Assembly: GCA_001768565.1 (NCBI GenBank)
Contig: MEOE01000028.1
Coordinates: 124,001 to 188,000, forward strand
Origin: Bacteroidetes bacterium GWF2_33_16
Lineage (GTDB): Bacteria > Bacteroidota > Bacteroidia > Bacteroidales > UBA12077
Direction: 5' to 3'
Length of the DNA stretch: 64,000 nt
Shown here: positions 1 through 64,000 of the stretch, in pieces
Layout of the letters: each line of letters opens with the position of its first letter
Numbering within the stretch: position 1 is the first letter of the stretch
Translations under genes and position numbers: made by a program
Notes under the pieces: generated by a model
Database searches by the model: none
Told to the model about the DNA's origin: nothing
What the model saw: only the letters and a program-made list of their open reading frames with translations

Positions 1-557
1 TAAAGAAACTCCATCTTTCGGCCACCCTATTTATTGATGAACTTTCGACCGATCGGTTTTTTAACGATACAGTATGGAACTTCTGGAGTTTTAAAGCCAG
101 CGCACGAGTTTCTGATCTTATTCCGAATACATTTATTACTGTTGAATATACTAAATCGATGCCCCTCACCTACAAGCATAATATTCCAACCACAACGTTC
201 GAAAGCAATGGTTATAACCTGGGACATTATTTAATGGATAATGCGCATGAGTTTTATTTTTCGGTTTTAGTAAAGCCTTTCAGAACATTAACAATAAAAG
301 CAGATTATCTGTTTGCTCAAAAAGGCAAGGATTATGATGATTTGGGAGGATCACGATTGGGCAATCCGTTTATGGATAAGGTGGAATGGGAGAATCAAAG
401 CTATTCGATCCGGGCTTCGTACCAAATAATTAATGATGGATATTTGTTTGTAAAATTTATGCATAGTGATATTTCGGGAGATGTAACAAAATACACACCA
501 CTGGTTTATCACGGAATACAAAATACTTTTTCGTTTGGAGCAAATATTGGATTCTAA
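1..557 (+). CDS. Wzi-like outer-membrane beta-barrel protein, C-terminal part
   Basis: The reading frame is open from position 3 to the TAA at 555-557, so the gene enters from outside the window and only about 184 C-terminal residues are present. The visible part has alternating aromatic and hydrophobic strands and ends in Phe (NIGF), as expected for an outer-membrane barrel. The stretch NGYNLGHYLMDNAHEF, followed by VKPFRTLTIKADYLFAQKG, resembles the C-terminal half of Bacteroidota proteins annotated as capsule assembly Wzi family, which hold or export surface polysaccharide. The Wzi assignment is by recalled family resemblance; barrel character is the safer statement. No terminator follows; a GC-richer non-coding stretch comes next. 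Confidence 0.6.
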   Translation, partial: KKLHLSATLFIDELSTDRFFNDTVWNFWSFKASARVSDLIPNTFITVEYTKSMPLTYKHNIPTTTFESNGYNLGHYLMDNAHEFYFSVLVKPFRTLTIKADYLFAQKGKDYDDLGGSRLGNPFMDKVEWENQSYSIRASYQIINDGYLFVKFMHSDISGDVTKYTPLVYHGIQNTFSFGANIGF

Positions 558-842
558 AAAAACTTTGAGCTTCTAGCCATGAGCTATGAGCCCGACTGAC
601 TTCCTGCGGCGGTTAAAACCACCTCCTGCATCGTCTCTAGGCTCTCACCTTCATCCTTCAAATTAACGCTTTCAGCAGAAAATTTTTGCACACTTTTTGT
701 GTCTGGAGTTTCTTTGTTTTAAAAAAAATAACAAAAACTTAACAAACAATAAAAATGAATAAACAAAAGTATTTTGAAATTTGTTTGTAAAAAACCGCGG
801 AAACTTTTAATACTTTTTTTGTTTCCTAACTTTTTTTTGTTT
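558..842. other. Intergenic region with a GC-richer island
   Basis: About 285 bp without a supported gene. Positions 567-660 are clearly less AT-rich than their surroundings and contain short repeated GAGCT/GAGCC words and an imperfect inverted repeat (GGCGGTT...AACCACC near 610-630). The rest, 690-840, is T- and A-rich and leads into the tetR promoter. The island looks like the remnant of a dispersed intergenic repeat, but no second full copy was found in this window. Confidence 0.3.
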
Positions 843-850
843 TATATTTG
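843..850 (+). promoter_or_regulatory. Bacteroidota -7 element of the tetR/efflux operon
   Basis: TATATTTG matches TAnnTTTG, and a TTTG at 818-821 lies 21 bp upstream as a plausible -33 element. The box ends only 4 bp before the ATG at 855, so transcription would start at or next to the start codon, giving a leaderless or near-leaderless mRNA. Confidence 0.55.
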
Positions 851-854
851 CGCC

Positions 855-1481
855 ATGAATTCAGAATTAGAAAATATTTTAGAAAAGGTTGCTGCTCTTT
901 ATATGAAATATGGAGTAAAGAGTATCACCATGGATGATGTTGCCCGCGAATTGGGCATATCAAAAAAAACACTTTACCAGTACGTTGAGAATAAAAACGA
1001 GCTGGTAGAGAAGGTTGTGGATTATGTTTTAAACAAGAAAGATTGCGAGTTTAAAATGATCTCTGAAAAAGAAATGAATGCTATTGAAAAGTTGCTCGAA
1101 GTAAATATGCATATCATTAAAACAATGAAAGAATATAATCCGGCAACCGAGTACGATCTTAAAAAGTACTATCCCGAGCTATTTGCAAAGCTGCATTCGG
1201 TGCGAAAAGAAAGAATGTACCAATCGATAATGGCAAACATTAAAAAAGGCAAAGAAGAAGGATTATACCGAGAGGAACTGAACGAAGAAGTAATAGCGCG
1301 CATGCAGGTAAGTCGGTTTATGAATATTAACGAAGATGATCTTCTTACAAAAAATGATTTGCAAAGGTCAGAGTTTATTCACGAGCTTTTTATTTATCAT
1401 ATTCGAGGCATTGCTAATGAAAAAGGGATTGAAGTTCTGGAAAATACTCTAAAAACAATAAATTTTAATAATTACTTATAA
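855..1481 (+). CDS. TetR/AcrR family transcriptional regulator of the efflux operon
   Basis: This 208-residue protein has an N-terminal TetR helix-turn-helix: GVKSITMDDVARELGISKKT then LYQYVENKNELVEKVV (residues about 15-55), followed by an all-helical ligand-binding domain. The open frame extends upstream to 774, but the extension is a low-complexity hydrophobic stretch that overlaps the promoter, so the ATG at 855 is the better start. It lies 21 bp upstream of the tolC-like gene on the same strand. It probably represses its own operon, including the outer-membrane factor, adaptor and RND pump behind it. That regulatory role is inferred from gene order; the ligand is unknown. Confidence 0.9.
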   Translation: MNSELENILEKVAALYMKYGVKSITMDDVARELGISKKTLYQYVENKNELVEKVVDYVLNKKDCEFKMISEKEMNAIEKLLEVNMHIIKTMKEYNPATEYDLKKYYPELFAKLHSVRKERMYQSIMANIKKGKEEGLYREELNEEVIARMQVSRFMNINEDDLLTKNDLQRSEFIHELFIYHIRGIANEKGIEVLENTLKTINFNNYL

Positions 1482-1502
1482 TTAACAATAAAATAAATAC
1501 GA

Positions 1503-2888
1503 ATGAAACAGAAATTTTTGCTTGGTATGCTACTCACAGCCCTCCCTTTATTGGGATTTTCGCAGCAGACTGAGCCATTGGAATTATCGTTAAATAAGGC
1601 ACAGGAATATGCTATTCAGAATAACCTTACCTTAAAAAATGCAAACCTGGATATTACTATCGCGGAGAAAAAAGTTTGGGAAACAACGGCTATTGGTTTA
1701 CCACAAGTTAATGGAGCATTAAACTACCAGCACATTCCGGGCGAACTACCTACGTTTTCGTTTACCGATAGTTCGACCATGAAAATATACAATTATATAT
1801 TTACATCTCTTGAAGCATTGGGTTATCCACCATCGTCAGATTTGTTTTCGAGCGATTCGAAACCATTAACACTGGGGGTAAAAAACAGTACTACTTATTC
1901 GGTTACTGTTTCGCAATTGGTGTTTAGTGGTGAATATATTGTTGGATTGCAAGCATCAAAAACCTTTTTGCAGATTTCAAAGCTAGCTGCAGAAAAGCAA
2001 TTAATTGATTTAAAAGGAAATGTTATTACAGGATATATTTCGGTGTTGGTTCTTGAGCGCAACCTGGAAATTATCGATTCGTCGTTAACCAATATGACAT
2101 TATTGCTGAACGAAACACAGCAAATGTACAAACAGGGTTTTATGGAATCGACCGATGCCGACCAGTTACAGATAACACTCAACTCATTAACAAATGCAAA
2201 AAACACAATTGAAAGGCAATTAGATATTTCGAAAATGCTTTTAAAAATTACCCTTGGGGTTGATGTAAAGACTGAAATTACCTTAACAGAAAACCTTGAA
2301 TCGGTAAATTCGCAGCTCAACACCACAGTAAAAGATATTGCTGCGTTTAATATCGAAAACAATATAGATTACAAGATGATTGATAATCAGGTTCGAATTA
2401 TGAACCTTAGTTATAAGCGCGAAAAAACGAAGTATTTGCCCACTATTTCGGCATTTTATAATTATCAGGACAAAACAGACAAGGCTTCGTTTGACTTTAC
2501 TATAAACCATATTATTGGGGTAAATCTTAGTATGCCTATTTTCTCAAGTTTTCAGAGAAACGCAACGGTGCAACAAGCAAAGCTGGAGTTAGAGAAAACA
2601 ATTAATAATAAAACATTGTTCGAGAACTCGCTGGTAATGCAGCTAAATATGGCAAATAACAATTACAATAATGCCATGGAGAAATACAAGCTTACAGGAG
2701 AAAATGTAAATCTTGCAAAAAACGTATTTACCAATACTTCGAAAAAATACAAAGCAGGAATGGCATCAAGCATGGAGTTAACAATGGCTAATAATACCTT
2801 TTTACAAAATCAATCAGATAATATTACTGCTTTATACGAATTGCTAAAATCAAAAATAGAATTAGATAAAATATTAAACGAATTATAG
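1503..2888 (+). CDS. TolC family outer-membrane efflux protein
   Basis: 461 residues with a signal peptide (MKQKFLLGMLLTALPLLGFSQ) and the long helical repeats of the outer-membrane efflux family, starting at LSLNKAQEYAIQNNLTLKNA. The second half repeats the pattern (YKREKTKYLPTISAFYNYQD, then a helical tail). It would trimerise into the outer-membrane channel of a tripartite pump. The start follows TetR by 21 bp and its stop is 3 bp before the adaptor gene, so the three pump genes are surely one transcript. Length is normal for the family. Confidence 0.95.
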   Translation: MKQKFLLGMLLTALPLLGFSQQTEPLELSLNKAQEYAIQNNLTLKNANLDITIAEKKVWETTAIGLPQVNGALNYQHIPGELPTFSFTDSSTMKIYNYIFTSLEALGYPPSSDLFSSDSKPLTLGVKNSTTYSVTVSQLVFSGEYIVGLQASKTFLQISKLAAEKQLIDLKGNVITGYISVLVLERNLEIIDSSLTNMTLLLNETQQMYKQGFMESTDADQLQITLNSLTNAKNTIERQLDISKMLLKITLGVDVKTEITLTENLESVNSQLNTTVKDIAAFNIENNIDYKMIDNQVRIMNLSYKREKTKYLPTISAFYNYQDKTDKASFDFTINHIIGVNLSMPIFSSFQRNATVQQAKLELEKTINNKTLFENSLVMQLNMANNNYNNAMEKYKLTGENVNLAKNVFTNTSKKYKAGMASSMELTMANNTFLQNQSDNITALYELLKSKIELDKILNEL

Positions 2889-2891
2889 AAA

Positions 2892-4136
2892 ATGAAAAAA
2901 ATTATAGTTTTTACGGTAATTGCAGCATTAGCAGCCTGCAGCCCAAAGTCAAAAAACGAAACACTAGCTGAATTAACATCAAAAAGAGATTCGTTACAAA
3001 AAGTATATGCCGAGGTTAAGTCTCAGCTAAACACAATCGATATGCAAATGGCAGAGATAGATTCTTCCATCAATCCAAATGATCTTAAGCTGATTAAAAA
3101 AATTACAATGCAGAAAAATCGTATTGTAGGCATAGAGACTAAAATAACAGATTTGGAAAATCAGATGACAACAAGAGAGGATAAATTGCTTATTCCTGTT
3201 GAGGTGAAAGAAATACAGCCAGAAGTATTTAATCACTATATTGTTGCATACGGTGATGTTGAGGCTAAAAGCTATGCCATGATTAGTCCTGAAATGGGTG
3301 GGCGTATCGATAAAATTTATGTTTCGAATGGCGATTATGTAAACAAAGGACATTTATTGGTTTCGTTAAATACCGAAGCAATCGACAAACAAATAGAAGG
3401 ATTGAAAGGGAGCCTTGAATTTGCAACAAAAACATTTAACAAGTTAGATACACTCTGGAAACAAAACATAGGATCAGAGATAGAGTATTTATCGGCAAAA
3501 AACACAAAAGATAACCTTGAATCACAAATGGAGTCGCTTCAGGCACAAAAACGTATGGCGCAGCTAAGAGCTCCATTTGATGGAATCGTAAATAAGATTT
3601 ATCCTAAGGTAGGCGAAATGGCCGGACCAAGTTTTCCTGTTATAGAATTTGTAAATCTTCGAAATCTAATAATTAAAGCTCAGATTTCTGAATCGCATAT
3701 CGACAAGGTTGCAAAAGGAGAATCTGTCGAGGTTCGTTTTAGCTCGCTTCCCGATCACCTTGTTAAAACACCTATTACCCAGGTTTCGAAAGTGATAAAT
3801 ATAAAAAGCCGAACCTTCGGAATAGAGATGGAGATTGATAACCCGGGTGATAAAATCAAACCAAATATGGTTTCTTCAATTATGATTAATGATTATAATA
3901 CAAAAGATGCATTGGTGGTACCATCATTAGCTATACGTAAGGATATAACCGGAAATTTTGTATATGTTGTTAATCAGGAGAATAACAAAAATATGGTAGG
4001 AAAAAAATATATTACTACCGGCTTGTCTTACGATGATAAAACGCTTGTTAACAGTGGTCTTTTGCCCGGTGACAAGGTTATTGTTAAAGGATTTCATTTG
4101 GTAAGTGCCGGAATTGAAGTAAGACTTGTAAATTAA
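2892..4136 (+). CDS. RND efflux periplasmic adaptor (membrane fusion lipoprotein)
   Basis: 414 residues. The N-terminus ends in a lipobox, AALAAC with Cys16, so the protein is probably lipid-anchored. A coiled-coil (residues about 25-95) precedes the adaptor core: the lipoyl-like half GGRIDKIYVSNGDYVNKGHL, a short hairpin (about 165-220), the second lipoyl half RAPFDGIVNKIYPKVGEMAG and the beta-barrel and membrane-proximal domains. It bridges the inner-membrane RND pump and the TolC-like channel. The extra N-terminal coiled-coil of about 70 residues is longer than in classic AcrA. The gene starts 3 bp after the tolC-like stop and ends 17 bp before the pump gene. Confidence 0.93.
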   Translation: MKKIIVFTVIAALAACSPKSKNETLAELTSKRDSLQKVYAEVKSQLNTIDMQMAEIDSSINPNDLKLIKKITMQKNRIVGIETKITDLENQMTTREDKLLIPVEVKEIQPEVFNHYIVAYGDVEAKSYAMISPEMGGRIDKIYVSNGDYVNKGHLLVSLNTEAIDKQIEGLKGSLEFATKTFNKLDTLWKQNIGSEIEYLSAKNTKDNLESQMESLQAQKRMAQLRAPFDGIVNKIYPKVGEMAGPSFPVIEFVNLRNLIIKAQISESHIDKVAKGESVEVRFSSLPDHLVKTPITQVSKVINIKSRTFGIEMEIDNPGDKIKPNMVSSIMINDYNTKDALVVPSLAIRKDITGNFVYVVNQENNKNMVGKKYITTGLSYDDKTLVNSGLLPGDKVIVKGFHLVSAGIEVRLVN

Positions 4137-4153
4137 TTGGAAATTAGGTTAAC

Positions 4154-7100
4154 ATGAAAGCAAAACAATTATCAGAACAAATAATAAGGGAGTTTAAACT
4201 AACTACTCTGGCTCTGAAAAACAAAAATACGGTTTATCTTCTTACAATATTGCTCTTGTTTTTTGGTATTTATTCGTATCAAAATCTTCCTAAAGAGCTA
4301 TTTCCGGAAATTGTTTGGCCACAGATAATGGTACAAACTATTTATCCGGGTAACTCGCCCGAAGATATCGAAAACCTTATTACCCGACCTCTTGAGAAAG
4401 AAATAGAAAATGTTCGTGGATTAAAAGAGATAACATCCGTTTCGGCTCAGGATGCCTCAATGATCTTTGTTGAATTTGGTACCGATGTTGATATTGAAGA
4501 TGCTCTTCGGCGCGTTAAAGATGCCGTTGATATAGGTAAAAACAATTTACCCAAAGGAGCAACCGAACTACAGGATCCGTTGGTTTTTGATCTTGACTTT
4601 TCTGAGTTTGCTATATTAAATATCAACCTATCGGGCGATTATAGTGTAGAGGAGCTTAAATACTATGCAGAAATTTTACAAGATGAATTTGAGAGTATCC
4701 CGGAGGTTTCGAAAGCACTTATTGAAGGTGTTAATGATCGTGAGATAAAGATAAACGTTGATTTACATAAGCTTGAAGCACTGGAGATATCCTTTTTCGA
4801 AATATCGAATGCTGTACGAAGTGAAAATATTTCGATGGCAGGAGGTGAAATATTACTTGGTAAAACCCGCAGAAGTATTCGTACTATCGGCGAATTTAAA
4901 AACATACACGAGCTCGAAAATATCATCATTAAGAATAAAGATGGAAACATTGTATACCTAAAGGATGTTGCCGAAGTAATTGATGGATATGCCGAACCAA
5001 CCAGTTTTGCAAGATTAAATAAAAAATCTGTTGTTTCGCTTCAGGTTGTTAAAAAAGGAGGCGAAAACCTACTTTCAACAACAGACAAAATATATGATAA
5101 GCTGAACCAGGCAAAAATAGATGGCTCATTACCCGAAGGAATTGATATTTCTATTACAAACGATCAAAGTGAATCGGTAAAGATGCAGCTTAGCAACTTA
5201 GAGAACAGCATGATCATGGGGATGATATTTGTAATTATAATTCTATTTTTCTTCCTCGGTACACGCGATGCCCTTTTTGTTGGACTGGCAATTCCAATGT
5301 CAATGTTTATATCATTTGTAGTGATTGGAGCAATTGATTTCAGGATAAATATGATAGTGCTGTTTTCGTTAATCCTTGCACTGGGTATGCTCGTTGATAA
5401 TGCCATTGTTGTAGTCGAAAACATACATCGATTTATTGATAATGGGTTTACGCCCTGGCAGGCAGCAAAGCAGGGCGTTGGAGAAATTGCTATGCCGATT
5501 ATTGCATCAACACTTACAACGCTGGCGGCATTTTTTCCATTGGCACTATGGGAAGGTATTATGGGTGAATTCATGAAATATTTGCCTATCACGCTAATTA
5601 TTGTACTTACATCGTCGTTGTTTGTTGCATTAATAATAATTCCGGTAGTTGCTGCTACCTTTATGAAAGCAAAAACCGAAAACGGAGACGGAAAAACCAT
5701 TAAAAGACGAAGAAAGGCTCTTTATGTAGCCATTGGAATGATTGTTTTTGGCGGATTGCTTTTATTAACAGGAAAAAGAATTTTCCCAAATATTTTGATT
5801 CTTTTCGGAATTATTGGATTGATGCATGTTTTGTTTCTACGCAAAGCGGAATCGTGGTTTCAAGAGGTTTTTCTTGTAAAACTAGAAAGTTTTTATGCCA
5901 GAACATTGCGATTTGCTTTACGCGGTAAAAACCCATTTTTGTTTTTTGGGGGAACAATTGTGTTGCTAATAACAACAATTATGTTGTTCTTTTCGCGAAT
6001 GCCTGATATTACTCTATTCCCGTCGGGTGATCCGAATTACGTTAATATTGTTGCAACACTACCTATTGGTACAGATATTACAGGAACAAATGATTTTGTA
6101 ATTACCCTTGAAGATGATATTATATCATATTTAGAAAAATATAAGAATCCGGAAGGTACGCCATTGGTTGAATCTATTTTAACGACTGTGGGTAAAGGCG
6201 ATCCTATGGATTTTTCTGCAGGATCAAAACCAAATCAATCTATTATTACTATTACTTTTATTGATTACGACCTGCGAGGAAAGGAAAATAGTACATCGGC
6301 AATAATGTCGGGTTTAAGTAAGCATATTATGGGTAAATATGCCGGTGTTGAAATAGAGATTTCTAAAGATGAAGGTGGGCCTCCAACGGGCAAGCCTGTA
6401 AATATTGAGATTATTGGTCAGGAATTTGATCAACTGGTATATCTTGCCGATACACTTAAAACGTTTATTGAAGTCGCCAATATTGATGGTATTGAGGGTT
6501 TAAAAATGGATATAAGCACCCAGAATCCGGAGCTACAAATTTATATCGACCGCGATAAAGCTCAGCGATATGGTTTATCAACACAAATGATTGCTTTTAC
6601 TATTCGTCAATCGTTGTTTGGAGACGAAATTTCTGATTTTAAATTTGGTGAAGATGAATACCCAATACAAGTTCGATTAAAAGACGAATACCGTTACAAC
6701 TTACCAGTAATGATGAATATGAAGGTTCCTGTTTTTGGCGATGGCCCTCCGGCATATATACCTCTATCGGCAGTAGCAGAATTTAAATATTCAACATCGT
6801 TCAGCTCTGTTCGCCGAAAAGATCTCGACCGGGTTATAACTCTCTATTCAAATGTTATTGAGGGTTATAATGCAAACACAATAAATACACAACTTAAGGC
6901 ATTATTAGGAAACTTTGAAATGCCTGCAGGTTACCGATTTGAGTTTACCGGTGAACAGGAAGAACAAAACGAATCATCAGCATTTCTTGCTAATGCGATG
7001 CTTATTGCATTAGCATTAATTATGCTGATTCTGGTTACTCAGTTTAACTCTATTATTCTGTCTCTGATAATTTTTTCAAGTATTATATTTAGTACGATTG

Positions 7101-7600
7101 GTGTTTTTGGAGGATTGTGGACATTCGATATGGATTTTGTGATTATTATGACCGGTATAGGTATAATTTCGCTGGCAGGTATTGTTGTTAACAATGCTAT
7201 TGTGTTAATTGATTATATTGAGCTGTTAAAAGCCAGGAGAGGAAAAGAAATGGAAATCGAAGATACAACCTATCTGCCAATTGATGTAGCTACAGATTGC
7301 GTAGTATTAGCAGGTAAAACGCGTTTACGACCGGTGTTATTAACTGCTATAACTACAATTCTTGGTCTATTGCCTATGGCTATTGGAATGAATTTCGATT
7401 TCCGCGGATTATTCCAAAACTATGATCCGAATATTTATTTTGGCGGTGATATGGCTTCGTATTGGAGTAACATGTCGTGGACGGTAATTTTTGGTTTAAC
7501 ATTTTCAACCTTCCTTACGCTGATTATTGTTCCTGTAATGTATCGTATTACAATTCTTACAAAAAAGAAAATTATGCACATTCTGGGACTACATTCATAA
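4154..7600 (+). CDS. RND family efflux permease
   Basis: 1148 residues, the usual size of a hydrophobe/amphiphile exporter of the AcrB type. A cytosolic start and first membrane helix (residues about 28-45) lead to FPEIVWPQIMVQTIYPGNSP, typical of the porter domain. The membrane block at about 350-500 contains LGMLVDNAIVVVENI, which carries the proton-relay Asp. A second porter domain and a second membrane block (about 965-1140), with NNAIVLIDYIELLKARR, complete the internal duplication. It uses the proton gradient to expel substrates through the adaptor and TolC-like channel. Substrate cannot be predicted. It is the last gene of the operon and is followed by a strong terminator. Confidence 0.95.
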   Translation: MKAKQLSEQIIREFKLTTLALKNKNTVYLLTILLLFFGIYSYQNLPKELFPEIVWPQIMVQTIYPGNSPEDIENLITRPLEKEIENVRGLKEITSVSAQDASMIFVEFGTDVDIEDALRRVKDAVDIGKNNLPKGATELQDPLVFDLDFSEFAILNINLSGDYSVEELKYYAEILQDEFESIPEVSKALIEGVNDREIKINVDLHKLEALEISFFEISNAVRSENISMAGGEILLGKTRRSIRTIGEFKNIHELENIIIKNKDGNIVYLKDVAEVIDGYAEPTSFARLNKKSVVSLQVVKKGGENLLSTTDKIYDKLNQAKIDGSLPEGIDISITNDQSESVKMQLSNLENSMIMGMIFVIIILFFFLGTRDALFVGLAIPMSMFISFVVIGAIDFRINMIVLFSLILALGMLVDNAIVVVENIHRFIDNGFTPWQAAKQGVGEIAMPIIASTLTTLAAFFPLALWEGIMGEFMKYLPITLIIVLTSSLFVALIIIPVVAATFMKAKTENGDGKTIKRRRKALYVAIGMIVFGGLLLLTGKRIFPNILILFGIIGLMHVLFLRKAESWFQEVFLVKLESFYARTLRFALRGKNPFLFFGGTIVLLITTIMLFFSRMPDITLFPSGDPNYVNIVATLPIGTDITGTNDFVITLEDDIISYLEKYKNPEGTPLVESILTTVGKGDPMDFSAGSKPNQSIITITFIDYDLRGKENSTSAIMSGLSKHIMGKYAGVEIEISKDEGGPPTGKPVNIEIIGQEFDQLVYLADTLKTFIEVANIDGIEGLKMDISTQNPELQIYIDRDKAQRYGLSTQMIAFTIRQSLFGDEISDFKFGEDEYPIQVRLKDEYRYNLPVMMNMKVPVFGDGPPAYIPLSAVAEFKYSTSFSSVRRKDLDRVITLYSNVIEGYNANTINTQLKALLGNFEMPAGYRFEFTGEQEEQNESSAFLANAMLIALALIMLILVTQFNSIILSLIIFSSIIFSTIGVFGGLWTFDMDFVIIMTGIGIISLAGIVVNNAIVLIDYIELLKARRGKEMEIEDTTYLPIDVATDCVVLAGKTRLRPVLLTAITTILGLLPMAIGMNFDFRGLFQNYDPNIYFGGDMASYWSNMSWTVIFGLTFSTFLTLIIVPVMYRITILTKKKIMHILGLHS

Positions 7601-7630
7601 AGAGTATTATAAATTATCAATAATTGTTTT

Positions 7631-7661
7631 AAAAACACGGTTAATAAAGCCGTGTTTTTTT
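7631..7661 (+). terminator. Rho-independent terminator of the efflux operon
   Basis: A 10-bp perfect stem, AAAAACACGG (7631-7640) with CCGTGTTTTT (7650-7659), a 9-nt loop and a T run. It lies 30 bp after the RND permease stop. Confidence 0.9.
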
Positions 7662-7727
7662 GATTTTTAGGGGTCTGTGTTGTAAATTTATAGTTTTTGT
7701 CATTATAATTTACAATTTGCGTGATTT

Positions 7728-10700
7728 ATGAATAATCTGTTCTCATACGAACAATTGCAGCAACGAATAGATCTGCTCGAAAAAGAATTAGAGCTTATGC
7801 GAGCTAATTCGCCACAATCCTCTGGTGATGAAAACTATAAGATTTTTTATGAGATCTGCGAATATTCAAAAAATGCAATCGCAATTCTGGAAACAACAGA
7901 TAATGGAGAAACATTTAAAATTACGTATTTTAATAAGAGTGCTGAGACAATTGAAAAAAAAATACGTGATGAAATTCTTGGAAAGAATATTACAGAATGT
8001 TTCCCTTCGGTTACATATACAGGTTTTCTTGATATTCTAAAGCTTGTTTATAAAACTGGCAAAGAGGAAGAGTTTACATCTAAAATCTTTATAGAAAGTA
8101 GTATTCGTAGCTGGAATCATAATTATATTTATAAGTTTTCACCTACCGAAGTTGTCTGCATTTACACCGATGAAACAAATCAACGCAGACACGAACTGGA
8201 ATTGTTTGAAAGTCGCGAAAAGCTTAAACTTGCTATGGAGGCCGCCAATTATTATTCATTTGAAATAAATCTTACAACTCAAAAAATAATTGCCGATTTC
8301 GAACTTTACGAAAGCCTGGGGTATAATAAAACTGAAGCTTTGGATTTAATGCAAACTGCCGGGAGCATAATTCATCAGGATGAGTATATTGAAATTAAAG
8401 AATTTCTGGAAAGAGAACACCAGAGCGAAAAGATAGAATTTAATTATGAGTTTAGAATAAAAAGTAAAAACAATCAATGGGTTTGGTTTAAAAGCTCGGG
8501 GAAAAATATTGAATGGAATGCAGAGGGTAATCCAATAAAAATTGTAGGTCTTTTAAAAAATATACAAGCAGAGAAAGAAAACGAGATTAAATTAAAAGAA
8601 AACGAAGCTCGGCTAAAACTTGCTCTTGAGAGTGCCAAACAAGGACTTGTTGATTGGAACATTCAAACAAACGAAATATATTTTAGTCCAGAATGGGCAC
8701 GAATGCTCGAATACGATCCTTCAGAAATTGAGTATACATATGATTTTTTAGTTAAAATAGGCCATCCAGATGACATTCCACAGTCTGAGAAAAACTTGAA
8801 AGAACATTTAAGTGGAGAAAAAGAGATATTCGAATCAGAGGTGCGGGTTAAAACAAAATCGGGTAATTGGAAATGGATACTAACCCACGGAAAAATTGTT
8901 GAATGGGACAAAAATGGAAATCCATTGCGCGGATTGGCAATACAAACAGATATTACCAACCTGAAAGAAGCAGAACATAAACTCGCCGAAAGTCAGGAAA
9001 AATACAAAGACCTCGTTACGCTATTGCCCGAAATTGTTTATGAAAGCGACGTTAATGGAAAACTAACTTTTGTGAACCAACGTGCCCTCGAAATTTTTGA
9101 ATACACACAGGAAGACTTTGATAATGGGCTAAATGTATTACAGGTTATTATTCCTGAAGATATACCCAAGGCATTAGAAAACATTCAATTATTGCTTACA
9201 GGAAAAGGTAAAAAATTCGAGGAATATATATGTATTACCAAAAGTGGTAAAACGTTTCCTGCATTAATATATTCTGCACCTATTAAACAGAACAATGAGT
9301 TTATTGGGCACCGAGGTATAATGATTGATGTTTCGGAGCAGCAAAAAGTAATTAATGCATTACGCACAAGCGAAGAAAATTTTAAACAACTGGCCAACAA
9401 CATAAATGATGCTTTCTGGCTTCGCACGCTCGATGATAAAATTATTTATGCCAACCCTGCCTGCCGATCTATAATTGGATATAATTTTAAAGAGGTTTTC
9501 GAAAATATTGAGGTTTATAAATCGTGGATACACCCTGATGATCGAAATCAAATTATAAAATTGATTGAAAAAAACCAGAAATATCCGAACACAGAGCATT
9601 ACTATGAACATAGAATAATTAATTACGAAAACGAAACCCGTTGGCTGTGGATACGAACATTTCCAGTATTTAACGAAAATGGAGAAGTATACCGGCGTGC
9701 CGGTATTGCAAGTGATATAACAAATCACAGGTTAATGCTTTTAGATCTTATGGAGGCCCGAAATAGGGCAGAAGAAAGCGACCGATTAAAATCGGCATTT
9801 TTGGCAAATATGTCGCACGAAATAAGAACTCCGATGAATGGAATACTTGGATTTACGGAGTTGTTAAGTGATCCACACATTAACCCTATAGAAAAAGAAA
9901 ATTATATAAAAATTATACATTCAAATGGTTTGCAGCTTTTAGCACTTATAAACGATATTGTAGATATTGCAAAAATTGAAGCCAACCAACTAATAATAAC
10001 AAAAACACATTTTGAAATTCTTCCTCTATTAAAAGATGTATATAATTTATTTGCTGAAAAACAAAAAAACATTCTAAAATCAGAAATACATTTTGAGGTT
10101 GAAGTGCCAAACAATAGTGCTAATATTAAAATACATACCGATAGGTTTAGGCTTCAACAAATACTTATCAATTTACTTAACAACGCCTTTAAATTTACAC
10201 AAAAGGGCGAAATCCGGTTTGGATATAACATTGTTCAAAACAATGACGATAGCCACTTTCTGTTTTATGTAAAAGATACAGGAATAGGAATCCCAGAAAA
10301 TATGCAAGAGCTCATATTTGAACGATTTAGAATGCTCGAAAATAAATTTAACAAAAATAAACAAGGTACAGGACTCGGTCTTTCTATATCTAAGGGATTG
10401 TTAGAATTGCTTGGAGGAAAAATTTGGGTTAACTCTGAATCCAACAAAGGATCTGTTTTTTATTTTACTATTCCTGTGTTGGATACTTCGCATGATCTAA
10501 TACAAGAAAATAAATTTAATTCTGAAATTGACATGAACAGACTAAAGAACGCCAGAATATTAATTGTTGAAGATGACATTGATAATCTTGAGTTTCTAAA
10601 ACGTCTTCTTCAAATTAATGGTGCCAATGTTATCACAGCAATAACAGGTGAGGATGCAATTGAAATAATTCAAAACGATCACCAAATCAAATTAATTTTA

Positions 10701-10904
10701 ATGGATATTCTTTTACCCGAAATGAGTGGTTATGAGGCCACAAAACGAATAAAAGAATTAAAGCCAGACCTGCCAATTATTGCGCAAACTGCTTACGCTA
10801 TGCATAACGACCGGGAAAAGTGTCTCGAATATGGTTGTGATGATTATGTTTCGAAGCCTATTATTAAAGAAATCCTTTTTAAAAAAATAATTAGTTATTT
10901 ATAA
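7728..10904 (+). CDS. Hybrid sensor histidine kinase with five PAS domains and a receiver
   Basis: 1058 residues without membrane segments, so probably cytosolic. Five PAS units follow one another over residues about 35-670 (cores such as GKLTFVNQRALEIFEYTQED and DKIIYANPACRSIIGY). Next are a HisKA domain with FLANMSHEIRTPMNGILGF (phosphate-accepting His697), an HATPase domain (LINLLNNAFKFTQKG; DTGIGIPENM; GTGLGLSISKGLLELLGG), and a C-terminal receiver (about 938-1055) with phospho-acceptor Asp993 in LMDILLPEMSG and Lys in SKPI. All catalytic motifs are intact. The signal is unknown. No DNA-binding regulator lies next to it; the lapA-like relic begins 3 bp after its stop, suggesting cotranscription. 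Confidence 0.93.
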   Translation: MNNLFSYEQLQQRIDLLEKELELMRANSPQSSGDENYKIFYEICEYSKNAIAILETTDNGETFKITYFNKSAETIEKKIRDEILGKNITECFPSVTYTGFLDILKLVYKTGKEEEFTSKIFIESSIRSWNHNYIYKFSPTEVVCIYTDETNQRRHELELFESREKLKLAMEAANYYSFEINLTTQKIIADFELYESLGYNKTEALDLMQTAGSIIHQDEYIEIKEFLEREHQSEKIEFNYEFRIKSKNNQWVWFKSSGKNIEWNAEGNPIKIVGLLKNIQAEKENEIKLKENEARLKLALESAKQGLVDWNIQTNEIYFSPEWARMLEYDPSEIEYTYDFLVKIGHPDDIPQSEKNLKEHLSGEKEIFESEVRVKTKSGNWKWILTHGKIVEWDKNGNPLRGLAIQTDITNLKEAEHKLAESQEKYKDLVTLLPEIVYESDVNGKLTFVNQRALEIFEYTQEDFDNGLNVLQVIIPEDIPKALENIQLLLTGKGKKFEEYICITKSGKTFPALIYSAPIKQNNEFIGHRGIMIDVSEQQKVINALRTSEENFKQLANNINDAFWLRTLDDKIIYANPACRSIIGYNFKEVFENIEVYKSWIHPDDRNQIIKLIEKNQKYPNTEHYYEHRIINYENETRWLWIRTFPVFNENGEVYRRAGIASDITNHRLMLLDLMEARNRAEESDRLKSAFLANMSHEIRTPMNGILGFTELLSDPHINPIEKENYIKIIHSNGLQLLALINDIVDIAKIEANQLIITKTHFEILPLLKDVYNLFAEKQKNILKSEIHFEVEVPNNSANIKIHTDRFRLQQILINLLNNAFKFTQKGEIRFGYNIVQNNDDSHFLFYVKDTGIGIPENMQELIFERFRMLENKFNKNKQGTGLGLSISKGLLELLGGKIWVNSESNKGSVFYFTIPVLDTSHDLIQENKFNSEIDMNRLKNARILIVEDDIDNLEFLKRLLQINGANVITAITGEDAIEIIQNDHQIKLILMDILLPEMSGYEATKRIKELKPDLPIIAQTAYAMHNDREKCLEYGCDDYVSKPIIKEILFKKIISYL

Positions 10905-10907
10905 AAT

Positions 10908-11143
10908 ATGCAACGATCAATTCTTATAGGCTTACTATTGGCTCTAATACTTGTAATTTTTTCGGTACAAAACAGCCATGTTGTAGGGATATCCTTTTTG
11001 GAAAACCTTTAAATGCTTCGTTATCATTAGTATTAATAATTACATTGATTTTAGGAGTACTGCTGTGTTATGTTTTTTCATATCCCGGGTATCGTAAACT
11101 AAAACTGGCTGCCGAAAAAAAGAAAAACGAAAATACTTTATAG
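10908..11143 (+). pseudogene. LapA-like (DUF1049) small membrane protein gene, frameshifted
   Basis: The ATG at 10908 opens a frame starting MQRSILIGLLLALILVIFSV then QNSHVVGISF, ending at a TAA at 11010-11012. One frame over, the sequence continues as GKPLNASLSLVLIITLILGV followed by LLCYVFSYPGYRKLK and stops at TAG 11141-11143. Joined, the two halves give a typical LapA/DUF1049 protein of about 78 residues with two membrane helices, the family known in enterics for helping lipopolysaccharide assembly. The break is at the five-T run at 10995-10999: one extra T restores the frame. Either a real frameshift mutation or a homopolymer error; a canonical slippery heptamer is absent. Confidence 0.75.
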
Positions 11144-11166
11144 GCAATACTACTTAAGCTTGGGTT

Positions 11167-11529
11167 TTAAAATTTTGTTAAACATTTGCTGATAATTTCA
11201 GGCGTAATCTCCTCTTTTATAATATAATTTCTGGCACCCGCTTCGAGCATTCTAGTAATATCCTGAAGTTCAGAGTGAAATGAAACTGCAATAATTTTAA
11301 TATCGCGATACATATCAACGGCTTTTTTGGTTGTTTCAACCCCATCCATAATTGGCATTTCCTTATCCATAAATACAATATCTACTGATTTTTTCAACAA
11401 TATTTCCATACATTCAACTCCATTTTTGGCAGTAAGTATTTCTGTTATCCGATCAGAAAAATGCTCTACAATCATAAATTTTAAGGCATCTGAAAATCGT
11501 ATGTTATCGTCCACAATAAGTATATTCAT
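11167..11529 (-). CDS. Stand-alone receiver-domain response regulator
   Basis: 120 residues forming a single receiver domain: acidic pair in ILIVDDN, phospho-acceptor Asp55 in VFMDKEMPIMDG, conserved Ser in AVSFHSE and Lys105 in YIIKEE. The sequence resembles receivers of the NarL/LuxR group, but the protein stops right after the last helix, so the DNA-binding HTH normally found there is absent. It lies 18 bp downstream of the eight-PAS HisKA_3 kinase on the same strand and is presumably its phosphorylation partner. Output must come from protein-protein contact or from passing the phosphate on; that is inference. Confidence 0.9.
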   Translation of the reverse strand: MNILIVDDNIRFSDALKFMIVEHFSDRITEILTAKNGVECMEILLKKSVDIVFMDKEMPIMDGVETTKKAVDMYRDIKIIAVSFHSELQDITRMLEAGARNYIIKEEITPEIISKCLTKF

Positions 11530-11547
11530 ATTTTTATTTTTTTATTA

Positions 11548-14500
11548 TTATTCGAGCTCTATTATAGAACATTTGGTTGTTAATTCAAATTTAAATCCTT
11601 TATTTTTATATGACGAAACTGAATATTTACCATTTATCATTTTAATACGGTTTATTATATTTCGTATTCCCATGCCTTTTTTTACTTCAGATAAATCATC
11701 TTCAAAAATAAATCCGACACCATTATCAGAGTACTTTAAAACAAGATTTGAGTTATTAAAGCTTAAATCTATTTCAACATTATCTGCATTTGCATGTTTT
11801 ATTGTATTATTAAAAAGTTCTTTAATTATTCGGTAATATACAGCTTCAATATTAATTGGGAATCTATTATTCTCGATATTTGTATTAAATTGAACAGCAA
11901 TAATACTTTTTGATTTTTCGAAAAACGATTCAACAGCGGTTTTTAGTCCATATTTATTTAATAAATAGGGATTAAGTGCGCTCGAAACCTCCCGGATATT
12001 ATGGATCGATTCCTCGATAAGTATATTTAACTGCTTAATTATATAATCACTTTTCACCTGATCTTTGTTCGTTGCCATAATGTTCATATACATCTTCATG
12101 CTTGATAATAGTGGTCCAACTTCATCATGTAAATCGCTTGCTAATCTCTGTCGCTCCTTTTCTTCTGTTTCGATAATGGCATTAATCAATTTTTTCTCTA
12201 AATCCTTTCGCTCCCTAATATCTCGGGCAACAACCAATATTGCCTTTTCATTATCATAATCAATTAATTTGCTTATTACCTCTAGAGGAATTGTCTCTTT
12301 ATTTTTATCAAATGCATCTATTTCAATTATTGGAAGCTCTTTACCTTCTAAAAGAAGTTTGTTTCGTTGTATTGTTTCCTCTTTATATTCTTTAGTAATA
12401 ATTTCGTGTATTTTTAATCCAATAACTTGGTTTAATGATAATCCGGAATTTTCCAGAATTGCATGATTCACATTAATTATTGTTCCATCAGGTTTGGTTA
12501 TAGCAATTAAATCGCTAGTACTATTAAAAATATTCCGGAATTTTTCTTCGCTGATTCTAAGTTTTTGCTCCGAAAGTATTCGATCATTGATATTTCTTAA
12601 TATTGCCAACACATATGGATTATTATTAATCTTTATAATATCGGCTGAAATTAATACGATAATAATTTTACCTGAGCGGGTACGAATATCGCATTCGAAA
12701 TTTCTCACATTACCCTTGGTAAGTAATTCAATATATTTTATACGATCAGTATCATTAACCCATATGTTTAATTCAACAGTAGATTTTCCTATCGACTCTT
12801 TCTTTGTAAATCCTGTAATTTGTGTACAGCCTTTATTAATATCAAATATTTTACCTGTAGAAATATCAGTAAGAATTATTGCATCGGGAGTGAAATCAAA
12901 TATTTTTGAAAATTTATCTTCTGAAATTTCCAGTTTTTCTACAAATTTTTTACGCTCAGTAACATCCCTAACTATTGCCTGAATAAATGTCTCTTTGCCA
13001 AGTTTAAAAGCATTAAGACTAACTTCGGCATTGAACTGTGTTCCATCGAGTTTATTATGTACCCATTCAAATGTATTTAAATGACCGTGGATGGCCTGAT
13101 TTATTTTCTCCAGAACTAATTCCTTAGAGGCTCTCCCATCTGGTTGAAATTTTGGACTAAAAACATAAGGTTGTTGGCCAATTATTTGGTCACGTTGGCA
13201 ACCAAACATTTCAAGTGTTTTTTGATTACAATCGATAAAAACATCATTCTTCATTAAGAATATTGAATCATTGGCGCTTTCAAATAACCGTCTAAATTTT
13301 TCTTCGTTTTCTTTCAATGATTCTCTTGAATTATGTTGTTCGGTTATATCTTCAACCAAACAAACTCCAGCTATCTTTTCTTTTTTGTAGTTTAATATTG
13401 TTCTGAAAAAGATTCGAACAAATGTTTTCTTATTTCCTGTAACTGAAGTATACCAATCTTCGTAATAACTTTCGCCTTTAACAAATGACTGTTTTACACA
13501 ATTGATTATTTGCTGGTTATTTAAATCCGTAATCATGTTTAGCCCAATCAGCCTTTCTTTGGAAGAGCCTAATATATCAACAAATTGTTGGTTACAATCT
13601 GTTATTATCCCGTTTCTATCATAATGCATTATACCTAATGGAGAATTATAAAAAATATTTTTATATTTTTCTTCGCTTTCCTTTAACGAGATCTCCGAAT
13701 TTCTCCTTTCATTAATATCTTGTATTGTACCAAATATTGTTACGGGATTATTATTTAAGTCGCATTCCATATCGGCCAAACCAACTACCCACCTCTCCTG
13801 CTGGTCATTTTTTCTAACTATCTTGTAAACTTTATTAAATTGTTCTCTGTTTGTTAGAATATTGGTTAAAAAATAATCCTTCATTTCCTTTCTAAAATCG
13901 GGATGAATTAGTTTTAGCCAATTTTTGAAATCCTTTTTATAATAATCTTCTATTCCAAGTATTTTATTTAAAATAGAAGAACTTTCCCACTTATCTGATT
14001 TTACATGATAAACAAACCTTCCTAATCCAGCTATGCTTTCCGCTTTTTGGAGTAATTCTCTGTTTTCTTCGAGTTCAAACTCTGCTTTTTTTCTTCTGGT
14101 AATATCTCGAATAAGAGCCTGCATTCGTCCATCAGAAATAATTTTAGTATTCATTTCGACATATACCTTGCTCCCATCTTTTCTCAAAATTCTTCTTTCT
14201 CTATTTACTATATCTCCTTTTTTTACAAGATCGTATCGCAATGGTTTGTCCGACAGTTCTTCTTTTTCGAAAAGTGTACTTATATTATTTCCTATAAGTT
14301 CCCCCCTGCTATATCCTGTAAGCTCCAGTATACTTTCATTAGCATCAATTATTTCACCATTTCCGATACCAACCAAAATTCCATCTGCAGCCTGGTTAAA
14401 TAAATCTTTAAATTTCTGTTCGCTTTTTAATATAGCTTTTTCCTTTTCTTTTAGTTTGGATATATTATGCCATACAGTATAAATCATTGTTTTGCCCTTA

Positions 14501-15393
14501 TATGGTATGGGGGTTAGTGCCACATCAACAAAAAATTCATTATTAAACTTATCGATATGTACCCACTCGAACCTGGTATAACCTTTGTTTAAAGCGTTAT
14601 TCATCATTTCTAATGCTTTCTCTTCTGATTTCCTTCCATCGGGTTGAAATTCGGGTGAAATTTGAGAAGGAGAAACATTTCGTATTTCTGCATAATTATT
14701 ATATCCCAGTAAGGTAAGAGCTGCATGATTACAATCTACGAAAGTAAAATTTTCAACTAACAAAATGGGGTCTTTTGATTTTTCAAATAACAATTTAAAC
14801 TTCTCTTCATTTTCCTGCAGTTGTGAAATTAACTCTTTGCTTTTGGCATTAATATGAGTAAGTTCTTGATTAATCTCTGACAGTTCTTTGTTTTGAGAAA
14901 GGTACTCTTTGTTTAATGAAACTATTTGCTGACTTTGTTCTAGTATTTTTAAATTCGCATAATAGTTTTCGGTAATATCTCTTACTATAATTTGAATAGA
15001 AGTATCATCATTAAAAACTATTTTACTTATACTTACTTCTGTAATTATTTCGGAACCATCTTTTTTACAATGAACCCATTGAAAAACTTGTTCATTTCCT
15101 TTTTCTACCTCCTTAAGAAAGTGTATTAGTTTTTCGCGTGATTTAATATTTCCAAGCTGATATTCAGGAGAAAAATCTGTTGGTGTTTTTCCGATTATTT
15201 GATTTTTTGCTACACCTAAAAGCTTTTCTGCTTTTATATTACAATTAGTAAATCTACCATCATGCATAATAAAAATTGCATCGCCAGCATCATTAAAAAG
15301 CTTTTCGTACTTTAATTGCATTGTTGCTTGATGCGCTTTTTCTGAATCGTTCATGGAAATACTTTTCTGATTTTTGATATTTTTATTTTGCAT
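11548..15393 (-). CDS. Sensor histidine kinase with eight PAS domains (HisKA_3 type)
   Basis: 1281 residues from the ATG at 15393; a TTG at 15402 would add three residues. Eight PAS units run in series (starts such as KYEKLFNDAGDAIFIMHDG, EEKFKLLFEKSKDPILLVE and EEKFRNIFNSTSDLIAITKP), with PAC-type linkers ending in VRDITE/VRDVTERKK. The kinase end is of the NarX/DegS sort: LASDLHDEVGPLLSSMKMY with His1089, then a HATPase_c domain with YSDNGVGF and GMGIRNIINRI. No membrane helix is seen, so it should sense an internal signal. It starts 17 bp after the hemW stop and is followed by the receiver-only regulator, giving a probable hemW-kinase-receiver transcript. Confidence 0.92.
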   Translation of the reverse strand: MQNKNIKNQKSISMNDSEKAHQATMQLKYEKLFNDAGDAIFIMHDGRFTNCNIKAEKLLGVAKNQIIGKTPTDFSPEYQLGNIKSREKLIHFLKEVEKGNEQVFQWVHCKKDGSEIITEVSISKIVFNDDTSIQIIVRDITENYYANLKILEQSQQIVSLNKEYLSQNKELSEINQELTHINAKSKELISQLQENEEKFKLLFEKSKDPILLVENFTFVDCNHAALTLLGYNNYAEIRNVSPSQISPEFQPDGRKSEEKALEMMNNALNKGYTRFEWVHIDKFNNEFFVDVALTPIPYKGKTMIYTVWHNISKLKEKEKAILKSEQKFKDLFNQAADGILVGIGNGEIIDANESILELTGYSRGELIGNNISTLFEKEELSDKPLRYDLVKKGDIVNRERRILRKDGSKVYVEMNTKIISDGRMQALIRDITRRKKAEFELEENRELLQKAESIAGLGRFVYHVKSDKWESSSILNKILGIEDYYKKDFKNWLKLIHPDFRKEMKDYFLTNILTNREQFNKVYKIVRKNDQQERWVVGLADMECDLNNNPVTIFGTIQDINERRNSEISLKESEEKYKNIFYNSPLGIMHYDRNGIITDCNQQFVDILGSSKERLIGLNMITDLNNQQIINCVKQSFVKGESYYEDWYTSVTGNKKTFVRIFFRTILNYKKEKIAGVCLVEDITEQHNSRESLKENEEKFRRLFESANDSIFLMKNDVFIDCNQKTLEMFGCQRDQIIGQQPYVFSPKFQPDGRASKELVLEKINQAIHGHLNTFEWVHNKLDGTQFNAEVSLNAFKLGKETFIQAIVRDVTERKKFVEKLEISEDKFSKIFDFTPDAIILTDISTGKIFDINKGCTQITGFTKKESIGKSTVELNIWVNDTDRIKYIELLTKGNVRNFECDIRTRSGKIIIVLISADIIKINNNPYVLAILRNINDRILSEQKLRISEEKFRNIFNSTSDLIAITKPDGTIINVNHAILENSGLSLNQVIGLKIHEIITKEYKEETIQRNKLLLEGKELPIIEIDAFDKNKETIPLEVISKLIDYDNEKAILVVARDIRERKDLEKKLINAIIETEEKERQRLASDLHDEVGPLLSSMKMYMNIMATNKDQVKSDYIIKQLNILIEESIHNIREVSSALNPYLLNKYGLKTAVESFFEKSKSIIAVQFNTNIENNRFPINIEAVYYRIIKELFNNTIKHANADNVEIDLSFNNSNLVLKYSDNGVGFIFEDDLSEVKKGMGIRNIINRIKMINGKYSVSSYKNKGFKFELTTKCSIIELE

Positions 15394-15410
15394 ACAAATC
15401 AATTAAAAAT

Positions 15411-16538
15411 TTACACTTTTAGCATTTCTCTAATTATTAAATCGGCAATAAAAATTCCTTTAATGGTTAAGCAAATCTTTTCATTGTTTTTTATAAGATG
15501 ATTGCTTTTAACAAAAGTTTCGGCTGATTTTAACAAAAAATCAAAATACAACTTTCCAAAATCATTTTCAACTTTACGCAAACTTATTCCCCATAAAGTT
15601 CGCAGCGAGGTTAAGATATAGTCATTATATTTATCGTTTATTGTAAGTATTTCTTGTTCGCAAGGAACGTTTCCTTGGATTATTACTGATATATACTCAG
15701 GCAAACTTGAAATATTCCATTGTCGCGACGATAAATTATATGAATGTGCAGATGGACCAATGCCTAAATATTTTTCATTGTTCCAATAATTAGAATTATG
15801 CTCCGAAAAAAAACCATCGAGAGCAAAATTTGAAATCTCGTAATGAACAAATTTTTTGTCATTTGTTTTTTCAATTAATATTTCGAATTGTTTTATGCTT
15901 TCAGCATCACTTGGTAAATTAATTTTCCCTTGCTTAAGCCATTTATTAAAAATGGTATTTTGTTCAATAGTTAAGTTATAGGCAGAAATATGTTGAACAT
16001 TTAGATCTAAGAGACTATCTAAATTGTATATCCAATCGTTAATTGTTAATCCTGGCAGTCCATAAATCAGGTCCACGCTTATATTATCGAAATTGCACTT
16101 TTGAGCATTTTTTATTACCAATAATGCATCGTTGGCATTGTGTCGGCGTTTCATTAATTCTAAATCCCGGTCGATAAAAGATTGTACACCTATACTTAGT
16201 CTGTTTATACCTAATTTTCGCAGATTTTGCAGGTAATCCATTTTTAAATCATCGGGGTTTGCTTCAAGAGTTATTTCAACATGGTTTTCTAATACATGAT
16301 ATTTATTAATTGTTGTTAAAATACTATCTATATCCTTTATGCTTAAAACAGAAGGTGTACCACCCCCGAAATAAATAGTTTTCAAACTTTCTCTTTCAAG
16401 ATAATTTTTTTGCAATTCAATTTCTTTAACCATTGCTCCTACCAGTTTATCTTTACTTACTAAAGAAGCAACAGAAAAAAAATCACAGTACGAACATTTA
16501 CTTTTACAAAATGGAATATGTACATATAATCCAGCCAT
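15411..16538 (-). CDS. hemW: HemW-type radical SAM protein (heme chaperone)
   Basis: 375 residues. The N-terminus MAGLYVHIPFCKSKCSYCDF carries the CX3CX2C cluster motif (Cys11, Cys15, Cys18) of radical SAM enzymes, and FGGGTPSVL is the SAM-binding glycine motif. The order and the C-terminal HemN-like domain match HemW. HemW was long annotated as oxygen-independent coproporphyrinogen oxidase; family work indicates that it binds heme and delivers it to respiratory proteins. Length is normal. It is the first gene of a minus-strand run with the eight-PAS kinase and receiver, and the parS-like site at 16666 lies upstream of it. Confidence 0.9.
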   Translation of the reverse strand: MAGLYVHIPFCKSKCSYCDFFSVASLVSKDKLVGAMVKEIELQKNYLERESLKTIYFGGGTPSVLSIKDIDSILTTINKYHVLENHVEITLEANPDDLKMDYLQNLRKLGINRLSIGVQSFIDRDLELMKRRHNANDALLVIKNAQKCNFDNISVDLIYGLPGLTINDWIYNLDSLLDLNVQHISAYNLTIEQNTIFNKWLKQGKINLPSDAESIKQFEILIEKTNDKKFVHYEISNFALDGFFSEHNSNYWNNEKYLGIGPSAHSYNLSSRQWNISSLPEYISVIIQGNVPCEQEILTINDKYNDYILTSLRTLWGISLRKVENDFGKLYFDFLLKSAETFVKSNHLIKNNEKICLTIKGIFIADLIIREMLKV

Positions 16539-16665
16539 GATTTTTTTAAAAATTTGTTATTTAAATCGAACTAAATTAACAGAAAATTATTGGCAAATTA
16601 TTCAAAATTAAAAGCAAAAATTATGCTTGTGTACTCGTCTGATCTTGAGTAAAGTGCATGAATAC

Positions 16666-16681
16666 TGTTCCACGTGAAACA
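16666..16681. other. parS-like centromere site, exact consensus match
   Basis: The 16 bases TGTTCCACGTGAAACA match the Bacillus subtilis consensus TGTTNCACGTGAAACA at every position. The site is intergenic, between divergent hemW and the VanZ-like gene. ParB binds parS and nucleates the origin-segregation complex. Neither parA nor parB is in this window, so the function rests on the match alone. Confidence 0.75.
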
Positions 16682-16817
16682 TTTGGCGCTTATTAACAAT
16701 TTGTTTTACTATATTAACAAGGTGTATTTAAATAGTGTTTCAGTTTTAACAATTGTAAAAATCCTTTGTTCATAATAATATTTCAAAACTAATAATATCT
16801 TTACAAAAACTTACTAT

Positions 16818-17204
16818 ATGAGATTCAAAAACTACTGGAAAACCTTGCTAATAGCGGCATTCATACTTTTTGGCAGCATTATGTCTAGCAAAGAATTAAA
16901 TAAAATTCCACTTTTTGAAATAAAAAACTCTGACAAACTGATTCATTTTGCCATGTATTTTGTATTAACATTCTCGATGCTCTCCTCTTATTTTAAAAGT
17001 TATTCTAATATTTCGATTAAAAGTAAAGTAATAATTTTGGCTATAGCTGGTCTATATGGATTATCTCTTGAGGGTGTTCAATACTATTTAACATCAGATC
17101 GTTCGGCCGAATTTGCCGATATGATAGCAAATACATTGGGTTGTATTATAGGATTATTAAGTTATCCTTTATTGTTGCGATTTAGCCTTTATAAAATTTT
17201 ATAA
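16818..17204 (+). CDS. VanZ-like membrane protein
   Basis: 128 residues with four predicted membrane helices (residues about 8-24, 45-60, 70-85, 108-124). SDKLIHFAMYFVL in the second helix region and EGVQYYLTSDRSAEFADMIA before the last helix are the conserved VanZ-like core. VanZ gives low-level teicoplanin resistance in enterococci, but most homologues of this type in Bacteroidota are uncharacterised. The TATCTTTA at 16796-16803 is a near match to the -7 promoter box. The 3' end overlaps the convergent Rrf2 gene by 6 bp. Confidence 0.85.
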   Translation: MRFKNYWKTLLIAAFILFGSIMSSKELNKIPLFEIKNSDKLIHFAMYFVLTFSMLSSYFKSYSNISIKSKVIILAIAGLYGLSLEGVQYYLTSDRSAEFADMIANTLGCIIGLLSYPLLLRFSLYKIL

Positions 17205-17642
17205 AGCTATTGTTTCTCCTGAGGTAATAATCTTTAATTTAATACTTTCAATCGTTTCTGAACTAAACAATTCATAAATCTGTTTGCTTATTGGTTCGTA
17301 TTTTTCGTGTAACGGACATTGCATATCATAATTATTGTTTGCCGAGCAAGATCGCAAACCTATTAAACAATTATTAAGAAAATCTAATCCGTCAATAATT
17401 TCAATTATACTCAGCAGAGTAATTTCGTTTGGTCGTTTTGCAAAATAGAAACCACCATTTGGACCTTTTATCGATTTAAGGATTTTGTTTTTCGCTAATA
17501 TCTGTAATATTTTTCCTAAAAATGGACTTGGAATATCCAGTTCGGTGGCAATTTCTTTAATTCCAATTCTTTTATTATTCTCTTCTTTTAGAGCTAAATA
17601 AATTATAGCACGAATAGCATATTTACACGAATTTGACAGCAT
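17199..17642 (-). CDS. Rrf2 family transcriptional regulator
   Basis: 147 residues, winged helix at the N-terminus (MLSNSCKYAIRAIIYLAL; ATELDIPSPFLGKILQILAK) and a glycine wing GPNGGFYFAK. Three cysteines, Cys92, Cys99 and Cys109, fall where IscR, NsrR and RsrR bind a [2Fe-2S] or [4Fe-4S] cluster. So it probably senses iron-sulfur status, nitric oxide or redox state. No isc/suf or nitric-oxide gene lies nearby, so the target is unknown. It is 9 bp downstream of rpiB on the same strand and may be cotranscribed with it. Confidence 0.88.
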   Translation of the reverse strand: MLSNSCKYAIRAIIYLALKEENNKRIGIKEIATELDIPSPFLGKILQILAKNKILKSIKGPNGGFYFAKRPNEITLLSIIEIIDGLDFLNNCLIGLRSCSANNNYDMQCPLHEKYEPISKQIYELFSSETIESIKLKIITSGETIAL

Positions 17643-17651
17643 GCTTTTAAA

Positions 17652-18089
17652 TTATAATGGTATTTTTTCTACTCTTTTTAGATGTCGGCCACCTTCAAAT
17701 GATGTAGTTAAAAAAGTATCTACAATTTCTTTTGCTTGGTCAATACTAACAAATCTCGCAGGAATTGAACATACATTCGCATCATTATGTAATCTTGCCA
17801 GTTCAGATATTTCTTTATTCCAACATAAGGCAGATCGTATACCCTGGTGCTTATTTGCTGTCATACTTATTCCATTACCACTACCACATAAAGTTATTCC
17901 GAAAATAAATTCACCTTTTTCGACAGCACTAGCTAATGGATGAGCAAAATCCGGATAGTCGGCACTTTCCATTGAATGTGTTCCAAAATCTTTAACTAAG
18001 TATTTTTTAGATAATAAATATTCTTTCAATTGTTCCTTATATTCATACCCTGCATGATCAGAAGCTAAAGCTATTTTCAATTGCGACAT
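17652..18089 (-). CDS. rpiB: Ribose 5-phosphate isomerase B
   Basis: 145 residues, full length for RpiB/LacAB isomerases. ASDHAGYEYKEQLKEYL at the N-terminus, YPDFAHPLA, and the active-site loop ITLCGSGNGISMTANK with the catalytic Cys are all present, as is the C-terminal HDANV and GGRH. It interconverts ribose 5-phosphate and ribulose 5-phosphate in the non-oxidative pentose phosphate pathway. The promoter box at 18114-18121 sits just upstream and the Rrf2 gene follows after 9 bp. Confidence 0.95.
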   Translation of the reverse strand: MSQLKIALASDHAGYEYKEQLKEYLLSKKYLVKDFGTHSMESADYPDFAHPLASAVEKGEFIFGITLCGSGNGISMTANKHQGIRSALCWNKEISELARLHNDANVCSIPARFVSIDQAKEIVDTFLTTSFEGGRHLKRVEKIPL

Positions 18090-18113
18090 TTGTTATTGTT
18101 TTTGATTATATAT

Positions 18114-18121
18114 CAAAAGTA
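18114..18121 (-). promoter_or_regulatory. Candidate -7 promoter element of rpiB
   Basis: CAAAAGTA on the plus strand reads TACTTTTG on the minus strand, matching TAnnTTTG. It is 25 bp upstream of the rpiB ATG. No clear -33 TTTG was found. Confidence 0.45.
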
Positions 18122-18588
18122 AATAATATTTTATTGGTTTATAAATCTTTTATATTTAAAATATGATTGCTCTTTATTGTTTAAAATATAATAAGTTTAA
18201 TTACTATCAAAAATTAAAATAATACGTTTAATAAATAATGTATACTTCACTCCTACTCAATAATTCAAGAGTTTTTACCAATTGTTAATTAAAGTATGTT
18301 TTAGTGTTAAATGATTGTTAATTATAGTCAACAAAAATTTAAAAAATTTGTTTGTATTATATAATTCAACGCTTATATAGACATTTTTACATTAAATCAA
18401 AAATTATTTTTTAGTTTTAACCACGAAATAGTAAACAGTATTTAAACAAAAATTGAATTTAAAATATCATTTTTTTATTAGTACAAGTAACTATTAACAC
18501 TATGTTCATAAAAGTATTATCTTATTAAAAATCACATAACTTATATCTTTTTATATTGTTGAAATCATATTAAGAAGTTCTTAATTTC
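18122..18588. other. Long AT-rich intergenic region upstream of nadA
   Basis: About 470 bp between divergent rpiB and nadA with no supported gene, tRNA or GC-rich RNA structure. An 11-bp direct repeat, ATTGTTAATTA, occurs at 18281-18291 and 18314-18324, exactly 33 bp apart. No DnaA-box cluster was seen. It may be promoter and operator space only. Confidence 0.4.
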
Positions 18589-18596
18589 TAATTTTG
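18589..18596 (+). promoter_or_regulatory. Candidate -7 promoter element of nadA
   Basis: TAATTTTG matches TAnnTTTG. It implies a leader of roughly 85-90 nt before the ATG at 18690. The leader is very AT-rich with no visible riboswitch-like fold. The -33 element is poor. Confidence 0.4.
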
Positions 18597-18689
18597 CAAG
18601 CAAATAAGTAAATTTTTAGTAACAGTATTAACAGGATATTATTATTATCATATTTATTAATTAAATTTAAATATATATAATATAAATAT

Positions 18690-19685
18690 ATGGTTGTTGA
18701 AAACACAAATATCACAGATGGATTTGTAAATTCTGAAATAGATAAGAATATTGACATTATAGCAGAAATTAACAAACTAAAAAAGGAAAAGAATGCCATT
18801 ATTCTTGCTCATTATTATCAAACTGCCGATGTACAAGATATAGCTGATTTTGTTGGTGATAGTTTAGCATTATCACAAAAAGCTGCTGAAACAGATGCAA
18901 AAATTATATTATTTGCAGGTGTTCATTTTATGGCCGAAACCGCCAAAATTTTGGCTCCACAAAGTAAAGTGTTAATACCAGATTTAAATGCAGGATGTTC
19001 ATTAGCTAATTCTTGTCCTCCTGATGAATTCGAAAAATTTGTAAATCAACATCCTGATCATCTTGTAATTTCTTATGTTAATACTACAGCTGCCATAAAA
19101 ACATTTACTGATATTTGCTGTACATCAACAAATGCATTACAAATTGTTGATTCATTACCAAAAGATCAAAAAATAATATTTGCACCCGATCGAAATTTAG
19201 GAAATTATATTAATCGTGTTACAGGTCGTGATATGATTATTTGGGATGGTGCATGTCATGTGCATGAAGAGTTTTCGGTTGAGGGAATTTTAGCACTTAA
19301 GAAACAATATCCAAATGCACAAGTAATTTCGCATCCCGAATGTCAAAAACCTGTTCAATTAATTTCTGATTTTATTGGATCTACTGCAGCTTTATTAAAA
19401 TTTACTCAGGTTGATAAAGGCAATGAATATATTGTTGCTACCGAATCGGGAATTTTACATCAAATGAAAAAAGCAAGTCCTCAAAAATTATTTATCGTTG
19501 CACCTGCAAAAGATTCAACTTGTGGCTGTAATGATTGTAATTTTATGAAATTAATTACTATTAAAAAAATATATAATACCTTGAAATTTGAAAAACCAGA
19601 AGTCATTTTAGATGATGAAACTATTCGAAAAGCAAAAAAATCAATTGATAAAATGCTTGAAATATCAAAAAAACTAAAATTATAA
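18690..19685 (+). CDS. nadA: Quinolinate synthase A
   Basis: 331 residues. NadA condenses iminoaspartate with dihydroxyacetone phosphate to quinolinate in de novo NAD synthesis and carries a [4Fe-4S] cluster. Visible landmarks are AIILAHYYQTADVQDIADF at the N-terminus, GVHFMAETAKIL, LNAGCSLANSCP, DICCTSTNAL, HPECQKPV and the C-terminal CGCNDCNFMK; the cluster-binding cysteines are among these. Length fits the family. nadB and nadC, often neighbours, are not in this window. A strong terminator follows 20 bp after the stop. Confidence 0.96.
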   Translation: MVVENTNITDGFVNSEIDKNIDIIAEINKLKKEKNAIILAHYYQTADVQDIADFVGDSLALSQKAAETDAKIILFAGVHFMAETAKILAPQSKVLIPDLNAGCSLANSCPPDEFEKFVNQHPDHLVISYVNTTAAIKTFTDICCTSTNALQIVDSLPKDQKIIFAPDRNLGNYINRVTGRDMIIWDGACHVHEEFSVEGILALKKQYPNAQVISHPECQKPVQLISDFIGSTAALLKFTQVDKGNEYIVATESGILHQMKKASPQKLFIVAPAKDSTCGCNDCNFMKLITIKKIYNTLKFEKPEVILDDETIRKAKKSIDKMLEISKKLKL

Positions 19686-19705
19686 TTATTTATTAAAAAT
19701 TTGAT

Positions 19706-19733
19706 AAGCAGGGAAAAACTCCCTGCTTTTTTT
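19706..19733 (+). terminator. Rho-independent terminator of nadA
   Basis: 9-bp perfect stem AAGCAGGGA (19706-19714) with TCCCTGCTT (19720-19728), 5-nt loop and a run of seven Ts. Confidence 0.92.
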
Positions 19734-19764
19734 ATACTTTTATGGTTTATCAATAAATAGTAAA

Positions 19765-21309
19765 GTGCAGTTATACAATAAAATATTACTTATATTAATT
19801 TTTTTACCAGTTATAAGTTTTGCTCAAGATAGCTTAACTCAAGATAACATTTACTTTAAGAGATATGTTTATCAAAATGGAAAAATTGCCAGCGAAGGAT
19901 ATTTGAAAAATGAAAAACCAGATGGGTTTTGGAAATCATTTTATGTAACCGGAATAAAAAAGTCTGAAGGTCGATGGAAAAATTATATGCTCGATAGTAT
20001 TTGGGTTTTTTATGATCAATTGGGAGATACTATCGAAAAAGTTAACTATTTCGAAGGTAAAAAAAATGGATATAATTACAGGTATTTTTCTGATGATTTT
20101 GCTAAAAATATAGTTCATTCGAAAGAATTGTATGTCAATGGAAAGAAAAATGGAAATATGTTTTACTATTTTCAAAATGGTAAAGTGCAAGAAACAATAC
20201 ACTATTTAGATGATAAAAAAAATGGACTTGCCTATAAATATGATTCAGATAGCACAATTATTTCGATTACAAGGTATAAAGATAATGATGTTATTTACTA
20301 TGAGGAAATTAACAGGTATAATAGTGAAAAACAAAAAAATGGTATCTGGAAAACATTTTATTCCGATGGAAAAGTTAAGGAAGAAAGAACTTATCTAAAT
20401 GGAAAATTAAATGGATATATTAAGCAGTATGACATTCAGGGATATTTAGTAAATACTGTTAGATACGAAAATGATGAAATAGTTATCAATAATGATGATT
20501 TAAACTCTGAGATCGAGATAAAAGAAGAATATGATGATAAAGGAAATCTACTATTTCAGGGTGGATATTTATTCGATAAGCCGATTGGTATTCACAGAAA
20601 TTTCAATACCAAAGGGCAAGTAATAAAAACCAGAACATTTGATATTGATGGTGTTTTGGAATCAGAAGGAATTGTAAATCAGGATGGAACACGACAAGGT
20701 AAATGGATTGAGTATTATCATGATAAAAAAATAAAAATCCAAGGAAATTATAAAAACAATCAAAAAGATGGATTGTGGATTTATTATTTTACTAATGGTC
20801 AAATTCAGCAAACCGGAAACTACTCGAATGGAAAGTTAACTGGAAATTGGAAATGGTATTACAAAAACGGGATGCTATTGCTTGACGAAAATTATATTTA
20901 TGGTGTTTCTGACGGAGAATATGTTGAATATTCGGAGATAGGAGACGTTGTGGCTTCTGGGGCGTTTAGCCAGGGTTTTAAAGAAGGTGAGTGGATTTTT
21001 AGAGTAGGTGACATGATATCGAAGGGAAGGTTTGTAATGGGTCAAAAAGATGGTTTATGGCAACAATTTTATACTTCAGGTGAATTGTTTTTCGAAGGAA
21101 GATATGTACAAGGAAATCCTGATGGAAAACACACGTTTTTCTATTCTAATGGAAATGTTTTGGAAGAAAGATTCTATTCCGATGGACAAAAAGTTAAATC
21201 ATGGGTTAAGTATAATGAAAATGGAGAAATATTTCTGGTTGTTCAGTACAAAGAAAATAGAGAGTATAAAATAAACGGAATAAAATTACGATTTGACAAA
21301 TTCGACTAA
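19765..21309 (+). CDS. Secreted MORN_2 (YwqK-type) repeat protein
   Basis: 514 residues with a GTG start. An in-frame TAG lies just upstream (19759-19761) and the signal peptide MQLYNKILLILIFLPVISFA begins at the GTG, so this start is well supported. The rest is an array of roughly 18-20 short beta-hairpin repeats of the form G-x-W/Y-x2-Y/F-x2-G-x2-x2-E/G (for example DGLWIYYFTNGQIQQTGNY and GNWKWYYKNGMLLLDENY). Such proteins are annotated in Bacteroidota as YwqK family antitoxins, but this name comes from one Bacillus neighbour and no toxin is adjacent here. Its job is unknown; a repeat-built secreted or periplasmic binding surface is the plain reading. Confidence 0.85.
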   Translation: MQLYNKILLILIFLPVISFAQDSLTQDNIYFKRYVYQNGKIASEGYLKNEKPDGFWKSFYVTGIKKSEGRWKNYMLDSIWVFYDQLGDTIEKVNYFEGKKNGYNYRYFSDDFAKNIVHSKELYVNGKKNGNMFYYFQNGKVQETIHYLDDKKNGLAYKYDSDSTIISITRYKDNDVIYYEEINRYNSEKQKNGIWKTFYSDGKVKEERTYLNGKLNGYIKQYDIQGYLVNTVRYENDEIVINNDDLNSEIEIKEEYDDKGNLLFQGGYLFDKPIGIHRNFNTKGQVIKTRTFDIDGVLESEGIVNQDGTRQGKWIEYYHDKKIKIQGNYKNNQKDGLWIYYFTNGQIQQTGNYSNGKLTGNWKWYYKNGMLLLDENYIYGVSDGEYVEYSEIGDVVASGAFSQGFKEGEWIFRVGDMISKGRFVMGQKDGLWQQFYTSGELFFEGRYVQGNPDGKHTFFYSNGNVLEERFYSDGQKVKSWVKYNENGEIFLVVQYKENREYKINGIKLRFDKFD

Positions 21310-21318
21310 TAGATTTTT

Positions 21319-21326
21319 TACCTTTG
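21319..21326 (+). promoter_or_regulatory. Promoter of ruvB (-7 element)
   Basis: TACCTTTG matches TAnnTTTG, with TTTG at 21292-21295 as a -33 element 23 bp upstream. The ATG of ruvB is at 21347. The promoter begins right at the stop of the repeat protein, so ruvB has its own start. Confidence 0.6.
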
Positions 21327-21346
21327 CTTTATTAAATTTCAGCTGA

Positions 21347-22369
21347 ATGGACGATTTTGATATACGAAAAAACAACCTTGAAGATAAAGAGATTGATGTT
21401 GAGAATAAATTACGGCCTTTAAATTTTCGTGATTTTAAAGGTCAGTTTAAGGTAGTTGATAATTTAAAGGTTTTTGTTCAGGCAGCTAAAATGCGCGATG
21501 AAGCACTCGATCATGTTTTGTTACATGGTCCGCCGGGTCTTGGAAAAACTACTCTGGCAAATATTATTGCCAACGAATTAAATGTAAATCTCAGATTAAC
21601 ATCTGGTCCGGTTTTGGATAAGCCAGGAGATCTTGCTGGTTTGCTCACAAATCTTGAAACAGGTGATGTTTTGTTTATTGATGAAATTCATCGATTAAGC
21701 CCGGTTGTTGAAGAATACCTGTATTCGGCAATGGAAGATTATAAGATCGATATAATGATTGATAAAGGGCCAAGTGCCCGATCGGTGCAATTATCACTAA
21801 ATCCATTTACATTGATTGGTGCTACAACAAGATCCGGATTGTTAACCAGTCCGCTACGTGCACGTTTTGGAATAAGTCTTCATCTCGAGTATTACGATCA
21901 GGATATTTTAACCAGCATTGTTAAGCGATCGGCGAGTATTTTAAATGTTGAGATAAAAGATGATGCTGCAAAGGAGATAGCTTTTCGGTCAAGAGGAACA
22001 CCACGTATAGCAAACTCTTTGTTGCGACGTGTTCGAGATTTTGCACAGGTTAAGGGTGATGGAAAAATTGATATCGAAATATCACGCTTTGCTCTTAAGG
22101 CTTTAAATATAGACAAACATGGTCTCGACGAAATGGATAATAAAATACTATTAGCAATTATCGATAAATTTAAGGGAGGACCGGTTGGTTTAAATACAAT
22201 CGCCACATCAATTGGCGAAGAAGCAGGAACAATTGAAGAAGTTTACGAACCTTTTTTAATTAAAGAAGGTTTTATGAAAAGAACTCCACGAGGAAGAGAA
22301 GCTACAGAGTTGGCTTATAAACATCTAAACCGAATACATCTTTCCGACGATCAGAAAAAGCTTTTTTAA
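21347..22369 (+). CDS. ruvB: Holliday junction branch-migration helicase RuvB
   Basis: 340 residues, full length. Walker A in [19 protein letters not shown], Walker B in [13 protein letters not shown], sensor 1 in [19 protein letters not shown] and the arginine-containing [18 protein letters not shown] of the lid are all intact, with the C-terminal winged helix ending in [15 protein letters not shown]. RuvB hexamers drive branch migration with RuvA, and RuvC resolves the junction. ruvA and ruvC are not adjacent, as is common in Bacteroidota. The downstream region contains a dispersed-repeat relic and a terminator hairpin. Confidence 0.97.
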
Positions 22370-22375
22370 TTTGTA

Positions 22376-22506
22376 TTGTCACTGCGAGGCCTGTTTATGG
22401 TTCATAGCAGTCTCTTAAAAAAGTCATTTGTTTCGCTTGCCTCTGGCAGCATTCTTTAGATTGCTTTACTACGCCTGCCAGCCAGCAGGCTGGTTCGTAA
22501 TGACAA
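22376..22506. repeat. Imperfect terminal-inverted-repeat element (REP/MITE-like relic)
   Basis: A GC-richer 131-bp stretch bounded by TTGTCACTGCGA (22376-22387) and TCGTAATGACAA (22495-22506); the ends are inverted copies matching at 10 of 12 bases. Inside is a hairpin, GCCTGC (22473-22478) with GCAGGC (22485-22490). The ends resemble the widespread TTGTCATTGCGA type intergenic palindromes seen in many bacterial genomes. No coding capacity. Confidence 0.6.
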
Positions 22507-22508
22507 AA

Positions 22509-22531
22509 AAAGAGGATTAAAAATCCTCTTT
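22509..22531. terminator. Bidirectional terminator between ruvB and the crp-like gene
   Basis: 10-bp perfect stem AAAGAGGATT (22509-22518) with AATCCTCTTT (22522-22531) and a 3-nt loop, flanked by A and T tracts on both sides; it serves two convergent genes. Confidence 0.7.
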
Positions 22532-22558
22532 AATATATCCAATTATTGTGTTATACTT

Positions 22559-23266
22559 TTAGTTAAAGGCATTCGAGATTTTTTCCAGCCTTTTAACATC
22601 TAGAATTTTTATTTTTCGGCCGTTGATATCAATGAGTTTATCTTGTTTAAATTCGGAAAGTAAACGAATTACCGATTCAGTTGCTGTACCAACAATATTT
22701 GAAAGTTCTTCGCGGGTTAAAGAAACCTGTAATACATTATCATCATCTAAATTAAATGTATCCATAAGTTTTAGAAGCACTTCGGCGAGTCTTTCGCGTA
22801 CAGTTTTTTGTGCTATGTCGGTAATATAAGCATTGGCCACACCAAGTTCTTTGCAAGTTAATTGCATCATGGCCAAAGAAAAGTTTCCATTTGTTTTAAC
22901 CAGGCTGATTAAAGTCTCCCCGGGAATAAAACAAAGAACAGCATCTTCGATTACTTTTGCAGAGGAGCAAGCTAATTCACCACTAAGTATTGAGCGAAAA
23001 CCAATAAGATCGCCTTTTTTAGCAAAGGCAATTATCTGTTCTCTACCATCAATGCCTGTTTTAAATATTTTAAGAACACCGGAGTTCAAGCAATAAAATC
23101 CATTTGTTCTACTTCCCTCATGATAAATTACATTGCCGCGTTTATAAAAATTACAAACCTTTTCCTGATTTACTTTCTGATGTTCTTCAGGAGTTAAATG
23201 TCTGAAAATGGTATCAAAATCATTTATACAAGTCTCGCAAAAAGGTATTAAATCTCGGTTCTTCAT
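22559..23266 (-). CDS. Crp/Fnr family transcriptional regulator
   Basis: 235 residues: cyclic-nucleotide-binding fold (about 25-140, with FYKRGNVIYHEGSRTNGFYC and AFAKKGDLIGFRSILSGE), dimerisation helix, and a winged helix-turn-helix (about 165-230, LTREELSNIVGTATESVIRL). The recognition helix TATESVIRLLSEF is typical of the family. Two N-terminal cysteines, Cys9 and Cys12 (CETC), are common in Bacteroidota members and could bind iron-sulfur or zinc, but the four-cysteine FNR pattern is not complete. The cAMP-contacting Arg/Glu signature is not obvious. It is divergent from the OsmC-like gene with 168 bp between them, so it may control that gene. Confidence 0.9.
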   Translation of the reverse strand: MKNRDLIPFCETCINDFDTIFRHLTPEEHQKVNQEKVCNFYKRGNVIYHEGSRTNGFYCLNSGVLKIFKTGIDGREQIIAFAKKGDLIGFRSILSGELACSSAKVIEDAVLCFIPGETLISLVKTNGNFSLAMMQLTCKELGVANAYITDIAQKTVRERLAEVLLKLMDTFNLDDDNVLQVSLTREELSNIVGTATESVIRLLSEFKQDKLIDINGRKIKILDVKRLEKISNAFN

Positions 23267-23393
23267 TACGGTTATGTTTTTATCAGAATCAGAATATGTT
23301 TAAACCATTCATTTATAAGTAAAAACAAATGTTCTAAACACAAAATTATATTATTTGTTCTATATAATGTAATTTAGACTATGCAAAATAAAA

Positions 23394-23401
23394 TATATTT
23401 G
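23394..23401 (+). promoter_or_regulatory. Candidate -7 promoter element of the osmC-like gene
   Basis: TATATTTG matches TAnnTTTG and lies 33 bp upstream of the ATG at 23435. No clear -33 TTTG at the right spacing. On the opposite strand, CAAAATTA at 23341-23348 could be the -7 box of the crp-like gene. Confidence 0.45.
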
Positions 23402-23434
23402 TAAAAAATATCGATATGTAAATATATAAATAAT

Positions 23435-23851
23435 ATGAAAACATCTTTAAATTTAAATTGGATTGAAAATATGTCGTTCGAAACCGAATTGAATGGACAT
23501 AAAATACTAATTGATGCTGCTCCCGAAGTAGGTGGAAATGATAAAGGTCCAAGACCTAAGGCACTAATGCTACTTGCGCTTGCTGGTTGTACTGGTATGG
23601 ATGTAGTTTCTATACTAAAAAAAATGAAAGTTGAATATGATAAAATGAGTATTGAAGTACAGGCTGACTCAACGGAAGAACACCCGGTGCATTATATTAA
23701 AATGCATGTTGTTTATAAATTTTGGGGAAAAGATTTGCCTTTGGATAAAATAGAAAAGGCAGTTAGTTTGTCGGATGAAAAATATTGTGGTGTTTCTGCT
23801 GTTTATAAAAAAGCAATGGAAATGACACATGAAATTCAGGTTAATCCATAA
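23435..23851 (+). CDS. OsmC family peroxiredoxin-like protein
   Basis: 138 residues. The OsmC/Ohr fold detoxifies organic hydroperoxides with two cysteines; here Cys52 sits in LALAGCTGMDVVSILKKM and Cys118 in DEKYCGVSAVYKKA, both at the expected places. The GPRPKALMLLALAGC stretch places it nearer the YhfA/OsmC-like subgroup than Ohr. Physiological reductant and substrate are unknown. Divergent from the Crp/Fnr regulator. Confidence 0.9.
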   Translation: MKTSLNLNWIENMSFETELNGHKILIDAAPEVGGNDKGPRPKALMLLALAGCTGMDVVSILKKMKVEYDKMSIEVQADSTEEHPVHYIKMHVVYKFWGKDLPLDKIEKAVSLSDEKYCGVSAVYKKAMEMTHEIQVNP

Positions 23852-23861
23852 GCATTGAACT

Positions 23862-23990
23862 ATTCACGATTCGATGAGCTCTGAATGACATAAAGAATAT
23901 TTAAATTTGTCATATTGGGCCCACATGGCATTCCTAATCGGCTGGTAAACAGGCGGTCAGGCCTGTCGAACTTTTCTCTTGTTAAGTAAA
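23862..23990. repeat. GC-richer non-coding relic, possibly a degraded dispersed repeat
   Basis: Between osmC-like and pheS (convergent). It contains ATGACA (23885-23890) and TGTCAT (23909-23914), and a GC-rich tract at 23918-23980 with GCGGTCAGGCCTGTCG, unlike the AT-rich surroundings. Composition and the GACA/TGTC words recall the element at 22376, but homology could not be shown by eye. Confidence 0.3.
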
Positions 23991-24040
23991 AATATGAACT
24001 ACCTACTTCCAGTTGGGACTGTTTTAAAGTATTTGTATAA

Positions 24041-25060
24041 TTAAAACGAAGCCTTAAACTGGTTTAGGAAACGGATATCATTTTCAAAATATAAGCGAAG
24101 ATCGTTTACTCCATATTTTAACATAGTTATTCGCTCAATACCCATACCGAAAGCAAAACCAGTATATTTTTTACTGTCAATTTTGCAGTTTTCAAGAACA
24201 TTGGGATCAACCATTCCGCAGCCCAATATTTCGAGCCATCCTGTGTATTTACATACATTACATCCTTTGCCACCACAAATATTGCAGGCTACATCCATTT
24301 CGGCCGATGGTTCGGTAAATGGAAAATAAGATGGTCGTAAACGAATCTGTGTTTTTTCGCCAAACATTTCTTTTGCAAAAAACAGGAGTGTTTGCTTTAG
24401 GTCGGCAAAAGATACGTTTTCATCAATATAAAGTCCTTCGACCTGATGAAATATACAATGTGCACGTGCGCTAATTGCCTCGTTACGAAATACACGGCCC
24501 GGAGAAATGGTGCGGATGGGAGGTTTAGAATTTTCCATAACTCGAACCTGCACTGAGCTGGTATGGGTTCGCAGCAAGATTTTATCTTCGGGTTTTATAA
24601 AAAAGGTATCTTGCATATCTCTTGCCGGATGTTCAGCGGGGAAATTTAATGCTGAGAATACATGCCAGTCATCTTCAATTTCTGGTCCTTCGGAAACAGT
24701 AAAACCAATACGTTTAAAAATATCAATTATTTCATTTCTCACAATTGATATGGGGTGACGAGTTCCTGTTTTTACAGGATCGCCAGGTAAGCTTAAATCA
24801 ATTGCTTCTAAAGAGCTTGTAGTATCTTCAAATTTCAATTTAAACTCGTTAATTTTTTCCTGAACGATGTCTTTTAGCTCATTTAGTTTTTGCCCTACAT
24901 CTTTTTTGTTTTCACGTGGAACGTTTTTAAATTCCTCAAAAAGATCGGCAATTATACCTTTTTTACCAAGGTATTTTATACGAAAAGGTTCAACATCGTT
25001 TATTGCAGCAGCAACAAAGTGCTTACAGTCATTAATGTAACTTTCAATTTTGGTAATCAT
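24041..25060 (-). CDS. pheS: Phenylalanine-tRNA ligase alpha subunit
   Basis: 339 residues, full length. An N-terminal coiled-coil (about 1-95) for tRNA contact precedes the class II catalytic core: motif 1 near IEDDWHVFSALNFPAEHPAR, motif 2 in ISARAHCIFHQVEGL and motif 3 in GFAFGMGIERITMLKYG. The CNICGGKGCNVCKYTGW insert is usual in one bacterial PheS subgroup. It charges tRNA-Phe with PheT, which is not adjacent. The ATG at 25060 is 19 bp after the cyclophilin stop, so the two are likely cotranscribed. A parS-like site with three mismatches lies inside the gene at 24908. Confidence 0.97.
   Translation of the reverse strand: MITKIESYINDCKHFVAAAINDVEPFRIKYLGKKGIIADLFEEFKNVPRENKKDVGQKLNELKDIVQEKINEFKLKFEDTTSSLEAIDLSLPGDPVKTGTRHPISIVRNEIIDIFKRIGFTVSEGPEIEDDWHVFSALNFPAEHPARDMQDTFFIKPEDKILLRTHTSSVQVRVMENSKPPIRTISPGRVFRNEAISARAHCIFHQVEGLYIDENVSFADLKQTLLFFAKEMFGEKTQIRLRPSYFPFTEPSAEMDVACNICGGKGCNVCKYTGWLEILGCGMVDPNVLENCKIDSKKYTGFAFGMGIERITMLKYGVNDLRLYFENDIRFLNQFKASF
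24908..24923. other. Degenerate parS-like site inside pheS
   Basis: Core TTTTCACGTGGAAC with mismatches at positions 1, 2 and 16 of the 16-bp parS consensus. The core CACGTG with flanking T and GAAC is right, but being in a coding region it may be chance. Confidence 0.3.
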
Positions 25061-25079
25061 AAAAAATAATTAATTCAGG

Positions 25080-25886
25080 CTATAATTTTTTTATTCGCAT
25101 TCTAATATCTTTCACTGGGCGGTCGTTTGCGTCTGTTTCAACTGCAGCAATTTTGTCAATTATTTCAAGACCTTCAACTACTTCACCGAACACGGTGTAT
25201 GCCATATCAAGGTGAGGAGTTCCTCCAATTGTTCTATAAACCTCTTTTTTAAATTCAGGAATTGTATAATATCCTTCAACTTTAAATTGCTCTTCGGCAG
25301 CGGCTCTTGCTATTGGCAACATGGCAACATTATCAATTATCCCGCCAGTTTCAAAGGCTTTATTTTTTAATTCCTCCAGTTTTTTTGTAATAAGGTTATT
25401 TAACCTTGTGGCATTTATTCTATCTTCTACTTTCTTAAAATCATCATCAGTAAATACTTTGCCCTGAACAATATAAAATTGAGAAGCGGCAGATCTCATT
25501 TCGGGGTTTACATCATCACCCTCTCGAGCAGCTGCAATAACACCTTTTTTATGAAATATTGTATCAATAAATTCTGCTGGTATTGTATAGTCTGGGCCTC
25601 CATTACCTAAGAGCTCGCCTGGTTTTGCATTTCTCGAATCAGGATCTCCTCCTTGAATCATAAATCCGTTAATTACACGATGAAAAAGTACATCGTCAAA
25701 ATAGCTATGTTCTATAAGTTTTATAAAGTTTTCTTTATGTAATGGTGTTTCATCATATAACTTGAAAATAATATCACCATAAATGGTTTCAATTTTATAA
25801 AGTTGCTCTTTTTGCTTTTGCGTTTTTTGGGTACACGAATACAAAAGTAAAAATGCAATTAGTGAAACAAATAGTAAATTTTTCAT
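25080..25886 (-). CDS. Cyclophilin-type peptidyl-prolyl isomerase, lipoprotein
   Basis: 268 residues with a lipobox ending at Cys18 (AFLLLYSC), so probably anchored to an envelope membrane facing the periplasm. The cyclophilin core is visible in FHRVINGFMIQGGDPDSRN, GELLGNGGPDYTIPAEF, SAASQFYIVQG and YTVFGEVVEGLEIIDKI; the catalytic Arg of FHRV and the QGGD loop are intact. An insertion of about 70 residues (about 160-230) splits the fold, as in other Bacteroidota cyclophilins. It helps fold secreted proteins. Gene pair with pheS is probably only positional. Confidence 0.92.
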   Translation of the reverse strand: MKNLLFVSLIAFLLLYSCTQKTQKQKEQLYKIETIYGDIIFKLYDETPLHKENFIKLIEHSYFDDVLFHRVINGFMIQGGDPDSRNAKPGELLGNGGPDYTIPAEFIDTIFHKKGVIAAAREGDDVNPEMRSAASQFYIVQGKVFTDDDFKKVEDRINATRLNNLITKKLEELKNKAFETGGIIDNVAMLPIARAAAEEQFKVEGYYTIPEFKKEVYRTIGGTPHLDMAYTVFGEVVEGLEIIDKIAAVETDANDRPVKDIRMRIKKL

Positions 25887-25970
25887 AGTAACTTTGAATT
25901 ATTTAAAAAACAAAAATAGAAACAAATATTAGTAATAAAAAAATAAACAATATGTAAAAGAGAATAAGAT

Positions 25971-28262
25971 ATGAATTACAAGCTTATTTCATTTGTTTTT
26001 TTAAGTTTTATCATGCTAAATTATTCATTTGCTCAAAAAAAAGTTGGATTAGTTTTGAGTGGTGGTGGCGCAAAGGGATTTGCTCATATTGGTGTTTTAA
26101 AAGCTCTTGAAGAAAATAATATACCCATTGATTATATTACAGGAACATCAATGGGAGCAATAATTGGTGGATTATATGCTTCTGGGTATAGCCCAAAGGA
26201 AATAGAGGAATTAATATTATCTGAGGATTCAAAAAGATGGGCGACTGGTATAATCGAGCAACAATATATTTATTATTTTAAGAAAGAACCTGCTAATGCA
26301 GAGATGGTTAATTTTAATATTCAATTTAAAGACAAAGAGGCAAAAGCGCAACTTCCGACCAACCTAATTGCTACGCATCAGCTTGATTTTGCTGCAATGC
26401 AGTTATTTGCCAAAGCAATCTCTACCGCTTGTTATAAATTCGACAGCTTATTTATACCCTTTAGGTGTATTGCTACAGATATTTATAAAAACCAAGCAGT
26501 TGTTTTAAAAAGTGGAGATTTAGGAAAAGCCATAAGAGCTTCCATGACATTCCCCTTTTATTTTAAGCCCATTGAGATTGATAGCGTTCTGTTATTTGAC
26601 GGAGGGATGAAAAACAATTTTCCTCAAGATGTGATGATCGAATCTTTTAATCCCGATTATATTATTGGTAGCAAAACTACAAGTAATTCTCTTAAACCTG
26701 ATCCCGACGATATTTTTGTTCAGTTAGAAAACATGTTAATGAGCAAAATTGATTTTGATTTGCCTCAAAATGGTATTCTTGTTGAATCAAAATTCGAAGA
26801 TATTAGCCTACTTGACTTTGATAAAACGGAATTCATTATTCAAATCGGTTATGATAATACATTAAAACTTATTGATAGTATTCAAGCATTAATTCAAATT
26901 AAATCAGACACCATAGTATTATCTAAAAAGAGAGAAGAATTTAAAAACAAAAGTAAAGATCTTATTTTCAGAGATATTTTTATAAAAGGATTAGATAACA
27001 ACGAAAAAAAGTTTGTTATTAATAGTATTTATAGAAAAGATACAATTTTCAACATTTTTGATTTTAAGAGAGAATATTTTAAGCTATTAGCTGATGGTAC
27101 AATATCTTCAATAATTCCTGAAGCCCGGTATAATAGTAAAACATCTTTTTACGATTTGTTTTTAAGTATTAAAGAAAAAAGCAGTTTTAATGCTGGTATT
27201 GGAGCCAATATTTCGTCGAATGCAATTAATCAGGGCTTTGTAAGCCTGGAGTCAAATCAACTTGGATTATTTTCTCGAATATTTAATTTAAATATTTCCT
27301 TTGGGAGATTATATAGTTCATTGCAGCTAAAGGCAAGAGCTGATTTTGCAACAAAAATACCTATTGGCGTGTCTGCTTATTATACAATTAACAGATGGAA
27401 TTATTACACTAGTAATTCTGAGCCAGCATTCGAAGATGTAAGAAATCCGTATTTAATTAAAAACGAAAACAATATTAAGGTTAACTTTTTTACTCCAATA
27501 AAAACCACGGGATTATTTAGAATTTCTGCAGCATATGGAGACGTTAAAGATGAATATTACCAGATTATGCATTTTCTAAAATCTGACACGGCAGATATTA
27601 CAAATTTCAGCTATTTTAATTTTCAGGTTGCTTTCGAAAGAAACACATTAAATTATAAGCAATATCCAACACAGGGTGTTTTTCAAAATATAAGTATAAA
27701 TTATCTTTTTGGTAATGAAAGTTTTATTCCCGGATCAACATCAATTACAGATGCAATAATAAAACAGAAACATAATTGGTATAATATTCGTTTTACCCAC
27801 GACAAATATCTTAAATTTGGCAAACGAATTTCTTTTGGATATTACCTTGAGGCGGCGTATTCAAATATGGATTTTTTTAGTAATTATACCTCTACGATTT
27901 TAAATGCTAATGATTTTCAACCAACGCCGCAGAGCAAAACGCTATTTATAAATTCTTATAGATCACATTCATTTTTAGCTGTAGGTATTAAACCAATTAT
28001 ATTTTTAACCAACGATATTCATCTAAGGGCCGAAATATATGGAATGGTGCCATATCAAAAAATTTTGTTCGATGAGAGCAATAAGGCCTATTATGATATA
28101 AGCCTAAATAATCCAACGGTTCTTGCAAATGCAGCAATAGTGTATCAAACCATATTAGGTCCAGCCAGTTTAAGTATTAATTATTATGATAAATTGGACA
28201 AGAAGTTTTATTTTGTATTTAATTTTGGATATATATTATTTAATAAAAAAGGTAACGATTAA
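25971..28262 (+). CDS. Patatin-like phospholipase with outer-membrane barrel
   Basis: 763 residues with a signal peptide (ending FAQ near residue 22). The patatin domain (about 25-230) has the oxyanion loop SGGGAKGFAHIGVL, the nucleophile elbow GTSMG with Ser60, and the catalytic Asp210 in LLFDGGMKNNFP. A POTRA-like section (about 310-370) and a C-terminal Omp85-like barrel (about 390-763, strands ending in YFVFNFGYILF) follow. This matches the PlpD-type autotransporter plan in which the barrel exports the lipase; Bacteroidota homologues are common. Lipid substrate unknown. It may be cotranscribed with the flippase 12 bp downstream. Confidence 0.92.
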   Translation: MNYKLISFVFLSFIMLNYSFAQKKVGLVLSGGGAKGFAHIGVLKALEENNIPIDYITGTSMGAIIGGLYASGYSPKEIEELILSEDSKRWATGIIEQQYIYYFKKEPANAEMVNFNIQFKDKEAKAQLPTNLIATHQLDFAAMQLFAKAISTACYKFDSLFIPFRCIATDIYKNQAVVLKSGDLGKAIRASMTFPFYFKPIEIDSVLLFDGGMKNNFPQDVMIESFNPDYIIGSKTTSNSLKPDPDDIFVQLENMLMSKIDFDLPQNGILVESKFEDISLLDFDKTEFIIQIGYDNTLKLIDSIQALIQIKSDTIVLSKKREEFKNKSKDLIFRDIFIKGLDNNEKKFVINSIYRKDTIFNIFDFKREYFKLLADGTISSIIPEARYNSKTSFYDLFLSIKEKSSFNAGIGANISSNAINQGFVSLESNQLGLFSRIFNLNISFGRLYSSLQLKARADFATKIPIGVSAYYTINRWNYYTSNSEPAFEDVRNPYLIKNENNIKVNFFTPIKTTGLFRISAAYGDVKDEYYQIMHFLKSDTADITNFSYFNFQVAFERNTLNYKQYPTQGVFQNISINYLFGNESFIPGSTSITDAIIKQKHNWYNIRFTHDKYLKFGKRISFGYYLEAAYSNMDFFSNYTSTILNANDFQPTPQSKTLFINSYRSHSFLAVGIKPIIFLTNDIHLRAEIYGMVPYQKILFDESNKAYYDISLNNPTVLANAAIVYQTILGPASLSINYYDKLDKKFYFVFNFGYILFNKKGND

Positions 28263-28274
28263 TTCTAAGAAAAA

Positions 28275-29741
28275 TTGAATCAGATTAAACGACTCGCTGG
28301 ACAAACGATTATATACGGTTTTGGAACAATTGCTCCAAGAATATTAAATTTTCTGTTATTAACACCACTTTATACACGTATTTTTTTGAAAAGTGAGTAT
28401 GGCGTATTTACCGAATTATACGCATATATAGTATTTCTGTTGGTAATTCTTACCTATGGAATGGAAACCGGATTTTTTCGATTTGCAAAGAGCGAAAAAG
28501 ACTTTAGAACGGTATACAGCACAAGCCTTATAACATTGTTTACAACCTCATTAATTTTTGTTGTGTTTACTTCTATTTTTTCACATCAATTAGCATCTGC
28601 AATTGATTATGAACACAATGCAAATTTTATTCGATGGTTTTGCATTATAGTAAGCATCGATGCTTTTACATCGATTCCATTCGCAAAGCTCAGATATGAG
28701 GGGAAAGCAAAAAAATTTGGACTTCTAAAAATCGTAAATGTATTGGTTAATATTGGATTTAATGCCATATTCTTTATGGTGTTTCCTTTGATTTATAAGA
28801 ATAATCCAGAGCTATTAAAATATGTTTATAATCCTGAATTAGGCGTTGGCTATGTATTTATTGCCAATTTAATTGCAAGTTTGGTTACGCTGCTACTATT
28901 AATACCCGATATATTTAGTTTTAAAATAAGATATGATTTTGAACTAATAAAAAGAATGATGGTTTATTCTTTTCCATTGCTAATTGTTGGTATTGCAGGA
29001 ACAATAAACGAGGTATTAGACAAAATACTAATGAAACATCTTGTTCAAGATCCTTCAACAGCCCTTGAGCAGGTAGGTGTTTATGGTGCAAATTATAAGC
29101 TGGCAGTACTCATGACAATATTTATACAGATGTTCAGATATGCCGCCGAACCCTATTTCTTCTCTCGTATGGATGATAAAAATGCAAAGGAACAGTATGC
29201 AACTATTATGAAATATTTTATAATTATCGGTTTGTTCATATTTTTAGGTGTTATGCTTTATATTGATATTTTTAAGCACTTTATTGGTACCGAATTTCAT
29301 TCCGGTTTAAAAATTGTTCCAATTATTTTGCTTGCCAATCTATTTTTGGGTATTCTTTATAATCAATCAATGTGGTATAAATTAACCAACCTTACTAAAT
29401 ACGGCGCTATGATTTCATTAATTGGTGCAGCAATTACAATTATTTTAAATATTTTACTTGTTCCTGTTTTTGGTTATATGGGCGCAGCCTGGGCAACACT
29501 TATTTGTTATACATCCATGATTATTGTTACTTACTTTATGGGTCAGAAATACTATAAAATTAATTACGACCTAAAAAATATTAGTATATATTTTGCAGTT
29601 GCTATTGTTATATATATGGTAAATAGATTATTGGCAATTGATTCCTTTAATTTGCAACTAATTGTTAGTACTATATTTGTAATGATTTATGCCCTATTTA
29701 TTTATAAAAAAGAAGATGTTTTAATGATTTTTAACAAATAG
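28275..29741 (+). CDS. Polysaccharide flippase (MATE/MOP superfamily)
   Basis: 488 residues with about 14 hydrophobic helices; the N-terminus NQIKRLAGQTIIYGFGTIAP then RILNFLLLTPLYTRIF is the classic Wzx/oligosaccharide-flippase start. It would flip lipid-linked glycans across the inner membrane. The start codon is TTG at 28275, chosen because no ATG or GTG precedes the conserved region. No glycosyltransferase cluster is present, so the substrate is unknown; peptidoglycan or surface-glycan precursors are possible. It is 12 bp after the patatin gene. Confidence 0.88.
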   Translation: MNQIKRLAGQTIIYGFGTIAPRILNFLLLTPLYTRIFLKSEYGVFTELYAYIVFLLVILTYGMETGFFRFAKSEKDFRTVYSTSLITLFTTSLIFVVFTSIFSHQLASAIDYEHNANFIRWFCIIVSIDAFTSIPFAKLRYEGKAKKFGLLKIVNVLVNIGFNAIFFMVFPLIYKNNPELLKYVYNPELGVGYVFIANLIASLVTLLLLIPDIFSFKIRYDFELIKRMMVYSFPLLIVGIAGTINEVLDKILMKHLVQDPSTALEQVGVYGANYKLAVLMTIFIQMFRYAAEPYFFSRMDDKNAKEQYATIMKYFIIIGLFIFLGVMLYIDIFKHFIGTEFHSGLKIVPIILLANLFLGILYNQSMWYKLTNLTKYGAMISLIGAAITIILNILLVPVFGYMGAAWATLICYTSMIIVTYFMGQKYYKINYDLKNISIYFAVAIVIYMVNRLLAIDSFNLQLIVSTIFVMIYALFIYKKEDVLMIFNK

Positions 29742-29778
29742 GATAGCATTATAATTATAATAGTAACCGTATAATTCA

Positions 29779-29786
29779 TAAGTTTG
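29779..29786 (+). promoter_or_regulatory. Candidate -7 promoter element of the dut operon
   Basis: TAAGTTTG matches TAnnTTTG and ends 20 bp upstream of the dut ATG at 29807. A -33 TTTG is not evident. Confidence 0.4.
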
Positions 29787-29806
29787 AATTTTTAAAACAA
29801 CAAATA

Positions 29807-30241
29807 ATGGAAGTAAAAATTATTAATAAATCAAATAACCCATTGCCAGAATATGGTACTGAGCATGCTGCAGGAATGGACTTGCGCTCTTTTTTAGCAA
29901 GCCCGGTTACTCTTAAACCATTAGAAAGATTATTAATTCCTACTGGACTTTTTATTGAACTCCCTATAGGTTATGAAGCTCAAATAAGACCTCGTAGTGG
30001 TTTGGCTTTAAAAAAAGGATTAACTGTTCTAAATACACCTGGCACAATCGATGCTGATTATCGCGGAGAAATAGGTGTTATATTAATTAATCTTTCAAAT
30101 ATGGATGTTATTATCGAATCGGGCGAAAGAATTTGTCAGATGGTAATATCAAAACACGAACATGTTTTATTAAATGATGTAAATGATCTCTCGCAAACTG
30201 AACGAGGCGCTAGAGGATTTGGTAGTACTGGTACAAAATAA
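29807..30241 (+). CDS. dut: dUTP diphosphatase
   Basis: 144 residues, normal for trimeric dUTPases. All five motifs are visible: [40 protein letters not shown] and [10 protein letters not shown]. It hydrolyses dUTP to dUMP and pyrophosphate, keeping uracil out of DNA and feeding dTMP synthesis. First gene of a run with the TPR protein, DUF4292 lipoprotein and EnvC-like protein, an order conserved in many Bacteroidota. Confidence 0.97.
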
Positions 30242-30291
30242 TTTATGCTTTAAGCATATTTAATAATCTCCGGATTGAAAATAATTTAACT

Positions 30292-32049
30292 ATGATCTTT
30301 ATAAGGATAAATAATAAGCATAAGCTTTTACTACAAGTAATTTTAGTTTTTTTACTGATTATTTTTCAAACATCTTGTGTTACAAAAAAAACTACAACGC
30401 AGGAAAAATCTGTGGGCAAAAAAACAATCTCAACAAAAAATACCGATCAATATTATTATACATTTCTGGAGGCTAATCGTCAAAAGCTTTTGGGTGATTT
30501 AAAATCAGCATTAATATTATTTAATCAGTGTATTGTACTAAATCCTGAATCATCAGCGAGTATGCATGAAATAGCTCAAATAAATGGAGCGCTTAATAAT
30601 TATGAATTAGCTGTCAAATACGCAAAAATGGCTATTCTGCACAATCCTGAGAATAAATGGTATTACTTTACTCTTGCTGAGTTATATATTAGCACACAGA
30701 ATTATGAAAAAGCTGCTGAAACATACGAAGAAATTCGAAAAATAGAACCCAATAATTACGAAGTACACTATTATCTGGCAATGCTTTATAAGCAATTAAA
30801 TAAAAATAATGAAGCTTTAAAATTATTTATCGAACTAGAAGATAAGATCGGAATTAATGAAAATATCTCTATAAATAAACAGCAGATATATTTACTACAA
30901 GGCAATAGAACGAAAGCATATGACGAAATAAACAAACTGATAAATCATTTTCCAGGAGAAGCGAAATATTACGGAATATTAGCCGAAATGTATACAAGGG
31001 ACAATCTTTTTTTAAAAGCTGAAGAGAACTATAAATTGTTATTCGATATAGATAGCATTAATCCTTATGGACAGTTGTCTATAGTTGATTATTACAGAAA
31101 AAAAATGGATTATGATAATGCATTTTTAACTATTGATAAGATTATTGAAAATGATCTAACAGAGTTCAATTCAAAAGTTTTGACATTGGCCTCATTGCTC
31201 AATTCGCCAAAAGAATTTAGTTTATTTAGCGATAAAATAGAAAAGAGTTTGCTAAAACTCAAGGAAAAGTATAGCTCAGAAAAAGATGTGTATACTTTAC
31301 TTGCCGACTTTTCAATTAAAAAAAACAACTATAACGACGCGGCCAATCATCTTGAATATATAATCCAGAATTTTGAAAGCAATGATTTTATTTGGGAACA
31401 ACTTATTACTCTGTATAGCGTACAGGGTAAATTTCAATCTATGTATGATAAATCATCAATAGCAATTGATAGTTTTCCGCAAATAGCAAGCTTTTATTTA
31501 TATAATGGAATTTCTGGCCTTCAAATTAATAAAGTTGATGAAGCAATTAGTTCTTTAAATCAGGGATTAAAACTTGTTGAACCTAATAGTGAGCAAGAAA
31601 TCAATATTTTTATATATTTAGCAGAGGCTTATCAGGAAATAAAAAATTACACACAATCTGAATTTTTTTACGAAAAAGTACTAGAAAAACAACCGGACAA
31701 CCTGTTTGCGATAAATAATTATAGCTATTATCTTTCATTACGCGATCAAAAGCTTGAATACGCTGAACAAATTAGCAGAAAAACAGTTGATGCAGAACCT
31801 GAAAATTCAACATATCTAGATACTTATGCATGGATTTTATTTAAGCTGGGTAGATATCAAGATGCCTTATATTTTATTAAAAAGGCCTATGATTATGGAG
31901 GTTATCAAAACGATGTGATTGTTGAGCACTACGGCGATATTTTATTTAAAACCAAGAATATTACTGAGGCATTGAAAATGTGGGAACTATCAAAAATGCT
32001 TGGAAACAAAAGCCTTGAGCTTTTAGATAAAATTGAAAAAAACAAATAA
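30292..32049 (+). CDS. Tetratricopeptide-repeat lipoprotein
   Basis: 585 residues. A hydrophobic N-terminus ends at Cys29 (FQTSC), consistent with a lipoprotein. From residue about 50 onward it is a superhelix of TPR units (for example YELAVKYAKMAILHNPENKW, YFTLAELYISTQNYEKAAET, FFYEKVLEKQPDNLFAINNY), about 12-14 repeats in total. TPR lipoproteins of this sort act as scaffolds; the position between dut and the DUF4292/EnvC pair is widely kept in Bacteroidota and suggests an envelope or cell-wall role. No enzyme motif is seen. The next gene starts 8 bp after the stop. Confidence 0.88.
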   Translation: MIFIRINNKHKLLLQVILVFLLIIFQTSCVTKKTTTQEKSVGKKTISTKNTDQYYYTFLEANRQKLLGDLKSALILFNQCIVLNPESSASMHEIAQINGALNNYELAVKYAKMAILHNPENKWYYFTLAELYISTQNYEKAAETYEEIRKIEPNNYEVHYYLAMLYKQLNKNNEALKLFIELEDKIGINENISINKQQIYLLQGNRTKAYDEINKLINHFPGEAKYYGILAEMYTRDNLFLKAEENYKLLFDIDSINPYGQLSIVDYYRKKMDYDNAFLTIDKIIENDLTEFNSKVLTLASLLNSPKEFSLFSDKIEKSLLKLKEKYSSEKDVYTLLADFSIKKNNYNDAANHLEYIIQNFESNDFIWEQLITLYSVQGKFQSMYDKSSIAIDSFPQIASFYLYNGISGLQINKVDEAISSLNQGLKLVEPNSEQEINIFIYLAEAYQEIKNYTQSEFFYEKVLEKQPDNLFAINNYSYYLSLRDQKLEYAEQISRKTVDAEPENSTYLDTYAWILFKLGRYQDALYFIKKAYDYGGYQNDVIVEHYGDILFKTKNITEALKMWELSKMLGNKSLELLDKIEKNK

Positions 32050-32057
32050 GAATAGAC

Positions 32058-32855
32058 ATGAAGTTTTTATATAAAATATTATTTTGGTTAGTTTGTTCAT
32101 GTGGATTATTACAAAGTTGTTCTGTTCAAAAAACAGTGATAGATAATTCAGAAAAAGTAATAAACAACTCTGAATTAATAAAAAACCTTAATATCATTGA
32201 ATTAGAATCTCAACAAATTGTGATTAAAGGATCTAAAATTTCTATTGACGACAATTCCGGATTTACTAATCTCAGAGCTAATATTATAATAATAAAAGAT
32301 TCTGCGATTCTTGTTTCTATTTCTAATTCATTAGGTATAGAGATTACACGAGCATTAATATTGCCCGATAGTATTAAGGTTTTAGATAGGATAAATAAAA
32401 CCTATTTAGAAGAGGGATACCCCGAACTTGAAAAAAGATTTTCTATTGCCTTAGATTTTTTCCAAATACAGAGCATAATACTTGGAGATTATATGTCAGT
32501 TATAAAAAACAATGTAAATTCTGAGAACAAATTGAAATCAGAGCAAGGAAATTATAAAATAATAGACAATTATAAAATAGGTATTAATGATCGGATTGAA
32601 ACAGTATTGATAATTGATCAAAACCATTTTTTTATAAATAGAGCAACAATTTTATTCGAAAAAAAGAAACAAGAATACGATATAGTATATAGTGATTATT
32701 TTAAAATTGAAAATTCGTTATTTCCTGGTTTGTTGGAAATAGAATATAAAAAGAATAAGGAAAATATTAAATTAGCGATTCAAAACAAGAATATTAGATT
32801 TGAACCTACCCGCAAAATGATGATTGATGTACCAGCTAGCTATGAACTTAAATGA
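32058..32855 (+). CDS. DUF4292 family lipoprotein
   Basis: 265 residues with a lipobox at Cys21 (GLLQSC). The body has the beta-rich, LolA/LolB-like character of DUF4292: alternating strands such as QQIVIKGSKISIDDNSGF, and FTNLRANIIIIKDSAILVS. It lies in the conserved order TPR - DUF4292 - EnvC. LolA/LolB-like folds bind lipid acyl chains, so a lipoprotein- or lipid-handling role is possible, but this is inference; no function has been shown as far as I know. Confidence 0.8.
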   Translation: MKFLYKILFWLVCSCGLLQSCSVQKTVIDNSEKVINNSELIKNLNIIELESQQIVIKGSKISIDDNSGFTNLRANIIIIKDSAILVSISNSLGIEITRALILPDSIKVLDRINKTYLEEGYPELEKRFSIALDFFQIQSIILGDYMSVIKNNVNSENKLKSEQGNYKIIDNYKIGINDRIETVLIIDQNHFFINRATILFEKKKQEYDIVYSDYFKIENSLFPGLLEIEYKKNKENIKLAIQNKNIRFEPTRKMMIDVPASYELK

Positions 32856-32865
32856 AAAGTAAATT

Positions 32866-34065
32866 ATGCTAATTAATTTTTTCCAGAATAAAATTTTATT
32901 AATTGTATTTTTAATAAGCATTTCAAATGTTTGTTTGGGGCAAAATAGACAAGACCTGGAGCAAAAAAGAATTAAAACAGAGGAAGAAATTAAGTTATCT
33001 AATCAAATTTTAACAGAAACGGCACAATCAAAGGTTGCAGGAATAAATAGATTACTCGTTATAAAAAAACGCATAATACTTCGTGAGCAGTTAATTAGTG
33101 ATATCACAAACCAGATTACGTTAATTGAAAAACAAATAAATGAAAAAAATGAGTTAATAAATAAACTTGAGATAGAAATAAAACTTTTAAAAGAGGAATA
33201 TGCCAAACTTATTTATTTTGCATATAAAAACAGAAGCAATTACGATAAAATTATGTTTATCCTTGCTGCTAGCGATTTTAACCAAGCTTATAGAAGAATT
33301 AAATATATACAACAATATACAAATTACAGACAAAAACAAGCTGTACAAATTGTCTATAAACAGAAAGAACTCGAATACGAAATAAATTCTTTAAAAGATA
33401 AAAAGAATGAAAAAGTACAACTGCTTTCTGAAAAAGAAAAGGAAAAGCTTCAGTTAAGTTCCGAGCAAATTAAGGAAAACCAAGAAGTAATTAATTTAAA
33501 GAAAAGAGAAAAGGAATTAAAAAGGAAAATTGAAGATTATAAAAGAGCAATGAACAAGCTGGAAACAGAAATTGCTGAACTTATTGCTCGCGAAATTGAG
33601 GAGAAGAAAAAATCTAAAGGGATATCCCTCTCAGAAGAAGCAATTTCTAGTGGTTTTAAAAATTCAAGGGGAAAGCTTGACTGGCCAATAGATAAAGGAA
33701 TGATAATTCGCGAATTCGGTGAAAGTAATCATCCTGTTTTAAAGGGTATTTTGATAAATAATGAAGGAATTGATATTCGTACATCAAAAGATGAACGTGT
33801 TAAGACGATTTATGAAGGGTTGGTAAAAAAAGTTTTTGCTGTACCTGGAGGAAATATGGCTATTATTATTCGTCATGGTCATTATCTCACCTTGTATTCA
33901 AACATTGTAAACGTTAGAGTTAAACCAGGAGATAAAGTAATAAAAGGACAACATATTGGAGATGTTTATTATACTAAAAACGATGATAATAGCTCTGTGT
34001 TACATTTAAGAATTTATGAAGAAACACAAGTGTTAAATCCGAAAATTTGGTTGTCAAAAAAGTAA
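32866..34065 (+). CDS. EnvC-like murein hydrolase activator (degenerate LytM domain)
   Basis: 399 residues: signal peptide (ending LGQ near 26), a long coiled-coil (about 28-250, rich in K/E) and a C-terminal LytM/M23 domain (about 270-399). In active M23 peptidases a His and Asp of the HxxxD motif bind zinc; here the matching place reads NNEGIDIRTS, so the His is lost, as in EnvC and other activators. EnvC-type proteins do not cut peptidoglycan themselves but switch on amidases at the division septum. Last gene of the dut run. Confidence 0.88.
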   Translation: MLINFFQNKILLIVFLISISNVCLGQNRQDLEQKRIKTEEEIKLSNQILTETAQSKVAGINRLLVIKKRIILREQLISDITNQITLIEKQINEKNELINKLEIEIKLLKEEYAKLIYFAYKNRSNYDKIMFILAASDFNQAYRRIKYIQQYTNYRQKQAVQIVYKQKELEYEINSLKDKKNEKVQLLSEKEKEKLQLSSEQIKENQEVINLKKREKELKRKIEDYKRAMNKLETEIAELIAREIEEKKKSKGISLSEEAISSGFKNSRGKLDWPIDKGMIIREFGESNHPVLKGILINNEGIDIRTSKDERVKTIYEGLVKKVFAVPGGNMAIIIRHGHYLTLYSNIVNVRVKPGDKVIKGQHIGDVYYTKNDDNSSVLHLRIYEETQVLNPKIWLSKK

Positions 34066-34189
34066 AAAAGAAATTAAAAAAGCTATTTTTGAAAATACAA
34101 TAATAAAAACGCAACAAAAAATTGCAAATACAGTATACAATACATAATAATTATATAAGGTCAAAAAAGTGCTAACTCAAGAAGTAAAA

Positions 34190-34588
34190 ATGAAAAAAAG
34201 TATCTTAATTGATTCTAAAATTGAAAACATCAGCTTGGTAGAAAAATTAGTTGATGAAGTTTCTGAAGAAGCCCGGATAAATTCTGAAATATATGGCAAA
34301 ATGCTTATAGCTACTGTTGAAGCTGTAAATAACGCCATTGTTCATGGGAATAAGGAGGACGAATCTAAAACGGTTAATATCGCTTTTTTAATAGAAGAAG
34401 ACGTAATACGTATTTTTGTAGAAGATCAAGGTCCGGGTTTTGGATTTAACAACGTTCCGGATCCAACAATTCCCGAAAACATTGAAAATATTCATGGTAG
34501 AGGGGTTTATTTAATGAAACACCTTGCTGATAATGTCTTATTTCATGGAATAGGAAATAAAGTTGAGTTAATTTTCAACCGCGCATAA
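34190..34588 (+). CDS. RsbW-like ATP-binding protein (GHKL anti-sigma/kinase fold)
   Basis: 132 residues from the ATG at 34190; a GTG at 34169 would add seven. The single HATPase_c_2 domain shows the N box VEAVNNAIVHGNK, G1 VEDQGPGFGF and G2 IHGRGVYLMKHLAD. Proteins of this type, such as RsbW and SpoIIAB, phosphorylate an anti-anti-sigma partner; single-domain versions next to ybeY are common in Bacteroidota. No STAS partner or sigma factor is in this window, so the target is unknown. It is 1 bp from ybeY and clearly cotranscribed. Confidence 0.9.
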   Translation: MKKSILIDSKIENISLVEKLVDEVSEEARINSEIYGKMLIATVEAVNNAIVHGNKEDESKTVNIAFLIEEDVIRIFVEDQGPGFGFNNVPDPTIPENIENIHGRGVYLMKHLADNVLFHGIGNKVELIFNRA

Positions 34589-34589
34589 A

Positions 34590-35015
34590 ATGGCTGTCTT
34601 ATTTTTCAATGAAGATACCAAGCTTAATTTAAAAGGAAAAAGATTACTGAAAAAATGGATTAAAGAATCTGTTTATAACGAAGAAAAAACCTTAGGAAAT
34701 ATAAATTTTATTTTTACATCAGACAAATATCTTCTGGAAATTAATAACAAATACCTTTCTCACAACTACCTCACTGATATTGTTACATTTGATTATTGTG
34801 AAAACAATATAGTTAATGGAGATATTTATATTAGCATTGAAACTGTTAAGAACAATTCATATCGTTTTAACGTTACTTATCTTGAAGAATTAAGGAGAGT
34901 TATTATACATGGGGTGCTTCACCTTATAGGTTATAGTGATTCTGACGAAAAAGAAAAAAAGGAAATGAGAGAAAAGGAAGACTTTTATTTAGCCTTATTA
35001 AAAAATCTTTCATAA
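34590..35015 (+). CDS. ybeY: Endoribonuclease YbeY
   Basis: 141 residues. YbeY is a metal-dependent RNase involved in 16S rRNA 3' maturation and ribosome quality control. The core VIIHGVLHLIGYSDSDEKEK shows two of the three metal-binding histidines (HGVLH); the third, His in the GYDH of E. coli, is replaced by Ser-Asp here. Bacteroidota versions I recall often have Asp or Lys-Asp there, so the change is probably a lineage trait and not a lesion. Located between the RsbW-like gene and mnmG. Confidence 0.9.
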   Translation: MAVLFFNEDTKLNLKGKRLLKKWIKESVYNEEKTLGNINFIFTSDKYLLEINNKYLSHNYLTDIVTFDYCENNIVNGDIYISIETVKNNSYRFNVTYLEELRRVIIHGVLHLIGYSDSDEKEKKEMREKEDFYLALLKNLS

Positions 35016-35042
35016 TTTTCGGACAAATAATAAAACTATGAA

Positions 35043-36917
35043 ATGTTACCTGATTATGATGTAATTGTGGTTGGTGGAGGTCATGCTGGTTGCGAAGCCG
35101 CTGCCGCTGCTGCCAACATGGGCTCAACGGTACTGTTGATTACTATGGATATGACCAAGTTTGGTCAAATGTCTTGTAATCCTGCCATGGGAGGTATTGC
35201 AAAAGGACAAATTGTAAGAGAAATTGATGCACTAGGAGGATATTCTGCTATTGTAACTGATAAAAGCATGATTCAGTTCCGAATGCTTAATAGATCTAAA
35301 GGTCCTGCTATGTGGAGCCCAAGAGCACAATGTGACAGGGTTCTGTTTTCTGTTGAGTGGAGAAATCTTCTTGAAAATACGGAAAATTTGGATTTATGGC
35401 AGGATCAAGTTGTTGAACTTATAATAAATGATAACAAAGTAGGCGGAATAAAAACAAAGCTTGGAATCATATTTAAATCTAAAACTGTTATTCTTACCAA
35501 CGGAACATTCATTAACGGATTAATGCATGTTGGACGAGCTCGTGTAGAAGGTGGCAGAGCAGGAGAGTCTTCCTCTACTGGCATATCTGAACAATTATTA
35601 CAACACGGATTTGAGGTTGGACGTATGAAAACAGGTACACCTGCACGAATTGACGGAAGAACAATTGATTTTTCAAAACTACAAGAGCAAAAGGGAGATG
35701 AAGATGGAGGGCAGTTTTCTTTTCTTACATATGACAAGAAGCCTAATAATAATAAAAGCTGCTGGATCACTTATACAGGCCCAGAGGTTCATGAAATATT
35801 GGAAACGGGATTCGACGATTCTCCTCTCTATAATGGGACAATTGAAGGAATAGGACCAAGATATTGTCCAAGTATCGAAGATAAAATAGTTACATTTGCC
35901 GACAAAGAGAAGCATCAGCTTTTTTTGGAGCCAGAAGGACACAATACGGTTGAGTATTACATTAATGGATTTTCATCATCTCTTCCCTGGGAAATACAAT
36001 ATAAAGCATTAAGGAAAATAGCAGGTTTAGAAAATGTAAAAATTTTTCGTCCAGGATATGCAATTGAATACGATTATTTTCCTCCAACTCAACTTTACCA
36101 CACATTAGAAACAAAAAAAATTAGTAATTTGTATTTTGCTGGGCAAATAAACGGGACGACCGGATATGAAGAAGCTGCGGCACAAGGATTAATGGCTGGG
36201 ATAAATGCAACACTTAAAGTTGCTGGGAAAGAAAGCTTTGTACTAAGTAGGGACCAGGCATATATTGGTGTTTTAATTGACGATTTAGTAACCAAGGGTG
36301 TAGATGAGCCATATCGAATGTTTACATCACGAGCAGAATATAGAATATTACTTCGACAAGATAATGCAGATATTCGTTTAACTGAGTTATCGAATCGTAT
36401 TGGATTGGCAAAGGATGAAAGATTGACGATGTTGATTTCGAAAATTAAATCCAGAGACAAGCTTATTAAATTTATAAAGACCTATAGCCTGGATCCAGAA
36501 CAGATAAATCCATATTTGATTGGCTTAGAAACGTCTCCTATAAAACAAAAGAAAAAGCTTTTTGAGTTAATTTTACGACCACAAATTAGCATTAATCAAA
36601 TTAAATTTGCCTTGCCTGCATTAAATGATGAAATTAATAAAATAGGTTCAAGACAAGAGGAGGTTGTTGAGGCAGCAGAGGTTTTGTTAAAATACTCAGG
36701 TTATATTGAAAGAGAGCAACAGATAGCAGAGAAACTCAAAAGGCTCGAGCATATTAAAATTCCCGCTAACTTTGAATATGAGAAAATATTATCTCTTTCA
36801 ACGGAGGGTAGGCAGAAACTAAAAAAACAGAAACCTGAAAGCATAGGACAGGCAACTAGAATAAGTGGAGTATCACCATCTGACATTAGTGTTTTACTTG
36901 TTTATATGGGAAGATAG
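35043..36917 (+). CDS. mnmG: tRNA uridine 5-carboxymethylaminomethyl modification enzyme MnmG
   Basis: 624 residues, full length. FAD-binding VVGGGHAGCEAAAAAANMG at the N-terminus, SCNPAMGGIAKGQIVREID, RVEGGRAGE, GRMKTGTPARIDGRT, FAGQINGTTGYEEAAAQG and the C-terminal MnmG helical domain (about 545-620) are intact. With MnmE it puts carboxymethylaminomethyl on the wobble U34 of certain tRNAs. The gene is 27 bp downstream of ybeY. A palindromic parS-like site sits 19 bp after its stop. Confidence 0.97.
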   Translation: MLPDYDVIVVGGGHAGCEAAAAAANMGSTVLLITMDMTKFGQMSCNPAMGGIAKGQIVREIDALGGYSAIVTDKSMIQFRMLNRSKGPAMWSPRAQCDRVLFSVEWRNLLENTENLDLWQDQVVELIINDNKVGGIKTKLGIIFKSKTVILTNGTFINGLMHVGRARVEGGRAGESSSTGISEQLLQHGFEVGRMKTGTPARIDGRTIDFSKLQEQKGDEDGGQFSFLTYDKKPNNNKSCWITYTGPEVHEILETGFDDSPLYNGTIEGIGPRYCPSIEDKIVTFADKEKHQLFLEPEGHNTVEYYINGFSSSLPWEIQYKALRKIAGLENVKIFRPGYAIEYDYFPPTQLYHTLETKKISNLYFAGQINGTTGYEEAAAQGLMAGINATLKVAGKESFVLSRDQAYIGVLIDDLVTKGVDEPYRMFTSRAEYRILLRQDNADIRLTELSNRIGLAKDERLTMLISKIKSRDKLIKFIKTYSLDPEQINPYLIGLETSPIKQKKKLFELILRPQISINQIKFALPALNDEINKIGSRQEEVVEAAEVLLKYSGYIEREQQIAEKLKRLEHIKIPANFEYEKILSLSTEGRQKLKKQKPESIGQATRISGVSPSDISVLLVYMGR

Positions 36918-36935
36918 GGATGGGTTTAGGTAATT

Positions 36936-36951
36936 CGTTCCACGTGGAACA
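36936..36951. other. parS-like palindrome between mnmG and ade
   Basis: CGTTCCACGTGGAACA; positions 36937-36950 form a perfect 14-bp palindrome, GTTCCACGTGGAAC, which is the parS core used in Pseudomonas and many other bacteria. Only the first base departs from TGTTCCACGTGGAACA. It lies in a 49-bp intergenic gap. Confidence 0.75.
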
Positions 36952-36966
36952 AAAATCATCTTTTTT

Positions 36967-38601
36967 ATGGAAAAATCATTTGTTGTAACAGGAAAAGTCG
37001 TTGATATTTTTAATCGACGGATATATAATGCAAAGGTTTATGTTTTGAATCAGAAAATTCAAAAAATAGAAGAAACTAACGAAGAATTTGCCAATTATAT
37101 TCTTCCTGGTTTAATCGATGCCCATGTTCATATTGAAAGCTCAATGATGATTCCTTCTTCTTTTGCTATGGCAGCAGTCAAACACGGAACGGTTGCCACC
37201 GTTTCTGATCCTCACGAAATTGCTAATGTTATGGGAATAGAAGGCGTAGAGTTTATGATACAGAACAGTAAAAAAGTGCCGTTTAAATTCTATTTTGGCG
37301 CTCCGTCATGTGTTCCTGCAACCTCTTTCGAAACATCGGGTGCTGTTATTTCTGAAAAGGATATAAAAACAATGCTTGAAAATCCTGATATACACTATTT
37401 GGCAGAAATGATGAATTTTCCTGGTGTAATTTTTAATGACAAGGATGTTATAGCAAAAATTGCACATGCAAATAATTTAAAAAAGCCTATTGATGGACAT
37501 GCTCCAGGACTTTCTGGTGATAAATTGAAAATATATTCTGATTATAATATTACAACCGATCATGAATGTACAACCGTTGATGAAGCAATTGAAAAAATAA
37601 ATTGCGGAATAAATATTCAAATTCGGGAGGGAAGTGCTGCCAAAGATTTTGAAAATTTATTTCCATTGCTTAATAATTATCCCGAAAAAGTAATGTTCTG
37701 CACTGACGACTGCCACCCAGACGATTTAATAAAAGGGCACATTAATAAAATACTTAAAAATTCTGTTGAAAAAGGAGCTGATATATTTAATATTATACGT
37801 GCAGCCACCTTTAATCCGGTCAAACATTATAATCTAGACGTTGGGTTACTTCGAGAGAATGATCCTGCTGATTTTATTGTTTGTAATGACATTGTTTCTT
37901 TTGATGTGCTTCAAACGTATATTAACGGAAAAAATGTTTTTGATAATGGAGTTGTCCTTATTGAGCCAGTTGTTGAGAATCCAATAAACAGGTTTAATTG
38001 CAAAGCTATTTCAGAAAAAGATATTGTTGTCCCATATAATGGATTAAATATTCAGGTTATTGTGGCCAGGGACGGCGACTTAATTACAGGAAAAACAATA
38101 GAAAAACCATTGGTAAAAAATTCATACATTGAATCTGATACAGAAAGAGATATTTTAAAAATAGTTGTTATAAATAGGTATAACGCAAGCAAGCCCGCAG
38201 TTGGATTTATTAAAAACTTCAACCTTAAATCAGGTGCTATGGCCGGAAGCATTGCCCACGATAGTCATAATATTATTGCCATAGGAGTAAACGACGCAGA
38301 TATTGTTAGTGCCGTAAATCGCCTAATTATTAATAAAGGAGGTATTGTGGCAATTGATGGAGTTAGAATTGAAGAGCTAAAACTTGATGTTGCTGGACTT
38401 ATGTCAACAGAAAAGGCAGAAATTATTGCTGACAAGTATCATAAGGTTTCAAAAATGGTGAATGAGCTGGGATCTCGATTAACAGCTCCTTTTATGACTA
38501 TGGCTTTTATGGCCTTATTGGTTATTCCCGATTTAAAAATTGGTGACAAAGGCCTTTTTGATGTGTCTAAATTTGAATTTACATCTTTGTTTGTTGAATA
38601 A
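36967..38601 (+). CDS. ade: Adenine deaminase
   Basis: 544 residues. It converts adenine to hypoxanthine and ammonia in purine salvage and belongs to the amidohydrolase superfamily. Metal-binding and family motifs are visible: GLIDAHVHIESSMM (residues about 48-61), HGTVATVSDPHEIANVMG, IDGHAPGLSG, TDHECTTVDEA and CTDDCHPDDLIKGHI. The C-terminal domain has SIAHDSHNIIAIG. Length is normal for prokaryotic Ade. Its stop overlaps the uvrC start by one base (TAATG), so translation may be coupled. Confidence 0.95.
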   Translation: MEKSFVVTGKVVDIFNRRIYNAKVYVLNQKIQKIEETNEEFANYILPGLIDAHVHIESSMMIPSSFAMAAVKHGTVATVSDPHEIANVMGIEGVEFMIQNSKKVPFKFYFGAPSCVPATSFETSGAVISEKDIKTMLENPDIHYLAEMMNFPGVIFNDKDVIAKIAHANNLKKPIDGHAPGLSGDKLKIYSDYNITTDHECTTVDEAIEKINCGINIQIREGSAAKDFENLFPLLNNYPEKVMFCTDDCHPDDLIKGHINKILKNSVEKGADIFNIIRAATFNPVKHYNLDVGLLRENDPADFIVCNDIVSFDVLQTYINGKNVFDNGVVLIEPVVENPINRFNCKAISEKDIVVPYNGLNIQVIVARDGDLITGKTIEKPLVKNSYIESDTERDILKIVVINRYNASKPAVGFIKNFNLKSGAMAGSIAHDSHNIIAIGVNDADIVSAVNRLIINKGGIVAIDGVRIEELKLDVAGLMSTEKAEIIADKYHKVSKMVNELGSRLTAPFMTMAFMALLVIPDLKIGDKGLFDVSKFEFTSLFVE

Positions 38602-40412
38602 TGGCCAAAAATTCTTCTTCGCAAGAGTTAAAAATTGATATAACCGTGTTTCCAGATAGCCCGGGGGTGTATCTTTTTTACAATACTTCAGATGAAATAA
38701 TATATGTTGGGAAAGCGAAAAATATAAAAAAAAGAGTTTCCTCTTATTTTACAAGAGAAAATTACGAGAATAATAAAGTAAGAGTTCTGGTAAGCAAAAT
38801 ATCCAGAATTGAATATATTGTTGTTAATACAGAATCAGACGCATTATTGCTCGAAAACAATCTTATTAAAAAGCATAAGCCAAGGTATAATGTTTTATTG
38901 AAAGATGACAAAACCTATCCTTGGATATGTATTAAAAACGAGCCTTTTCCAAGAGTTTTTTATACCCGAAATTTGATAAACGATGGATCAAAATATTTTG
39001 GCCCGTATACATCTGTATATATGGTTAAAATATTGCTTGACTTAATAAAGCAGCTTTATCCTTTGCGAAATTGCAATTTGAGTCTAACAAAAGAAAATAT
39101 TATAAAAAACAAATTTAAATCCTGCCTTGAATATCATATAGGAAATTGTAAAGCTCCTTGTATTGGATTACAAAAGGAGGATGATTATGAAATTGCAATT
39201 GAGCATATCTATCTTATACTCAAAGGCAATATTATTCAGGTTATTCATTATCTAACAGACTTAATGAACAGTTTTTCTGCTGAATTTAAGTTTGAAGATG
39301 CCCAAATAATTAAAGATAAAATAGAAACATTAGAAAGGTATAAGAGTAAGTCAACAATTGTTAGTTCTCATTTAAATGACATTGATGTTTTTTCAATTCT
39401 TGATGATAGTACATCAGCATATGTTAATTTTTTAAGATTAGTAGAAGGACGGATTGTTCAAGCACATACGTTAGAAATTAAAAAGAAGCTTGATGAGCCA
39501 CTAGAGGATTTGCTGGTTCTTGCAATTGTAGAGTTAAGGGAGCGCTTTTCAAGTCAATCAAAGGAAATAATCGTTCCAATTAACGTTAGTTTGCCCTGGA
39601 AAGAGGTTAAAACGAACATTCCTCAAAAGGGGGATAAAAAGGCATTGCTTGAATTGTCGGAAAGAAACGCAAAGTATTTTCGACTCGAAAAACAAAAAAA
39701 CATAGAAAGAAAAAAAGAAAAACATTCAAGCAAAAGAATATTGGAGATATTAAAAAAGGACTTAAACTTACCTGTTTTGCCGCAGCATATTGAGTGCTTC
39801 GATAATTCTAATATTCAAGGATCCAATCCTGTTGCCGCATGTGTGGTTTTTAAAAACGCGAAGCCTTCTGTTAAGGAATATCGACATTTTAATATTAAAA
39901 CAGTTGAAGGCCCAAATGATTATGCATCAATGGAAGAGGTTGTTTATAGAAGGTACAAACGAATGATTGACGAAAACAAAGAGCTTCCGCAATTAATTGT
40001 TATTGATGGGGGTAAAGGCCAACTTAGTTCTGCTACAAAAAGCTTAAATCAACTAGGTGTTTTAAAAAATGTTTCTATTATAGGAATAGCAAAACGTCTT
40101 GAGGAAATTTACTATCCTAACGATCCAGTTCCTTTATACCTAGATAAAAACTCCGTTTCGTTAAAAATAATTCAACATATCCGAAACGAGGCTCATCGTT
40201 TTGGGATAAAGTTTCATAGAAATAAAAGATCTGGAAGTTTTATACAAAGTGAGTTAAATGAAATTCCGGGGATTGGTGATAAAACAATAGAGCAGCTTTT
40301 TAAGAAATATAAAAGTATAAAAAAAATACTACAGCTTGAAGAAGATGATCTCTCCTCAGAAATAGGACAAACCAAAGCAAGGTTGTTGCGTAATTATTTT
40401 ACAGGCAAATAA
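38601..40412 (+). CDS. uvrC: Excinuclease ABC subunit C
   Basis: 603 residues. N-terminal GIY-YIG nuclease (SPGVYLFYNTSDEIIYVGKA, KNIKKRVSSYF), the UVR segment near 215-245 (KFEDAQIIKDKIETL), the RNase-H-like nuclease domain (about 375-540, with ECFDNSNIQGSNPVAACVVF and VIDGGKGQL) and a C-terminal helix-hairpin-helix (LNEIPGIGDKTIEQLFKKY). It makes both incisions in nucleotide excision repair after UvrA/UvrB find the lesion. Start overlaps ade by one base. No terminator was found after it. Confidence 0.97.
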   Translation: MAKNSSSQELKIDITVFPDSPGVYLFYNTSDEIIYVGKAKNIKKRVSSYFTRENYENNKVRVLVSKISRIEYIVVNTESDALLLENNLIKKHKPRYNVLLKDDKTYPWICIKNEPFPRVFYTRNLINDGSKYFGPYTSVYMVKILLDLIKQLYPLRNCNLSLTKENIIKNKFKSCLEYHIGNCKAPCIGLQKEDDYEIAIEHIYLILKGNIIQVIHYLTDLMNSFSAEFKFEDAQIIKDKIETLERYKSKSTIVSSHLNDIDVFSILDDSTSAYVNFLRLVEGRIVQAHTLEIKKKLDEPLEDLLVLAIVELRERFSSQSKEIIVPINVSLPWKEVKTNIPQKGDKKALLELSERNAKYFRLEKQKNIERKKEKHSSKRILEILKKDLNLPVLPQHIECFDNSNIQGSNPVAACVVFKNAKPSVKEYRHFNIKTVEGPNDYASMEEVVYRRYKRMIDENKELPQLIVIDGGKGQLSSATKSLNQLGVLKNVSIIGIAKRLEEIYYPNDPVPLYLDKNSVSLKIIQHIRNEAHRFGIKFHRNKRSGSFIQSELNEIPGIGDKTIEQLFKKYKSIKKILQLEEDDLSSEIGQTKARLLRNYFTGK

Positions 40413-40655
40413 TGGAGTTGTTTCATCTATTCTTTATGCGAAGCAAGACTTTCGTTGATAGCTGTAAATGTGTTAATAGACAGCCTTTTATATAAAGATG
40501 TGTGACTTGGGTCTTGCTGTGCTTACTATAATTACTTTATACCCGGCTATTGGGTGGAATAGAAAAATCAGAACAAGCTTAACGATTTATTTTCTTTCTA
40601 AAGATCTCATGTAAAGAAAAATATTTTTCGAGATGGGAAGTTTCTCTAAATCCAT

Positions 40656-40663
40656 TATCTTTG
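40656..40663 (+). promoter_or_regulatory. Candidate -7 promoter element of the DUF4271-hemD genes
   Basis: TATCTTTG matches TAnnTTTG and lies 29 bp upstream of the ATG at 40692. The -33 region is weak. The preceding 243 bp after uvrC hold no recognisable gene. Confidence 0.5.
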
Positions 40664-40691
40664 CCGCTGATTTCAATGCTTTGTTATTACT

Positions 40692-41834
40692 ATGACTGAT
40701 AAGTTAAATAAATTGGATCTTCACTCTAAGGACTTTATTGTATTTCAAGATACAATAACACACTCAAATATCCTCCCAAATATCAAAAGCATTGCAGATA
40801 GCAGTCTAAGTGACACGATTAAAGCCAAGCCATTTGCTCGTAAGGTGTTCGACGAACAAGACATTGATTCAATTTTTAGGCAGCATGAAGAAAGGGAAAA
40901 GCAATACCAGTTTGAGATTAAATTAATTCAGGCAAAAAAGCATCTACAGAAAATTGATACACCCAAACTCTTTTATGATAATTTGGGGACTTACCATGAT
41001 CATTTGTCTGAAAGTATTTCTTTTGACGCCTTCCATCAAAATGTTCTCTTTAATATTCCTGCAGTTAAGTTTGAAGAAAATACGAAAAAAAAACCGGTAT
41101 TTATTTCTGATTCGTTACAATCAAATAATAAAAACACGCATTTTTCGGAAAAACAAATACATGTAAAGCCTCGGTTTACAGACAACAAGCTAGGTTTTGA
41201 TTGGATTTCTCTAATAGTGTTTATTTCTATTGTTTTGCTGGGCTGGATAAGACTTTTTTTTAATAATCATTTTTTTTCCATTATTAAATCAGCATCAAAC
41301 TATCAGGAGGCTAATAGTCTATTGCGAGGAAAGAATACAATCATTGAGCGTATTTTTTTCTTGTTAAATACGTTATTTCTATTAACAACAAGTGTTTTTG
41401 CTTTACAAATTGCCCATTTTTATAATTTAGATATTGCTCAGGGACGGCAATATTTGTTTTTTGCTATAGTTTTTGGTTCATTAATTGGATTGTCTGTTTT
41501 CAGGAAAATTTCATCATCTTTTATTGGAGAGGTATTTTTAAAACAAAGAGTGTTTTCAGAGTATTTTCATAATTTAAACATTTATACAATGAACACAGGA
41601 ATATTCTTACTTCCAATAATAATTTTATTACAATATTTATCAATTCAGTATCTAGGTATAATAATATATATGGGCATATTCGGAATAGCGACACTTTATT
41701 TTATTCAGTTAATAAGATCGTTTCAGATAATTATTAGAAAGAATGTTTCGATATTTTATATGATTTTGTATCTTTGTGCTTTCGAATTTGCACCATTTTT
41801 AATTGTTTATAAACTATTGCTATCTCTTAATTAG
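40692..41834 (+). CDS. DUF4271 domain membrane protein
   Basis: 380 residues. The N-terminal 165 residues are hydrophilic and low-complexity; the C-terminal half holds about six membrane helices (first at DWISLIVFISIVLLGWIRL, last near FEFAPFLIVYKLLL), which corresponds to DUF4271. Members are confined to Bacteroidota and usually stand upstream of the uroporphyrinogen-III synthase-like gene, exactly as here (46 bp). The linked conservation suggests a related task, but no function is known to me. Confidence 0.85.
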   Translation: MTDKLNKLDLHSKDFIVFQDTITHSNILPNIKSIADSSLSDTIKAKPFARKVFDEQDIDSIFRQHEEREKQYQFEIKLIQAKKHLQKIDTPKLFYDNLGTYHDHLSESISFDAFHQNVLFNIPAVKFEENTKKKPVFISDSLQSNNKNTHFSEKQIHVKPRFTDNKLGFDWISLIVFISIVLLGWIRLFFNNHFFSIIKSASNYQEANSLLRGKNTIIERIFFLLNTLFLLTTSVFALQIAHFYNLDIAQGRQYLFFAIVFGSLIGLSVFRKISSSFIGEVFLKQRVFSEYFHNLNIYTMNTGIFLLPIIILLQYLSIQYLGIIIYMGIFGIATLYFIQLIRSFQIIIRKNVSIFYMILYLCAFEFAPFLIVYKLLLSLN

Positions 41835-41879
41835 TGGGATAAATAGAAGGTTTTAAAATTAAAATCCAAAGCAATTTAC

Positions 41880-42632
41880 ATGAAAGTTAAGACGATTTTA
41901 GTATCTCAACCCAAGCCGCAAAACGACAAGTCTCCATATTTGGAATTGGCTGAAAAACATCATCTTAAAATAGATTTCAGACATTTTATACAGATAGAGG
42001 GCCTGCCTGCTAAAGATTTCAGAAAATCCAAAATAGATATTCTTGCTCACACGGCTGTTATTTTTACCAGCCGCACAGCAATAGATCATTACTTCAGAAT
42101 TTGCGAAGAGATGAGATTAGCTGTTCCGGATTCAATGAAATATTTTTGTATTTCAGAAGCTACAGCCTTTTATTTGCAAAAGTATATTGTCTATCGTAAA
42201 AGAAAGATATTTTATGGAGACGGTAAGTTTTTAGATATAATGGAGCTTCTAAAAAAACACAAAGACGAAAAATTTTTGGTGCCAGTATCAGATGCTCATA
42301 AAGAAGAGATTCCAAAAAAATTAGAACAAAGCAAAATAAAATACACGAAAGCCATTATGTACAAAACGGTAAGTGCTAATTTATCTGATTTGTCAAATGT
42401 TAATTACGATATGCTTGTTTTTTATAGTCCTTCTGGTATTAAATCATTGTTTGAAAACTTTCCTGAATTTAAACAAAACAATACGCGAATTGCTGCTTTT
42501 GGTCCAAAAACAGCAAAGGCAGTCAAAGATGCTGGTTTAAAGGCTGATATAAAAGCTCCCTCGAAAGAGGCTCCTTCAATGACTATGGCAATTGAGCAAT
42601 ATGTACTTGAGCATAATAAAGCTCATAAATAA
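41880..42632 (+). CDS. hemD: Uroporphyrinogen-III synthase family protein
   Basis: 250 residues with the weakly conserved two-domain HemD fold: AVIFTSRTAIDHYFRICEEM in domain 1, and LVFYSPSGIKSLFENF plus RIAAFGPKTAKAVKDAGLKA in domain 2. HemD cyclises hydroxymethylbilane to uroporphyrinogen III for heme and related tetrapyrroles. The sequence is divergent and other hem genes are absent nearby (only hemW, 25 kb away), so the role rests on fold motifs and gene order. A terminator follows 21 bp after the stop. Confidence 0.85.
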   Translation: MKVKTILVSQPKPQNDKSPYLELAEKHHLKIDFRHFIQIEGLPAKDFRKSKIDILAHTAVIFTSRTAIDHYFRICEEMRLAVPDSMKYFCISEATAFYLQKYIVYRKRKIFYGDGKFLDIMELLKKHKDEKFLVPVSDAHKEEIPKKLEQSKIKYTKAIMYKTVSANLSDLSNVNYDMLVFYSPSGIKSLFENFPEFKQNNTRIAAFGPKTAKAVKDAGLKADIKAPSKEAPSMTMAIEQYVLEHNKAHK

Positions 42633-42653
42633 TTATATATCAATAACTTTTTT

Positions 42654-42685
42654 AAGGAGGAAGACGTTTCTTTCCTCCTTTTTTT
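42654..42685 (+). terminator. Rho-independent terminator after hemD
   Basis: 9-bp perfect stem AAGGAGGAA (42654-42662) with TTCCTCCTT (42672-42680), 9-nt loop and T run. Confidence 0.85.
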
Positions 42686-42712
42686 ATTGAAAAGTTTTAC
42701 CTTTACCTTTTT

Positions 42713-43114
42713 ATGAAGAAAGAATCATTTATAAATAAAGAGCGGCTAAAAAAAAGCAAACCGATTGAAAATCTATTCAGTAAGGGTGAAAATCTAAATT
42801 TTTATCCATTTAAAGTACTGTTTTCTTTAACTTATTCCGATTCTACTATAAAATATCCCGCACAGGTAGCTTTTGTTGTTCCAAAGAGATTGTTTAAGAA
42901 AGCGGTTGATAGAAATAATCTAAAAAGAAAAATGCGTGAAGCATTTAGAAAAAACAAATCGATTCTTTACAACACTCTTATAGCGAATAATCAAAAACTT
43001 GAATTTATTGTTTTATATATAGCAAACGAAAACAATAATTTTGAAATAATTGAAACAAAAATGGTTGGACTATTAAATGCTCTTTGTAAAAAAATCAAGA
43101 AAAAAGATGTATAG
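42713..43114 (+). CDS. rnpA: Ribonuclease P protein component
   Basis: 133 residues. The RnpA core is visible: KSKPIENLFSKGENLNFYPF at the N-terminus, QVAFVVPKRLFKKAVDRNNL and the RNR-like basic motif DRNNLKRKMREAFR. It is the protein cofactor of RNase P, which trims the 5' ends of tRNA precursors. rpmH, its usual neighbour in other phyla, is absent, and yidD, often next to rnpA in Bacteroidota, is not found in the following 200 bp. TACCTTTA at 42699-42706 is a near-match promoter box. Confidence 0.93.
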   Translation: MKKESFINKERLKKSKPIENLFSKGENLNFYPFKVLFSLTYSDSTIKYPAQVAFVVPKRLFKKAVDRNNLKRKMREAFRKNKSILYNTLIANNQKLEFIVLYIANENNNFEIIETKMVGLLNALCKKIKKKDV

Positions 43115-43158
43115 AAAGCTGTTTTTCGTTCATTATATATCTATTGCAGAGTTAAATA

Positions 43159-43293
43159 ATGTTAAATCAAATGAATGCATCAAATTTATTCAATACTTTT
43201 GTTCGGTTTGGCAAACATATTGATTTAAGTACAGCAGAGTTTCATTGATTATTGAATAAACGTATAGTATTTTAGGGGAGTCAAATAAATTAA
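43159..43293 (+). pseudogene. Possible N-terminal relic of a Crp/Fnr-like gene
   Basis: From the ATG at 43159 the frame reads MLNQMNASNLFNTFVRFGKH then IDLSTAEFH before a TGA at 43246-43248; beyond it the same frame gives LLNKRIVF, a TAG, then GSQIN. The pattern resembles the first 40 residues of Bacteroidota Crp/Fnr regulators (short helix, ligand-fold entry). No further similarity follows, since the S41 protease starts at 43327. A weak, eye-level call; it could be random sequence. Confidence 0.2.
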
Positions 43294-43326
43294 TAGCAAA
43301 AGGGTGTTTTAAAAAATTTAATATAA

Positions 43327-45093
43327 ATGAATATGAAAACAAAAAAGAGATTATATAGTATTATTCTTATTTGTGGAGCATTAGTTACTGTAGGTTTTTT
43401 AGGTTTTAAAACAGGTGATGATTTTAAAATTGCCAAAAGTTTAGATATTTATTATTCTTTATTTAGAGATATAAATATCTATTATGTAGATGAAACAAAT
43501 CCCGAAAAGCTTGTTGAAACAAGTATAAATGCTATGCTGGAGTCTCTTGATCCTTATACGGTTTATATTCCAGAATCAGAAATGGATGAATTTACATTTA
43601 TGACAACTGGTCAGTATGGTGGGATAGGTGCATTAATTAGAAACAAAGATGGTCAGCCGATTATAGCACAGCCATATAAAGGGTTTCCTGCAGATAAAGC
43701 CGGGCTAAGAGCCGGAGATATTATTTTAGAGGTAGATGGAATACCTACCAAAGAATTGCAAATTGATAATATTAGTGAAAAGCTTAAAGGTACTCCAAAA
43801 ACATCTTTACAACTATTGATAGAAAGACCATATACAAACGAAAAATTCACAAAGGAATTATTTCGCGAAGAGATCAAAATAAAAAGTGTACCGTACTATG
43901 GTGTTGTTGAGTCAGGAATAGGTTATATTCGAGTAACTAAATTTACACCAGATCTTACAAAAGAAGTAAAAGAAGCATTAAAAGATTTAAAAACTGAGTA
44001 TCAGATTAAGTCACTTATTCTTGACTTAAGGGGAAACCCAGGAGGATTATTAGTTGAAGCTCCAAGGCTTTGTAATTTGTTTGTAAATAAGGGGCAGGAA
44101 ATTGTTAGTACGAAAGGGAAAATAAAAAAGTGGGATCAAACATACAAAACAACAGAATCGGCTTTTGATCCGGAAATTCCAATTGTTGTTTTGGTTAGCC
44201 GTACAACAGCCTCTGCAGCAGAAATTGTTGCCGGTGCATTGCAGGATCTTGATAGGGCTGTTGTTTTAGGGCAAAGAACTTTTGGCAAGGGACTTGTACA
44301 AACAACAATTCCTTTAAGTTATAACAGCCAACTTAAAGTTACTACTGCCAAGTATTATATTCCTAGCGGAAGATGCATACAGGCAAGAGACTATTCTCAT
44401 CGAAATGAAGACGGAAGTGTAGGATATGTTCCAGATACATTAATCTCAGAATTTTTGACAAAAAATGGGAGGAAAGTATACGATGGAGGAGGAATAATTC
44501 CTGATATTAGTTTCGATCCGCAGGATATTAGTCCAATATCAATAAGCCTTATAACAGAAAATATTGTTTTTGATTATGCTACTAAATTTGCATTTGAAAA
44601 TCAATCAATATCATCCGTTTCAGACTTTATGATTTCAGATAAGATTTTCAATGATTTTACAGATTATGCTTTAAATCAGGATTTTAGTTACGAGACATAT
44701 AGTGAAAAAGAATTACAAGAGCTTGAAAAGGTTTTAAAACGAGAGAAATATTATAACAGAGTCGAGTCCGAAATAAAAGAACTTAAAAGCAAACTTGTTA
44801 ATGATAAAAGACAAGATATTCAGGAGTTTAAAAGCGAAATAAAAGACTTTTTGCGTGACGAAATTGTAGGAAGATATTATTATGAAGACGGTCAGATTCA
44901 GGCTAGTCTAATTAACGACAGTCAGCTTTATAAAGCGATCGACATTTTAAAAAACAACAATACCTATAATTCTATATTAAATGGAAGTTATAATGACCAA
45001 CGCGAAGGTGAAAAACTAAGCTTATATAATCCGGATCTATTCAATAAAAGCCAAAACGCGAATGATTTTTTTGAATCCTTTATAAGCAATTAA
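43327..45093 (+). CDS. S41 family C-terminal processing peptidase
   Basis: 588 residues with an N-terminal signal anchor (about 7-27). A PDZ domain (about 95-175; PADKAGLRAGDIILEVDG) precedes the S41 core (about 195-385), with LDLRGNPGGLL, the catalytic Ser in RTTASAAEIVAGAL and Lys in RTFGKGLVQTTIPL. The C-terminal 150 residues are charged and helical. CtpA/Prc-type enzymes trim C-termini of periplasmic proteins and can regulate cell-wall hydrolases. Length matches the longer Bacteroidota version. It ends at a hairpin shared with convergent polA. Confidence 0.95.
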   Translation: MNMKTKKRLYSIILICGALVTVGFLGFKTGDDFKIAKSLDIYYSLFRDINIYYVDETNPEKLVETSINAMLESLDPYTVYIPESEMDEFTFMTTGQYGGIGALIRNKDGQPIIAQPYKGFPADKAGLRAGDIILEVDGIPTKELQIDNISEKLKGTPKTSLQLLIERPYTNEKFTKELFREEIKIKSVPYYGVVESGIGYIRVTKFTPDLTKEVKEALKDLKTEYQIKSLILDLRGNPGGLLVEAPRLCNLFVNKGQEIVSTKGKIKKWDQTYKTTESAFDPEIPIVVLVSRTTASAAEIVAGALQDLDRAVVLGQRTFGKGLVQTTIPLSYNSQLKVTTAKYYIPSGRCIQARDYSHRNEDGSVGYVPDTLISEFLTKNGRKVYDGGGIIPDISFDPQDISPISISLITENIVFDYATKFAFENQSISSVSDFMISDKIFNDFTDYALNQDFSYETYSEKELQELEKVLKREKYYNRVESEIKELKSKLVNDKRQDIQEFKSEIKDFLRDEIVGRYYYEDGQIQASLINDSQLYKAIDILKNNNTYNSILNGSYNDQREGEKLSLYNPDLFNKSQNANDFFESFISN

Positions 45094-45097
45094 AAAG

Positions 45098-45128
45098 AAA
45101 AAAGTTCTGTATTATCAGGACTTTTTTT
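45098..45128. terminator. Bidirectional terminator between the S41 gene and polA
   Basis: 12-bp stem, AAAAAAGTTCTG (45098-45109) with CAGGACTTTTTT (45116-45127), one G-T wobble pair, 6-nt loop, flanked by T and A tracts. Serves two convergent genes. Confidence 0.85.
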
Positions 45129-45140
45129 CTTGCATTTAAT

Positions 45141-47909
45141 CTAGTGTGCTTCAAGCCAATTATTTCCAATTCCAATGTCAACAGTAAGGTGAATGCTTAG
45201 TTTTATTGCATTTTCCATTTTGTTCTTTACCAGAGCTTTTATTTCGTTTTCTTCTGGTTTATAAACATCGAAAATCAATTCGTCATGTACCTGGAGAATC
45301 ATTTTTGTTTTATATGATTTTGATTTTAGTTCATTATAAATATCGATCATTGCTATTTTAATAATATCAGCTGCCGATCCCTGAATAGGAGCGTTTATAG
45401 CATTTCTTTCAGCAAATCCACGAACCGTTGCGTTTTTCGAATTAATATCGTTTAATACTCTTTTACGTCCCATAATGGTTTCAACATATCCTTTTTGTCG
45501 AGCAATTGCAATGCTATTATCCATGTATTCTTTCACCTTAGGATAGCTTTTAAAGTATTCATCAATAAGGCTTTTTGCTTCGCTTCTGGGAATGCTTAAT
45601 CGCTGTGATAATCCGAATGAAGAAATTCCATAAATAATTCCAAAATTGGCCGTTTTTGCTTTTCTGCGCTGATCTTTGGTTACATCTTTCAGATTTTCCA
45701 CGTGGAATATTTTTGCAGCTGTTGATGTGTGGATGTCCTCATTATTTTTAAATGCTTCGATCATATTGGTGTCTTGGCTTAGATGTGCCATTAACCGGAG
45801 TTCTATTTGTGAATAATCGGCCGCCAATAGAACATGATCTGTATCTGAAGGAATAAAGGCCTTACGAATTTCTCTACCTCGCTCTTCTCGAATAGGAATA
45901 TTTTGCAGGTTAGGATTGTTTGAGCTTAAGCGGCCTGTTGCTGTTACTGCTTGGTTATATGATGTATGTACTTTCCCTGTTTTTGGATTAATAAGTTTTG
46001 GTAGAGCCTCTATATAGGTTGAAAGCAATTTTTTTAGCGATCTAAAATCCAGTATAGCATGAATTATTGGATGTTTTTCTGCTAAAAGCATTAGCGTTTC
46101 TTCGCTGGTTGAGTATTGGTTCGTTTTTGTTTTTTTTGCGTTAGGGTCTATTTTTAAATGTTCAAAAAGAATATCTCCTAACTGTTTTGGTGATGAGATA
46201 TTAAATTTTAAACCTGCTTGTGCAAATATTTTTTCTTCAATAGCAATAAGTTCTTTATTAAGTTCTTTAGCATATTCATTTAAAGCGTTGATATCAATAT
46301 TGAAACCATTCATCTCCATTTCAGCCAATACTGGTATTAAGGGCATTTCAATGGATTCTGCTAAATTATTTAGTTTCTTTTGATTTAGATCTTTTTCAAG
46401 GATTTCCTTTAATTGAAAAGTTAAGTCAGCATCTTCGGCTGCATAATCTTTTATTGTTTCCAAAGGAACATTTCGCATCGAATTCTGCCTTACACCTTTC
46501 TTTCCAATTAATTCTTCTATTTCCACCGGACTGTAATTCAGATATGTTTCAGAAAGATATGTTAAATTATGTCGAAGATCAGGTTGCAGCAAGTAGTGTG
46601 CAATCATCGTGTCGAATATTTCTCCTTGTACACTTATATCATATTGCTTAAGTATTAGCATATCAAACTTAATATTCTGCCCAATCTTTTTTATTGATGG
46701 ATTTTCGAACAGGTGCTTAAACTCATTAAGTTGTTTTTGTGCTTGCGTTTGATCTTCACTAAAAGGAATATAATATGCAGTATGTATTTGCCAAGAAATT
46801 GACATACCAACAATTTCAGCCGAATATGGATCTAAACCAGTTGTTTCTGTATCAAAGCAAAACTCAGTCAGCGTTTCTAGTTTTTCAATTAAGGACCTAT
46901 TGCTTTCTGCTGTGTTTACTAAGATATAATTATGTTCTGTGTTTGAAATGTTTTTAAGTCTCTTACTGGATTGTTCTATTTCTATTGGATCAAAAAGCGA
47001 TCCTTGCACTGCTGCTTTTGATGGTACAGGATTTGCTTCGCTCTGAAATAATCGTTTTCCCAAAGTTTTGAACTCAAGCTCGTCAAGGAGGGGAGAGAGC
47101 TTTTTTTCGTCTGGCTTTTCAAGGATAAGAGCTGTAGCATCCAAAGAAACAGGAACATCTAATTTTATAGTTACAAGCTCTCTTGATAGCAGAACCTGTT
47201 CTTTATTATTGACCAGAATTTCCTTCTGTTTTCCTGTGAGCTCGTTAATGCTGTTGTAAATATTTTCTATACTTTCGTATTTTTCAATTAACTTAATTGC
47301 TGTTTTTTCTCCTATTCCTGGGGCTCCAGGAATATTGTCTGAAGCGTCTCCCATTAATCCTAAAATATCAATTATTTGAGTAGGATCTTTAATGTTATAT
47401 TTCTTGCAAATTTCCTGAACTCCAACAACCTCTTCTTCGTTGCCCGACCGAGATGGTTTATACATAAAAATATTTTCCGAAATCAATTGTCCGTAATCTT
47501 TGTCAGGGGTCATCATATAGGTTGTAAAACCTTCTTTTTCGGCTAATTTAGCAAGCGTTCCAATTACATCGTCTGCCTCGAAACCATCAACCTGAATAAT
47601 AGGGATATTAAAACCATCAATAAGCTGTTTAATATATGGAATAGATTTTTTAATATCTTCGGGAGTAGATTCACGGTTTGCCTTGTATTCCTTATAAATA
47701 GTATGTCGGAAGGTTGGATAGGGAGGGTCAAAAACAACCGCTATATGGGTTGGTTTTTCTTTTGTTATAAGGTCAATCAATGTGTTTGCAAATCCAAAAA
47801 TAGCAGAAGTATTTAATCCACTTGAGTTAAATCTAGGGTTTTTAATAAATGCATAATATGAGCGATATATTAAAGCATAAGCATCTAACAGATATAGTTT
47901 TTTGGACAT
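45141..47909 (-). CDS. polA: DNA polymerase I
   Basis: 922 residues with all three domains: 5'-3' exonuclease/flap (1-290; YLLDAYALIYRSYYAF, DKDYGQL, LMGDASDNIPG), 3'-5' proofreading exonuclease (about 330-510; FCFDTETTGLDPYSAEIVGM has both Asp and Glu, so proofreading should work) and polymerase (about 520-922; DYSQIELRLMAHLS, RRKAKTANFGIIYG, QVHDELIFDV). It fills gaps in repair and removes RNA primers. A degenerate parS-like site lies in the polymerase domain at 45694. Confidence 0.98.
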   Translation of the reverse strand: MSKKLYLLDAYALIYRSYYAFIKNPRFNSSGLNTSAIFGFANTLIDLITKEKPTHIAVVFDPPYPTFRHTIYKEYKANRESTPEDIKKSIPYIKQLIDGFNIPIIQVDGFEADDVIGTLAKLAEKEGFTTYMMTPDKDYGQLISENIFMYKPSRSGNEEEVVGVQEICKKYNIKDPTQIIDILGLMGDASDNIPGAPGIGEKTAIKLIEKYESIENIYNSINELTGKQKEILVNNKEQVLLSRELVTIKLDVPVSLDATALILEKPDEKKLSPLLDELEFKTLGKRLFQSEANPVPSKAAVQGSLFDPIEIEQSSKRLKNISNTEHNYILVNTAESNRSLIEKLETLTEFCFDTETTGLDPYSAEIVGMSISWQIHTAYYIPFSEDQTQAQKQLNEFKHLFENPSIKKIGQNIKFDMLILKQYDISVQGEIFDTMIAHYLLQPDLRHNLTYLSETYLNYSPVEIEELIGKKGVRQNSMRNVPLETIKDYAAEDADLTFQLKEILEKDLNQKKLNNLAESIEMPLIPVLAEMEMNGFNIDINALNEYAKELNKELIAIEEKIFAQAGLKFNISSPKQLGDILFEHLKIDPNAKKTKTNQYSTSEETLMLLAEKHPIIHAILDFRSLKKLLSTYIEALPKLINPKTGKVHTSYNQAVTATGRLSSNNPNLQNIPIREERGREIRKAFIPSDTDHVLLAADYSQIELRLMAHLSQDTNMIEAFKNNEDIHTSTAAKIFHVENLKDVTKDQRRKAKTANFGIIYGISSFGLSQRLSIPRSEAKSLIDEYFKSYPKVKEYMDNSIAIARQKGYVETIMGRKRVLNDINSKNATVRGFAERNAINAPIQGSAADIIKIAMIDIYNELKSKSYKTKMILQVHDELIFDVYKPEENEIKALVKNKMENAIKLSIHLTVDIGIGNNWLEAH
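45694..45709. other. Degenerate parS-like site inside polA
   Basis: TTTTCCACGTGGAATA; the inner 12 bases TTCCACGTGGAA form a palindrome identical to the parS core, with mismatches at positions 2 and 15 of the 16-bp consensus. Intragenic parS sites are known in other genomes, but chance cannot be excluded. Confidence 0.4.
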
Positions 47910-48039
47910 AAAAATAGTTGTTAAAGTAAGAAGTAAAATTATTCAATGTTGAAAGACCAAATTACAACATACAAATCAGAAATAATAATGAAAAATGATT
48001 TTAGAAATGAGTACGAATTAATATTTGATGTATTATTTT

Positions 48040-48489
48040 TTAATTATTATCGGATGCAAACCACTCTGCAAAAGATGTTGCTGTTTCGTGTAGCTTAAGG
48101 CTGTACAGCTTTACTTCTGATGGCAGCTTTTTTTTAATTTTTTGTACAAAATCAATCACCATGTTTTCGCATGTTGGCTGGTAATCAACAATAGATTGTT
48201 TTTCGAACATTTGATTTTGAGAACAATTAAGGCTTTCAGATGCGCTTTTTGAGATAATGAATGCATGGTCAAGGGGTTTTATTATCTCGTCGTTTATAAT
48301 TTTTTTTAAATCCCCAAAATCTATTACCATACCTAATTTGGGGTTTTTTTCGTCCACAATAGGTGATCCTATTACAGTTACAAACAACTTATAAGAATGA
48401 CCATGAATATTGGCGCAAGGGCCATTATAATTCCATAATGCGTGTGCAATTTCGAAATTAAACTCTTTTGTAACTCGAATTTTAGTCAT
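48040..48489 (-). CDS. queD: 6-pyruvoyl-tetrahydropterin synthase / QueD family
   Basis: 149 residues from the ATG at 48489. The frame continues to 48570, but that part overlaps a terminator hairpin and the promoter box, so the shorter start is chosen. Zinc-binding histidines lie in FEIAHAL and IHGHSY; the catalytic Cys is in NGPCANIHGH, and DHAFI, PTCENMVIDF and LHETATSFAEW complete the family pattern. QueD makes 6-carboxy-tetrahydropterin on the way to queuosine; PTPS-like activity cannot be excluded. queC and queE are not in this window. Confidence 0.92.
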   Translation of the reverse strand: MTKIRVTKEFNFEIAHALWNYNGPCANIHGHSYKLFVTVIGSPIVDEKNPKLGMVIDFGDLKKIINDEIIKPLDHAFIISKSASESLNCSQNQMFEKQSIVDYQPTCENMVIDFVQKIKKKLPSEVKLYSLKLHETATSFAEWFASDNN

Positions 48490-48516
48490 ATCCTGAAGTT
48501 TATATGTAATTAGCAA

Positions 48517-48524
48517 CAAAGATA
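48517..48524 (-). promoter_or_regulatory. -7 promoter element of queD
   Basis: CAAAGATA on the plus strand reads TATCTTTG on the minus strand, matching TAnnTTTG. It is 28 bp upstream of the ATG at 48489 and supports that start over the longer frame. Confidence 0.55.
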
Positions 48525-48550
48525 TAACACATTTGTTGAATCGAAAAAAG

Positions 48551-48588
48551 AAAAATAAAAAACCATTCATATGCTCATGAATGGTTTT
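48551..48588 (-). terminator. Rho-independent terminator of the arsR-like gene
   Basis: 12-bp perfect stem, AAAACCATTCAT (48559-48570) with ATGAATGGTTTT (48577-48588), and a T-rich tail when read on the minus strand. It lies 26 bp beyond the regulator's stop. Confidence 0.85.
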
Positions 48589-48613
48589 CGGTTATTTAAT
48601 ATAATAAAAAACT

Positions 48614-48928
48614 TTAATCAGTAGTAGTACATTTGCTAACACAATTTACAATATTAGAAAGATTACTGTGTTTTAATGAATAATAGGTGTTTTTGCCTTC
48701 TCTTTTTGAGCACAAAACACCCTTGTCTTTTAATATTCCTAAATGATGCGATGTTGTCGATTGTTCAATACCTAATAGTTCATGTATTTCTGTAACAGTT
48801 AGTTTTTTACCATCTTCTAAATAATTTAGAATAGCAATTCGCATTGGATGTGCAATAGCTTTTAGCATGTTTGCTGCATCTTCCAGTTGCTCAATTGTAA
48901 GGTCTTTTATTTTCATAATCGGTTGCAT
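48614..48928 (-). CDS. ArsR family transcriptional regulator
   Basis: 104 residues from the ATG at 48928; the open frame runs upstream to 49000, but the promoter box at 48947 makes that unlikely. The winged helix shows AHPMRIAILNYLEDGKKLTV, IHELLGIEQSTTSHHLGILK (recognition helix) and a wing at REGKNTYYSLK. Three cysteines remain near the C-terminus: Cys73 (GVLCSK) and Cys96/Cys100 (NCVSKC). The classic arsenic site CxC of helix alpha-3 is not present, but C-terminal cysteines can form an alternative metal or redox site. No arsenic or metal transport genes are adjacent. Confidence 0.88.
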   Translation of the reverse strand: MQPIMKIKDLTIEQLEDAANMLKAIAHPMRIAILNYLEDGKKLTVTEIHELLGIEQSTTSHHLGILKDKGVLCSKREGKNTYYSLKHSNLSNIVNCVSKCTTTD

Positions 48929-48946
48929 TTTTGTAATTAACAAATG

Positions 48947-48954
48947 CAAATATA
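48947..48954 (-). promoter_or_regulatory. -7 promoter element of the arsR-like gene
   Basis: CAAATATA on the plus strand reads TATATTTG on the minus strand, matching TAnnTTTG, with the ATG 19 bp downstream. It sets the start of the coding region. Confidence 0.5.
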
Positions 48955-48976
48955 TAAATATATAATTTTTAAAATT

Positions 48977-48990
48977 ATGACTATTGTCAT
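48977..48990. promoter_or_regulatory. Candidate operator of the arsR-like gene
   Basis: ATGAC-4 bp-GTCAT is a perfect inverted repeat in the -33 region of the arsR-like promoter, a normal place for autorepression. It could also serve the divergent polyprenyl synthetase gene. Confidence 0.35.
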
Positions 48991-49111
48991 TAAAATACAA
49001 TACTTTACTATACTAATGATTTTGTAAATCAGAGATGCTATAAACAAAAACAATTTTAATTATTCTTGATTTTAATCAAACTATTCGGGTATTATCGTGT
49101 TTTAGAATTAG

Positions 49112-49119
49112 TATATTTG
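49112..49119 (+). promoter_or_regulatory. -7 promoter element of the polyprenyl synthetase gene
   Basis: TATATTTG matches TAnnTTTG, 17 bp before the ATG at 49137. The -33 element is weak. Confidence 0.5.
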
Positions 49120-49136
49120 AAAAAAAATTGATTTTA

Positions 49137-50114
49137 ATGTCTGATATTGATAAAATACAAAACTCCATAAAGGAAGAGATGGAGCGATTTGAGCCCTTTT
49201 TTAGGTCGTCTATGCAAACAAAAGTTCCTTTATTGAATATAATTATGAATTATATTTTGCGTCGCAAAGGAAAACAAATGCGACCAATGTTTGTATTTCT
49301 GTCGGCAAAAATGATTAAGGAATCTGTTGGCGATTCCACATATACTGCTGCTTCATTAATCGAGTTGTTGCATACAGCTACTCTTATTCACGATGATGTT
49401 GTTGATGAGGCTTATGAAAGAAGGAGTTTTTTCTCAATTAATGCCCTTTGGAAATCAAAAATCAGTGTTCTGGTTGGTGATTACTTGCTTTCTAAGGGTT
49501 TGCTACTTGCGGTTGAAAAAAACGAATATGAATTGCTGAAAATTGTTTCTGTGGCAGTCCGCGAAATGAGTGAGGGCGAGCTTCTTCAAATTCAAAAATC
49601 AAGAAAACTAAATATAAACGAAGAAATTTATTTTGAAATAATTCGTAAAAAAACAGCAGCTCTTATTGCTGCGTGCGCAGCATGTGGCGCAAAATCTTCA
49701 GACGCAGATGACGAAACCGTTGAAAAAATGAGGTTGTTTGGAGAATATGTAGGTATTGCTTTCCAGATTAAAGACGATTTGCTAGATTATCAAAACAATG
49801 GAATGATTGGCAAGCCGTCAGGTAACGACCTTAAAGAAAAGAAACTTACTTTGCCAATTATTTATGCCTTGGAAAAAACCTCTATTGTTGAAAGAAAACG
49901 AATTATTTCAGAAATAAAACGAAATCATAAAAACAAACAAAAAGTTCAGGAAATTATCAATTTTGCAATTAAAAATGGGGGATTGGAGTATACCCAGCAA
50001 AAAATGAATGAATACCGAGACAAAGCGCTTATTATTCTAAATGATTTTCCTGAAAACCAATCAAGAAAATCGCTTATTGATTTGGTGAATTATGTCGTTT
50101 CAAGAAAAAAATAA
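49137..50114 (+). CDS. Polyprenyl diphosphate synthase
   Basis: 325 residues from the ATG at 49137; a TTG at 49128 is less likely. Both aspartate-rich motifs are present: LIHDDVVDEA (first, residues about 82-91) and FQIKDDLLDYQ (second, about 212-222), plus GKQMRPMFVFLSA and the KKLTLP loop. It condenses isopentenyl diphosphate onto an allylic primer; the all-trans long-chain type (octaprenyl/heptaprenyl for menaquinone) is most likely from length and motif spacing, but product length is not proven. A strong hairpin follows. Confidence 0.92.
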   Translation: MSDIDKIQNSIKEEMERFEPFFRSSMQTKVPLLNIIMNYILRRKGKQMRPMFVFLSAKMIKESVGDSTYTAASLIELLHTATLIHDDVVDEAYERRSFFSINALWKSKISVLVGDYLLSKGLLLAVEKNEYELLKIVSVAVREMSEGELLQIQKSRKLNINEEIYFEIIRKKTAALIAACAACGAKSSDADDETVEKMRLFGEYVGIAFQIKDDLLDYQNNGMIGKPSGNDLKEKKLTLPIIYALEKTSIVERKRIISEIKRNHKNKQKVQEIINFAIKNGGLEYTQQKMNEYRDKALIILNDFPENQSRKSLIDLVNYVVSRKK

Positions 50115-50147
50115 AGCTTTTCAGAATATTTTATTCTGAAAAGCTTT
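50113..50147. terminator. Bidirectional terminator after the polyprenyl synthase gene
   Basis: 15-bp perfect stem, AAAGCTTTTCAGAAT (50113-50127) with ATTCTGAAAAGCTTT (50133-50147), loop of 5 nt; it overlaps the stop codon and serves the convergent oxidoreductase gene also. Confidence 0.88.
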
Positions 50148-50166
50148 AATAAGTATTAAAATACAA

Positions 50167-52017
50167 TTATTTGTTTAGTAAATACTTACCTTCTGTCAAC
50201 AAATCTAGTTCTTTAAGTTTTTCTTCTGTTGGAACACCTTCTTTTGACCAACCTCTTAACTGATAATATTTGTCAAGTAAGGGATTAAGATTAACTGTAA
50301 CTCCTTTTGAATGGCCAGAGCTGTATGACTCATTCAATAATCTTGATGGTAAGGTATCGTCTTTTCTTGTAAGTCCTTCTCGAAGATTAAATAGTTTTTC
50401 CAGCGTCCAGATCCGTTCTCCTATTTTTAGTAATTCAGTAGAATCTATCGTTATTCCTATTACTGCCGACAACATATTTGCATAATGGATAGGGTTTAAA
50501 GCAAAACTGGTAAATATGCATACTCCCATTGAGTCAATAGTACTTATTAAATCTTGGTAGAGCTTTACCAAACCCGGCTTTCCTTTGTCGGTAAAACGGT
50601 TAATTTCAAATGGAGTAGCCAATGCTTCTGTAGATACTAAATAGGCTTTAAGGTGACATGCTCCACGATTGCTGGTTGCTAACGAAAGGCTCATGCCATA
50701 AAATCCGCGTGGATCATATGCCGGTAATTCTAATCCCTTTACTTGCATTGCTATTTCTGGGTGTCCGTATTTTTGAGCAAGCCGCATACTTCCAAGAGAA
50801 AGGACTTTGCCAAAACCTTCAACTTTGCCCATAAGCTCAGTTAATGTAACTACAGCCTCAGCATCTCCAAATTTAAGATCTCTGCCAATATCTTTTCTAA
50901 TTTGCTCATAAGCCTCTTTGTCAAGCAAGCCTTTTTCTGACAGTTCCATTGCACATGCAATGGAACTTCCTGCAGATATTGTATCAATACCATATTCGTT
51001 GCAATTGTAGTTTGCATGTGTAATTTTTTCCAGATCGTGAACAAAACAAGCAGCTCCAAGCGACCATACTGTTTCAAACTCAGGACCCTTTCCCTCTCTC
51101 TCAGGTGTTCGAGAAAGATGCGCACAGCCTATAGGACAAGCCTTGCAGGGCTGACTTCGAACGAAATACAATTCCTTTATAGTTTCTCCTGTAATAGATT
51201 CTGCATTTGCAAAATGACCTTCCTGAAAATTTTTAGTAGGAAAAGCACCTCGGTCGTTTATCAAGCTAACAAGAGCAGGTGTTCCATATTCTTTCAGGGT
51301 ATCTTTGGTTAATGGAGCCTCGCCAATAAAGGTTTGCCATTCTTTTTTGGCATCTTTCAATTCATCTTCATTATTGTAAGGAGTATCTGTTGATCCAATT
51401 ACAACAATTGCCTTTAAGTTTTTTGAACCCATTACTGCACCAACACCAGTTCTTCCTGAGTGATGTCCTTTTTCATTAACGATTGAGGATATTGGCATTT
51501 TTTGTTCTCCGGCAGGACCAATACAAGCAACTCCTGCTTTTGAATCAGTTTCTTGTAATAAAATATCAGTTGTGTCATTTGTTTTTTTGCCCCAGAGTTT
51601 TGATGCATCTCTTATTTCAACTTTTTCTCCATTTAAAAAAACATAACACGGATTTTTAGAAACACCTTCAAAAACCAAAACATCATAACCGGTATTTTTT
51701 AAATCGACACCAAAATGACCGCCAGAATTTGTTTCTCCAATTGCGCCAGTTAACGGGGATTTGCATACCACTGAAAAACGGCTGGCTGTAGCTGCATTAC
51801 TTCCATGTAATGGAGCTGTAACGAAGAGCAACTTATTCTCAGGACCTAAAGGATCAACTTTTGGAGGAAGCTCGTCGAAAAGAAGCTTAACTCCCAAACC
51901 GCGTCCTCCGATAAATTTTAATAAAATATCTTCAGGAATTTGCTCTATTGCCGTGGTGTGATTATTTAGGTTTATTCTTAAAAGCTTATTGTGATAGCCA
52001 CCTTTTATTGTTTTCAT
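50167..52017 (-). CDS. Aldehyde:ferredoxin oxidoreductase (tungsten-pterin family)
   Basis: 616 residues, full length for the AOR family. The four cysteines of the [4Fe-4S] cluster are Cys291, Cys294 and Cys298 (CKACPIGC) plus Cys500 (MGVCIFTS), matching the spacing in the Pyrococcus enzyme. N-terminal FIGGRGLGVKLLFDEL, ASRFSVVCKSPLTGAIGETN and HSGRTGVGAVMGSKNLKAI are family signatures for the bis-pterin cofactor. Such enzymes oxidise aldehydes to acids and reduce ferredoxin, and are oxygen-sensitive. The gene lies 54 bp downstream of deoC on the same strand, so acetaldehyde is a good candidate substrate. Confidence 0.95.
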   Translation of the reverse strand: MKTIKGGYHNKLLRINLNNHTTAIEQIPEDILLKFIGGRGLGVKLLFDELPPKVDPLGPENKLLFVTAPLHGSNAATASRFSVVCKSPLTGAIGETNSGGHFGVDLKNTGYDVLVFEGVSKNPCYVFLNGEKVEIRDASKLWGKKTNDTTDILLQETDSKAGVACIGPAGEQKMPISSIVNEKGHHSGRTGVGAVMGSKNLKAIVVIGSTDTPYNNEDELKDAKKEWQTFIGEAPLTKDTLKEYGTPALVSLINDRGAFPTKNFQEGHFANAESITGETIKELYFVRSQPCKACPIGCAHLSRTPEREGKGPEFETVWSLGAACFVHDLEKITHANYNCNEYGIDTISAGSSIACAMELSEKGLLDKEAYEQIRKDIGRDLKFGDAEAVVTLTELMGKVEGFGKVLSLGSMRLAQKYGHPEIAMQVKGLELPAYDPRGFYGMSLSLATSNRGACHLKAYLVSTEALATPFEINRFTDKGKPGLVKLYQDLISTIDSMGVCIFTSFALNPIHYANMLSAVIGITIDSTELLKIGERIWTLEKLFNLREGLTRKDDTLPSRLLNESYSSGHSKGVTVNLNPLLDKYYQLRGWSKEGVPTEEKLKELDLLTEGKYLLNK

Positions 52018-52071
52018 ATTTTATTTGATATTTTTTGCTTATGAATACTGAATTTATGGTCGAAACAAGTA

Positions 52072-53016
52072 CTAGAAATCCTTGTTTTTTCGATAATGGA
52101 AATGTTTACATCCCTGACATTTCTTTTGGCTTAAAACACGCAACTCGGATCGAAGTTTTGATGTATAGTGGTAAGGGCAAACGAGACAAGGGATAATTCC
52201 TGCGTCGAGCCAGTCTTCTGTATTATGTCGTAACCAGCCCATAGAAGAAACAATGTTTAATGGTCCGCTTGTTCCTATTCTAAATAATTCGGGTGTTTGG
52301 AGCGACTCTTCACGTGCTCCTGCATATATCAAACGCATTGCAGTCATTGCATCAGATATTCCACCTGCCGCCTTAACGCCCTTTTTAGAACCAACAACTT
52401 CGCGCATTATACGCATGTGTTCAGGCATCGCGCCATAAGCATCCATTCCTGTGGAGTTTTTAATAAATTGAGCCTTAGAATTTGCAACCACTTCAGATAC
52501 TTTATATACCTCCTCCTCGGTAAGTTCGGAACTTCGTACAATTACTTTAACCACTTCTCCTTCGGCAGCCTCGCACATCGCATTAATCTCATTAAGAGTA
52601 TAAGAAGGATCTGTTTTAAATCTTCCAACATTGATTACAATATCAATATCAATGTGCCCTTTTCCTTCACCTCTAAGTTGTCGGCTTTTTTTAACAGTAT
52701 CTTCTGTCATTTTTGCCTTTAAATCAATATCTACTTTTCCCAATGGAAAATCCATAACATAGGTTTCTGCTACTCCAGATCCTTTAAGCAAAAGAGGTAA
52801 ACGATCAACCTCAACAGGATTTACGCAGACAGAGGCGCAATTTAATGATATAGCCCAATTAGCCATCTTGTCGAGCTTTGGACCAAGAGTATCTGCTTTT
52901 AAATCTGTAACATCAAGAAATGTTGCTATTCGTTCCGGTGTAAATCGGTGAATGAGCTTAAACATTTCATCTTTGGGAAATTCTACCAAAGGAGTTCCTG
53001 AATTTTTTATTTCCAT
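52072..53016 (-). CDS. deoC: Deoxyribose-phosphate aldolase with Cys-rich C-terminal tail
   Basis: 314 residues. It cleaves 2-deoxyribose 5-phosphate to glyceraldehyde 3-phosphate and acetaldehyde. Catalytic features are intact: Asp in HIDIDIVINVG, Schiff-base Lys186 in FIKNSTGMD and Lys215 in GVKAAGGISDAM. The barrel should end near residue 255 (PELFRIGTSGPLN). The remaining 55 residues are unusual and hold two CxxC pairs, Cys277/Cys280 (IPCLVCPYHY) and Cys300/Cys303 (KKCQGCKHFHY), as in a zinc-ribbon or rubredoxin-like metal site. Most DeoC proteins (about 220-260 residues) lack this. Followed by the aldehyde:ferredoxin oxidoreductase gene. Confidence 0.93.
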   Translation of the reverse strand: MEIKNSGTPLVEFPKDEMFKLIHRFTPERIATFLDVTDLKADTLGPKLDKMANWAISLNCASVCVNPVEVDRLPLLLKGSGVAETYVMDFPLGKVDIDLKAKMTEDTVKKSRQLRGEGKGHIDIDIVINVGRFKTDPSYTLNEINAMCEAAEGEVVKVIVRSSELTEEEVYKVSEVVANSKAQFIKNSTGMDAYGAMPEHMRIMREVVGSKKGVKAAGGISDAMTAMRLIYAGAREESLQTPELFRIGTSGPLNIVSSMGWLRHNTEDWLDAGIIPCLVCPYHYTSKLRSELRVLSQKKCQGCKHFHYRKNKDF

Positions 53017-53328
53017 ATCTTTTCAATTCTTTTTGTTGATTCTTGAGCATGTTTTATTACCAACATGATTATTAAAACATGAGTTATCGAAATTAATATG
53101 GAAACAAAAATAGATAAAAAATATAAGCAAGTCCAAGAATTTATTAAGTTGTTCTGCTAAGCAATAAAACCCATAAAATATCACTAAAAAAAAATTAAAA
53201 ATAGAAGATAAATATCTAATAAGCTGCTATTTTGTTACTATATTCTATGTTGATTTTTGTTATTTCATCTGTCTTGGATAATACTAGATCAAAAAAATGG
53301 ATAAGAAAGGAAGTGTAAATTATTCAGT
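53017..53328. other. Leader and promoter region upstream of deoC
   Basis: About 310 bp without a gene. CAAAAATA at 53105-53112 reads TATTTTTG on the minus strand, a -7 box that would give a leader of about 80 nt for deoC. Within that leader are inverted repeats CATGTTTTA (53048-53056) and TAAAACATG (53073-53081), a possible operator or attenuator stem. The part 53113-53328 is AT-rich with nothing recognised. Confidence 0.4.
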
Positions 53329-53658
53329 TTATTCTTTAAGTTTGGGATTTGACTTGTGACGATTAGTATCCCTATTGGTTTTCTTTTCAAGGCTCTTTGT
53401 TAATGCCTCTGTAAGATTTACTCCTGTTTGGTTTGCCAAACATATAAGAACAAAAAGAATATCAGCCATTTCTTCATCGAGCTCTTTATTTTTATCCGTT
53501 TCTTTAAATGACTGTTCTCCATATTTGCGGGCAACAATTCGGGCTAGTTCACCAACTTCTTCGGTTAAAAGCACCATGTTTGTTAGTTCGTTGAAATAAC
53601 GAACGCCATGGGTTTTAATCCAATCATCAACTAATTTTTGAGCTTCCTGAATGGTCAT
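53329..53658 (-). CDS. MazG-like nucleotide pyrophosphohydrolase
   Basis: 109 residues from the ATG at 53658; a TTG at 53685 would add nine. The MazG metal motif is seen in LLTEEVGELARIVA and ELDEEMADILFVLICLA (the EExxE...ExxD pattern). It should hydrolyse a nucleoside triphosphate to the monophosphate; substrate range (dCTP, dUTP, modified NTP) is unknown. It overlaps the end of the MFS gene by 32 nt, so the two are translationally close. A charged tail ends the protein (RDTNRHKSNPKLKE). Confidence 0.88.
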   Translation of the reverse strand: MTIQEAQKLVDDWIKTHGVRYFNELTNMVLLTEEVGELARIVARKYGEQSFKETDKNKELDEEMADILFVLICLANQTGVNLTEALTKSLEKKTNRDTNRHKSNPKLKE

Positions 53659-55042
53659 TGTTGTTGTTTTTTTTGTTTCTTGCAAGCGAAAAAAAGATTC
53701 CTATAAAGCAAAGAAAAGCAAATATTATAAATGCTGTGCGAATACTGGCAACAAATGCATCAGAATTTGAGGAATTTATTTCTACATTTCCAATAAAAAT
53801 AGAAAAAAGTAACATTGCAACACCCATACTCGACATTTGCCCAACCAATCGCATCGTACCAACGGTTGCTGATGCAATTCCGTAATATTTTTTCTCAACT
53901 GAGCCCATAATCGAATTGGTGTTTGGAGAAGAAAACAAAGCATAACCAATACCAAAAATTACAAGCACTGGTATTATAAAATAAATACTCGTGTCAGAAT
54001 TAATAAAGCTTAAGATAAACAATCCAGCTGAAAGCAAAGCCATTCCAACAGAAGCTACTTTTCCCGGGTTTATTCTATCCGACAATTTGCCTGTTATAGG
54101 TGAAAAAATGGTCATTAATAAGGGCTGTACTACTAAAATTTGTCCCGCCTGCTGAGGATTAAAACCTTTAATGTATTGCAGGTACAGACTTAACAAAAAT
54201 CCAATTGCAAACGTAGCGCTGTAATTAATTAATGCTGCATAATTCGAAAAGGCAAAAACACGGTTTGTTTTAAAAAGATTGATATTGATTACAGGAAATA
54301 ATTGGATTGATTCAAAGCGAATAAACAAATAAAGACCAAGCAATCCTGCTCCGGTTAGAATTATTCCTGAAGTTCCTGGCAATTGTCCAAATCCATACAT
54401 TAACGAAGAAATGGCAATCCCAAAAATTAGTGAGCCTTTCCAGTCAAATTTTTCACCTTTTGCTTCACGCCAGTCTCCAGAAAGGAATATAAAACTAAGA
54501 ACCAAAGATATTAATCCCAACGGAATTGTAAGTAAAAACAAACTATGCCAGCCCAAAATTTTGGTAATTATTCCTCCAATAAATGGCCCCATTGTTAAAC
54601 CTGCATATACAGATGCAACAACTATTCCAAGTGCTTTACCTCTGTTTTCTTTTGGAAAAACGGATGTAATAATGGCCATTCCGGTACCAAAAATCATTGC
54701 GCCTCCCATTCCCTGGAATATTCGAAAAATTATTAAAAGGGTTATGTCTGGTGCAAAAGCGCAAAGGAGAGTAGCAATACTGTAAATTATTAAACCAGCA
54801 TTAAAAATTAGTTTTCGTCCATAAATATCAGCCAACCGACCAAACGGAACAAGAAAAATTGCCGATGATAACAAAAAGGATGTTGCCACCCAGCTTAATC
54901 CAATAGCATTTGCATTAAAATCTTTACCAATTGTAGGAAGAGCAACATTTATAGCAGAACTTATAAATGGAGTAATAAATGAAGCCACAGATGCAATTAT
55001 AAGTGTTATGGTTTGTAGCTTTTTGGCCGAAAGATCTTTCAT
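53627..55042 (-). CDS. MFS transporter, DHA2-type (14 helices)
   Basis: 471 residues with about 14 membrane helices. Motif A is in PFGRLADIYGRKLIF, and the N-terminal INVALPTIGKDFNANAIGLS with WVATSFLLSSAIFLVPFGRL is the DHA2 drug:proton antiporter signature (EmrB/QacA relatives). Substrate unknown; multidrug export is the usual guess. Its start codon overlaps the dtd stop by one base, and its end overlaps the mazG-like gene, so it is inserted in the middle of a tight run dtd - MFS - mazG. The C-terminal tail is hydrophilic and Asn/Ser-rich. Confidence 0.92.
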   Translation of the reverse strand: MKDLSAKKLQTITLIIASVASFITPFISSAINVALPTIGKDFNANAIGLSWVATSFLLSSAIFLVPFGRLADIYGRKLIFNAGLIIYSIATLLCAFAPDITLLIIFRIFQGMGGAMIFGTGMAIITSVFPKENRGKALGIVVASVYAGLTMGPFIGGIITKILGWHSLFLLTIPLGLISLVLSFIFLSGDWREAKGEKFDWKGSLIFGIAISSLMYGFGQLPGTSGIILTGAGLLGLYLFIRFESIQLFPVININLFKTNRVFAFSNYAALINYSATFAIGFLLSLYLQYIKGFNPQQAGQILVVQPLLMTIFSPITGKLSDRINPGKVASVGMALLSAGLFILSFINSDTSIYFIIPVLVIFGIGYALFSSPNTNSIMGSVEKKYYGIASATVGTMRLVGQMSSMGVAMLLFSIFIGNVEINSSNSDAFVASIRTAFIIFAFLCFIGIFFSLARNKKNNNNDHSGSSKIS

Positions 55043-55494
55043 TACTCTTTGTTTTTTGTGTCTATTAATATGGTAACAGGGCCATCGTTTATTAGTTCAA
55101 CTTGCATATTTGCACCAAATTCGCCTGTTTTTATTTCTTTTCCTAAATCAATGGCGAGCTGTTGTATAAACTGATTGTATAGAGGAATGGCAATTTCCGG
55201 TTTAGCGGCTTGAATATAGGAGGGACGATTTCCTTTTTTTACTTTGGCGTGCAGCGTAAACTGGCTAATAGCCAGAATTTCGCCATTTATATCTTTTACA
55301 GAGAGATTCATTACTCCATTCTCATCATCAAAAATACGTAATTGAACTATTTTACTGCTAAGCCAATTAATATCTTCGCTAGTATCATTTTCTTCAATTC
55401 CAATAAGTAATAATAACCCGGTATTAATCGCTGATTTTATTTTGTTTTCAATTGAAACAGAGGCCTTGCTAACACGTTGAATTACTGCTCTCAT
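55042..55494 (-). CDS. dtd: D-aminoacyl-tRNA deacylase
   Basis: 150 residues, typical for Dtd. MRAVIQRVSKASVSIENKIK at the N-terminus, SQFTLHAKVKKGNRPSYIQA (containing the SQFTL motif) and the C-terminal GEFGANMQVELINDGPVTIL with the GP dipeptide (Gly-cisPro) are all conserved. It removes D-amino acids or glycine mischarged on tRNA. First gene of the run with MFS and mazG-like genes. Confidence 0.97.
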   Translation of the reverse strand: MRAVIQRVSKASVSIENKIKSAINTGLLLLIGIEENDTSEDINWLSSKIVQLRIFDDENGVMNLSVKDINGEILAISQFTLHAKVKKGNRPSYIQAAKPEIAIPLYNQFIQQLAIDLGKEIKTGEFGANMQVELINDGPVTILIDTKNKE

Positions 55495-55644
55495 AATAGC
55501 CGATTTATCACTTTATTTTTAAAATTGCAGTTAAATTTCCCAATAATTAACGAAAGTAAAAATAAGATTGAAAATATTGAAACTAAATCGATAAATATTA
55601 GTAGAATTATTGCCCGAAAAAGGGGAAATATTATTGTTACAAAG

Positions 55645-58600
55645 ATGAAAGAAAGAAAAGCAATAACAGGGTTTTTAAGACTATTTATAGTAGCCCTTAC
55701 AATTTTAATTGTACAGAACAATTATGCCCAGGCTCCGGCAGGGTATTACGATAGCGCAACAGGAACAGGTGCGGTATTAAAAACTCAGTTATATAATATT
55801 ATTAAAGGACATACAGACGTGGGTTATGATGGGCTTTATTCTGTTTATCTCACTTCTGACAATATTGTAATTAGTGGAAACAATAGGGTATATGATATGT
55901 ACTCCATAAAAGCAACTGGAACAGCCGATTATTACTATAGCCATGTTTCTGGTGACCGATGCGGAAGTTATTCTGGCGAAAGTGATTGTTATAATAGGGA
56001 ACATACATTTTGCGACAGTTGGTTAGGCAAAGCTTCTCCCCAGCGTTCTGATGCACACCATATAGTTCCTACAGATGGATATGTTAATAACCGCAGGAGC
56101 AGCTATCCCCATGGAAAGGTGGGATCAGTTTCATGGACTTCTTCTAATGGGAGTAAATTAGGAAGTTCTGATCCTTCAACGGGCTATACAGGAATTGTTT
56201 TTGAACCTATAGATGAGTACAAAGGGGATTTTGCTCGCATGTATTTTTATGTTGCAACACGATATGAGAATTTAATCGATGGATGGGTCTCAAACGGATC
56301 TGCGGGCGAGATTTTAAATGGTACAGAATATCCAGCATATAAATCTTGGTTTGTCGATCTACTTTTAAGCTGGCACATACAAGATCCTGTAAGCACAAAG
56401 GAGATTGTTAGGAATAATTCTATATATACTTATCAGCACAATCGAAACCCTTTTATTGATCACCCAGAATATGTTGCAAAGATTTGGGGAGGTGAGGTAA
56501 CAAACAATCCTCCAAGTATCTCGGGTATTATTTTGAATCCTGCAAATCCAAAATCGACCGATCCTGTTAATGTTAGCGCAACAATTACTGATACTGATGG
56601 AACAATAACATCTGCTGTATTAAAATGGGGCCTTGTTTCAGGGTCATTAACAAATACAATAACCCTAAATAAAACTAATGGCAATAGTTATTCTACGGTT
56701 TCTGCAATTCCTGCTAAATCAGAGGGTGTGACTGTTTACTATAAAATTGAAGTAACGGATGATTCGAGCGATGTGACCATAACAAGCCAATATAGCTATA
56801 CTGTAAATGATAATTTTTATAATGTTTCGGTTATAGATGAGCCCTTTACAAATTGTCCTCCCACAGGTTGGTTGACCTATAGTATTACGAGCAATAAAAA
56901 CTGGACATGTGCTAGTGGGTATGAATTAATGAATGGGTATGGTGGAGATGTTGCTTCAAACGACTGGCTGATTTCTCCTCTTTTTAATCTTGATGGATAT
57001 CACAATGAATATCTTGCATTCAAAAGCTGGACTAGGTACACAGACATTGGGAATCATCCAGCGGTTAAAATTAAGTATTCGACAAACTATTCTGGCACAG
57101 GAAACCCAGAATTGGCATCATGGACAGAACTTTCAGCAACATGGCCTACTGAGAACAGTCAATCATGGACAAGTTCTGGAAACATTGACATTTCTTCAAT
57201 ATTAGGGGATCAGGTATACTTTGCTTTTCAGTATACTTCAACGGGTATTGTTTCAGATGCAGCTGCTATTTGGGAAATAGATTCTGTTAAGATTATTGGT
57301 GATGATATTGTTACAAATAATAAACCGGTAATTTCTGCCCTAGCTACAAATCCCGAAAGTCCGATTGCTGGCCAGGCAGTTACTATTTCGGCAAATATTA
57401 CCGATAGCGACGGTTCAATATTTTCAGCAAAAATTAAATGGGGGACCGTTTCAGGCAGTTTTCCAAATACAATTACTTTGTCAGAAAGTGGAAATGTATT
57501 TTCAGGAGTAATTCCATCACAACTAGCTGGCACAACAGTTTATTATGTTGTTGAGGCAACAGATAATGATAACTCAATGACAATTACAACACAGCAACAG
57601 TATTTTGTTTCGGAAATACCAAATTTTGCACCAGTAATTTCAGATATTTTAATTAATCCTTCTGCCCCAGCTGAAGGAGAATCTATCGTTGTATCAGCCA
57701 CTATTACCGATTCTGACGGAACCGTTTCGTCAGCTATTATTAATTATGGAACCAGTGCGGCTAATTATACACAGCAAGTTTCTATGACAAAATCAGGAAA
57801 CACGTTTAGCGGAACAATTCCTTCTCAATTATCAGGCACTACAATTTACTTTGTTATTGAAGCAATTGATAATGATTCAGAAGAAGTGGTTTCTGCTGAT
57901 AACAGTTTTTTTGTTACTGCGCCTCATAATAATCCTCCTGTTATAAGTGGCATTCAAAATACGCCTTCAAATCCTGACCAAAATCAATCAGTTACAGTTA
58001 GTGCAGAAGTAACAGATTCTGATGGTACAATCAGTTATAGCAAAATTAAGTGGGGAACAACCCAGGGTGTATACACAAATATAATGAATATGACTCTTGA
58101 ATCCGGAACCTATTCTGGTATAATTCCCGGACAAACAGGAGGTACAACTATTTATTTCAGAATTGTTGCTATCGATAATGATAATGATTCAACATTAACT
58201 AGTGAATATAGTTATGCGGTGAATACTCCGGGTAATATAAATCCTGCAATTATAGAGTTGATATATTCTCCAACAACACCAACAAGCACTCAGACAGTAA
58301 GTTTTTCGGCAAACATTACTGATTCTGATGGAACAATTGTATCTGCAAAAATTAAATGGGGTACTTCATCTGGAGTTTACCCAAATCAAATTTCAATGAG
58401 TTTCTCAGGGAGTTTGTTTTCAGGAACTATTCCTTCGCAAGCGAATACAACCCAGGTTTATTTTATTGTTGAAGCTACAGATAATTCTGGAGGAATAACA
58501 GTTTCTTCTGAACAGAATTATACTGTAACCAATCCGCCAAATGTTAATCCTCAGATTACAAACATTAGTTTTGCACCCCTTGTCCCGACTAGCGCTCAGC

Positions 58601-59724
58601 AAGTTGCCGTTTCTGCAACGATTACTGATTCCGATGGAACAATTACTACTGCTAGTATTAAGTGGGGTACTTCTGCCGGAATATATCCCAATATTATTTC
58701 AATGTCAAAGAACGCAGACGTATTTTCGGGATCAATTTCCGCCAGGCCGAATAACACTCATATATATTTTATTATCGAAGCAGAGGATAATGATGGAGGT
58801 GTTTCAACATCAACAGCAAAGGACTACCTTGTAATAGACCCAGTAAATACTTTGCCTCAAATAACGAATATTGGTTTTACTCCTGTCGTTCCTACTAGTT
58901 CTCAGGACGTATTTATTAGCTCAGTTATTACTGATTCTGATGGCTCTATTTCTAGTGCTACTGTAAAATGGGGCATAACAAGCGGCGTTTATGGTAATGC
59001 TGTAGGAATGAATTCTGCTTCAGCAGAGGAGTACTCAGCAATAATTCCTGCACAAACTGATGGAACGAGAGTGTATTTTATTATTGAAGCAATTGACAGT
59101 AATTCAGGAAAAACGAATTCTACAGAAAGAAATTATCTGGTAACCGATCCACCAAATCAGTCTCCTGTAATTTCTGATGTACAAATAAATCCAACCCAAC
59201 CAACTAATTTGGATTCGGTTTTGGTTACAGCGTCCATAACTGATGCAGACGGAACAATTTCTTCTGCGCTTTTAAAGTGGAAAATAGGATCAGAACCAAC
59301 TGTTTATGAGAAACAGATGACTTTGACCGAATCACTATATAAAACATATGTTCCAGCAAATGAGGCTGGTAAAACTATATACTTTATTATTATTGCAACA
59401 GATAATGATAATGCTCAAACATCGTATATGGATGGAGTTTATTCTGTTAATGCTGCAAACAGCATTGAAAAAACAGATGATTTAAGTGATATAGATATCT
59501 ATCCAAATCCTGCGAATGAAATACTTAGGATATTCTTCCACAACAATGTACGAGATGTTGTTGTTTCTATTTTGAGTATTGATGGCAATACAATTTATAA
59601 TAAGAGTTTTGGAGAAGTAAAAGGAGAGGTCATATTAATGCTTACTCATACTGAGCCAGGTATTTATATTCTACACATAAAAACACAAAAAAACAAGATT
59701 AGCAGGAAAGTTTTATTGAAGTAA
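55645..59724 (+). CDS. Secreted endonuclease I with Ig-like repeats and T9SS sorting domain
   Basis: 1359 residues from the ATG at 55645 (the frame is open from 55477, but the signal peptide ending NNYAQ begins at this ATG). The endonuclease I domain (about 35-285) has REHTFCDSWL, SDAHHIVPTDGYVNNRRSS and YPHGKV, the metal-binding and catalytic part of EndA/Bsn nucleases. One Ig-like repeat, a jelly-roll 'choice-of-anchor J' type domain (about 390-555) and seven more Ig-like repeats of about 102 residues follow. The last 85 residues (IDIYPNPANEILRIFF ... RKVLLK) are a type A T9SS sorting domain. So a cell-surface or released DNase/RNase, perhaps used to obtain nucleotides or phosphate. Confidence 0.93.
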   Translation: MKERKAITGFLRLFIVALTILIVQNNYAQAPAGYYDSATGTGAVLKTQLYNIIKGHTDVGYDGLYSVYLTSDNIVISGNNRVYDMYSIKATGTADYYYSHVSGDRCGSYSGESDCYNREHTFCDSWLGKASPQRSDAHHIVPTDGYVNNRRSSYPHGKVGSVSWTSSNGSKLGSSDPSTGYTGIVFEPIDEYKGDFARMYFYVATRYENLIDGWVSNGSAGEILNGTEYPAYKSWFVDLLLSWHIQDPVSTKEIVRNNSIYTYQHNRNPFIDHPEYVAKIWGGEVTNNPPSISGIILNPANPKSTDPVNVSATITDTDGTITSAVLKWGLVSGSLTNTITLNKTNGNSYSTVSAIPAKSEGVTVYYKIEVTDDSSDVTITSQYSYTVNDNFYNVSVIDEPFTNCPPTGWLTYSITSNKNWTCASGYELMNGYGGDVASNDWLISPLFNLDGYHNEYLAFKSWTRYTDIGNHPAVKIKYSTNYSGTGNPELASWTELSATWPTENSQSWTSSGNIDISSILGDQVYFAFQYTSTGIVSDAAAIWEIDSVKIIGDDIVTNNKPVISALATNPESPIAGQAVTISANITDSDGSIFSAKIKWGTVSGSFPNTITLSESGNVFSGVIPSQLAGTTVYYVVEATDNDNSMTITTQQQYFVSEIPNFAPVISDILINPSAPAEGESIVVSATITDSDGTVSSAIINYGTSAANYTQQVSMTKSGNTFSGTIPSQLSGTTIYFVIEAIDNDSEEVVSADNSFFVTAPHNNPPVISGIQNTPSNPDQNQSVTVSAEVTDSDGTISYSKIKWGTTQGVYTNIMNMTLESGTYSGIIPGQTGGTTIYFRIVAIDNDNDSTLTSEYSYAVNTPGNINPAIIELIYSPTTPTSTQTVSFSANITDSDGTIVSAKIKWGTSSGVYPNQISMSFSGSLFSGTIPSQANTTQVYFIVEATDNSGGITVSSEQNYTVTNPPNVNPQITNISFAPLVPTSAQQVAVSATITDSDGTITTASIKWGTSAGIYPNIISMSKNADVFSGSISARPNNTHIYFIIEAEDNDGGVSTSTAKDYLVIDPVNTLPQITNIGFTPVVPTSSQDVFISSVITDSDGSISSATVKWGITSGVYGNAVGMNSASAEEYSAIIPAQTDGTRVYFIIEAIDSNSGKTNSTERNYLVTDPPNQSPVISDVQINPTQPTNLDSVLVTASITDADGTISSALLKWKIGSEPTVYEKQMTLTESLYKTYVPANEAGKTIYFIIIATDNDNAQTSYMDGVYSVNAANSIEKTDDLSDIDIYPNPANEILRIFFHNNVRDVVVSILSIDGNTIYNKSFGEVKGEVILMLTHTEPGIYILHIKTQKNKISRKVLLK
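56506..59450 (+). repeat. Eight copies of a roughly 306-bp coding repeat in the nuclease gene
   Basis: Units start near 56506 (single), then 57319, 57625, 57931, 58240, 58546, 58855 and 59161 (tandem). Each encodes an Ig-like module with the marks TITDSDGTI, KIKWGT, and VYFIVEATDND. Spacing of 306 or 309 bp shows exact duplication with codon-sized indels. Confidence 0.85.
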
Positions 59725-59767
59725 ATAATTAATCAAATTTGATTAATTAAAAGAAAATTAGGGTTAT

Positions 59768-60436
59768 ATGAATAGATGTTTGTTTGTTTGTGTTTTATTG
59801 GTTATCTCTTTTTCTGGGTTTGGACAAATGTTTTTACCTGCAATAGTTATTACAGTACAAAATTCACAGCTATTCCTCAGCGAGGGAACCCCCGAAATAG
59901 AAAAGGATAAGTATTTTAACGATTATGTGTTACCCTTTCAAATAGCTCGAAAATATTACCCTGAATTAGATGACGTAACAATTGATTGTGTTTTTAAATC
60001 TATAAAAACCACAATGGCCGCCCGACCAGGATTGTCATTCTTATTTACCTCAAAGAATAAAAGAAAATATAAAATATTTATTAATACTAATAATCATAAG
60101 TATAAAGGTGTAGCGTTTGAAGAACTGTCGCTCAATGCAAAAGTTGGAATTTTTGGTCACGAATTGGCTCATGTTTTCGATTACGAGGGCAAGTCCAGAT
60201 GGAAAGTTTTAAGAACAGGTATACAATACCTTTTTAAAAAGAAAAAACAAAGACTAGAGTCAAAGATTGATTATATTGCAATTGAAAGAGGCCTGGGTTG
60301 GCAAATTTTTGATTTCAGCGATTATGTTTTGAATAGATCTGAATGTTGTCCTGCATATAAAAAATACAAAAAGGAAACCTATTTTACTCCGGATGATATA
60401 TATTTTTTTATTGATCAGCTGAAGTCTGTTTATTAG
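59768..60436 (+). CDS. Secreted HExxH protein, probable metallopeptidase
   Basis: 222 residues with a signal peptide (ending GFGQ near residue 20). The zinc motif HELAHVFDYE has His131, Glu132 and His135; a possible third ligand is Glu164 in ESKIDYIAIERG, spaced as in gluzincins. I do not recognise a named family. It follows the secreted nuclease by 43 bp on the same strand and may be cotranscribed. The C-terminal CC pair (Cys193/194) could form a disulfide. It ends just before a strong hairpin. Peptidase activity is inferred from the motif only. Confidence 0.75.
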   Translation: MNRCLFVCVLLVISFSGFGQMFLPAIVITVQNSQLFLSEGTPEIEKDKYFNDYVLPFQIARKYYPELDDVTIDCVFKSIKTTMAARPGLSFLFTSKNKRKYKIFINTNNHKYKGVAFEELSLNAKVGIFGHELAHVFDYEGKSRWKVLRTGIQYLFKKKKQRLESKIDYIAIERGLGWQIFDFSDYVLNRSECCPAYKKYKKETYFTPDDIYFFIDQLKSVY

Positions 60437-60460
60437 AAAAGTAATAGTTATTAAAAACAA

Positions 60461-60488
60461 AAAAGGGTTGGCTTTGGCCAACCCTTTT
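60461..60488. terminator. Bidirectional terminator between the HExxH gene and the M16 pair
   Basis: 12-bp perfect stem, AAAAGGGTTGGC (60461-60472) with GCCAACCCTTTT (60477-60488), 4-nt loop. It stops both convergent transcripts. Confidence 0.88.
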
Positions 60489-60506
60489 GCTTTATAGGAA
60501 TATAAT

Positions 60507-62588
60507 TTATTGAAAAACCTCATCTTTTATTTCTGTGTTCACTTCAATAGATTCAATAACAAGCTCCATATTTTGAATACCTGAAGCAGAAATTATAAAT
60601 GGATATTTAACACCATTAATTTCTCTATAGTCAGAATAACTTTGAGACTGAACAAACTCGCCTTGAGGAGCAACAATTGTTTGTCTGGTTAGAATTTTTA
60701 ATCCAGTTTCAATCGAATAAAAATCATAAGATTTTTTATTATTTGGCTTTATAACAGCAATTTTATAGGCATCTTCTCCATTAATTTTTTCAACACCGTC
60801 AAGTGTTAACGAAATACCCAGCTCTTGATATTTAAGCTCCTGGTTAATAATCGACTCAATCTTCAACTCTTCCAGTTCTTCTCCGGTTATTTCCTTCTCT
60901 CCCTGAAAACCTTTCATTTTTCCTTTTTCCCCATCAAATGATTGCTTGTTAAGGAGGTTGCTATTCATGAAAACTTCCATAGTGAATTTATTGGGTGCTT
61001 TCTTGTAAGTAACCATGCTTATTGTCATTCCATTCATTGAGGTGTTTGCTTTTTGAATGATTGTTTCAACGTTTTCAAGGCTATCTTTGCCGCCAATAGC
61101 TTCTATATAATTCTCAATTACTTTTTCAGCAGTAATATCAGCAGAAAGACCTAGTTCCGGATTTTCTATAACAGGATTACCATAAATGTCATATATTTCC
61201 ACTACACCAGTAGAGCTATATTTTTTTAGTGGTTCAAGAATTTTCTTTTTATCACCTACAACAACTATTATGGCCTGATTTGGATCAATAAACTTTTTCG
61301 AAACTTCTAATACATCTTCTTTAGTTACTGAAGCTATTTTCTCAAGATAAGTCTGATAATAATTAACTGGCAAATTATATTTTAAAGAATTATAGGCAAA
61401 TGAAGCAATTGTTTGGGGATCTTCCAGTGATTGAGCAAAGGTTCCTGTGTAAATATTTTTAAATAATTGCAATGTTTCATCGGAAACTAGTTCTGATTTC
61501 ATCCTGTTCATCTCAATAATAAACTGGTTTACAGCGTCGTCTGTAACATCTGTTCCTACTTGTGCATACGCTTTAAAATGCCCAACTAATGGGTCTTTAC
61601 TAAGGTTTGAATATGCACCATAAGTATAACCTTTATCTTCTCGCAGATTGGTTAATAATCTCGCGGAAAAAGTTCCGTTACCAAGAATTTCATTGGCTAG
61701 AGTTGCTGAAATAGCTTCTTTATCGCCAACTTTTAAGTTTACCGGGTAAGTAATACTAATGTATGACTGAACAGCATCTTCTTTATCTACCAAGGCAACT
61801 CGTGTTCCTATATTTTTATTTGGATATTGATATTTTTGGGTTTTTACATCTCCCTTTTTCCATGATCCAAAATATTTTTCTGCATCAATGCGAGCTTGTT
61901 TTTCTGTTATGTCACCAACAATTACTAAATAAGATACATTGGGTTTGTAGTATAATTTGTAGTAATTTACCAAATGATCCCTAGTAATTTTTCCAATAGT
62001 TTCTTCAGTTGAAATTTCTGAATAAGGATGATTTGTGTTTCTCAGTTTTTGGCCAACACGGTTGGCAATAAATTGTGGGTTTGTTTTTGACGATGCCAAA
62101 CCAGAAAGAGATTGTTTTTTGCTTTTTTCAACTTCTTCAGCAGGAAATATCGGATTTAATAATATGTCAGACATAATTTGAAGAAATTCTGTTTTGTTTT
62201 TTGTTAGTGTTAGTCCATATATTCCTTTCTTGTATGTGAAAAAACTTGCACCAATAAAGTCAATGGATTCATCAATTTGGCTTTTTGTTTTAGAAGTTGT
62301 TCCAGAACCAAGTAAATCGCCTGTCATTTCAACAAAACCAATATGTTCTTCTTCCATAATAGGATCAACATCAATTGTTAGCTGATAAGAAATTCTGGGT
62401 GTTTTATGATTCTCTACAACAATTACTTTAAGGCCATTTTCTAAAGTAAAGGTTTTGTGTTCGCTAATCTTAAATTCTGGTGCTGGTCCCTCTTTTGGTT
62501 GGATACTTCTATCGAGTTGTGCTAATAATGTAGTATTTGCAATAAATACCGCGAAAATTAGTATGATTATTGATTTTATTTTTTTCAT
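60507..62588 (-). CDS. M16 peptidase-like protein, inactive subunit, with C-terminal extension
   Basis: 693 residues from the ATG at 62588, where the signal peptide MKKIKSIIILIFAVFIANTT starts; the upstream open frame to 62681 is rejected. Two M16 domains (about 45-460) resemble processing-peptidase halves, but the HxxEH zinc motif is replaced (EEHIGFVEMTGDLLG), so this is the non-catalytic partner. A further ~200 residues (about 490-693) look like the lipoprotein-sorting (LolA-like) beta fold often attached in Bacteroidota. It pairs with the active subunit encoded 28 bp upstream. Together they should degrade small peptides in the periplasm. Confidence 0.9.
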   Translation of the reverse strand: MKKIKSIIILIFAVFIANTTLLAQLDRSIQPKEGPAPEFKISEHKTFTLENGLKVIVVENHKTPRISYQLTIDVDPIMEEEHIGFVEMTGDLLGSGTTSKTKSQIDESIDFIGASFFTYKKGIYGLTLTKNKTEFLQIMSDILLNPIFPAEEVEKSKKQSLSGLASSKTNPQFIANRVGQKLRNTNHPYSEISTEETIGKITRDHLVNYYKLYYKPNVSYLVIVGDITEKQARIDAEKYFGSWKKGDVKTQKYQYPNKNIGTRVALVDKEDAVQSYISITYPVNLKVGDKEAISATLANEILGNGTFSARLLTNLREDKGYTYGAYSNLSKDPLVGHFKAYAQVGTDVTDDAVNQFIIEMNRMKSELVSDETLQLFKNIYTGTFAQSLEDPQTIASFAYNSLKYNLPVNYYQTYLEKIASVTKEDVLEVSKKFIDPNQAIIVVVGDKKKILEPLKKYSSTGVVEIYDIYGNPVIENPELGLSADITAEKVIENYIEAIGGKDSLENVETIIQKANTSMNGMTISMVTYKKAPNKFTMEVFMNSNLLNKQSFDGEKGKMKGFQGEKEITGEELEELKIESIINQELKYQELGISLTLDGVEKINGEDAYKIAVIKPNNKKSYDFYSIETGLKILTRQTIVAPQGEFVQSQSYSDYREINGVKYPFIISASGIQNMELVIESIEVNTEIKDEVFQ

Positions 62589-62616
62589 AATTATAATATT
62601 ATTGATAAAACTATTT

Positions 62617-63939
62617 TTATTGGTTTTTTGGTAGATAATATAACACCACTCTATTGTCTTTTCTAAAATACTCCTTAGCAACCCTCATTAGGTCTTCTTT
62701 TGTTACAGCAAGGTATTTATCAATTTGAGTGTTTATTAAATCAGTGTTTTTGTAAAAAGTATAGTTCATTGCCATATTTGTAGCTCTGTTTTCCAGAGAG
62801 GCATTGCCGTTTACATGATCTGCTTCATATTGGTTTTTTAATTTCTGAAACTCTTCGTCAGAAATTAATTCGTTTTGTACCTTTTCGATTTCGGCATCCA
62901 TAGCGTTTTCTAAATCTTTTAGGTCTACTCCCATATTTGGTAATGCAAAAGCATAAGTAAGACCGGCGTCTTCGTAAGGAAAAGGGAAAGACATTGCCTG
63001 TAAAGCAAGTTGTTTTTCATCAACTAATACTTTATTAAAACGAGAACTTTTACCTCCCGAAAGTAGCTTTGCCAGCATATCTACAGCATAGAAATCGGCC
63101 GTTCCATTTTTAGGTGTATGATAAGCTTGAAAAATAGCAGGCAGTTGAATATTGTCGTAAATTGTATCACGTATTTCCTTTCTTTTTATTGGTTCAATCT
63201 GCGATGGCCTGTAGATTTCCTTATTACTTTTTGGAATATCTCCAAAATATTTAATAATAAGAGATTTAGCATTTTCAAAATTAATATCACCGGCAATTGT
63301 AATAACAGCATTATTTGGTACATAGAAATTCTTATAGAAGTCTTTATAATCTGATTCGGTGGCGGCAAGAATTTGTTCTGCGCTTCCTAAAACAGTCCAT
63401 CTATAAGGATGAACTTCGTATGCTCTTTTAGATATTTCTCGCTGAAAACTCATATAGGGCTGATTGTCCTCTCGTTGTTTGATTTCTTCGGTAACCACCT
63501 TTTTCTGTGTTGCAACACCAATTGAATCAACTTTAAGGTGCAACATTCTTTCAGACTCGAGCCATAATCCTAATTCGAGTTGGTTTGAAGCTAGAATTTC
63601 GTAGAAAAACGTTCTGTCCCAACTAGTATTTGCATTGAGGTCGCCTCCAGCTTTATCAACAATCTTGGAGTATTGTCCTCTTTCAATGTTCTTAGAACCT
63701 TCAAACATAAGATGTTCAAAGAAATGTGCAAATCCAGTTCTATCTGGACTTTCGTTTTTTGATCCTACATGATAGGTAATAGTTACAACTACTATTGGAA
63801 AGCTATTGTCTTGATGCAAAATAACATGCAACCCATTATCAAGATCGTACTCGACAAACTCAATTTTGTTTACTTGCGAATATGCAAAAATCGCTATAAA
63901 AATTAGCGATACAGTAATAAAAAACTTTTTTAAATTCAT
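62617..63939 (-). CDS. M16 family zinc peptidase, catalytic subunit
   Basis: 440 residues with a signal peptide (ending AYSQ near 22). The inverted zinc motif HFFEH (His72, Glu75, His76, in GFAHFFEHLMFEGS) is intact, with the downstream Glu in VVTEEIKQRED. It forms the usual M16B two-gene pair with the inactive subunit downstream, as in Sphingomonas-type heterodimers and mitochondrial processing peptidase. Substrates are probably short peptides. Start of the minus-strand transcript; the promoter is not clear in the last 60 bp of the window. Confidence 0.94.
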   Translation of the reverse strand: MNLKKFFITVSLIFIAIFAYSQVNKIEFVEYDLDNGLHVILHQDNSFPIVVVTITYHVGSKNESPDRTGFAHFFEHLMFEGSKNIERGQYSKIVDKAGGDLNANTSWDRTFFYEILASNQLELGLWLESERMLHLKVDSIGVATQKKVVTEEIKQREDNQPYMSFQREISKRAYEVHPYRWTVLGSAEQILAATESDYKDFYKNFYVPNNAVITIAGDINFENAKSLIIKYFGDIPKSNKEIYRPSQIEPIKRKEIRDTIYDNIQLPAIFQAYHTPKNGTADFYAVDMLAKLLSGGKSSRFNKVLVDEKQLALQAMSFPFPYEDAGLTYAFALPNMGVDLKDLENAMDAEIEKVQNELISDEEFQKLKNQYEADHVNGNASLENRATNMAMNYTFYKNTDLINTQIDKYLAVTKEDLMRVAKEYFRKDNRVVLYYLPKNQ

Positions 63940-64000
63940 AATTTGTATATTAAAGTGTTAAGTTATTTTTCGTTATTTAAGTTTTCTGGAGCATAGTCTA

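What the first reader, a model, noticed from the sequence alone, without database searches (positions are those of the whole stretch)
50167..53016. deoC-aldehyde:ferredoxin oxidoreductase operon: a possible deoxyribose-to-acetate pathway
Seen: deoC and a full AOR gene are on the same strand, 54 bp apart, and the AOR has all four cluster cysteines. Known: DeoC releases acetaldehyde; AOR-family enzymes oxidise aldehydes to acids with ferredoxin as acceptor. Inference: the two form a unit that detoxifies acetaldehyde from DNA-derived deoxyribose and saves its electrons as reduced ferredoxin, replacing the usual NAD-linked aldehyde dehydrogenase. A secreted nuclease, 2.6 kb away on the other side, could supply the DNA, though it is a separate transcript. 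I do not know of a described pairing of this kind in Bacteroidota.
Basis: partly seen in the sequence, partly recalled or inferred. Interest (0 to 1): 0.62.

Follow-up and report, generated by a model that had tools for sequence, protein, structure and literature searches.

The report
Paired deoxyribose aldolase and aldehyde oxidoreductase
Some sediment bacteria keep two genes side by side, one that splits a DNA-derived sugar and releases toxic acetaldehyde and one whose enzyme family burns such aldehydes, and the first enzyme carries a set of residues that disappear whenever the second gene is lost, which suggests the two enzymes physically work together.

Summary
In detail: deoC (52072-53016, minus strand) and a complete AOR gene (50167-52017, minus strand) lie 54 bp apart, with all metal-site and active-site residues. 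It is far more than a chance adjacency. In 149 genomes of the order, the same five (five families) carry both this DeoC and this AOR, adjacent in all five. A scan of 84,980 species found 29 further deoC-AOR pairs, in Bacteroidales and relatives, UBP2 and Chloroflexota, with changing flanks. The linked AORs form one clade, sister to known acetaldehyde-oxidising AORs. The DeoC is an undescribed subfamily with a four-cysteine C-terminal extension. In nine members without an adjacent AOR (about five independent losses), catalytic residues and cysteines persist, but a patch (K50, W54, W261, W269, R289, C-terminal K-[DE]-F) is lost. Positions chosen in Bacteroidota predict the Chloroflexota pattern (0 of 20,000 permutations). 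Best reading: a dedicated two-enzyme module in which AOR oxidises DeoC's acetaldehyde to acetate onto ferredoxin, probably as a physical complex. Shown: linkage, co-inheritance, residue co-loss. Inferred: substrate, direction, complex. The nuclease link is not conserved beyond close relatives; replacement of NAD-linked aldehyde dehydrogenase is not shown. No searchable paper describes this pairing.

The parts
52072..53016 (-). deoC: deoxyribose-phosphate aldolase of a divergent subfamily (314 aa); catalytic residues D125, K157, K186 (Schiff-base Lys), K215 intact
52075..52266 (-). C-terminal extension of DeoC (residues 251-314), absent from ordinary DeoC; no Pfam or PDB sequence match
52177..52188 (-). 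first Cys pair of the extension, C277-x2-C280 (all complete subfamily members); probable metal site with the second pair
52108..52119 (-). second Cys pair of the extension, C300-x2-C303 (all complete subfamily members)
52075..52089 (-). C-terminal end KNKDF (residues 310-314): K[DE][FLY] end present in all AOR-linked, absent in all AOR-less members; proposed AOR docking end
52018..52071 (-). 54-bp intergenic gap between deoC and AOR; -40 to 229 bp in 27 linked loci, stop/start overlap in some Chloroflexota
50167..52017 (-). AOR: tungsten aldehyde:ferredoxin oxidoreductase large subunit (616 aa), no small subunit adjacent
51124..51147 (-). AOR cluster motif C291-x2-C294-x3-C298 (fourth ligand C500 at 50518-50520)
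50112..50148 (-). stem-loop plus T run after AOR, terminator-like

Best explanation
deoC and AOR are a dedicated, co-inherited two-enzyme module. DeoC (an aldolase of a tailed subfamily) splits deoxyribose-5-phosphate into glyceraldehyde-3-phosphate and acetaldehyde; the AOR next to it oxidises the acetaldehyde to acetate and passes the electrons to ferredoxin, which can be reoxidised through Rnf. The aldolase carries a set of residues (on barrel helices 1 and 8, in its C-terminal extension and at its extreme C-terminus) that is maintained only where AOR is present, so the two enzymes most likely bind each other and hand over acetaldehyde locally. SHOWN: adjacency across phyla, one-clade origin of the linked AORs, co-loss of the residue set with AOR, intact catalytic residues in both. 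INFERRED: the substrate (acetaldehyde), direction (oxidation), ferredoxin as acceptor, and the physical complex.
For: Order survey: the same 5 of 149 genomes (5 families) carry the 68-72% DeoC and the 62-65% AOR, adjacent in all. Species-wide scan: 29 more loci of the tailed DeoC have AOR directly downstream, in Bacteroidales and relatives, UBP2 and Chloroflexota, with gaps of -40 to 229 bp and changing outer neighbours. The 30 linked AORs are one clade with support 100, next to the clade holding P. furiosus 1aor and C. autoethanogenum 9g7j. Nine AOR-less members keep all four Cys and nearly all catalytic residues but lose the residue set; AOR presence and the K[DE][FLY] end each change 5 times and agree in 38 of 38 rows. 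L090 and L081 share 80% core identity but 3/14 of these positions, whereas AOR-linked L081 and L086 share 66% core but 11/14. Ten positions selected on Bacteroidota-type sequences score 7-10/10 in Chloroflexota with AOR and 0-1/10 without (0/20,000 permutations). AOR-less Bacteroidota genomes have no close AOR elsewhere. RnfC in 5 of 6 genomes tested.
Against: No biochemistry or structure of a member. On starred branches there are only 4 independent contrasts (sign test p = 0.125). No nucleoside-catabolism genes beside the pair; deoB (TIGR01696) and pyrimidine-nucleoside phosphorylase (TIGR02644) models do not pass their cut-offs in these genomes, though PNP-family genes are present. The AlphaFold read-through fusion (pTM 0.81) cannot prove an interface: no PAE or control was available, and AOR stretches of about 235-276 and 427-467 were modelled poorly. 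That the AOR-dependent residues form one surface patch is inferred from their secondary-structure positions; no coordinates could be inspected.
Confidence: 0.65

Rival explanations
1. The pair is a metabolic operon only: the enzymes act in sequence on free acetaldehyde without touching; the AOR-dependent DeoC residues have another cause (oligomer form, regulation, stability).
For: Linkage and co-inheritance are explained equally well. No complex has been seen; the fusion model is only weakly informative.
Against: It does not explain why residues on separate DeoC elements vanish repeatedly with AOR while catalytic residues and cysteines stay.
Confidence: 0.25
2. AOR acts on DeoC's other product, glyceraldehyde-3-phosphate (GAPOR-like), or on another aldehyde from a different aldol substrate.
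For: DeoC also makes glyceraldehyde-3-phosphate; the linked AOR clade has its own invariant positions close in sequence to active-site residues (K242, E243 before T246; G428 near Y434).
Against: Archaeal GAPOR model scores 28.9 bits against a 1300 cut-off; the nearest relatives are general aldehyde AORs; DeoC passes the deoC equivalog cut-off.
Confidence: 0.08
3. The pair runs in reverse: AOR reduces acetate to acetaldehyde with ferredoxin and DeoC condenses it with glyceraldehyde-3-phosphate to make deoxyribose-5-phosphate.
For: Both reactions are reversible (own knowledge); ethanol production started by a tungsten AOR is reported in C. autoethanogenum (PMC12727526, abstract).
Against: All six genomes tested have a ribonucleotide reductase, so there is no evident need; acid reduction requires very low-potential ferredoxin (own knowledge).
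Confidence: 0.04
4. The adjacency is accidental or a local synteny relic.
For: The wider block (endonuclease, dtd, MFS, mazG) is kept only among the closest relatives.
Against: deoC-AOR alone is kept across phyla with changing flanks.
Confidence: 0.02

Closest known systems
Class I tungsten oxidoreductases of the PfAOR type (clade 87; PMC13328260)
   Same: Lone large subunit, one [4Fe-4S] cluster, Thr/Glu/Tyr/His active-site residues, nearest solved relatives 9mqx, 9g7j, 1aor
   Different: Forms its own clade, found beside a tailed DeoC in all cases seen here; has a 5-residue insertion near 371-375 and invariant K242/E243, S274, E547; the 2026 classification text does not mention DeoC or any aldolase
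Deoxyribose-phosphate aldolase (DeoC/DERA)
   Same: TIM-barrel fold, Schiff-base lysine, phosphate-site RIGTS; top structural matches are DERAs (target TM-score 0.94)
   Different: About 33% identity to solved DERAs; about 60-residue C-terminal extension with CxxC-x19-CxxC; AOR-dependent residues
Aldolase-acetaldehyde dehydrogenase channelling complexes (DmpFG/BphIJ type; from memory)
   Same: An aldolase releases acetaldehyde and a partner oxidises it, proposed local transfer
   Different: Different aldolase family, tungsten/ferredoxin enzyme instead of an NAD/CoA dehydrogenase, free acetate instead of acetyl-CoA
Pelobacter carbinolicus deoxyribose route (PMC3543383)
   Same: Predicted deoB-deoC deoxyribose breakdown to acetaldehyde in an organism with several acetaldehyde:ferredoxin oxidoreductases
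   Different: The AORs are not reported as linked to deoC there; no dedicated pair described

Membership tests
DeoC / deoxyribose-phosphate aldolase | deoC equivalog model over cut-off | tested here: met
   TIGR00126 139.1 bits vs 117.3; Pfam DeoC 23.0 vs 23.8, just under
DeoC / deoxyribose-phosphate aldolase | Schiff-base Lys, second Lys, Asp proton relay | tested here: met
   K186, K215, D125, K157 invariant over 34 aligned sequences; aligned with L. brevis DERA
DeoC / deoxyribose-phosphate aldolase | TIM-barrel DERA fold | tested here: met
   model pLDDT 93.9; top hits 3ngj, 4xbs, target TM 0.94
DeoC / deoxyribose-phosphate aldolase | activity on deoxyribose-5-phosphate | not testable with these tools
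   needs assay
Class I tungsten oxidoreductase (AOR) | both AFOR domains, four cluster Cys, Thr/Glu/Tyr/His active-site set | tested here: met
Class I tungsten oxidoreductase (AOR) | no WorS small subunit encoded beside it | tested here: met
   neighbours are deoC and a polyprenyl synthase; other pairs show no constant third gene
Class I tungsten oxidoreductase (AOR) | tungsten content, ferredoxin as acceptor, acetaldehyde oxidation | not testable with these tools
   needs purified protein
GAPOR | match to archaeal GAPOR equivalog | tested here: not met
   28.9 bits vs cut-off 1300
Channelling aldolase-dehydrogenase complex | stable complex with transfer of acetaldehyde | tested here: inconclusive
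   co-loss of DeoC residues with AOR supports contact; fusion model inconclusive

The most novel reading that the evidence does not exclude
DeoC and AOR form a physical complex, docked through the DeoC C-terminal extension, its K-[DE]-F end and Trp/Arg residues, that passes acetaldehyde directly from an aldolase to a tungsten enzyme. It would be a kind of aldolase-oxidoreductase coupling not described before, giving acetate and reduced ferredoxin instead of acetyl-CoA and NADH.
Probability: 0.5. Interest if true: 0.75.

Novelty: new variant of a known kind. Interest (0 to 1): 0.62.

Why it matters
Most clades of tungsten oxidoreductases have no known physiological role (only 5 of 92 do, PMC13328260). 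A conserved partner that makes a defined aldehyde gives this AOR clade a concrete substrate and role, and gives a route by which anaerobic sediment bacteria could recover energy, as reduced ferredoxin, from DNA-derived deoxyribose. The AOR-dependent residues turn 'are they a complex?' into a direct experiment.

Tried and rejected
Linkage to the secreted nuclease, MFS transporter and mazG as part of the system: kept only in the closest relatives. Riboswitch or known RNA upstream: none. Cys tail as a known domain: no Pfam or PDB sequence match. Cys tail as AOR-specific: rejected, it stays in AOR-less members. A standard replacement enzyme beside AOR-less deoC: neighbours are a secretion ATPase, a nitrilase-type hydrolase, a CO-dehydrogenase-type flavoprotein on the other strand and a phosphoesterase, with no common theme. 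Replacement of aldehyde dehydrogenase: not shown, PF00171 genes are present with and without the pair. A phylum-wide sample of 395 genomes found no further AOR of this clade, so the pair is rare and patchy.

Full report
OBSERVATION. The window carries, on the minus strand, deoC (52072-53016, 314 aa) and 54 bp downstream an AOR gene (50167-52017, 616 aa). DeoC passes the NCBIfam deoC equivalog cut-off (139.1 vs 117.3 bits) but is just under Pfam's. AOR matches both AFOR Pfam domains over full length; its best solved relatives are 9mqx, 9g7j and 1aor. All residues expected for cluster and cofactor are there: C291/C294/C298/C500 and T246/E315/Y434/H455, equivalent to P. furiosus C288/C291/C295/C494 and T243/E313/Y427/H448. 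A terminator-like stem follows AOR. The genome has one deoC and four AOR-family genes.

LINKAGE. In 149 genomes of the order searched separately with each protein, only five carry a DeoC closer than 41% identity: the window genome and four others in four other families (68-72%). The same five, and no others, carry an AOR above 60% identity, and the two genes are adjacent in all five, deoC first. A genome of the same genus (G097) has only an ordinary DeoC (32%) and no such AOR. A scan of 84,980 species genomes with the DeoC alignment brought 63 loci; the tailed DeoC subfamily (48-85% identity) is in about 40 of them, and 29 have AOR directly downstream, including Bacteroidales, records titled Chlorobiota, UBP2 and Anaerolineae. 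Three more are cut off by contig ends (L077, L103, L121). Gaps run from -40 to 229 bp, with stop/start overlaps in some Chloroflexota. Outer neighbours differ; the nuclease-dtd-MFS-mazG block of the window is kept only among the closest relatives. A phylum-wide sample of 395 genomes found no further AOR of this clade. Record titles are submitters' names and some bins may be mislabelled.

PHYLOGENY. The 30 linked AORs form one clade (SH-aLRT 100), sister to a clade with P. furiosus and C. autoethanogenum AOR. The linked DeoCs group in a broadly matching way, with most Chloroflexota apart from Bacteroidota-type sequences. I compared the topologies by eye only. One ancestral pair, passed on together, is the simplest reading.

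ANATOMY OF DeoC. The model is confident (pLDDT 93.9, pTM 0.92). Its barrel matches DERA structures with target TM-score 0.94; about 60 C-terminal residues lie outside the match. That extension has CxxCP-x19-CxxC in every complete member (the spacing varies slightly), is missing from ordinary DeoCs, and has no Pfam or PDB sequence match. It stays in AOR-less members, so a structural metal site is the simplest guess.

AOR-DEPENDENT RESIDUES. Nine complete members lack an adjacent AOR. In the five outside Chloroflexota no close AOR exists elsewhere in the genome (best about 37% identity or none); the Thermoflexus group has an unlinked 46-47% AOR outside the linked clade. In the Thermoflexus locus L098 the gene that follows AOR in L094/L096 comes directly after deoC, as if AOR had been lost cleanly. 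In all nine the catalytic residues and cysteines persist, apart from a C60 change in L102, a position that also varies in AOR-linked L101. Yet R289 (29/29 vs 0/9), F314 (27/29 vs 0/9), W261 and W269 (29/29 vs 1/9), K312 (29/29 vs 1/9) and W54 (29/29 vs 2/9) are lost. AOR presence and the K[DE][FLY] end each need five changes on the DeoC tree and agree in 38 of 38 rows; starred branches give four independent contrasts, all concordant, too few for significance (p = 0.125). To avoid circularity I selected ten positions on Bacteroidota-type sequences alone: Chloroflexota with AOR keep 7-10 of them, Chloroflexota without keep 0-1, and no random draw among conserved positions did as well in 20,000. 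That test treats positions as exchangeable and rests on one loss event in Chloroflexota; the reverse test (Chloroflexota to Bacteroidota) is weaker (mean 14.4 vs 5-9 of 26). General decay is unlikely: L090 keeps 80% core identity to L081 but 3/14 of these positions. K50/W54 lie on the helix after strand 1 and W261 on the helix after strand 8, which are neighbours in a closed barrel, so one surface patch is plausible; I had no coordinates to check it.

COMPLEX MODEL. deoC and AOR are in frame across the gap, so a read-through of the window DNA, with stop codons read as Gly, was folded as one chain with relatives: pLDDT 80.3, pTM 0.81. Two unrelated domains of these sizes would be expected to give a lower pTM (my estimate), which hints at a preferred placement, but there was no PAE or negative control and parts of AOR were poor. 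I count it as weak.

METABOLIC SETTING. The genome has purine-nucleoside-phosphorylase-family genes, Rnf, ribonucleotide reductase and two aldehyde dehydrogenases, one lactaldehyde-type. DeoB and pyrimidine-nucleoside phosphorylase models do not pass, so the route from nucleosides to deoxyribose-5-phosphate is not fully accounted for. Replacement of NAD-linked oxidation is therefore not shown.

LITERATURE. Full-text searches gave no description of a deoC-AOR pair. The 2026 classification of more than 4,000 tungsten oxidoreductases by gene context does not mention aldolase or DeoC in its text (PMC13328260); its supplement could not be read. The nearest statement is the Pelobacter carbinolicus genome paper, which predicts deoxyribose breakdown to acetaldehyde and lists four AORs without linking them to deoC (PMC3543383). 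Only open-licence papers were searchable.

VERDICT. Observation confirmed; the pairing is a real, conserved module; the acetaldehyde-to-acetate function is likely; physical coupling is probable but unproven; the nuclease link and the replacement claim are not supported.

Noticed in passing
L110, L112, L113, L115-L118 (Oscillospiraceae and related Clostridia): Their DeoC ends in a different Cys-rich tail, HKC[VI]NCGNCKxxCPxGNVEI, which resembles a ferredoxin-type [4Fe-4S] motif; an iron-sulphur aldolase would be odd.
   Followed up: no
L098 versus L094/L096: A 174-aa DUF6812 protein follows AOR in Anaerolineae and directly follows deoC in Thermoflexus-type L098, where AOR is missing: apparent clean loss of AOR from the operon.
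   Followed up: partly
50167-52017, AOR residues 242-243, 274, 428, 547 and insertion 371-375: Positions invariant or nearly so in linked AORs and absent or rare in unlinked ones; K242/E243 and G428 lie close in sequence to active-site T246 and Y434, possibly the partner or substrate side.
   Followed up: partly
window 53329-55494 (-): mazG, an MFS transporter and dtd overlap or abut on the same strand upstream of deoC, with the secreted endonuclease divergent; conserved only in the nearest clade.
   Followed up: partly
G097 versus G000 (same genus): The sister genome has an ordinary DeoC (32% identity) instead of the tailed one, suggesting gene replacement or transfer of the pair within the genus.
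   Followed up: no
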